From Acetatifactor sp. (GTDB taxonomy: Bacteria; Bacillota; Clostridia; Lachnospirales; Lachnospiraceae), in assembly GCA_029050705.1 (NCBI GenBank), contig JAIDME010000491.1, positions 1 to 35,315 on the forward strand: DNA of 35,315 nucleotides, given 5' to 3'. Positions 1 through 35,315 of the stretch are shown here, piece after piece. Position 1 is the stretch's first letter, and each line of letters opens with the position of its first letter. The notes under the pieces were generated by a model that did no database searches, was not told where the DNA came from, and saw nothing but the letters and a program-made list of their open reading frames with translations. The position numbers and the translations under genes were made by a program.

Positions 1-1
1 G

Positions 2-127
2 GTGTATGCGCATCTGCAGGCCTGTGTAATGGTTACCGATAATGTGGAGGGGTGCCGGCGGTATCAGGAGGTTATGGCGGGGAGTGAGGTTGGCAGGAAG
101 AGGAAAGACGGGGAGGGTAAATCCTAA
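2..127 (+). CDS. 3' end of an upstream CDS truncated by the window start (…VYAHLQACVMVTDNVEGCRRYQEVMAGSEVGRKRKDGEGKS*)
   Basis: Open frame 2 from the window edge to TAA at 125-127; stop overlaps the next start as TAATG, suggesting translational coupling. Confidence 0.55.
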   Translation: MYAHLQACVMVTDNVEGCRRYQEVMAGSEVGRKRKDGEGKS

Positions 128-852
128 TGAGAAAAATCGTGAAAAATACTGTATTTATTCTATTGCTTCTTACCTTAAGCGTGTCTACCGCGCTTTTGGC
201 ATATTTATACTTTTTCTCATCAGGCGGCAGAGGGGGTTGGGGAGACAAGAACCTTTCCGGTGAGTGGACTGCAGAGCTAAATATGACGGACCAGGCCGCA
301 GTCACAGCGCTTAGCTGGCTGCAGGACATAGAAGCTGTCTCCGTCTCGTTGGAAGATATGGAGGCATATATGCAAGATTTGACCATACAGGTCAATCTGA
401 CTCTGGAGCAAACCGGCCGCTCTGCGGGGACCTTTCACTGCAATATCCTGCCGGAAAACTATGACGCCTGCAATCAGGCTGCCTATGAGGCATTTGCCGC
501 AGCTTTCCGGGAGCTTTTGACCGAGAGGCTTCATATGGCAGGCTACACGGGAGATATAGACAAGGAGGCTGTTGAAGCCCTTGTAACCGAGACTTTCGGG
601 ATGTCCACCATGTCCTATCTGATGTCCTGCGGTCCGGTCCTGCTTCCTTCCCTGGAAGAGTTACAGGCCCAATATGACGGCAGCGGCACCTATGAGGCGG
701 CAGAAGGCGTTCTGACCAGGCAGTTTGAAGCCGGCGGGACTGTGACCACAAGGGCGGAACGTTATATCAGGAAGGATTCCACCCTGATTCTGTACGAAGA
801 AAACGATTCCGGTGCCAACGGACTTATATACATTTTAAAACAATCCCAGTAA
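127..852 (+). CDS. Hypothetical membrane-anchored/secreted protein
   Basis: 241-aa ORF; N-terminal hydrophobic helix MRKIVKNTVFILLLLTLSVSTALLAYLYFF; no family recognised. Confidence 0.75.
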   Translation: MRKIVKNTVFILLLLTLSVSTALLAYLYFFSSGGRGGWGDKNLSGEWTAELNMTDQAAVTALSWLQDIEAVSVSLEDMEAYMQDLTIQVNLTLEQTGRSAGTFHCNILPENYDACNQAAYEAFAAAFRELLTERLHMAGYTGDIDKEAVEALVTETFGMSTMSYLMSCGPVLLPSLEELQAQYDGSGTYEAAEGVLTRQFEAGGTVTTRAERYIRKDSTLILYEENDSGANGLIYILKQSQ

Positions 853-924
853 TCTCTTTTCAGGCAAATGGTATGAAGCCGGTTGCCGGACAAGAGCAGA
901 AGAAAAACGGGAAGGGAGATTCAA

Positions 925-2400
925 ATGAAAACATTTTTACAGAAAGTAAGCTCCATTATGTTATCCGTAATCCTGGTATGTTCCATCCTGCCGGCCAGGG
1001 CAGCCGCAAGCTATGAGATTCCCGGAACCTGTCAGGTACAGGCGGATACCGGCGCCGCACGCACTGTAAAAACTCTGGATTATGGCTATGATAACAACAC
1101 CTACCTTTCCCTGCGGGACATGGCCATGGTTCTTAAGGATACGGACAAATCCTTTTCTCTGGATATCAAAAAGAGCGCCGTTTCCCTGAATCCGGGAAGC
1201 AGCTACACACCTGTAGGAGGAGAAAATACCCCTTGGGAAGACAGTGAAAACCCGGATATTTCCCTGCGGCGAAACGAATTCAAGGTAAGCGGAAAAATTG
1301 TATATTACTATACTCTGATTATGAAACTGTCTTCCGGTTATTACGATTGCTTTATGATGGCAGCAGATCTGGCAATGATCCTGGATGTAGACATCACTGT
1401 TCCTGATGCAGGCGTTCTGCAGTTCCGCACAGAGGAGTCTTTCAGCGTATCGCCCGCCGCTTTGGAACAAAACGGTTATTTTTACGGAGTCAACAGCGTG
1501 CTGGTGGGAGATGCCACCACCGGGGAGGTCTATTACCGCTATCAGTCCGATATGCCCTTTCCCATAGCCAGCACCACCAAGCTTATGACTTGTCTCCTGG
1601 TCATGGATGCCATCTCGGCCGGGCAGCTTACTATGAGGGATTCAGTTACTGTCTCTGAAACTGCTGAAGTTTTGTCCGGTTCAGACGATGGAGCAATTCC
1701 CCTGGAGGCCGGACAACAGATTCCCGTACATGATCTCCTACGGGGCGCCCTTCTGCCTTCCAGCAACGAATGTGCACTGTGTCTGGCTCAGTCTGTTGCC
1801 GGTTCAGAGGAAGCATTTGTTCGAATGATGAATCAGAAAGCGCTGGATTTGGGTCTTTCTCAGGCGATTTTTTTCAATAGTCACGGTCTGCCGTCCTACA
1901 CGGAAGATATTGTTCCCGCAAAGCGTCAGAACCGCATGAGCGCGGAGGACATGTTCCGGCTGGTATCTTATCTGTTGAAGGTCTATCCTCAGATTACGGA
2001 TATTACTTCTCTGCAATCTGCCACTTTGGATTCTCTCAACCGGGAAGTGCGCAACACCAATCCGCTTCTGTATAATCTGCCCGGAGTTACCGGCTTAAAA
2101 ACCGGAACCACCAACAAAGCCGGAGCCTGTCTGGTCACATCCCTGACCGCGGACGACGGGATCATGGAGCATGATCTGGTAGTGATTGTTCTGGGCACCG
2201 AGGATTCCATAGAGAGGGGACGGGTGTCGGGATTGCTGGCCAGATATGCCCTGCAGGCCTTTTATACAGGCATGGAAAATCCGGAGACCGGGACATCTGC
2301 CCAGACTTCCGGAAATCTGCCCATACACGCCGAGGCGGCGGTGGATTGTATTCTTCGGACCGCAAAAAAACATCAGTCCGCCGCAGGCAACGTCAGATAA
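925..2400 (+). CDS. D-alanyl-D-alanine carboxypeptidase (peptidase S11, DacF-like) with N-terminal copper-amine-oxidase-like domain
   Basis: Signal peptide MKTFLQKVSSIMLSVILVCSILPARAAA; SxxK (STTK), SxN (SSNE), KTG (LKTGTT) motifs. ATG 925 preferred over the 883 ORF start because an AGGGAG RBS precedes it. Confidence 0.88.
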   Translation: MKTFLQKVSSIMLSVILVCSILPARAAASYEIPGTCQVQADTGAARTVKTLDYGYDNNTYLSLRDMAMVLKDTDKSFSLDIKKSAVSLNPGSSYTPVGGENTPWEDSENPDISLRRNEFKVSGKIVYYYTLIMKLSSGYYDCFMMAADLAMILDVDITVPDAGVLQFRTEESFSVSPAALEQNGYFYGVNSVLVGDATTGEVYYRYQSDMPFPIASTTKLMTCLLVMDAISAGQLTMRDSVTVSETAEVLSGSDDGAIPLEAGQQIPVHDLLRGALLPSSNECALCLAQSVAGSEEAFVRMMNQKALDLGLSQAIFFNSHGLPSYTEDIVPAKRQNRMSAEDMFRLVSYLLKVYPQITDITSLQSATLDSLNREVRNTNPLLYNLPGVTGLKTGTTNKAGACLVTSLTADDGIMEHDLVVIVLGTEDSIERGRVSGLLARYALQAFYTGMENPETGTSAQTSGNLPIHAEAAVDCILRTAKKHQSAAGNVR

Positions 2401-3020
2401 TTGAGGGTTCCCTGCGGCAAGCCGGTTCCTTTTTCCAGCAGTGCTACAAGCCCGCGGATGGTCTCCTCTGAGTCCTCGGCGGTGGAGGATAAAAAGGTGT
2501 TGTTCAGCTTCACGGCGAGCACGATGAGTACGATCTCAGCCAGAGCTGCCGGATATTCAAAATGAATGTCCCCCGCGGCAATCCCCTGTTTGATGATCTC
2601 TGTCAGGCTCGGTTTTAATTCGGCAATCAGATGGTTCATATATTTCTGATGAAGATATGCGATATCCTGCACGCTGGCTCCTGTGTCCGGAGTCGTATGA
2701 TTTTGATTTAAAAATGCATTTGATGAATTGCGGCATGCCTGAAGGATCATGGCCATGCGTGTAAAAGGCGAAATTTCTGTCTGCTCAGCCAGATTTTTCG
2801 CCGTTTTTAATGGTTTTTCATAATTTCTTTTGATCAGAGCATCCAGGATTGCTTCTTTTGAGGGAAAGTAATAGTATATGCTTCCCTTTCCGATTCCGGC
2901 TTTGCCCGCGATATCGCTCACGGAAATATTTTGTATTGTTTTGTCCTCCAGAAGTTGCTGAAGCGCATCTAAAATTCTGTCATATTTCTTTATGTCCGGC
3001 ATTTCCAACCTCCGTGTCAC
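2373..3020 (-). CDS. TetR/AcrR family transcriptional regulator
   Basis: N-terminal HTH NISVSDIAGKAGIGKGSIYYYFPSKEAILDAL; divergent from the next operon. 3' end overlaps the convergent carboxypeptidase gene by 28 nt. Confidence 0.92.
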   Translation of the reverse strand: MTRRLEMPDIKKYDRILDALQQLLEDKTIQNISVSDIAGKAGIGKGSIYYYFPSKEAILDALIKRNYEKPLKTAKNLAEQTEISPFTRMAMILQACRNSSNAFLNQNHTTPDTGASVQDIAYLHQKYMNHLIAELKPSLTEIIKQGIAAGDIHFEYPAALAEIVLIVLAVKLNNTFLSSTAEDSEETIRGLVALLEKGTGLPQGTLNYLTLPAAD

Positions 3021-3129
3021 AATGAATGATTCAATTAAAAAAAATCATAGCATAAACATGATTGGCAGACAATTAAAAATGTAATACAAAATTTGAGAAA
3101 ATTTCCGGATAAATTTGGAACAAAATGTA

Positions 3130-3190
3130 ATTGACTGCCGGTCGAGGTTTGTGATATTGTTTATCTGCATAGATTCGACCAGCGGTCGAA
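3130..3190 (+). promoter_or_regulatory. Promoter of the SCP2-AMP-ligase operon with two TetR-type operator candidates
   Basis: -35 TTGACT (3131-3136), 18-nt spacer, -10 TATTGT (3155-3160). Perfect inverted repeat TTCGACC-AGC-GGTCGAA (3174-3190) and a related imperfect copy ATTGACT-GCC-GGTCGAG (3130-3146) over the -35. Confidence 0.7.
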
Positions 3191-3250
3191 AAGGCGCACA
3201 TAATAATATACATATATTCAGTGAATCGTAAAGTGGAATGGAGGAGAGTA

Positions 3251-3685
3251 ATGACTTACGCAGATTTATTTTATGAGATCAAAGGGAAGTTTATGGGAGC
3301 CGATGTGAGCGATATCCATGAGCATCTGGCTTTTCAGTTCGACATTGAGGATGAGGAAGCCGGCGGAGCTTTTTATGTGGAAGTTAAAGACGGTGTACTG
3401 TACGTGGAACCATACGAGTATTATGACAGAGATGCAAAGTTCATCTGCGCGCCGGATGTACTTTTCAGGATTGCAGACGGAGAAATGGACCCGGTTGCGG
3501 CATTTACGGAGCAGAAGCTTAAGGTTGAGGGAAGCATTGAGAAGGCGCTGCGATTGAAGGAGATCATAGAGCTGAAAAAGGGAACCGCAAAAAACATTGT
3601 TCAAAAGGCTACTGACAAAGTGGTGACCACTGTGGTCAAAACGGTGGCTAAGAAGGCGGCGGAGAAGGACAATAAGAAAAAATAA
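3251..3685 (+). CDS. SCP2 sterol-binding-domain-like protein
   Basis: Start MTYADLFYEIKGKFMGAD after a ggagagta RBS; SCP2-like pattern (AFQFDIEDEEAGGAFYVEVKDG…DAKFICAPDVLFRIADGEMDPVAAFTEQKLKVEGSIEKALRLKEI). Confidence 0.75.
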   Translation: MTYADLFYEIKGKFMGADVSDIHEHLAFQFDIEDEEAGGAFYVEVKDGVLYVEPYEYYDRDAKFICAPDVLFRIADGEMDPVAAFTEQKLKVEGSIEKALRLKEIIELKKGTAKNIVQKATDKVVTTVVKTVAKKAAEKDNKKK

Positions 3686-3698
3686 GGATGGTGAAACG

Positions 3699-4682
3699 GT
3701 GGGAGCATTGAAAAATATCGTAGTTGCGTCAGGGCTTCTTGCCGCAGCAGGGATAGGAGAAACGGTATATTTCTACAACAGGACCATGAAGCGGAGAAAT
3801 GCCAAAACAGACAGAACCATGAAGATGTCGGGTACGGACTGGGAGAAGTATTTTCCGCTGATGGAAGAGCGAAGGGGATTCGTGATGGAGCAGCCGCATC
3901 GGGATGTGTATTTGACGTCTTTCGATGGGCTGAAGCTCCACGCTACATATTTTCCGGCGATTGAAGATACTGAGATTGAAAATAAAGGGATTAAGAAAGC
4001 AGTAATCTGTTTTCATGGCTACACGGGGGAGGGGCTCAGCAACCATATCGCGATTGCCGATTACTTCCTCAAACATGGTTATGCCATTCTGCTGCCGGAT
4101 GCCAGGGCCCACGGTGAGAGCGAAGGTGAGTATATCGGTTTCGGGTGTCCGGACAGAAAGGATGCTCTGGACTGGATCAAGTGGCTGATACAGGAGTGCG
4201 GCGGAGACGTGAAGATCATGCTCCACGGTACATCCATGGGCGGAGCTACGGTGCTGATGACAAGTGGTCTGAAGCTGCCTGCCAATGTCAGGGGAATTGT
4301 GTCGGACTGCGGTTTCACTTCACCCAAAGAGGTCTTTACCCATGTGCTGAACAGCATATATCATCTGCCTGCTTTTCCGGCGATTCAGGGCGCCGACCTG
4401 CTCAATAGAAAGTTTGCGGGTTATGGGATGGATGAGTGCAATGCCAAATATGAGGTGCGGAAAGCGGAAGTGCCGATCCTGTTCATACATGGTTCGGCGG
4501 ATACTTTTGTACCATGCAGTATGTGCCATGAAATTTATGCCAACTGCTCCTCGCCGAAGCGCAGGCTGATCGTGGAGGGCGCCGCTCATGCGGAGAGCTA
4601 TTACAAGGACATGGATGCTTACGAAAAAGCATTGAATGAGTTTGCAGAGGAAATATTCGGAGGTAAAGGTAAAGCAGAATGA
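3699..4682 (+). CDS. Alpha/beta hydrolase (serine hydrolase, membrane-anchored N-terminus)
   Basis: FHGYTGEG oxyanion region, GTSMGG nucleophile elbow, C-terminal His in EGAAHAESYY. Confidence 0.88.
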   Translation: MGALKNIVVASGLLAAAGIGETVYFYNRTMKRRNAKTDRTMKMSGTDWEKYFPLMEERRGFVMEQPHRDVYLTSFDGLKLHATYFPAIEDTEIENKGIKKAVICFHGYTGEGLSNHIAIADYFLKHGYAILLPDARAHGESEGEYIGFGCPDRKDALDWIKWLIQECGGDVKIMLHGTSMGGATVLMTSGLKLPANVRGIVSDCGFTSPKEVFTHVLNSIYHLPAFPAIQGADLLNRKFAGYGMDECNAKYEVRKAEVPILFIHGSADTFVPCSMCHEIYANCSSPKRRLIVEGAAHAESYYKDMDAYEKALNEFAEEIFGGKGKAE

Positions 4683-6082
4683 AGACAAGAAAAGGTTGCA
4701 GGACATATCCGCTGACGGTGGCGCAGAAATTTCATAATTACTATTCTCAGTATTGTCCGGGGAAAGAGATCCTGAATGTGGGAACCAGTCTGACCATAGA
4801 GTTTGAACTGAATGTGGATGAGCTGCGGAAAGCTATCTATAAGGCATATGAACGGTGCGAATCCATGCGGGCGCGCCTGGTGTATGACAAGGCTGAAAAG
4901 GAGTGGTATCAGTATATCGCAGAGAGGGAAGATCGCGAGATTGAATTTGTGGATTTTACGGGGAAGACCATGGATGAAGCGGAAGCTGAGATGACGGCAT
5001 GGACGCGGGTCCCTTTTGACAAGGAAGACGCGCCCATGAACAGGGTCGTTATCATCAAGACGCCGGACGGTTTTGCGGGTATGTATATTGTGGGGGATCA
5101 CAGATTTCTCGATGCGCAGTCATTGATCGGCTTTATGAAGGATGTCATAGAACTGTACTGTAATGCAAATTTTGAAAATATTCCTTACCCTGCCGATATG
5201 CGCTCCTATACAGAGCAGGTTGAGAAAGATCTGGCCTATGAGGCCGGCAGCAGGGCGCAGGCAAGAGACAGGGAGTATTTCCGTAAGCTGATTGAGGAAT
5301 CCGAACCGATCTACAATGGCATAGAAGGCCCGAAGAAGCTGGAGGAAGCAAGAGCGGCAACGGGTAATCCGAATCTCAGGGCGGCTCCTACCGGCTCGGA
5401 CAGCTTTGCGGCGGCAATCGATATCTTCCATCTGGAGGAAGAGCCTACAAAGCGGCTGATGACATTCTGTGAACAACAGCATATTTCGCTGCAGTGCCTG
5501 CTCGTGATGGGAATACGTACTTATCTGCAGAAGCTCAATCAGTGTGATGACGTGTCATTGCAGATTGCATATGCCCGCCGGGCTACGCTGCAGGAAAAGA
5601 AATCGGGCGGAACACGTATACACTGTTTCCCGTTCAGAACCGTAATTTCTGAGGAAAAGACCTTTTTGGAGGGAGTCTTTGAGATCCGAGATAAGCAGAA
5701 TGAGGTGTTCCGGTATGTGAATTTTGATCCGGGTGAATATCTTTCTTACAGAAGTCAGTATTACAATCCGCCGAGAGGCATGGGATATGAGACGGTATCG
5801 CTCACATATCAGCCGGCCACATTGAGGGAAAAGGGCCTGACGGACCTCGGCGGCATCAGATATAAGACGAAAAGATACTGCAACGGATATTATTCAGACG
5901 GTATGTACCTCACGGTTATGCACCGGCCGGAGGATAACGGACTGGATTTCAGCTTCGAGCATCAGGTAAAGGCTTACAGCAAAGAGCAGTTGGAGTATTT
6001 CTACTATTATATCTGTAAGATCATGTTTAAGGGAATCGAGAATCCGAATCTTAAGATCGGAGATATAATAAAGCTGGTGTAG
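4679..6082 (+). CDS. Stand-alone condensation-domain (NRPS C-domain/acyltransferase-like) protein
   Basis: ATGA overlap with previous gene; C-domain fold features and variant HHxxxDG motif read as GDHRFLDA; next to ACP and AMP-ligase. Confidence 0.7.
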   Translation: MKTRKGCRTYPLTVAQKFHNYYSQYCPGKEILNVGTSLTIEFELNVDELRKAIYKAYERCESMRARLVYDKAEKEWYQYIAEREDREIEFVDFTGKTMDEAEAEMTAWTRVPFDKEDAPMNRVVIIKTPDGFAGMYIVGDHRFLDAQSLIGFMKDVIELYCNANFENIPYPADMRSYTEQVEKDLAYEAGSRAQARDREYFRKLIEESEPIYNGIEGPKKLEEARAATGNPNLRAAPTGSDSFAAAIDIFHLEEEPTKRLMTFCEQQHISLQCLLVMGIRTYLQKLNQCDDVSLQIAYARRATLQEKKSGGTRIHCFPFRTVISEEKTFLEGVFEIRDKQNEVFRYVNFDPGEYLSYRSQYYNPPRGMGYETVSLTYQPATLREKGLTDLGGIRYKTKRYCNGYYSDGMYLTVMHRPEDNGLDFSFEHQVKAYSKEQLEYFYYYICKIMFKGIENPNLKIGDIIKLV

Positions 6083-6144
6083 CGGAGCGGCCCGGCTCGT
6101 TGTTGGCGGAAATAAACATAGCATGAATGAAAGGATGAAAGACA

Positions 6145-6369
6145 ATGTTTGAACAGCTGAAGGATATTATTGTAAATTATGTGGAGGTTAAGAAGGAGGA
6201 TATCAGGCCCGAATCACGTTTCATAGAAGATCTGGGTTTCACATCCTTTGATTTTATGAGCATGCTCGGTGAGATTGAGGATGCGCTGGACGTTGAGATC
6301 AATCAGGAGGAAGTGGTCGATATACGCACTGTGCAGGAGGCGGTTGACTATTTGTCGACATTGGTTTAG
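6145..6369 (+). CDS. Acyl/peptidyl carrier protein
   Basis: 74 aa; ESRFIEDLGFTSFDFMSMLGEIEDALDVEI matches the 4'-phosphopantetheine attachment region (Ser in FTSFD). Confidence 0.92.
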   Translation: MFEQLKDIIVNYVEVKKEDIRPESRFIEDLGFTSFDFMSMLGEIEDALDVEINQEEVVDIRTVQEAVDYLSTLV

Positions 6370-6402
6370 CAGGCGTACCCGGGCATGCGGAGAGGAGAAT
6401 GT

Positions 6403-7941
6403 ATGGTTGAATTGCGCAGTACGATCTATGAATTGCTTGTAAAGGCGGAGGAAGCCTATGGCACACAGGATGCCATAAGATATAAGGTAAAGGAAGATGG
6501 TCAAAGCGGTAAAAAAGAAACTAAGGTAGCGGCAAAAACATATACGCAGCTGCGGCAGGACAGCGGGCATTTCTCAATGGCATTGGAAAAATTGGGTGAG
6601 CGGGGCAGACATATCGCCCTCGTCGGCGCCACATCTTATTCCTGGATCACAGGCTATTACGGCATTGTAAATGGCGGCAGTGTGGCGGTGCCCCTTGATG
6701 CAAATCTTCCGGCAGAGGACTTATGTGAACTGATTGACAGGGCGGATGTGACCACCCTTGTTTATGATGAATCGAAAGCCAGTGTGGCGCTTATGGCGGC
6801 GGAGAAGTGTCTGAAGCTTGTCAATATCATAGCAATGGATGCGGATACTGCGGTTCCGAATGCCCTGTCCATGTGGGAACTGATCGGGGATGCACCGGAG
6901 AGAACGGATTATGAGCCGAAGCCGGAGGACCTGGCCACGATCATGTTTACTTCCGGCACTACCGGAAAAAGTAAAGGCGTTATGCTTACCCACAGGAATC
7001 TGGCGGAGAATGCCACAGCGCTCGATATGGGATATGCGCCGGGGATGGTTGTCATGACTGTACTTCCCATTCATCATGCATACTGCCTGAGCATGGATAT
7101 TCTCAAGGGAACTTCTATAGGAGCAATCATCTGTATCAACGATTCTCTTTTGAGAGTTGCCAGAAACATCAAGCTTTTTGAGCCGAATATGATCCTGATG
7201 GTTCCGCTTATGGTGGAAACACTTGCAAAGAAATTGGAGGAAGCGTCTTTTATTCCGGCGGCTCTTGTCAAGGCCAAGGTATTCGGGAAGCAGTTCCATA
7301 CGGTGTGCAGCGGCGGGGCATACCTGAATCCGGCGTATATCGATCTGTTTAAAAAGTACGGCATCACAGTTCTGCAGGGTTACGGCATGACGGAGTGCGC
7401 ACCGGTGATAAGCACAAACTGCAATGATGCGTTTAAGGCGGGATCCATTGGGAAATGTATGCCCAACTGTGAAGTGAAGATTGTAGATGAAGAAATCTGG
7501 GTAAAAGGCACCAGCGTTATGCAGGGTTATTATCAAATGCCTGAGGAGACAGCTCAGACACTGGAAGAGGGCTGGCTGAAAACAGGTGATCTGGGTTACA
7601 TAGACGAGGATGGGTTCCTGTTTTTGACGGGACGCAAGAAAAACCTGATCATTACACCCAACGGCGAGAATGTATCTCCGGAAGAAATTGAGAATAAACT
7701 CAGCGCGAACCGGTTGGTGCAGGAGGTTTTGGTACGTGACAGCGAAGGCGTGATCGAGGCCGAAATCTTTCCTGATTATGAATATGCGGCAAAAAAGAAG
7801 ATCAAGGACCTGCAGGCAGAGCTTCAGTCGATCATTGACGCCTATAATAAGGCGGCGCCGCTTTATAAGCGCGTCTTCAAACTGAAAGTGCGTGATGCGG
7901 AGTTCGAAAAGAATACGACCAAAAAAATCAAGAGATTTTAA
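6403..7941 (+). CDS. AMP-dependent synthetase/ligase (acyl-CoA/acyl-ACP ligase-like)
   Basis: FTSGTTGKSKGVMLTHRN (A3), GYGMTECAPV (A5), TGDLGYIDEDGFLFLTGRKKNLI (A7/A8). Start at MVELRST after gagaggag RBS. Confidence 0.93.
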   Translation: MVELRSTIYELLVKAEEAYGTQDAIRYKVKEDGQSGKKETKVAAKTYTQLRQDSGHFSMALEKLGERGRHIALVGATSYSWITGYYGIVNGGSVAVPLDANLPAEDLCELIDRADVTTLVYDESKASVALMAAEKCLKLVNIIAMDADTAVPNALSMWELIGDAPERTDYEPKPEDLATIMFTSGTTGKSKGVMLTHRNLAENATALDMGYAPGMVVMTVLPIHHAYCLSMDILKGTSIGAIICINDSLLRVARNIKLFEPNMILMVPLMVETLAKKLEEASFIPAALVKAKVFGKQFHTVCSGGAYLNPAYIDLFKKYGITVLQGYGMTECAPVISTNCNDAFKAGSIGKCMPNCEVKIVDEEIWVKGTSVMQGYYQMPEETAQTLEEGWLKTGDLGYIDEDGFLFLTGRKKNLIITPNGENVSPEEIENKLSANRLVQEVLVRDSEGVIEAEIFPDYEYAAKKKIKDLQAELQSIIDAYNKAAPLYKRVFKLKVRDAEFEKNTTKKIKRF

Positions 7942-8034
7942 TAAGTTGTCATTTAAGTCCCGGCCTGATATACTTACTGTATTGAGGTGATGTACACCTG
8001 CGTTTGAAATTGAAGGATAGGCGAGGGACTACAC

Positions 8035-11000
8035 ATGAAAAAGCAGAGGCCTTTACAGGAGATTATTTATGCCGTTTTCCTTTTAGCGGTTATTATACTT
8101 TTATTTTTCTGGTTTACGGAACAGAATAGCAGACGTACAGAGGAACAGAACAAAGAATATGCGGCGGACGCTGCACGGCTGAAGGCCGGGCAGATTGACG
8201 ATGACCTGAATAATGCCCTGGGCCGGATCAGGACCTATGCGTACTTTGTAGGAGCAGGTCTGACAGAGCCTGTGATCACGGCACAGATGCTTGAAAAGAT
8301 GGAAGAAAACTCTCTGTTTGATGCCGTTATGTTCACGGATATTAACGGTGTGGACTATGCTTCGGATGGACGGACTGCAGACGTGACGGAGCGGGGATTT
8401 TACAGTGATGCTATCTGCGGGAACAGCGGCATGGAGATTATATTTGAACCCCACTTTTTTAACGAGACAATGGCATGCTTTTATGCACCGGTCTACTTTG
8501 ATGACCGGATCATCGGTGTACTGCGGGGGGCCTTTCTGGCCGAAGAATATTTGAGAAGTATGCTCAACACCACATATTTCGGGGAGGAGGCTCAGGTATT
8601 TCTGTGTACGCCGGAAGGCAGGGTAATTGCCAGCTCTGACGGTACGGTTTATGAAGGACATCTTCTTGACATGCTGGCGGAGACCGGTATGATTGATCGT
8701 GCTGCTTCAGACCGGGTTCGTCAGGTCTTTGAAAATGGCGGGGAGGGTGCTTTTGCATGTGATTCTGCCAGTAAGACAGACAATATTTGTATCACATATC
8801 TGCCGAAAAACTCTTGCGTTTTGGTGCAGATGTTTCCTAAAAATATTACGCAAAACATGATCGCGGAAGAAAATCTTGTGGGAATTCAGCTGGAGATCAT
8901 GCTGATCGTGTTGTTTGCCGTCTATATCGTCATCATTCTGATCCGTGCCGGACGTATGCGGAAACAGCTGGAGAAGGAAAACCGGGAGATGGGATACATT
9001 ATAAGCGGTGTCAATACACTGTTTTCACGGTTTGCCATGGTTGATCTTGAGGAGGAAACCTATCAGTATCTTGCAGGGACAAAACCGGAAGGTACAGAAA
9101 TCGCAGAGAGCGGAAAATATCAGGATCTTGTGGTTTATCTGGCTTCTCCTGTGGAAGAAAACTGCCGTCAGGAGCTTGTTGATTCCATGGCTAAAGAATC
9201 TATTATCGCGGCTATGTCAGGGCGGAATGACCTGCGGTATGAGCGCTGTGTGACAAGAGACGGACACACGGATTGGGAACATATGAATGTCGTTTGCCTG
9301 GAAAGAAAAGACAATAAGGCAGCCAAGGTTTTATTTATCCGGCAGAATGTAACGGAGTTAAAGGAAAGAGAGCTGCGCATTCAGGCGGAGAGGGCTCTTG
9401 CGAACCGCAGGGAGAGACAGTATCAGACAGCGCTCATGTCCAACTCCTTATGCGGCTTTGAGTTTAACCTGACCCGGGATCTTCTTGAGCAGGACATTAT
9501 CAGAACCGTGGACGGGCAAAAGATATCCCTCCTGGAGCAGGTGGGTCTGACAGCACCCTGTAAGGTTTCGGAATTTTTTGAAATAAGGAAACAGTTTGTT
9601 ATGGAGGAATCCCTGGAGGATTATTCTGCCACAGTAAACACAGAGAATCTGATCAGATGCTATGAGCAGGGTGAAAGAGAAGTCATAGCCGAGTATTGGG
9701 GAAGTGGCTGCGGGCATGACCAGATATGTGTACGCCAGTCCTTTATTATGACCAGGGACGACGAAACGGGTGACATTATGGTCATGGTGGTATCCAGGGA
9801 TATCACGGAACAGGTCAGGAAACAGAGGGAGCAGACTCAGGCACTTCAGGATGCGCTGATGCAGGCACAGCACGCAAACAAGGCCAAGACCACATTTTTG
9901 TCCAATATGTCCCATGATATCCGTACTCCCATGAATGCCATTATAGGATTTTCCACCATTGCAGTCAGCCATATCGACAACAGGGATCAGGTGCTGGATT
10001 GTCTGCAGAAGGTTCTATCCTCCAGCAATCATCTGCTCAGTCTGATCAATGATATTCTGGACATGAGCAGGATCGAGAGCGGAAAAGTGCAGATTAAAGA
10101 GCAGGAATGCAATATTTCCGAACAAATGCACAATCTGGTAAACATCATCCAGCCCCAGATCAAGGCAAAACAGCTTGAATTGTTTATTGATACCTTTGAA
10201 GTTACCAATGAGGATGTGATTGCCGATCCTCTGAAGCTAAACCAGGTGTTCCTTAATCTGCTGAGCAATGCGGTGAAGTATACGCCCGCCGGGGGCACGG
10301 TCTCATTTCGAATCATGCAGAAGACGACTTTCCGGCACGGATACGGCGATTATACATTTATTGTCAAGGACAATGGTATCGGAATGTCGCCGGAATTTGT
10401 GGAGCATATCTTTGAACCCTTTGAGCGGGAGTCCACCGTGACACAGAGCGGTATTCAGGGAACCGGGCTTGGTATGGCCATTACCAAAAATATCGTGGAG
10501 ATGATGAACGGCACCATTACAGTTGAGAGCGAGGCGGGTAAGGGCAGCACATTTACGGTAAATCTTGAATTAAAGCTGCAGGATACGGAAAAAACAGAGA
10601 GACAGATTAAAGAGCTGGAGGGCCTGCGGGCGCTGGTGGTGGATGATGATTTTAATACCTGCGACAGCGTCAGCAAGATGTTAAAACAAATTGGTTTGCG
10701 TTCCGAGTGGACTACCTCGGGCAGAGAAGCAGTGTACCGTGCTAAGAGCGCCCATGAGGAAGGGGACTCCTACCATACCTATATTATTGACTGGCAGATG
10801 CCGGGGCTCAGCGGAGTGGAAACGACCAGAGAGATCCGGAAGGTGGTGGGCAAGGAGGCTCCCATTATCATTCTGACCGCATATGAATGGACGGATATTG
10901 AGGAGGAGGCCAAGGCGGCGGGAGTCACAGCTTTCTGTGCGAAACCCATGTTTATGTCCGACTTGAAATCGGTGCTGCTTGCCGCCAACAATCTGCTGGA

Positions 11001-11421
11001 AAAACAGGAAGAAATTCCGGAATGGACTCTGGCTGATTTCAAGGGAAAGCGCGTTCTTCTGGTGGAGGACAATGAGTTAAACCGCGAGATAGCAGAAATG
11101 ATCCTGAAAGAGGCAGGTTTCCTTGTGGACACGGCACCGGATGGGACAGACGCAGTAGTCATTATGGAAAAGGCGGAAGAAAATTATTATGATGTGATAT
11201 TGATGGATGTGCAGATGCCTGTTATGGATGGTTATGAAGCTACCAGAACGATCCGCAAGCTTCCCAGAGAGGATGTAAACACATTGCCCATCATTGCCAT
11301 GACGGCCAATGCGCTGGAGGAGGATAAGGAGACGGCACTGAAGAACGGCATGAACGCGCATATTGCCAAGCCTCTGGATATGGATGTCTTCATATCTGTG
11401 TTGAAAAAGTTTGTTGGGTAA
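8035..11421 (+). CDS. Hybrid sensor histidine kinase: extracytoplasmic Cache-like sensor, PAS-like regions, HisKA, HATPase_c, two receiver domains
   Basis: TM helices near the N-terminus and at about aa 280-300; H-box FLSNMSHDIRTPMNAIIGF; G-box GIQGTGLGMAITKNIVEMMNG; two REC domains (RALVVDDDF…IIDWQMPG; RVLLVEDNE…ILMDVQMPVMDG). Confidence 0.95.
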   Translation: MKKQRPLQEIIYAVFLLAVIILLFFWFTEQNSRRTEEQNKEYAADAARLKAGQIDDDLNNALGRIRTYAYFVGAGLTEPVITAQMLEKMEENSLFDAVMFTDINGVDYASDGRTADVTERGFYSDAICGNSGMEIIFEPHFFNETMACFYAPVYFDDRIIGVLRGAFLAEEYLRSMLNTTYFGEEAQVFLCTPEGRVIASSDGTVYEGHLLDMLAETGMIDRAASDRVRQVFENGGEGAFACDSASKTDNICITYLPKNSCVLVQMFPKNITQNMIAEENLVGIQLEIMLIVLFAVYIVIILIRAGRMRKQLEKENREMGYIISGVNTLFSRFAMVDLEEETYQYLAGTKPEGTEIAESGKYQDLVVYLASPVEENCRQELVDSMAKESIIAAMSGRNDLRYERCVTRDGHTDWEHMNVVCLERKDNKAAKVLFIRQNVTELKERELRIQAERALANRRERQYQTALMSNSLCGFEFNLTRDLLEQDIIRTVDGQKISLLEQVGLTAPCKVSEFFEIRKQFVMEESLEDYSATVNTENLIRCYEQGEREVIAEYWGSGCGHDQICVRQSFIMTRDDETGDIMVMVVSRDITEQVRKQREQTQALQDALMQAQHANKAKTTFLSNMSHDIRTPMNAIIGFSTIAVSHIDNRDQVLDCLQKVLSSSNHLLSLINDILDMSRIESGKVQIKEQECNISEQMHNLVNIIQPQIKAKQLELFIDTFEVTNEDVIADPLKLNQVFLNLLSNAVKYTPAGGTVSFRIMQKTTFRHGYGDYTFIVKDNGIGMSPEFVEHIFEPFERESTVTQSGIQGTGLGMAITKNIVEMMNGTITVESEAGKGSTFTVNLELKLQDTEKTERQIKELEGLRALVVDDDFNTCDSVSKMLKQIGLRSEWTTSGREAVYRAKSAHEEGDSYHTYIIDWQMPGLSGVETTREIRKVVGKEAPIIILTAYEWTDIEEEAKAAGVTAFCAKPMFMSDLKSVLLAANNLLEKQEEIPEWTLADFKGKRVLLVEDNELNREIAEMILKEAGFLVDTAPDGTDAVVIMEKAEENYYDVILMDVQMPVMDGYEATRTIRKLPREDVNTLPIIAMTANALEEDKETALKNGMNAHIAKPLDMDVFISVLKKFVG

Positions 11422-11450
11422 TTATAAAAATAAGGAACAGACAAAACAGA

Positions 11451-11480
11451 TTGAATGTACCTTCCGGTTTGTGGTATAAT
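11451..11480 (+). promoter_or_regulatory. Sigma-A-like promoter for the DUF5692-like gene
   Basis: TTGAAT (11451-11456), 18 nt, TATAAT (11475-11480). Confidence 0.6.
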
Positions 11481-11536
11481 CAAATTACCTTATTGTGGAA
11501 CAAAGGATTAAAAACAAAAGAAAGAGGGGGATTCAA

Positions 11537-12571
11537 ATGTTTCATTTAAGTGATGGCATGATTGGCTGGCAGCTTTTAGGCTGGGTTCTTGTTTTTGCGG
11601 GACTAATCATCATGAATGAGATCGCGCGCCGTACGAAGATCGGCGGAGGAATTTGCTTTTTTGTGATTCCGGCGGCATTGACGGTGTATTTCATTGCTAT
11701 CTATGTGGGCGCGGCAGCAGGCGCGGAGTGGGCGTTGACGAATCAGACTTATGTACATATGAACAGCTGGTTTCATTACGCAAAGCTGTATGCGGCGCTG
11801 GCAGGCTGTATCGGATTTATGGTCATTAAGTATCACTGGGGGAAGTTGGGAAAATCTCATTTATTTAAAGTGTTCCCGTTTGTGATTGTTGCGATTAATA
11901 TTCTGATTGCCGTAGTATCTGATTTCGAGTCAGTGATCAGAGCCGGTGATATCATGGGCGGATGGTGGAAATCTTCCGAGGGCGTATGGCTCTATGGCGG
12001 ATGGTGGAACATCTTAAACGGTATTGCGGGACTGTTCAACATTGTATGTATGACGGGCTGGTGGGGAATCTATTCCTCTAAGGATAAGAAGGATATGCTG
12101 TGGCCGGATATGACGTGGCAGTTTATTATAGCCTACGATATCTGGAATTTCCAGTATACATATTTGAATCTGCCTACTCATGCATGGTATTGCGGATTTG
12201 CCCTGCTGCTTGCACCTACGGTTGCAAATGCCCTCTGGAATAAGGGCGGATGGATTCAGAACCGTGCCAATACACTGGCCATGTGGTGTATGTTTGCGCA
12301 GGTATTTCCGCTGTTTCAGGATGCCAGCCGTTTCACCACGGTATCTTCCGTATATGGAGCAGGCGGAGCCGCTGCAGCTATGGGTGATGCGATGCCGACC
12401 ACGGCAAATCCTACGGCGCAGGGAATCATCTCGGTTATATCCATTGTGGTAAATATTGCAGTGTTTGCGGTGATCTTAAGACGTGCAAAGGCACAGAAGA
12501 AGAATCCTTATAAGAATGAGATCTTTACAGACCAGAAAGACTTTAAGAAGGCAATGGAAAGAGCGGAATAA
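11537..12571 (+). CDS. Polytopic membrane protein, DUF5692-like
   Basis: Many hydrophobic segments; start MFHLSDGMIGWQLLGW after agagggggattcaa RBS. Family assignment from memory. Confidence 0.7.
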   Translation: MFHLSDGMIGWQLLGWVLVFAGLIIMNEIARRTKIGGGICFFVIPAALTVYFIAIYVGAAAGAEWALTNQTYVHMNSWFHYAKLYAALAGCIGFMVIKYHWGKLGKSHLFKVFPFVIVAINILIAVVSDFESVIRAGDIMGGWWKSSEGVWLYGGWWNILNGIAGLFNIVCMTGWWGIYSSKDKKDMLWPDMTWQFIIAYDIWNFQYTYLNLPTHAWYCGFALLLAPTVANALWNKGGWIQNRANTLAMWCMFAQVFPLFQDASRFTTVSSVYGAGGAAAAMGDAMPTTANPTAQGIISVISIVVNIAVFAVILRRAKAQKKNPYKNEIFTDQKDFKKAMERAE

Positions 12572-12581
12572 TGGTTACTGC

Positions 12582-12626
12582 AATAGTGCATATAGAAAAC
12601 TGAAAGTCTATATGCACTATTTTTGT
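12582..12626 (+). terminator. Intrinsic terminator
   Basis: Perfect 15-bp stem AATAGTGCATATAGA / TCTATATGCACTATT followed by TTTTG. Confidence 0.88.
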
Positions 12627-12661
12627 GTCAAGGACAAGTATCATACAGAATGAGGTGTGTT

Positions 12662-13573
12662 ATGAGGAACAATTCATTAGGAGATGTCATCCGTTCACTC
12701 AGGAAAAAAGCCGGCCTGTCTCAGGAGGAGCTGGCTGACGGCATTTGTTCTCCCGTCTCTGTTTCCAGAATTGAGAATGGAGCTCAAATGCCATCAGGTA
12801 TGGTTTTGGAGGCGCTTCTGGCGAGGCTCGGCACAAGCACATATCAGATATGCGACATATATTACAAGAGTGAAAAACAGCAGGAATTTGAGCAGGAAGC
12901 GGAGGAAGTAAGCAGGCTCCTCTCAGAAGGAAAGCTGGAAGATGCGAAGGACTGTCTTGCACGGCTTGAGAGCGGTGCGCGGGCGGACAGCCTGAATCTG
13001 CAATGTTATCTGCTGCTGTATGCATCGATAAAAATATACGAAGGTGAAAATTCGGAGGAGGTCCTGTCTATACTGTATGATGCCCTTGCACAGACAAAAG
13101 CATCTTTTGATTTTGAGGATTTCCGCAATGTTCTGCTGTCCGTAAGCGAGGCAAATATCTTGAATGTAATTGCAGCAGTCCTTTTCCGGTTGGAGGATGT
13201 CACAGGGGCGATACGCCTGGGAGAAGAATTAATGTCCTCGCTGAAGCGGCATAAAAGCGGGTTGAAGGAATATACGATCGTACAGATTAATCTGGCGATT
13301 AATCTTGCGCAGTTTCTGGAAAAGGAACATCGATATAAAGAAGCTCTTGTGTACATCGAAACGGCGGAAGAACTGAGTTTCAGCAGTTTTGAACAGGCGC
13401 TCCTGCCGGAGATAGAATTTATCAAGGCAAAAATGTATCACTTGCTCGGTAATGACAGCGATTGTACGGCTATTTTAAAAGCTGTTGTGCCCTATATGGA
13501 ACTGGTCCGCAAAACTGATTTTGCCGGGCTCGTGCGAGGCTACGCAGAAAAAGAACTCGGGATCATTATCTAG
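12662..13573 (+). CDS. XRE-type HTH regulator with TPR-like C-terminal region (Rgg/PlcR-like architecture)
   Basis: HTH LGDVIRSLRKKAGLSQEELADGICSPVSVSRIENG; long helical C-terminal repeat region; start after gaggtg RBS. Confidence 0.85.
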   Translation: MRNNSLGDVIRSLRKKAGLSQEELADGICSPVSVSRIENGAQMPSGMVLEALLARLGTSTYQICDIYYKSEKQQEFEQEAEEVSRLLSEGKLEDAKDCLARLESGARADSLNLQCYLLLYASIKIYEGENSEEVLSILYDALAQTKASFDFEDFRNVLLSVSEANILNVIAAVLFRLEDVTGAIRLGEELMSSLKRHKSGLKEYTIVQINLAINLAQFLEKEHRYKEALVYIETAEELSFSSFEQALLPEIEFIKAKMYHLLGNDSDCTAILKAVVPYMELVRKTDFAGLVRGYAEKELGIII

Positions 13574-13732
13574 TGTTCCATTTACCAATTACATAACAAA
13601 TCATGTAAGTTTCCCTTTAACATGCCATGTTATGGCTTTTTAACTGTAGCAGCTGTATTTTATATGTGACAGAAAAAAGCGGCGGCCGTCGGCCGGAAGA
13701 AAGGCCGGACAGATCAGAAAGGCAGGGAAACT

Positions 13733-15439
13733 ATGAAAAAGTATTTATTTTACCAAAACATGATTCGGTTGTGGGCACTTATTTTGCTGCAGACAATGCG
13801 GACGGCAGGGACAGTAGGGGTGGCCGTTTTGATCAATATGCTGATTGATGCCGTCCAGGCGGCCATTGCGGTTAAAGATGTAAAGACCCTGATAGATTGC
13901 GGGATTATATGCAGTATCTATGCCTTTGGGCTGGGAGGAGTTATTCTGGCGGCGGAGAGACTTAAAGCAGCAAACATAAGGCATATTATGCTGAATCTGC
14001 GCCGGGGTATTGTGCATGGCGCGCTGGATAAAAGAATTTCAGATTATCAGGGAAGGAACAGTGCGGAATACATCACGCTGCTGAACCAAAATCTGGGGAC
14101 TTTTGAAGAAAGCTATTTGAAAAATCTGCTCTCTGTTTATGATTCCGCTATAGGCATTCTGATCGCAGTAATTCTTTTGGTGTGGATCGATCCGTTTATT
14201 GCGGTGATCTCCATTGCTGCTATGGCAATCCCCGGTCTTATTCCGAAAGTTTTCGGGAAAAGGCTGGGAGTCCTTCAAAGCGGTATCATGCAGAGCGCGG
14301 AGAAGTACAATGTGAAGATCAAGGACATATTTAACGGTTTTGAGTTGATCAAGACCTATCAGGCAGATAAAAGGCTTGAAAGGCTTCATGATGAAAGCGC
14401 CAATGCACTGGAAGACAGCAAGGCGAGGATGGCAGACACGATGGCACTGTTATATGCCCTCGCCAATATGGCTTCCGTTGCGGTTCAGTTCCTGATCATG
14501 ACATTAGCCGGAATATTCGCTGTAAAGGGATTGATTACAATAGGCAGCATCATTGCCGTCACCCAGCTTACGGGACAGGTAATCTCTCCGGCGTTCCGGC
14601 TTTCGGCCCAAATCAGTCAATTTAAGGCAGTGAAGCCGATCTGCGGACAGATCAAAGAAAATATGCAGGGGACGGATGTGTGCGGGCATATGCCTGTACA
14701 GCAGGAAATGGAGCATGCCCTGGTGCTGAAGGATGTATCTTTTTCCTATGAAAGCAATCCTGTTGAGGATGCTTCTGCCGTAGAACATGTCAGCCTGCAG
14801 TTTGACCGCGGAAAAAAATATGCGGTTGTCGGCAGGAGCGGAAGCGGGAAAAGTACACTGCTCAAGCTTCTGGCCGGATATTATGACAGCTATTCAGGCA
14901 GAATCCTGCTGGACGGCAGTGAGGGCAGACAGGTGCGTGCAACACTGATTCACCAGAATCCGTTCCTTTTTGACGATACGATCCGGAACAATATTACCCT
15001 GTATGAGACTTATCCGGATGCAGCAGTAAAAGGAGCCTGTCATCTGGCAGGGCTGGATGACCTGATTGACAGCCTGGAAGGCGGCCTTGACACGGAGGTC
15101 TCGGAAAACGGCTCCCGTTTTTCGGGCGGGGAAAAGCAGCGGATTGCCGTGGCAAGGGCAATTTTGCACAGGGAAAAGGTATTTTTGCTGGACGAGGCCA
15201 CCTCGGCTCTGGACAGTGAAACCACAAATTTCGTTGAGGACAGCATATTCTCGCTGGAAAATACTACCTGTATTGCGGTCACACATAAGCTAACGCCAAA
15301 TTCTCTGCAGAAATATGACGAGATACTTGTGATGGATAATGGGAAAATTGTTCAGAGGGGCAGCTATGACAGGCTGCTTGCGGCATCCGGTCCGTTTTCG
15401 GAACTTTATTCTGCAGGAATGAGGTCTTCTGATTCCTGA
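13733..15439 (+). CDS. ABC transporter, fused permease/ATP-binding half-exporter
   Basis: N-terminal TM domain; Walker A GRSGSGKST, signature FSGGEKQR, Walker B KVFLLDEATSALD; no N-terminal C39 peptidase. Confidence 0.92.
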   Translation: MKKYLFYQNMIRLWALILLQTMRTAGTVGVAVLINMLIDAVQAAIAVKDVKTLIDCGIICSIYAFGLGGVILAAERLKAANIRHIMLNLRRGIVHGALDKRISDYQGRNSAEYITLLNQNLGTFEESYLKNLLSVYDSAIGILIAVILLVWIDPFIAVISIAAMAIPGLIPKVFGKRLGVLQSGIMQSAEKYNVKIKDIFNGFELIKTYQADKRLERLHDESANALEDSKARMADTMALLYALANMASVAVQFLIMTLAGIFAVKGLITIGSIIAVTQLTGQVISPAFRLSAQISQFKAVKPICGQIKENMQGTDVCGHMPVQQEMEHALVLKDVSFSYESNPVEDASAVEHVSLQFDRGKKYAVVGRSGSGKSTLLKLLAGYYDSYSGRILLDGSEGRQVRATLIHQNPFLFDDTIRNNITLYETYPDAAVKGACHLAGLDDLIDSLEGGLDTEVSENGSRFSGGEKQRIAVARAILHREKVFLLDEATSALDSETTNFVEDSIFSLENTTCIAVTHKLTPNSLQKYDEILVMDNGKIVQRGSYDRLLAASGPFSELYSAGMRSSDS

Positions 15440-15448
15440 CAGTGGTTC

Positions 15449-15805
15449 TTATGTATCTGCTAAGTTTGCCTTGTAAGCTGTGCCCCATGCTGCCATGGAA
15501 TCCAGGATGGGGCGCAGGGTTTCACCCAGTTCGCTTAAAGCATATTCCACCCGTGGCGGCACCTCCGGATATACAGTGCGTGTTATGATGTTATCTGATT
15601 CCAAAGAGCGCAGGTTGTCAGTCAATACTTTCTGGCTGATTCCTGCCAGGTCTTTTTTCAGTTCGTTAAAACGCCAGGGGCGTGTCAGCAGGTTACGTAT
15701 GATCAGCAATTTCCATTTGCTTCCGATCAGTTCTACTGTTGTCGCCACCGGGCATGTCGGCATTTCTTCCTTTGTCAGCATCAGCTCACCTCCGTAAAAG
15801 TTCAA
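15449..15805 (-). CDS. HxlR family winged-helix regulator
   Basis: CPVATTVELIGSKWKLLIIRNLLTRPWRFNELKKDLAGISQKVLTDNLRSLESDNIITRTVYPEVPPRVEYALSELGETLRPIL is typical HxlR. Confidence 0.95.
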   Translation of the reverse strand: MNFYGGELMLTKEEMPTCPVATTVELIGSKWKLLIIRNLLTRPWRFNELKKDLAGISQKVLTDNLRSLESDNIITRTVYPEVPPRVEYALSELGETLRPILDSMAAWGTAYKANLADT

Positions 15806-15824
15806 AATGGAATGTTACATGCAA

Positions 15825-15853
15825 ATTATAATCTAATATATAAAAACGGTCAA
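15825..15853 (-). promoter_or_regulatory. Promoter of the HxlR gene
   Basis: Minus strand TTGACC (15853-15848), 17 nt, TATAAT (15830-15825). Confidence 0.6.
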
Positions 15854-15878
15854 GTGAATGTAATGGTTAATATAGCTA

Positions 15879-15907
15879 TTGTATAAAAAAGAAATATATG
15901 ACATACT
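15879..15907 (+). promoter_or_regulatory. Candidate promoter for the small toxin mRNA
   Basis: TTGTAT (15879-15884), 17 nt, CATACT (15902-15907), upstream of a structured leader. Confidence 0.45.
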
Positions 15908-16005
15908 GTATGCGTGGGAAACCCTAGAGCCAAAGGCGGCTTTACCCTCTGTTTTTTGCGGAGGGTTCAAGTAGCTATCCAGACGAAAGAAAGGAGGGCG
16001 ATGCA

Positions 16006-16101
16006 ATGTATGTTACATATCAGGATTTGATCCAGATTGGAATACTCGTTGTTGCCCTTGCTAATTTGATTTATCAGATTTACAAGGGCAAAAAGAAATA
16101 G
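16006..16101 (+). CDS. Putative holin-like type I toxin peptide (31 aa: MYVTYQDLIQIGILVVALANLIYQIYKGKKK)
   Basis: Below the ORF-track length cutoff; strong RBS aaaggagg (about 15990-15997); single hydrophobic helix plus basic tail, typical of TxpA/BsrG-like holin-like toxins. Confidence 0.8.
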   Translation: MYVTYQDLIQIGILVVALANLIYQIYKGKKK

Positions 16102-16197
16102 CCGCCACTACCACCAATAGTGACGGCATACCTCGTATGAGGTTGTAGCTTATTCATTTAAGGGGTAGAGCCGCTTCTATGGCTTTCCCTCTTTATG
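16095..16197 (-). ncRNA. Predicted cis-antisense antitoxin RNA of about 100 nt overlapping the 3' end of the toxin mRNA
   Basis: Minus-strand promoter TTGAAT (16231-16226), 17 nt, TATATT (16208-16203); minus-strand terminator hairpin GCCGTCACTA…TAGTGGCGGC followed by TATTTCTTTTT. Confidence 0.55.
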
Positions 16198-16319
16198 TCT
16201 ATAATATAGCACATCCGGCAGCGGAATTCAAGAGCCAAACACATCACGAATATAAATGGTTACAAAAAGGTGACTTAGTAATAAAAAAGTGCGTACTTTT
16301 TTGATGATCATTCACATTT

Positions 16320-16325
16320 TATAAT
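16320..16325 (+). promoter_or_regulatory. -10 element upstream of the RiPP precursor
   Basis: TATAAT at 16320-16325, T-rich poor -35 about 17 nt upstream; inverted repeat AAAAAAGT-GCGT-ACTTTTTT just upstream. Confidence 0.45.
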
Positions 16326-16377
16326 GTATATGCAGGCAAACATTAGCCTGTAAAAAAAGAAACGGAGGTAATTTGTC

Positions 16378-16659
16378 ATGGCACTTTCTAATTTGGCAAG
16401 CTGGAACAGGCTGGCAGCACCTGCTTCCGCCTGTGGAGCAGGAGACAGCAACGCTTCCAAGGGCAGCGATGAGAAGAAGCCCGCAGCGTGCGGCTCTGCC
16501 TGCGGAGCAGGAGACAACAACGCTTCCGAAGGCAGCGCGGAGGAGAAGCCTGCAGCGTGCGGCTCTGCCTGCGGAGCAGGAGACAACAGCGCATCTGACG
16601 GCAGCGCGAAGGAGAAGCCTGCAGCATGCGGTTCTGCCTGCGGAGCCGGGGATAAATAG
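16378..16659 (+). CDS. Repeat-containing RiPP precursor (ACGX-repeat-like), 93 aa
   Basis: RBS acggagg before ATG; 16-aa N-terminus then 3 x 23-aa repeats plus a final SACGAGDK; 7 Cys; followed by a radical SAM/SPASM gene. Confidence 0.88.
   Translation: MALSNLASWNRLAAPASACGAGDSNASKGSDEKKPAACGSACGAGDNNASEGSAEEKPAACGSACGAGDNSASDGSAKEKPAACGSACGAGDK
16426..16656 (+). repeat. 69-bp in-frame tandem repeat encoding SACGAGD(N/S)xAS…KPAACG
   Basis: SACGAGD units begin at 16426, 16495, 16564 and 16633, exactly 69 bp apart. Confidence 0.93.
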
Positions 16660-16679
16660 TCCGGTTGACTATGTTCTGC

Positions 16680-16715
16680 CCCCGGCAGCTTATGTACATA
16701 GAAAGGCTGCCGGGG
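16680..16715 (+). terminator. Hairpin between precursor and maturase (attenuator/processing or stabilising stem)
   Basis: Perfect 10-bp stem CCCCGGCAGC (16680-16689) / GCTGCCGGGG (16706-16715) without a U-tract. Confidence 0.55.
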
Positions 16716-16780
16716 ACTTCCCGAGTTATTACGCTTACTGCGTTTCACATAAAATGGAGACTGAAAGGAAGAAATGATCA

Positions 16781-17833
16781 ATGAAAGAATACTTTGCTTT
16801 TCAATGGCATATCACAGATGACTGTGACCAGAGATGCAAACACTGCTATATTTTTTCCGAAGATAATTGTAAGAAACCGGAATCTGTATCCTGGGATCAG
16901 ATGCAGGAGGTGGTGGCAAACTGTGAAGATTTTTGTGAGGTGTATCATCGCCTGCCCTATTTTTATATTACAGGAGGCGATCCGATCCTGCATCCGGATT
17001 TCTGGTGGCTGCTGGAGCTGCTGAAAAGCAAAAATATTCCTTTTGCCATCCTTGGGAATCCTTTCCATCTGGATACAAAGGTCTGCAGGAGATTAAAGGA
17101 GTACGGCTGTCAGAAATATCAACTGTCTCTGGATGGGATGCGGCAGACTCATGACTGGTTCCGCAAGCCGGGCTCTTTTGATATTACGCTTGAAAAGATA
17201 GACTGTCTCAAGCAGGCAGGTATCCGTGCGGTGATCATGACTACAGTTTCCGGCAAAAATATCAAAGAGGTTCCCGATATTATTGATACGGTGGTGGAGC
17301 ATAAGGCTGATGTGTTTGCGTTTGCCAGGTACTGCCCCACCAGTGAGGAGAAGGATACAGGCATATCCCCCATGGAATACAGGGAACTGCTGGCGGTCTG
17401 CGATAAAAAATTTAAGAAATATGAAGCGGCAGGATGTGAGACGTTTTTTAATAAAAAGGACCATCTTTGGACGCTGTATGAATATGAAACAGGTGAGTTT
17501 AAGATACCGGAGAATGCACAGGAGGGCATGATCTATGGTGGCTGTAACTGCGGAAACTGCCATTTGACCATTTTGCCCAATGGGGATGTCTATGCCTGCC
17601 GCAGAGTGCAGAACAGCAAGGTGTCGAATGTCTTTGAGGACCGTCTGGCGGATGTGTGGGTGTGTCAGATGGAGCAGTACCGGGAGTATGATAAGTTCAA
17701 GAAATGTGCCAAATGCGAATTGAAAGCATGGTGCCGGGGCTGTCCGGCGGTGGCAAGCGGCGCCCACAGCATAAATGGGGAGCCGGGAGATTTTTATGAA
17801 GCAGACCCGCAATGCTGGAAAGAAGTGGTATAA
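16781..17833 (+). CDS. Radical SAM/SPASM RiPP maturase (ACGX-system-like)
   Basis: CDQRCKHCY (CxxxCxxC) radical SAM motif; C-terminal SPASM-type cysteines CNCGNC…CRR…CAKCELKAWCRGC…C. Confidence 0.92.
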   Translation: MKEYFAFQWHITDDCDQRCKHCYIFSEDNCKKPESVSWDQMQEVVANCEDFCEVYHRLPYFYITGGDPILHPDFWWLLELLKSKNIPFAILGNPFHLDTKVCRRLKEYGCQKYQLSLDGMRQTHDWFRKPGSFDITLEKIDCLKQAGIRAVIMTTVSGKNIKEVPDIIDTVVEHKADVFAFARYCPTSEEKDTGISPMEYRELLAVCDKKFKKYEAAGCETFFNKKDHLWTLYEYETGEFKIPENAQEGMIYGGCNCGNCHLTILPNGDVYACRRVQNSKVSNVFEDRLADVWVCQMEQYREYDKFKKCAKCELKAWCRGCPAVASGAHSINGEPGDFYEADPQCWKEVV

Positions 17834-17835
17834 AT

Positions 17836-18411
17836 ATGTTGATGGATATTATTGAGGCACGTCATTCCGTCCGGAAGTATACTGAGCAGCAGGTCAGCCG
17901 TGAGGATATGGAACTGATCCTGAAGGCGGGGAATTTTGCCCCGAATGCAGGGGGCGGACAGCGGAGTATGCTGGTGGGGATTCGGAACAGTGAACTGACA
18001 ACGAAGATCGGCATTATGAACCTGGCAGGATTTGACCGTTCCAGGCTGACAGGCTCCTATGTTTCCAAAGAGCAGCCCAGTATCATTGATGACCCGTCCA
18101 TGAAGAATGGGTTTTATGGTGCTCCGTCGGTTGTGGCGGTCTTTGGGCAGAACGGTTTCCTGTATCGTATTGCGGATGCTTTCTGCTGTGCGGAAAATAT
18201 GGTTCTGCAGGCTGCGGAACTGGGCATATCCTCCTGTATCATCGCCCGTGGAGAGGAGACATTTGGCAGTCCGGAAGGCCAGGAATTATTGAAGGAGTGG
18301 GAGATTCCTGAAAATTATTCCGCAATCTGTTTTGTGATCCTTGGATATATTGACGGAGAACAGCCTCATACAAAGCCGAGAAGGCCGGGCCGGGTGAAGA
18401 TTATTGAGTAA
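17836..18411 (+). CDS. Nitroreductase family protein
   Basis: DIIEARHSVRKYTEQQVSREDMELILKAGNFAPNAGG…; C-terminal ICFVILGYIDGEQPHTKPRRP. Start 3 nt after the maturase stop. Confidence 0.92.
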   Translation: MLMDIIEARHSVRKYTEQQVSREDMELILKAGNFAPNAGGGQRSMLVGIRNSELTTKIGIMNLAGFDRSRLTGSYVSKEQPSIIDDPSMKNGFYGAPSVVAVFGQNGFLYRIADAFCCAENMVLQAAELGISSCIIARGEETFGSPEGQELLKEWEIPENYSAICFVILGYIDGEQPHTKPRRPGRVKIIE

Positions 18412-18425
18412 ATCGGGAGGAAAAT

Positions 18426-19040
18426 ATGGACGCAGAAACGTGTTTAAAGAAATTACAATATGTGGGGGTCCTGGCGTTTGCCACGGTGGACGGGGAAGGA
18501 AATCCGCAGATCCGGAATATCAGCGCCATTCATTATGAACCGGATGCCATGTATTTTTTTACTGCCAGAGGCAAGGATTTTTGCAGGGAACTGCTTGCTG
18601 ACGGGCGGGTCCAGGTACTTGGGTATACCAAATATAAAGAAATGATCCGACTGTCTGCAAAAGCGGAACCGGTTGCGGAGAGTGATCAGAAAAAGTGGAT
18701 GGATGCCATATTTGAGGAACAGCCGTATCTTTCCAATGTGTATCCGGGTGATACAAGAAGCATCGGCATCATATTCCAAATCAAAGACGCGCAGATTGAA
18801 TATTTCCATCTCGGGGTTAATCCGATCTTCCGGGAAACATATGTGATCGGGAGAGGAAACATTACGCCAAAGGGGTATCAGATTACGGATGCCTGCATTG
18901 GCTGCGGGAAGTGTGAGAGAAATTGTCCCCAGCGGTGTATTGAAAAAGGAAGTCCATATCAGATCAGTCAGGAACACTGTCTGCATTGCGGGAACTGTTA
19001 CGAACTGTGCCCGATCAAGGCAGTAGAAAGAAGGCATTGA
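18426..19040 (+). CDS. Pyridoxamine 5'-phosphate oxidase-like flavin-binding protein fused to a 2x[4Fe-4S] ferredoxin domain
   Basis: PNPOx-like N-terminus (LAFATVDGEGNPQIRNISAIHYEPDAMYFFT); CIGCGKCERNCP and CLHCGNCYELCP clusters. Confidence 0.9.
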   Translation: MDAETCLKKLQYVGVLAFATVDGEGNPQIRNISAIHYEPDAMYFFTARGKDFCRELLADGRVQVLGYTKYKEMIRLSAKAEPVAESDQKKWMDAIFEEQPYLSNVYPGDTRSIGIIFQIKDAQIEYFHLGVNPIFRETYVIGRGNITPKGYQITDACIGCGKCERNCPQRCIEKGSPYQISQEHCLHCGNCYELCPIKAVERRH

Positions 19041-19042
19041 AT

Positions 19043-19864
19043 ATGAATCAGGCGGAAAGACGACATTTTCTTATAAATGAGCTTTTGAAAGAACAGCCCG
19101 GGTACAGGCATATGAAGATACCCCGGGATCAGACCGGGCAGAAGCAGCTCCTCCGTTCCCTTATGAATGTCAGGATGCCCGGGGCGGCCACGCAGGAATT
19201 TTTAGAGGTTCAGGATGCATACCTGCAGGAAGAAACTGCGGGGAAAGGGATCGTGAACCTGGTGGAGGACATAGAGCCGGTGGCAGAGGGCATTTATCTG
19301 TGGCAGGGCGACATCACAACGCTGCGGTGTGATGCCATTGTCAATGCGGCCAACAGCGGGATGACCGGGTGTTATGCCCCGTGCCATGGCTGCATTGATA
19401 ACTGTATCCACACTTTTTCCGGTATCCAGCTGAGACTTGCCTGTGCGGAACTGATGGAGCAGCAGGGGCATGAGGAGGAGACAGGAAAGGCAAAGATCAC
19501 ACCGGCTTTTAATCTGCCTTGCAGATATGTCATCCATACAGTGGGCCCCATTATTTCCGGGCGGTTAAGGGATGAGGATAAAGAACTGCTTGCTTCCTGT
19601 TACCGCTCCTGCCTGGAACTGGCAGAGAAAAATCATCTGGAGAGTATTGCTTTCTGCTGTATTTCTACGGGCGAATTTCATTTTCCGAATGAGTTGGCAG
19701 CTCAGATCGCTGTGCGTACGGTCAAGGAGTTTATGCAAAGGGAGACAAGCATAAAGAAAGTAATCTTTAACGTATTCAAGGATCTGGATAAACAGATTTA
19801 TGAGGAACTATTGAGGAAAGGAGCCGGGATTTTCTATGATATTGAAATACAGAACAGGAGATAA
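19043..19864 (+). CDS. Zinc-type macrodomain protein-ADP-ribose hydrolase
   Basis: Macro motif WQGDITTLRCDAIVNAANSGMTGCYAPCHGCIDNCIHTFSGIQLR; VIHTVGPI; ISTGEFHFP. Confidence 0.93.
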   Translation: MNQAERRHFLINELLKEQPGYRHMKIPRDQTGQKQLLRSLMNVRMPGAATQEFLEVQDAYLQEETAGKGIVNLVEDIEPVAEGIYLWQGDITTLRCDAIVNAANSGMTGCYAPCHGCIDNCIHTFSGIQLRLACAELMEQQGHEEETGKAKITPAFNLPCRYVIHTVGPIISGRLRDEDKELLASCYRSCLELAEKNHLESIAFCCISTGEFHFPNELAAQIAVRTVKEFMQRETSIKKVIFNVFKDLDKQIYEELLRKGAGIFYDIEIQNRR

Positions 19865-20696
19865 CAAATCAGAAAATATCAAAAAGCTGCAATCTGCCAT
19901 AGCGGAGTCTGAGGCCGTGGTGATTGGCGCGGGTGCGGGACTTTCCACCTCTGCGGGATTTGTCTATACGGGGGAACGCTTCCGGCAGTATTTTTCGGAC
20001 TTTGCAGAAAAGTATGATTTCCGGGATATGTATACGGGTGGTTTTTACCCTTACCAGACGCCGGAGGAGCATTGGGCATACTGGAGCCGCTATATCTATG
20101 TCAACCGCTATATGGATGCGCCGAAGCCGGTATACGGGGAACTGCTTGAACTGGTAAAGGATAAGGATTATTTTGTCATCACAACAAATGTGGATCATTG
20201 CTTTCAGAAGGCCGGGTTTGACAGGAAAAGGCTTTTTTATACCCAGGGGGATTACGGTCTGTTTCAGTGCAGTGAACCATGCTGCCGGGAGACTTTTGAA
20301 AATGAAGACATCATTCGCCGGATGATGGATCAGCAGAAAGATATGCGGATTCCGTCAGAACTTTTGCCGGTATGCCCCCATTGCGGAAAACCTTTGACTA
20401 TGAACCTGCGTGCGGACAATAAATTTGTTGAGGACGCTGGCTGGCATTTGGCGGCAGAGCGGTACAACAATTTCCTGCGGACAAGAAAAAATCTGCGCAT
20501 TCTCTTTCTGGAACTGGGGGTTGGCTATAATACCCCCGGCATCATCAAATACCCGTTCTGGCAGATGACGGCGGAGAATCCGAAAGCAATCTACGCTTGT
20601 GTCAACTATGGGGAAGCCGCATGTCCACATGAGATAAAAAAACAGTCTATCTGCATTGACGGGGATATAGGGGAGATTTTAAAAAATTTGCTGTAG
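19836..20696 (+). CDS. SirTM-type Sir2 family NAD-dependent protein (probable ADP-ribosyltransferase)
   Basis: VVIGAGAGLSTSAGFVYTGERF, TTNVDHCFQKAGF, CPHCGKPLTMNLR; 29-nt overlap with the macrodomain gene. Confidence 0.9.
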   Translation: MILKYRTGDNKSENIKKLQSAIAESEAVVIGAGAGLSTSAGFVYTGERFRQYFSDFAEKYDFRDMYTGGFYPYQTPEEHWAYWSRYIYVNRYMDAPKPVYGELLELVKDKDYFVITTNVDHCFQKAGFDRKRLFYTQGDYGLFQCSEPCCRETFENEDIIRRMMDQQKDMRIPSELLPVCPHCGKPLTMNLRADNKFVEDAGWHLAAERYNNFLRTRKNLRILFLELGVGYNTPGIIKYPFWQMTAENPKAIYACVNYGEAACPHEIKKQSICIDGDIGEILKNLL

Positions 20697-20757
20697 ACTC
20701 ATGGAATAAAAACTGTCGCTGTGATAAAATAAGGCCAATATGGAGGAAAATTGTAAT

Positions 20758-21660
20758 ATGGCAGGATATTTATTTGCACATTTTATCGGCGAAGAAAAGG
20801 ATGGAGAGCAGATTTATTTCTCTTTAAGCAGGGACGGCCTGCATTGGAATGATTTGAACAACGGAAAACCGGTTCTGTACTCGAGGACGGGCACGGAAGG
20901 GGTCAGAGACCCTTACCCCGTCAGAGATCCCCGGAACGGGAAAGTGTATCTGATCGCCACGGATCTGCGTATTCAGGCAGGATATGGCTGGACGGCTGCC
21001 CAGGAGAAGGGAAGCCGTGATCTGATCGTGTGGGAAACGGAGGACCTTGTCCATTGGGGCAGTGAGCATGCCTGTACAGTGGGAGTGCAGGGCGCAGGCT
21101 GCGTATGGGCACCGGAGGCTGTATTTGACAAAATAAAAGGTAAGTTTCTGGTGTTTTTTGCATCTAAGGTAAAAAACAGCGGGGAAGCAGAGGGAAAGCA
21201 CCGGATATATGCTGCCTATACGGAGGATTTCCGGGAATTTTCGGAGACATTTCTCTATATGGAACGGGATAACCATGTGATTGATACCACCATTCTGGAA
21301 AGCCGGGGACAATTTTACCGGGTATCAAAAGACGAGACGGTGAAGAGGCTGATTTTGGAGAAATCGGATGCTCTGCTGGGGGAGTTTACCCGGATAGAGT
21401 CGCCCACGCTGGATGCATTGGATGGAGTGGAGGGGCCGGAAGGTTATCTGCTTCCCGATGGGGAATGGTGTCTGATCGCAGATCAGTTTGCGGCAGGAAA
21501 GGGCTATCTGCCGCTGGTGACTAAAGATTTGAGTTCCGGGGATTTCAGAATACTGGCGCCGGAGCAATATGACATGGGCAAGACAAAAAAGCGCCATGGC
21601 GGGATCCTGGAAATTACGGATGAGGAATATGACAGGCTGGAAGCCGCTTATATGGTTTGA
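20758..21660 (+). CDS. Glycoside hydrolase family 43-like (beta-propeller, arabinosidase/xylosidase type)
   Basis: MAGYLFAHFIGEEKDGEQIYFSLSRDGLHWNDLNNGKPVL…GVRDPYPVRDPRNGKVYLIATDL; …WAPEAVFD…FASK. Confidence 0.78.
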   Translation: MAGYLFAHFIGEEKDGEQIYFSLSRDGLHWNDLNNGKPVLYSRTGTEGVRDPYPVRDPRNGKVYLIATDLRIQAGYGWTAAQEKGSRDLIVWETEDLVHWGSEHACTVGVQGAGCVWAPEAVFDKIKGKFLVFFASKVKNSGEAEGKHRIYAAYTEDFREFSETFLYMERDNHVIDTTILESRGQFYRVSKDETVKRLILEKSDALLGEFTRIESPTLDALDGVEGPEGYLLPDGEWCLIADQFAAGKGYLPLVTKDLSSGDFRILAPEQYDMGKTKKRHGGILEITDEEYDRLEAAYMV

Positions 21661-21701
21661 CAGGAAAACTATATGATTGCCTGTTGCGGGTTTGCAAGTT
21701 T

Positions 21702-21923
21702 TTATGGCTCCCTTAAAACCTCTATTCCGGTATCAGAGTACATATCCAGAAGTCCCACAATCTCATTTGCGGGGCGTCCATATACATGGCAGCATTTATG
21801 GTCTGTTTTGATGTGTTCTTCCTGAGTTTCATCCATGCCGACGCTCATGCGCACAGCACCGAGACCTGTCTCGCTGTCCAGATGGTTTATGATTTCGTCT
21901 ATCAGATAGTCATGATCATTCAT
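21702..21923 (-). CDS. Small hypothetical protein (73 aa)
   Basis: Minus-strand ORF with a ggaaaggaaaaacaact RBS context upstream of ATG. Confidence 0.6.
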   Translation of the reverse strand: MNDHDYLIDEIINHLDSETGLGAVRMSVGMDETQEEHIKTDHKCCHVYGRPANEIVGLLDMYSDTGIEVLREP

Positions 21924-21949
21924 AGTTGTTTTTCCTTTCCGGCCTTTAA

Positions 21950-22609
21950 TTATTTCGTAATGCGGTTGAGAATGCCATCCACATCAATTCCCGGATGAGT
22001 TGAGTACATGCGGCAGATCTGTTCAGTCAGTTCATATGAGATTCCGCATTTTGACGCAATGTCTTCCAGGGGGCGGCCCCTGTCGAATTCCTTTATCACT
22101 GCCCTGACAGCGGCGGCCCGGTCTATCGAACCGTCATTGAAGGAAACGCCCTTTTCACCGGCAATATCCTTTCTGACAATCCGGCACCGGCCGTCTTCTT
22201 CTATTTCGACCAGAGCCATGGTGATGGGCAAGGTAAAGCGGCGTTTGCCGCAGCTGCCGGGATTCAGCCAAATCTGTCCGCCCTTTTCCTCGTGGGAGTA
22301 TTTGTGGGAATGACCGTAAACGATAAAGTCTGCCTTATCGGCTTCTGCGGAAATCTCTTTTTTATTGTGAATCATATAGAACCTGTGTCCGAATAATTCC
22401 ACTGTTAATTCCACAGGCAGGCTTTTTGCCCACTCCTTGTCTGCATTTCCGCGCACAACATACAGCGGCTTCAGTGTTTTTAATTTGTCCAGAATATCCT
22501 GCCTGTCAATGTCTCCGGCGTGGAAAATAACATCGCAGGTCTGCAGTATCTCTGTAACCTCCGGCCTGAGCAGACCGTGTGTGTCCGAAATGAATCCAAT
22601 CCGATGCAA
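21950..22609 (-). CDS. YfcE-type metallophosphoesterase with a C-terminal extension
   Basis: GFISDTHGLLRPEV, FHAGDID, VRGNAD, YGHSHK; apparent TTG start 7 nt after GGGAGG. Confidence 0.9.
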   Translation of the reverse strand: MHRIGFISDTHGLLRPEVTEILQTCDVIFHAGDIDRQDILDKLKTLKPLYVVRGNADKEWAKSLPVELTVELFGHRFYMIHNKKEISAEADKADFIVYGHSHKYSHEEKGGQIWLNPGSCGKRRFTLPITMALVEIEEDGRCRIVRKDIAGEKGVSFNDGSIDRAAAVRAVIKEFDRGRPLEDIASKCGISYELTEQICRMYSTHPGIDVDGILNRITK

Positions 22610-22668
22610 GATGATTCCTCCCTGAGTATATGTATATAACGTCGTCGCTCCTTCGGAAAACTTTCCCG

Positions 22669-23148
22669 CTAACAGAGCAGCTCCTTCAGCCTCTTAAGAG
22701 CTTTTTTCGCCGAGCCATAAAAGCAGCATCTTGGGAGTACCTGACCTCCAATAGTAAAAGCAATTGGCACCATAATAAACATTTTTTCTTCCAGATTTCC
22801 CGTAAAAACAGCCAGAATTGTAAATAGAACAATGAAACAGGTTATGACATTCCAAATAGTCAGGAATATACATGTATCTGTATGCATTTGGAGTGTTACT
22901 TCAATGGCAGTTCCGCCTCCCTTTTCTGTCAGATTACCTGTTAATACGGGCGCATAATCATTTCTGATATATGGTATGGGAGTAGGAATAATCCTGAAAT
23001 TAAGAGGATTAACCCGCCCGCAAAACTCACTCTTTGAAAAGTAAGCAGTATGTCTGGAATCCGTTACAGATTGCAAAATCATATAGATTTCTTCAGGAGG
23101 TTTTTTAGAATCTATCTGTTCTCTCAAATGTGGCCATAGATGTACCAT
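22669..23148 (-). CDS. Hypothetical membrane protein
   Basis: Two hydrophobic segments (FLTIWNVITCFIVLFTILAVF; MFIMVPIAFTIGGQVL); RBS agggagga before ATG. Confidence 0.65.
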   Translation of the reverse strand: MVHLWPHLREQIDSKKPPEEIYMILQSVTDSRHTAYFSKSEFCGRVNPLNFRIIPTPIPYIRNDYAPVLTGNLTEKGGGTAIEVTLQMHTDTCIFLTIWNVITCFIVLFTILAVFTGNLEEKMFIMVPIAFTIGGQVLPRCCFYGSAKKALKRLKELLC

Positions 23149-23360
23149 GAAAATGATTCCTCCCTTTACAAGGGCAGCGGTAGCCGCTTAAGAGCCTAAT
23201 GTCATTCAGATGTCGGCAACTACAATTATTGTAGCATAACCGGCTTGTTTGCGCCAGCCATTTTTCAGAATACAAGTGCAGAATGGCCAATGCTGTGGTA
23301 TAATGATTCTACAAATGCAGAATTCAAGTTTATAAGCATAAGAAGGGAGTGCAGAAATAA

Positions 23361-25166
23361 ATGGCAGAGGAACTGAAGGACAGGAAAGACATACCGGAGG
23401 AGCTGACATGGGACTTGTCGCAGATATATGCTTCTGAGGAGGACATGTTCCGGGATGTGGAGGAAGTAAAGCGGCTGGCAAAGCATATTGTGGAGACCTA
23501 TAAGGGGAAACTGGACACTCCGGAGCGGATTGAGGCTTGTGTCACCGAGTACCGCAGGCTGGAGGAGTTGATGACTCTGGTGGGAAATTACTGTAACCTG
23601 GCGGTGGAAGTGGATTATTATGACAATTACAACCAGCAGCGCATGGGGAAAATAAGCCGTATGGGGGACGAGATCAACAGCAGCTTAAGCTTTGTGCGCA
23701 GCGAACTCATGGAGCAGCCGGACGAGGTTATCAGGAGCACCATCACGATCAGCAGCGGCAACAAATATTATCTGCAGGATGTTCTGCGGGACAAAGCCCA
23801 CAGGCTTCATCCGGAGGCGGAACGGGTGATGTCTGCGCTGGGACGCAGCATCTACGGAACGCCCTATGAGATTTATAATATTACCAAGCTTGCGGACATT
23901 AAATTTGCCCCCTTTACCGTGAACGGAAAGGAGTATCCTCTGGGCTATACCCTGTTTGAGGACGATTACGAGTATGAGCCGGACACGGCGGTGCGCCGGG
24001 CCGCATTTGCTGCTTTTTCGCAAAAGATCAGAGAGTATGAGAATGTGACGGCAACGGCCTACAATGCCAATGTGCAGACGGAAAAAGTGCTGGCGAAGCT
24101 CAGGGGCTTTGACTCTGTATTTGACTATCTGCTCTTTGAACAGAAGGTGAGCAGGGAGCTTTATGACCGCCAGATCGATCTGATCACGGAAAAGCTTGCT
24201 CCTCATATGAGAAAGTATGCGAAGCTGATTCAGAAGGTGCACCATTTGGACAAGATGACCTTTGCGGATCTGAAGCTGCCGGTGGATCCCGGTTATACGC
24301 CGGAGGTTACCATTGAGAAATCAAGGGAATACATAGAAAAGGGACTTGCCGTTCTGGGCGGGGATTATGTGGAGATGGTGCGCACGGCATACCGCGATCG
24401 GTGGGTAGACTTTGCGCAGAACAAGGGAAAATCCACAGGTGGTTTCTGTGCCAGCCCTTATGGCAGTCATTCCTACATACTGATGACCTGGAACAACAAG
24501 ATGTCGGATGTGTTTACCCTGGCTCATGAACTGGGACATGCAGGTCATTTCAAAATCTGCAACAGCACCCAGTCCATTTTTGACACAAATGTGTCCACCT
24601 ATTTCGTGGAAGCGCCGTCCACCATGAACGAACTGCTGATGGCACATTATCTGATGAAGACCAGCGAGGATAAGCGCTTTAAGCGCTGGGTGCTGTCCTG
24701 CATGGTGAGCAACACCTATTATCACAATTTCGTGACTCATCTTCTGGAGGCGGCTTACCAGAGAGAGGTTTACAAGCTGGTGGATGCCGGTGAGAGTGTT
24801 CAGGCGGAGCAGCTGAGCGGTATCATGCGCAGCACTCTGGAAAAATTCTGGGGTGATGCAGTGGAGATAAATGAAGGTGCGGAGCTGACATGGATGCGCC
24901 AGCCCCATTACTACATGGGACTGTATTCCTACACCTACAGCGCGGGACTTACCGTTGCCACTCAGGTCTGCAAGCGCCTGGAGACAGAAGGGGAAGCCGT
25001 TGCGGAGGACTGGAAGAAGGTGCTGGCCGCAGGGAGTACCCTGGATCCTGTGGGGCTTGCTGCTCTGGCGGGAATTGACATCACAACGGACGCGCCTCTG
25101 CTGGATACCATTGAAACCATCGGTTCCATGATTGATGAGATCTGTGAACTGACAGAGGAACTGTGA
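23361..25166 (+). CDS. pepF: Oligoendopeptidase F (M3 family)
   Basis: HEXXH motif in LAHELGHAGHF; PepF N-terminal EELTWDLSQIYASEEDM. Confidence 0.95.
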   Translation: MAEELKDRKDIPEELTWDLSQIYASEEDMFRDVEEVKRLAKHIVETYKGKLDTPERIEACVTEYRRLEELMTLVGNYCNLAVEVDYYDNYNQQRMGKISRMGDEINSSLSFVRSELMEQPDEVIRSTITISSGNKYYLQDVLRDKAHRLHPEAERVMSALGRSIYGTPYEIYNITKLADIKFAPFTVNGKEYPLGYTLFEDDYEYEPDTAVRRAAFAAFSQKIREYENVTATAYNANVQTEKVLAKLRGFDSVFDYLLFEQKVSRELYDRQIDLITEKLAPHMRKYAKLIQKVHHLDKMTFADLKLPVDPGYTPEVTIEKSREYIEKGLAVLGGDYVEMVRTAYRDRWVDFAQNKGKSTGGFCASPYGSHSYILMTWNNKMSDVFTLAHELGHAGHFKICNSTQSIFDTNVSTYFVEAPSTMNELLMAHYLMKTSEDKRFKRWVLSCMVSNTYYHNFVTHLLEAAYQREVYKLVDAGESVQAEQLSGIMRSTLEKFWGDAVEINEGAELTWMRQPHYYMGLYSYTYSAGLTVATQVCKRLETEGEAVAEDWKKVLAAGSTLDPVGLAALAGIDITTDAPLLDTIETIGSMIDEICELTEEL

Positions 25167-25192
25167 GGATATGGGTGACATATTTTGCCGAT

Positions 25193-25228
25193 GAAAATGC
25201 CGGGCCAACGAGTTGGCTCGGCATTTTC
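25193..25228. terminator. Bidirectional terminator between pepF and the convergent DUF4317 gene
   Basis: GAAAATGCCGGGCCAAC-GA-GTTGGCTCGGCATTTTC near-perfect stem with A/T-rich flanks. Confidence 0.9.
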
Positions 25229-25264
25229 TATGGCAGAACAATCGGCTGCACGGCTCTTTCCGCA

Positions 25265-26410
25265 CTACTCATTATCTTCTTCCGCAATCCCCGGGCGGAC
25301 AGTGATGCCGTTGACTACAACGCCGCCGTCCAGGCGGATGACAAGGCACTGCTGGCCGCCTATGCTGCGGGTTTCGATGAGATCGGTGCGGTCAGGGCTG
25401 ACCTTGATGACAACATCGGGAGTCTTGACCTCGAAGGTTCGTGTGTTCATAACATTGCTGGCAAGCAGCGAGCCGGTTTCTCCTGCGGTCTCATCGTAGC
25501 GCATATCAAAAGCTTCCAGCTTCTCATTGGAAACGCCGCTGTCCGCAAGTATGGTTTTTACTTCTTTTCTGTCCAGTACAAGGGGTTCCGGTTCCTCCTT
25601 GTGCTCCTCAGCCATTTCGGCAAGCTTGTCATGGATATTTTTAACAATTTCAATGTCACAGTCCTCTCCCAGAGTTTCCTCAATCAGAGTCTGGAAGGTT
25701 TCTTTCTGAATGCCTGCGGACAGGGGCAGAGGGCAGCCTAAGATCTCACTTACAAATCCGTCTTTCAGCTCCTCGGAGTCTTTGGAGTAGTAGAGAGTGC
25801 TGTGGAGGTCACAGCTGCGATCCGTGAACGCCGGGAAGAGGAAACCTGCATCCGGAAGTCCCACCACCCAGTCTCGGATGCGGTTTCGGAAGGTGTTTTC
25901 CGCCGCGTCGTAGGACAGTCCCGGCTTGGAGAGTTCCACAGGGCAGATACATGTCAGCAGATATTCATAGATTTCGTCGGAGGCATCCTCCATTTCGATT
26001 CCGTCCCTGGTGCGCCCGGGCACGTCATAGACGTCGTGCACCACCAGGATCAGGTAATTGCCTACAAATTCATAGTTGGCGATAATCCTGTCGTAAAATT
26101 CCTCCAGCAGAGCGTCATCCTTAAGTTTGCTGTCCCTAAGACGCAGCAGGAACTCCTGGGTGCCGCCTTCCGCCTCGCTGTTTAAGGGGAATTCCAGAGT
26201 CAGCAGATTCTTGCCCAGAGTGCCGGACAGTGTCTTGCGCAGAATCTCAAAGTATTTGAACATCTCCTCCTCCGGCAGTGCCAGAAAGGCCTGCTTCAAT
26301 TCTGTTTTTTTATTCTTCTCGCCGTCCACATAACAGCCGCAGATGCGGGTGATGGAGCAGTTCTTCTGGGTGAGCAGCTTTTTGATTTCGGAAATATCCT
26401 GTTTTGTCAT
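25265..26410 (-). CDS. DUF4317 family protein
   Basis: MTKQDISEIKKLLTQKNCSITRICGCYVDGEKNK… matches the family pattern from memory. Confidence 0.82.
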   Translation of the reverse strand: MTKQDISEIKKLLTQKNCSITRICGCYVDGEKNKKTELKQAFLALPEEEMFKYFEILRKTLSGTLGKNLLTLEFPLNSEAEGGTQEFLLRLRDSKLKDDALLEEFYDRIIANYEFVGNYLILVVHDVYDVPGRTRDGIEMEDASDEIYEYLLTCICPVELSKPGLSYDAAENTFRNRIRDWVVGLPDAGFLFPAFTDRSCDLHSTLYYSKDSEELKDGFVSEILGCPLPLSAGIQKETFQTLIEETLGEDCDIEIVKNIHDKLAEMAEEHKEEPEPLVLDRKEVKTILADSGVSNEKLEAFDMRYDETAGETGSLLASNVMNTRTFEVKTPDVVIKVSPDRTDLIETRSIGGQQCLVIRLDGGVVVNGITVRPGIAEEDNE

Positions 26411-26531
26411 ATTATATGTACCTCTTTCATTTGAAGTTGTAATTTGACTTGTTAATAGGCATTATATCACAGCCGGGAAAAGCCGGGCAAGTCTCCGGTG
26501 ATGCAGATGGCAGCAGGAATGAAAGCTGTTT

Positions 26532-27947
26532 TTATTCCTCGTTCCCTTCATATATTCCCAGAAACGCAAGTGTAGGCTCGGTTCTGGAGTCGGTGATCTT
26601 TATTCTGATGCGCTTTGTGACCACATTTTTCAGGGGAACGATACGCTTGTAGCCTATGACGGTTCCCCGGTAAACTTCAGTAAATCCGCCGTCAAACTCC
26701 GCTTCAACGATAAAGCTCTCCACCCGCTGGCTGCAAAGAATATTTTCCTTTAAAACAATGCAACCCACTGTGACGGGACTGCTCCATTCCGCGATAATTT
26801 CGGCGGTGGTTCTGTCCTTTGAGGAAATATAATATTCTCTGTAGTCGTCAGTTCTTGCAGCCTCAATATTGCCGCTGTCGGACGAGAGAACCGCATTTTC
26901 CAGAAGATTGGTACGGAACGTATTCCGGATATATTCTCCAAGCTCCGCAAGCCGTTTTACATCATTTTCGTGAAACAGGCCGTCGCGGGTCGGCGGGATA
27001 TTCAGCAAAAACGTTGCGTTGCCGCCCACGGAATGGTTGTAGATATGCACAAGCTCCTCCAGGCTGCGTACTCTGTCATCTTCGCTCTCATGCCAGAACC
27101 AGCCCGGACGGATAGAGGTGTTTACCTCTGCGGGATACCATATCAGCTTATTCTCGCTTTCCAATACGGCGCGGCTTCCAAGATCGCTGTCCCTTGCGTC
27201 AACCTTTCGCTGACGGAATTCCGCATCATCGCTGTGCTGGCTCTTTTCCGAAATGATCTCGCTGTCCTTTGCTCTTTCGGGAACAACGCTCCATTCCGAA
27301 ACGCGGGTGTGCCCCGCTTCGTTTCCGCACCAGCGTATATCGGGGCCGCATACGGAAATACAGGCGTTCGGCTGAAGCGTTCGTATTACGCTGTAGTACC
27401 TTTCCCAATCATAATATTGTTTTTTGCCGTTGGGACCCTCGCCGCATGCGCCGTCAAGCCATACGGAAAAGATCTCACCGTAATCTGTCAGCAGCTCGGT
27501 AAGCTGTCCCACAAAAAAATCATCGTAAGCCCTGCCCTGACCGTAAAGAGAGCAGTTTCTGTCCCATGGGGAGAGATAGACGCCGAATTTTATTCCGTGT
27601 TTTTTGCAGGCTGAAGCAGTTTCCCTTACAACATCCCCACGCCCGTCTTTCCAGGTCGAAGCCGCAACAGTGTGTTCTGTAAACCTGCTGGGCCACAGGC
27701 AGAAGCCGTCATGGTGCTTGCAGGTGAGGATCAGGCCTCTCATTCCGGCAGATTTTACAGCTTTTACCCATTGTTCCGGATCAAGTCTTTCGGGAGTGAA
27801 GATTAACGGACTTTCCGAACCGTCGCCCCATTCCCTGTCCGTAAAGGTATTTACGGTGAAGTGTATAAACGCATAGAATTCAAGCTGCTGAAACCGGAAC
27901 TGTCTTTCATGTGGTACAATTTTCGTAAGTCTTTCATCGTAAGTCAT
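26532..27947 (-). CDS. GH29 alpha-L-fucosidase
   Basis: EWGDGSE, GLILTCKHHDGFCLWPSRFTEHTV, GVYLSPWDRN, FSVWLDGACGEG; discoidin-like C-terminus. Start at MTYDERL. Confidence 0.92.
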   Translation of the reverse strand: MTYDERLTKIVPHERQFRFQQLEFYAFIHFTVNTFTDREWGDGSESPLIFTPERLDPEQWVKAVKSAGMRGLILTCKHHDGFCLWPSRFTEHTVAASTWKDGRGDVVRETASACKKHGIKFGVYLSPWDRNCSLYGQGRAYDDFFVGQLTELLTDYGEIFSVWLDGACGEGPNGKKQYYDWERYYSVIRTLQPNACISVCGPDIRWCGNEAGHTRVSEWSVVPERAKDSEIISEKSQHSDDAEFRQRKVDARDSDLGSRAVLESENKLIWYPAEVNTSIRPGWFWHESEDDRVRSLEELVHIYNHSVGGNATFLLNIPPTRDGLFHENDVKRLAELGEYIRNTFRTNLLENAVLSSDSGNIEAARTDDYREYYISSKDRTTAEIIAEWSSPVTVGCIVLKENILCSQRVESFIVEAEFDGGFTEVYRGTVIGYKRIVPLKNVVTKRIRIKITDSRTEPTLAFLGIYEGNEE

Positions 27948-28125
27948 GATTTCCTCCCCCAAAATTTACTTGGCTATATTATAACACTTCCTCTTGTGCG
28001 GTGGAAAGGATTTTACAGCGAAAAAAGTTGCTTTATTTGCCAGCTTTGATATAATGATGGCATGGCGACACAAAAGTAACATGATGGTAAGGTGACTGAT
28101 CGATAAAAGAAAGGACAAGCTGCAT

Positions 28126-28578
28126 ATGAGTAAGGGAAAGGGAAAAGAAAAGGGTTTTATTGCGGAATTTAAGAAGTTTATTACCCGGGGCAATGTGATG
28201 GATATGGCAGTGGGCGTGATCGTAGGAGGCGCGTTTACCTCTATTGTGACCTCGCTGAACCAGGATATACTGACCCCCATTCTTGCAATTTTCGGCGGGA
28301 CGGATTTCAGTTTCCTGACATTGACTCTGGGTAAGGGTGAGGACGCTCCTGTACTCAATTACGGGAATTTTATTACGGCCGTTATTAATTTCCTGATCAC
28401 GGCGCTGGTGATTTTCCTGATGATCAAACTGATCAATAAGGTGGGCGATAAGCTGAGCCACAAGGAGGAAGAGAAGCCTAAGGCGCCCACTACGAAAAAA
28501 TGTCCTTTCTGTATGAGTGAAATTGCGATCGAGGCCACAAGATGTCCTCATTGTACCTCAAAACTGGACGAAGCCTGA
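28126..28578 (+). CDS. mscL: Large-conductance mechanosensitive channel with C-terminal zinc ribbon
   Basis: EFKKFITRGNVMDMAVGVIVGGAFTSIVTSL core; tail CPFCMSEIAIEATRCPHC. Confidence 0.94.
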   Translation: MSKGKGKEKGFIAEFKKFITRGNVMDMAVGVIVGGAFTSIVTSLNQDILTPILAIFGGTDFSFLTLTLGKGEDAPVLNYGNFITAVINFLITALVIFLMIKLINKVGDKLSHKEEEKPKAPTTKKCPFCMSEIAIEATRCPHCTSKLDEA

Positions 28579-28597
28579 AAGGCGGAGATTACTCGAA

Positions 28598-29653
28598 ATG
28601 GCTCAGGGGAAAATACGAAAGAAGTGCATATGTACAGCCGCGGGCTTTTGTATACTCTGTCTTTTGACGGGCTGCGGGGGAGTCGGAGAGAGAACGGCCA
28701 ATGCCACGCAGATGATACAGAATCTCGATTATGAGGGTGCGCTGGAGGAACTGGCAGCGGCGGAGGAAGCGGGTGAGAACCTGAGGCTGATTGAACGCTC
28801 CAGAGGGATCGCCTACATGGGGCTTACGGACTACGGTCAGGCAGCGGAAGCCTTTTTGCGCTCACTTGCCTACAGCAACGGCTTTGTGCAGAATATAGAT
28901 TTTGACACCAATTACTATCTCGCTGCCGCCTATACCAAGGATGGCCGGTACAGTGAGGCGGAGGATGCCTATAATGCTATTCTGGCGCTGCGGCCTGATG
29001 AGGAGGATGCGTATTTCCTGCGGGGGAATGTGCGGATGAATCTGGGAAATTTTCAGGGGGCAAAAGAGGACTTTGACAAAGTTCTTTCCATGGATGCCAG
29101 AAATTATGACAGACTGATAGAAATTTATGAGATACTGGCATATTTCGGCTACAAGGAGGATGGACAGGAGTACCTGCAGACAGCTCTTGCCGCCGGAGAC
29201 AAGAAAATGAGCAATTTCTCCAGAGGGCGCATTTATTACTATCAGGGAGAATATCAGAAGGCATGTCTTGCGCTGGAGGAAGCCAGAGGAGAGGGCAGCG
29301 CTGAAAGCTATCTCTATCTGGGGCGTGCCTATGAAGCTACAGGGGATTACAATTATGCGGCCAGCGTTTACACCAGCTACCTTGGACAATATGAGGCGAA
29401 TGCGGAAGTTTATAACCAGCTGGGACTTTGCGAGATGGCAAAGGGGGAGTATGCCAAGGCGCTGGAAGCGTTTCAGGCGGGAATGCAGCTTGAGAACAGT
29501 ACCATGATGCAGGCGCTGTCTTTCAATGAAATTGCGGCATATGAGTATTTGGGAGAATATGAGCGTGCTTACGTGCTGATCAACAATTATTTAAAAAACT
29601 ATCCTGACGACCAGCAGGCCCGCAGGGAGTATGATTTCCTTTCGACGAGATAA
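28598..29653 (+). CDS. TPR-repeat lipoprotein
   Basis: Lipobox LLTGC after a hydrophobic signal; repeated TPR-like motifs (YLAAAYTKDGRYSEAEDAYNAILALRP…). Confidence 0.88.
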   Translation: MAQGKIRKKCICTAAGFCILCLLTGCGGVGERTANATQMIQNLDYEGALEELAAAEEAGENLRLIERSRGIAYMGLTDYGQAAEAFLRSLAYSNGFVQNIDFDTNYYLAAAYTKDGRYSEAEDAYNAILALRPDEEDAYFLRGNVRMNLGNFQGAKEDFDKVLSMDARNYDRLIEIYEILAYFGYKEDGQEYLQTALAAGDKKMSNFSRGRIYYYQGEYQKACLALEEARGEGSAESYLYLGRAYEATGDYNYAASVYTSYLGQYEANAEVYNQLGLCEMAKGEYAKALEAFQAGMQLENSTMMQALSFNEIAAYEYLGEYERAYVLINNYLKNYPDDQQARREYDFLSTR

Positions 29654-29887
29654 TCCGGCCGGGAGGAGTAAAGCTTCCTGTCAGAGAGATAGTCTTGCCT
29701 GCAGAAATTCTGCATATTCTATGAGATGATTTACGGTGCTGCTGTCAAAGGTGGGCACCGTATTTATAATGTCTTCTCGCAGTTGTAGATGGTGCCTTCC
29801 TTTCTTCTTTAGTATTCCTGAATATTAAAACGGCGGTGACGTTGATTGTTTTGTTTGAATTATTTATTTATTTTGTGCAGAAAGATA

Positions 29888-29967
29888 CAATATATTCCGC
29901 TTTGTAAAAAAATGTACCACCATATCTTGTATCTCTCGTTGACTTGCCATCTAAATAATGCTATAAT
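29888..29967 (+). promoter_or_regulatory. nrdD promoter with two candidate NrdR boxes
   Basis: TTGACT (29939-29944), 17 nt, TATAAT (29962-29967). Box-like CAATATATTC (29888-29897) and CCATATCTTG (29920-29929), 32 bp apart. Confidence 0.6.
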
Positions 29968-30012
29968 TGATACAGCGCGGTTTTGCCGCAAGGATATGCA
30001 GGGAGGTTTTGT

Positions 30013-32400
30013 ATGCAGGTTATTAAGAGAAACGGAGAAAGAGCTGACTTTACGCTTACAAAAATTAACGATGCCATTATGAAAGCTTTTCATGCCACAC
30101 AGATGAGCTATACAAACGACATTATTGATTTACTTGCATTGCGTGTGACGGCTGATTTCCAGGGTAAAGTAAAGGATGACGGAGTCCATGTAGAGGATAT
30201 TCAGGACAGTGTAGAACGTGTTCTGGGACAGGCCGGTTACGAGGAAGTGGCAAAGGCATACATCCTGTACCGCAAACAGCGGGAGAAAATGCGTACTATG
30301 ACCTCCACAATTCTGGATTACAAAGAGGTTGTGAACGGTTATGTAAAGGTGGAGGACTGGCGGGTCAAGGAGAATTCTACCGTTACCTATTCAGTCGGCG
30401 GACTGATCTTAAGCAACTCCGGTGCCGTTACCGCCAATTACTGGCTGTCAGAGATTTACGACGAAGAGATTGCCGAGGCACACAGGAATGCGGACATTCA
30501 TATCCATGACCTTTCCATGCTCACCGGATATTGTGCAGGCTGGTCTCTGAAGCAGTTGATTCAGGAAGGGCTGGGAGGAATCACGGGCAAGATTACTTCT
30601 GCTCCGGCAAGACATCTTTCCGTGCTCTGCAACCAGATGGTCAATTTCCTGGGAATCATGCAGAATGAGTGGGCGGGCGCTCAGGCGTTTTCCTCTTTTG
30701 ATACTTATCTTGCGCCTTTTGTCAAGGTGGACAATCTGGGCTATGGCGAGGTAAAAAAGTGCATTGAGGCTTTTGTTTACGGCGTGAATACGCCCAGCCG
30801 CTGGGGCACTCAGGCTCCCTTCTCCAACATTACTCTGGACTGGACGGTGCCTGATGATCTGGCAGAGCTGCCGGCGATTGTGGGCGGCCGGGAGATGAAC
30901 TTTAAATATAAGGACTGCAAGCCGGAGATGGACATGGTCAACAGGGCGTTTATTGAGACCATGATTGAGGGTGATGCCAATGGCAGAGGGTTCCAGTATC
31001 CCATTCCCACCTATTCCATCACAAGGGATTTTGACTGGTCCGACACAGAGAATAACCGGCTTTTGTTTGAGATGACGGCAAAGTACGGAACACCGTATTT
31101 TTCCAATTATATTAACTCGGATATGCAGCCCGGCGATGTGCGGAGCATGTGCTGTCGTCTTCGTCTTGACCTGAGGGAACTCAGGAAAAAGACGGGCGGA
31201 TTTTTCGGCTCCGGTGAGAGTACGGGCAGCGTGGGCGTTGTCACCATCAATCTGCCAAGAATCGCATATCTGTCCTCTGATGAGGATGATTTTTTCACAA
31301 GGCTTAATCATATGATGGATGTGGCGGCCCGTTCTCTGAAGATCAAGAGGGGAGTCATCTCCAAGCTGCTTGATGAGGGGCTGTATCCGTATACCAGGCG
31401 TTATCTGGGGTCCTTTGAAAATCATTTTTCCACCATCGGGCTTATCGGCATGAACGAGGTGGGGCTGAACGCCAACTGGCTTCGGGATGACATGACCAGC
31501 CCAAAGACTCAGGAGTTTGCAAAAAAGGTGTTGAACCATATGCGCAGCCGTCTCTCCGATTATCAGGAGCAGTACGGTGATCTGTACAATCTGGAGGCCA
31601 CTCCTGCGGAGAGTACCACCTACCGTCTGGCGAAGCATGACAAGAAGCGCTGGCCGGCGATAAAGACGGCAGGAAAGCCGGGGGATACGCCATATTACAC
31701 CAATTCCTCTCATTTGCCTGTGGATTATACCACTGACATTTTTGATGCGCTGGATATTCAGGATGAGCTGCAGACTCTGTACACTTCCGGAACGGTGTTT
31801 CATGCCTTTCTGGGTGAGAAGCTTCCTGACTGGAAAGCGGCTGCTTCTCTGGTGCGCAAGATTGCCGAGAACTACAGGCTGCCTTACTATACTTTGTCTC
31901 CTACTTACTCCATCTGCAAGACCCACGGTTATCTTGCGGGAGAGGTGAAGACCTGCCCTCACTGCGGGGAGGGGACGGAGGTTTACAGCCGTATCACAGG
32001 CTACTACCGTCCTGTGCAGAACTGGAACGACGGCAAGCTGCAGGAATATGCAAACCGCACAGAGTATGACATTGAGAATTCTGTTCTGAAGCGTCCTACA
32101 AGAAGTATTGTCACGCTGTCTAATTTTGCGGAGGAGCCCCGGGTGGAGGTGGAGCAGCCCAGGGATGTCAGATATCTGTTTACCACGAAGACATGCCCTA
32201 ACTGTAAGCTGGCAAAAGAATATCTGAAGGGTGTGCATTATGTGGCCATTGACGCAGAAGAAAATATAGAGCTGGCAGGCCGTTACGGGGTGATGCAGGC
32301 ACCGACACTGGTGGTAGTGAACGGTGACAGCCAGAAAAAGTATGTCAATGCATCCAATATCAAAAAATATGCAGAGCAGCTGAATGGAGTTTTAGTATGA
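30013..32400 (+). CDS. nrdD: Anaerobic ribonucleoside-triphosphate reductase with C-terminal glutaredoxin-like domain
   Basis: ATP-cone N-terminus (MQVIKRNGERADFTLTKINDAI); glycyl radical loop YSRITGYYRPVQNWNDGK; C-terminal FTTKTCPNCKLAKEYL…QAPTLVV. Confidence 0.96.
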   Translation: MQVIKRNGERADFTLTKINDAIMKAFHATQMSYTNDIIDLLALRVTADFQGKVKDDGVHVEDIQDSVERVLGQAGYEEVAKAYILYRKQREKMRTMTSTILDYKEVVNGYVKVEDWRVKENSTVTYSVGGLILSNSGAVTANYWLSEIYDEEIAEAHRNADIHIHDLSMLTGYCAGWSLKQLIQEGLGGITGKITSAPARHLSVLCNQMVNFLGIMQNEWAGAQAFSSFDTYLAPFVKVDNLGYGEVKKCIEAFVYGVNTPSRWGTQAPFSNITLDWTVPDDLAELPAIVGGREMNFKYKDCKPEMDMVNRAFIETMIEGDANGRGFQYPIPTYSITRDFDWSDTENNRLLFEMTAKYGTPYFSNYINSDMQPGDVRSMCCRLRLDLRELRKKTGGFFGSGESTGSVGVVTINLPRIAYLSSDEDDFFTRLNHMMDVAARSLKIKRGVISKLLDEGLYPYTRRYLGSFENHFSTIGLIGMNEVGLNANWLRDDMTSPKTQEFAKKVLNHMRSRLSDYQEQYGDLYNLEATPAESTTYRLAKHDKKRWPAIKTAGKPGDTPYYTNSSHLPVDYTTDIFDALDIQDELQTLYTSGTVFHAFLGEKLPDWKAAASLVRKIAENYRLPYYTLSPTYSICKTHGYLAGEVKTCPHCGEGTEVYSRITGYYRPVQNWNDGKLQEYANRTEYDIENSVLKRPTRSIVTLSNFAEEPRVEVEQPRDVRYLFTTKTCPNCKLAKEYLKGVHYVAIDAEENIELAGRYGVMQAPTLVVVNGDSQKKYVNASNIKKYAEQLNGVLV

Positions 32401-33332
32401 TAAATAAATTGATTGCAAAAATTCGGGAGACAAACGCTCCGATTGTGGTGGGGCTGGACCCCATGTTGAAATATGTGCCGGAGCATATAAAGCAGAAGGC
32501 TTTCGGGGAATATGGCGAGACCCTGGAAGGTGCGGCGGAGGCGGTCTGGCAGTATAATAAGGGAATTGTGGACGCAGTGTATGACCTGATTCCCGCAGTG
32601 AAGCCTCAGGTTGCCATGTATGAGCAGTTCGGCATTCCGGGTATGATTGCATTTAAGAAGACTGTGGATTATTGCAGGGAAAAGGGCCTGGTAGTCATCG
32701 GTGATGTCAAAAGGGGAGACATTGGTTCCACGTCAGAGGCTTACGCTGTTGGGCACCTGGGCAGGGTTCAGGTGGGAAATAATATCTGTGCAGGCTTTGA
32801 CGAGGACTTTGTGACCGTGAATCCTTATCTGGGTTCCGACGGTGTGAAGCCCTTTACCAAAATATGCGCTCAGGAGAAAAAGGGTATTTTTGTTCTGGTG
32901 AAGACATCAAATCCCAGCAGCGGAGAGTTTCAGGACAGGCTGATTGATGGCAGACCCCTGTACGAGCATGTAGGGGAGCAGGTGGCGGCCTGGGGCGCTG
33001 AGTGTATGCCGGAGAGCGGAGATTACAGCTATGTGGGAGCAGTGGTGGGAGCCACTTACCCCGAGCAGGGAAGGATTTTGAGAAAGGTGATGCCGAAGGC
33101 GTTCATCCTGGTGCCGGGATATGGCGCTCAGGGCGGGAAGGGTGCCGATCTGAAGCACTTCTTTAACGAGGACGGGCTGGGGGCCATTATCAGCTCCTCA
33201 AGGGGAATCATTGCGGCATATCAGCAGGAGCAATACGCAAAGTACGGGCCGGAAGCATATGCAGATGCTTCCAGAGCGGCAGTCCTGGATATGAGGGAAG
33301 ATATTGCAAAGGCTCAGCAGCGTTCTTCATGA
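32397..33332 (+). CDS. pyrF: Orotidine 5'-phosphate decarboxylase
   Basis: PIVVGLDPML, GLVVIGDVKRGDIGSTSEAYA, LVPGYGAQGG; ATGA overlap with nrdD. Confidence 0.95.
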   Translation: MINKLIAKIRETNAPIVVGLDPMLKYVPEHIKQKAFGEYGETLEGAAEAVWQYNKGIVDAVYDLIPAVKPQVAMYEQFGIPGMIAFKKTVDYCREKGLVVIGDVKRGDIGSTSEAYAVGHLGRVQVGNNICAGFDEDFVTVNPYLGSDGVKPFTKICAQEKKGIFVLVKTSNPSSGEFQDRLIDGRPLYEHVGEQVAAWGAECMPESGDYSYVGAVVGATYPEQGRILRKVMPKAFILVPGYGAQGGKGADLKHFFNEDGLGAIISSSRGIIAAYQQEQYAKYGPEAYADASRAAVLDMREDIAKAQQRSS

Positions 33333-33357
33333 TTACAGGAGACAGGAGGATGACAGT

Positions 33358-33957
33358 ATGAATATAGTGTGTCTGGATTTGGAGGGAGTGCTGGTGCCTG
33401 AGATCTGGATTGCTTTTGCGGAGGCAAGCGGCATTCCGGAACTGAGGAGGACCACTCGGGACGAGCCGGATTATGATAAGCTGATGCGGTGGCGCATCGG
33501 TATTTTAAAGGAACATGGACTGGGGCTGAAGGAGATTCAGGACACTATCGCCACCATTCGGCCTCTGACGGGCGCAAAGGAATTTCTGGATGAGCTGAGA
33601 AGTATTACCCAGGTCGTTATTATCAGCGATACTTTTACACAGTTTGCTTCGCCGCTTATGGAGAAGCTGGGCTGGCCTACCATATTCTGCAACTCTCTGG
33701 AGGTGGCGGAGAATGGTGAGATTACAGGCTTTAAGATGCGGATTGAAAATTCAAAGCTGACCACAGTGCGGGCACTGCAGTCCATCGGCTACGATACAAT
33801 CGCCAGCGGGGACAGCTACAATGATCTGGCTATGATCCAGGCAAGCAAGGCAGGATTCCTGTTCAGGAGCACGGACAAGATCAAAGCGGATTATCCTGAA
33901 CTTCCCGCGTTTGATGACTACGGGGAACTGCTGGCGGCTATCAAAGCTGCACTGTAA
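33358..33957 (+). CDS. thrH: Bifunctional phosphoserine phosphatase/homoserine phosphotransferase (ThrH-like HAD)
   Basis: CLDLEGVLVPEIWIAFAEASGIPELRRTTRDEPDYDKLMRWRI, VIISDTF, SGDSYNDLAM. Confidence 0.93.
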   Translation: MNIVCLDLEGVLVPEIWIAFAEASGIPELRRTTRDEPDYDKLMRWRIGILKEHGLGLKEIQDTIATIRPLTGAKEFLDELRSITQVVIISDTFTQFASPLMEKLGWPTIFCNSLEVAENGEITGFKMRIENSKLTTVRALQSIGYDTIASGDSYNDLAMIQASKAGFLFRSTDKIKADYPELPAFDDYGELLAAIKAAL

Positions 33958-33970
33958 ATTTACTAAACAT

Positions 33971-34004
33971 TACCGGGGCTGCGCAGGCGTGGCCCCGGTA
34001 TTAT
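33971..34004 (+). terminator. Intrinsic terminator
   Basis: TACCGGGGC / GCCCCGGTA stem followed by TTATTATT-like tail. Confidence 0.8.
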
Positions 34005-34080
34005 TATGGACTGACAGGGCATTGGAGAACTTCCTGTGCGAAAAGCTTTCCGCAGTAGTTTCGAAACCGAAAAAGCCTCA

Positions 34081-34109
34081 TTGACGTGTCCTGAAACATG
34101 TGGTAGGAT
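34081..34109 (+). promoter_or_regulatory. Promoter of the pullulanase gene
   Basis: TTGACG (34081-34086), 17 nt, TAGGAT (34104-34109). Confidence 0.5.
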
Positions 34110-34144
34110 TCATAAAACGAAACTTAACGAAAGTTGATGGTGCC

Positions 34145-35315
34145 ATGTTTATATATACCAGAGAATTTGATGAGCAGTACGAGTATACAGGACAGGATTT
34201 GGGATCTGTCTGCGGGGAGAAGGAGACGGTGTTCAAGCTTTGGGCCCCTCTTGCGGAGAGTGTAGAGTTGTGCCTCTACGGGGAGAAGGGGGAGGAATCA
34301 ATCTTTCCCATGAAAAGAGGAGAACGGGGAGTCTGGCAGCTGGATTTTTCGAAGAGTCTGCATGGAACCTACTATGATTATCGTGTCCGGACGGAAGGTA
34401 AAACGGTGCAGAGCGCTGACCCTTATGCAAGGGCCTGCGGCTGTAACGGCCGGCGCAGCATGGTGGTGGATTTGGATCGGACAAATCCGGAAGGTTTTAG
34501 GCAGGATACGCCGCCTGAGGCAAAGGAGGAGACAGTTATTTATGAACTGCATGTGAAGGATTTCTCCTATGACCCTGACTGCGGGATCCCGAAACAATTC
34601 AGGGGAAAATATAAAGCATTTACCTTTCCGGGCAAAGGAGAGGAGCCGGGGCAGGCAGCTGCCGGTATCACATATTTGCGGCAGCTCGGCGTGACTCATG
34701 TTCATCTGCTTCCTATTTTTGATTTCGGGTGGCTGGACGAGGCGGGAGATGACAGGCAGTTTAACTGGGGCTATGACCCGGTGAATTTCAATGTACCGGA
34801 GGGTTCTTTTGCCACGGATGTGACCGACGGCACTGTGCGCATCCGGGAGTGCAAAGAAATGATTCAGGCTCTTCACCGGGCGGGAATCCGGGTGATAATG
34901 GATGTAGTATACAACCACATGTATGAGAAGGACTCCTGGTTTGAGCGGACTGTCCCGGGATATTACTGCAGAAGATGGGAGAACGGAGAGCTGTCAGATG
35001 GCTCGGCCTGCGGAAACGATATAGCAGCGGGACGCGCCATGGTGGATAACTATATTGCCGACTCCGTACTCTACTGGGCCAGAGAATATCACATAGACGG
35101 CTTCCGCTTTGATTTGATGGGATTGCTTACCACGGAGCTGATGAATCGTATTCGAAGGGAACTGGACGCGGAGTTTGGACCGGGGGAGAAGCTGTTGTAC
35201 GGCGAGCCCTGGCGGGCAGGGAATTCCCCCATGGAGAAGGGCACTCACCCGGTGTTGAAAGAAAACATAGATAAGCTGCCGGATTCCATCGCCATATTTT
35301 CGGATGATACAAGGG
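34145..35315 (+). CDS. pulA: Type I pullulanase (GH13), truncated by the window end
   Basis: Open frame with no stop (absent from the plus-strand ORF track). CBM48-like VFKLWAPLAESVELCLYG, YELHVKDFSYD, VIMDVVYNH, DGFRFDLMG, YGEPW. Confidence 0.92.
   Translation, partial: MFIYTREFDEQYEYTGQDLGSVCGEKETVFKLWAPLAESVELCLYGEKGEESIFPMKRGERGVWQLDFSKSLHGTYYDYRVRTEGKTVQSADPYARACGCNGRRSMVVDLDRTNPEGFRQDTPPEAKEETVIYELHVKDFSYDPDCGIPKQFRGKYKAFTFPGKGEEPGQAAAGITYLRQLGVTHVHLLPIFDFGWLDEAGDDRQFNWGYDPVNFNVPEGSFATDVTDGTVRIRECKEMIQALHRAGIRVIMDVVYNHMYEKDSWFERTVPGYYCRRWENGELSDGSACGNDIAAGRAMVDNYIADSVLYWAREYHIDGFRFDLMGLLTTELMNRIRRELDAEFGPGEKLLYGEPWRAGNSPMEKGTHPVLKENIDKLPDSIAIFSDDTR

Follow-up and report, generated by a model that had tools for sequence, protein, structure and literature searches.

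What does a radical SAM/SPASM enzyme do to the cysteine-rich repeat peptide encoded directly before it, and what would the modified peptide be for? In the window, i.e. the whole 35,315-nt stretch of Acetatifactor sp. DNA that was analysed, a 93-aa ORF and a radical SAM/SPASM gene stand side by side, as an earlier note on this DNA had described, and open a six-gene array (Table 1).

Table 1. Features of the acg operon and its upstream region, in window coordinates
Feature	Position	Strand	Evidence or remark
HxlR-family transcriptional regulator, divergent from the acg operon	15449..15805	-	Pfam HxlR 111 bits
Putative HxlR operator, GTTAC-N6-GTGAC-N14-GTGCGTACTT	16259..16298	+	~90 nt upstream of acgA
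acgA, ACGX-repeat precursor peptide, 93 aa	16378..16659	+	TIGR04341 84.1 bits, cut-off 28
AcgA repeat unit 1, 23 codons, SACGAGDSNASKGSDEKKPAACG	16426..16494	+	
AcgA repeat unit 2, SACGAGDNNASEGSAEEKPAACG	16495..16563	+	
AcgA repeat unit 3, SACGAGDNSASDGSAKEKPAACG, then terminal SACGAGDK	16564..16632	+	
Hairpin CCCCGGCAGC...GCTGCCGGGG between acgA and acgM	16680..16715	+	window z -1.9
acgM, radical SAM/SPASM maturase, 350 aa	16781..17833	+	TIGR04340 605.2 bits, cut-off 400
Nitroreductase-family flavoprotein	17836..18411	+	Pfam Nitroreductase 69 bits; starts 2 nt after acgM
PNPOx-like domain fused to two-cluster ferredoxin	18426..19040	+	Pfam PNPOx_N 39 bits, Fer4 42 bits
Zinc-dependent macrodomain (Zn-Macro), protein-ADP-ribose hydrolase	19043..19864	+	NF003163 366 bits, cut-off 272
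SirTM, class-M sirtuin (predicted ADP-ribosyltransferase)	19836..20696	+	5a3a 249 bits

The precursor and its maturase

The ACGX family name that the note had suggested for the pair proved right. The two genes correspond to acgA (TIGR04341) and acgM (TIGR04340) and are a member of NCBI's ACGX system, with both proteins far above the cut-offs and in the same gene order; these matches, that of the maturase to TIGR04340 among them, support the proposed pairing of a RiPP-type precursor with a SPASM maturase. The family itself is already catalogued by NCBI, in an entry silent on chemistry, function, operator and SirTM context, and RefSeq uses the names acgA and acgM in other gut Clostridia. We found no paper on ACGX, on TIGR04340/TIGR04341 or on acgM with radical SAM, in a search that covered subscription literature thinly, so earlier mentions are possible. 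The genome carries one copy of each gene.

The acgA frame starts with ATG behind a good ribosome binding site, and its TIGR04341 score together with its conserved position argues against a chance ORF, since almost all homologous loci whose sequence extends that far have it just upstream of the maturase gene. The short leader remarked on before is real and has the family consensus MALSNLxGW, whose Trp9 is kept in 86 of the 91 precursors compared below. Seven cysteines, four C-X3-D units and the ACGSACGAGD junctions are seen in the sequence. The repeats had been called three exact copies of 23 aa, but the units differ, and at the DNA level the second and third 92-nt copies share 90% and 80% identity with the first. 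Only the SACGAGD and PAACG cores are identical between repeats. Across the copies, core codons show 10 synonymous and 0 non-synonymous changes, against 4 synonymous and 13 non-synonymous changes in the linkers; thus the motif is held by selection at the protein level, which excludes an artefact of recent duplication, and the cores are under strong purifying selection. The linkers in the window are longer and Asn/Ser-rich, whereas the usual ACGX linker is KPEEKP. A selenopeptide was considered and dropped, as the ORF needs no TGA read-through; TIGR04081 gave 0 matches in 300 genomes of the phylum, a result that carries no weight, since that model matched nothing anywhere.

The hairpin between acgA and acgM recurs in the majority of homologous loci (53 of 84 have z below -2, and the median z is -2.2) and probably sets the precursor level above that of the enzyme. 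An Rfam scan of 15400-17000 gave no match. At three other acgM loci (L007, L033 and L040) the precursor is missing or without the MALSNL leader, possibly through assembly collapse of the repeats or through true decay.

Cys-Gly units and the chemistry of AcgM

The earlier note had assigned the pair to the ranthipeptides of the freyrasin type, since PapA/PapB have in common with acg the repeated C-X3-D units and a SPASM maturase. AcgM would then act like PapB on freyrasin and join each Cys by a thioether to the Asp or Glu at +4, and the AcgA of the window does carry C-X3-D/E in four units. The family tells a different story. We pooled 91 distinct precursors, one of them (L026) a doubtful ORF, from 80 genome-contig loci, 197 relatives, phylum matches and plasmid records, each with 2 to 15 cysteines. 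Gly directly follows 586 of their 591 cysteines and Ala directly precedes 551. CX3C arrangements take up 257 of the 591, which have no acid of their own at +4, while the remaining 331 Cys-Gly (terminal) units have Asp at +4 in 283 cases (85%), Glu in 13, another acid within +7 in 27 and none within +7 in 8. Across the family, C-X3-D/E is therefore not general, as 35 units besides the 257 CX3C ones lack D or E at +4. In natural repeats the Asp of CX3D is replaced by A, S, G, K or E, CX3D is entirely absent from three of the 91 precursors, and the precursor of an archaeal Methanosphaera plasmid is built of ACGTE/ACGGE/ACGSE repeats. These counts and the archaeal repeats show that Cys-Gly is the fixed element of the AcgA family, and that Asp is a strong preference and dispensable.

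AcgM, which is highly conserved, has SbtM (TIGR04082) as its second-best NCBIfam model with 174.3 bits; the AhbD model gives 117 bits and the PapB model 58.7 bits, short of its cut-off of 340. All 24 homologues scanned likewise match SbtM, second only to TIGR04340 (best E-value). The SbtM membership cut-off of 350 is not reached and the match covers profile positions 197-503 of 516, the SbtM-type N-terminal region being absent, so on profile grounds the likeness is to be read as resemblance and not as membership. SbtM forms a thio(seleno)oxazole by taking four hydrogens off a Cys or Sec peptide (PMC11002830), and the motif of the SbtA peptide family is listed as SGUG (PMC13188914). AcgA has Cys-Gly where SbtA has SGUG, and differs in its many Cys sites and in having no Sec; Cys or Sec followed by Gly in the core, as expected for SbtM-type substrates, is the arrangement of the 586 cysteines counted above. 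Taken together, the SbtM likeness and the Cys-Gly motif point to a Cys-centred chemistry at Cys-Gly. Judging from sequence, we favour such a modification over a CX3D thioether: AcgM would modify the Cys of the Ala-Cys-Gly units, most likely by an SbtM-like oxidation (thiooxazole type, -4 Da per site), and obligate Cys-Asp thioethers would be its less likely product.

The ranthipeptide assignment was thus given up as the best reading, on both motif statistics and maturase scores, and is retained as a rival that we consider quite unlikely. It is supported by the Asp or Glu found at +4 in most terminal units, or the other acid within +7; moreover, PapB is promiscuous and accepts C-Xn-D/E with n of 0-6 (PMC9413430), and acid-less repeats might use a nearby Glu or remain unmodified. 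The CX3C cysteines, the 8 acid-free units, the three precursors devoid of CX3D and the low PapB score speak against it, and the chemistry leaves the invariant Gly after Cys unexplained. An Asp at +4 in 85% of terminal units nevertheless means that this residue matters for something, which counts against our own explanation.

The structure model of AcgM does not decide the chemistry, because its SPASM half is too weak (AlphaFold mean pLDDT 68) and Foldseek returns generic radical SAM/SPASM enzymes; a sequence search of the PDB gave distant radical SAM enzymes only. Anti-phage defence was also considered and rejected, PADLOC giving only generic viperin-like radical SAM matches (54 bits) and a ferredoxin-like match. 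Elsewhere (L121, 1459-2865, +), beside another radical SAM gene and with no Cys-Gly repeat peptide, lies the gene for a further SPASM relative of AcgM (241 bits, short of the cut-off), perhaps of a sister family.

The operon, its putative operator and the SirTM/Zn-Macro pair

The precursor/maturase pair had been recognized correctly, but the redox/ADP-ribosylation operon around it had been missed. The genes run acgA-acgM-nitroreductase-PNPOx/ferredoxin-Zn-macrodomain-SirTM with the divergent HxlR gene opposite, separated after acgM by gaps of 2, 14 and 2 nt and then by one overlap (Zn-Macro/SirTM), and Roseburia sp. 831b shows the identical order. After dereplication at 90% AcgM identity, a divergent HxlR gene lies within 1 kb in 32 of 45 acgM loci. 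Among the 36 loci with at least 3.5 kb downstream, acgM is accompanied by SirTM in 25, PNPOx-ferredoxin in 24, nitroreductase in 22 (counted with a cleaned model, since fused ORFs join maturase and nitroreductase) and Zn-Macro in 17.

Genes for an exporter, a leader protease or immunity are not among the recurrent neighbours within 5 kb of the acgM loci. This bears on the reading of AcgA as an exported antimicrobial or signalling RiPP, with the stress genes incidental, which would suit a short-leader precursor beside a SPASM maturase and could draw on the ABC exporter gene upstream of the operon in the window (13733-15439). Such an ABC gene is found upstream in only 3 of the 45 dereplicated loci; a bacteriocin was dropped for want of a recurrent exporter or immunity gene, and we hold export in general to be very improbable. 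Downstream, a weak GH43-like glycosidase gene (20740-21660, +) begins 43 nt after SirTM; it occurs in 2 loci only and is for this reason probably not part of the system.

The element upstream of acgA has the family form GT[TAC]AC-N6-GT[AG]AC-N14-GTGCGTACTT. Exact copies of the 10-mer stand in 72 of 89 upstream regions (~0 in shuffles), the composite spacing is fixed in 53 of the 89, and the strict pattern occurs once in the genome. In loci with SirTM/Zn-Macro and no acgM, the 10-mer lies at most 400 bp upstream of island genes in five cases, four of them beside a divergent HxlR gene (9 matches in 537 kb, against ~1 expected); one of the five, L187, retains nitroreductase and may be an acg relic. 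HxlR would bind this element, and its signal is suggested by what the family responds to. Two loci look like relics: L163 (5222-8281) keeps HxlR, nitroreductase pieces, Zn-Macro and SirTM with a fragmentary acgM, and L187 (1-3330) keeps HxlR, the nitroreductase gene, Zn-Macro and SirTM with acgM missing. Between HxlR and acgA of the window, a 31-aa hydrophobic peptide ORF (MYVTYQDLIQIGILVVALANLIYQIYKGKKK, 16006-16101, +) scores 20.8 bits against Hol_Tox, a putative holin-like toxin family, just under the cut-off of 23.3, and is possibly a type I toxin-antitoxin element. An archaeal acg cluster is found on plasmid pNP174 of Methanosphaera sp. ISO3-F5 (7140-9025), with an HxlR-type regulator, the palindrome GTAACCATTTGGTTAC between HxlR and acgA, an ACGTE/ACGGE precursor, acgM split in two frames and a divergent PNPOx-ferredoxin gene; it points to an exchange of genes between a methanogen and gut Clostridia.

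The Zn-Macro protein matches structures 8rsi (277 bits) and 5kiv (243 bits) and has the zinc loop GCYAPCHGCIDN. The SirTM class is marked by an adjacent zinc-dependent macrodomain, as seen here in the overlapping genes. In alignment with 5a3a, SirTM of the window has Gln at the catalytic position (QG), and the catalytic His is likewise replaced by Gln in 46 of 46 acg-linked SirTMs, two of which were read by eye as QGSYN. Zn-Macro is present in 16 of 21 acgA-positive against 39 of 176 acgA-negative relatives (odds ratio 11; Fisher p 1.5e-6, an optimistic value, as the 197 relatives are kin to one another). On a quick and hence approximate SirTM tree of 90 rows, the link to acg changes at least 11 times on starred branches, so the association has been made or lost repeatedly. 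Many relatives have SirTM/Zn-Macro without acg, sometimes with HxlR and PNPOx-ferredoxin as companions, and about one third of acg loci are without SirTM; the link may therefore be one of coregulation and not of enzyme and substrate. No GCV_H domain was matched in the whole genome (~90% complete), and 60 genomes with acgA or Zn-Macro gave only partial GcvH matches of 20-26 bits, which are probably biotinyl domains.

A possible carrier under ADP-ribosylation control

To our knowledge, GcvH-L is the sole protein known as a target of SirTM ADP-ribosylation. In staphylococci and streptococci, SirTM ADP-ribosylates lipoylated GcvH-L and Zn-Macro reverses this, the S. pyogenes site being Asp27, and flavin oxidoreductases adjoin (PMC4518038, PMC11490716); the targets of other SirTM/Zn-Macro systems are still elusive according to a 2024 Zn-Macro paper (PMC11490716). 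Like the acg operon, the extended operon of S. aureus and S. pyogenes has a SirTM with His-to-Gln, a Zn-Macro, flavin oxidoreductases and, in lipoyl-GcvH-L and LplA2, a small carrier with its modifying enzyme in a redox-stress setting. The acg operon differs in that AcgA/AcgM occupy the place of GcvH-L/LplA2 in a genome with no GcvH domain, that nitroreductase and PNPOx-ferredoxin stand where the extended operon has OYE/LLM, and that it is HxlR-linked. This common logic (carrier, sulfur-modifying enzyme, flavin/Fe-S partners, SirTM and Zn-Macro) leads us to propose a gated intracellular sulfur carrier.

Gene identities, tight gene order, motif conservation, the shared operator and co-occurrence are directly seen. 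What AcgM does chemically, what stress is sensed, and that AcgA works as a carrier and is targeted by SirTM, are inferred. Tentatively, and at somewhat less than an even chance, AcgA is an intracellular, multi-site sulfur-modified carrier made under redox or electrophile stress, possibly gated by SirTM/Zn-Macro, in place of lipoyl-GcvH-L. It would stay inside the cell and not be a secreted antibiotic. The divergent HxlR would control the operon and presumably be released by redox or electrophile stress, and AcgA, through its modified sulfur sites, may work as a carrier that is redox-active or binds metal, with the nitroreductase and the PNPOx-ferredoxin of the operon as partners. As SirTM does with lipoyl-GcvH-L, the SirTM/Zn-Macro pair would reversibly ADP-ribosylate some member of the system; the Asp/Glu-rich AcgA is a plausible one. 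The stricter version, in which AcgM-modified AcgA is the SirTM/Zn-Macro substrate and replaces lipoyl-GcvH-L as redox carrier in these gut Clostridia operons, we consider unlikely.

Perhaps, instead, the two pairs AcgA/AcgM and SirTM/Zn-Macro share an HxlR redox regulon and move as neighbours while each has a role of its own; SirTM would act on another protein, and AcgA would be a stand-alone thiol or metal sink. The operator upstream of acg-less SirTM/Zn-Macro operons, the HxlR and PNPOx-ferredoxin found with them, and the general lack of a clear GcvH in Lachnospirales SirTM genomes, so that other targets must exist, fit this reading. The very tight packing in the window and the repeated joining on the SirTM tree suggest more than coregulation, however, and the layout fits the carrier, modifier, flavin enzyme, SirTM and Zn-Macro logic of the GcvH-L operon (PMC4518038); we regard separate membership as unlikely.

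A named but unexplained RiPP family now has HxlR as its likely regulon, Cys-Gly and not CX3D as the probable place of its chemistry, and redox or electrophile stress as a candidate physiological setting. We found no earlier report linking a RiPP system to SirTM/Zn-Macro ADP-ribosylation, and the SirTM papers PMC4518038 and PMC11490716 mention neither radical SAM nor ACGX. In the acg operon, common gut bacteria supply a candidate SirTM target that is small and easy to purify, which makes the question of SirTM targets directly testable. Should AcgA indeed be such a target, SirTM would have a second known substrate, and a RiPP would come under reversible control by ADP-ribosylation.
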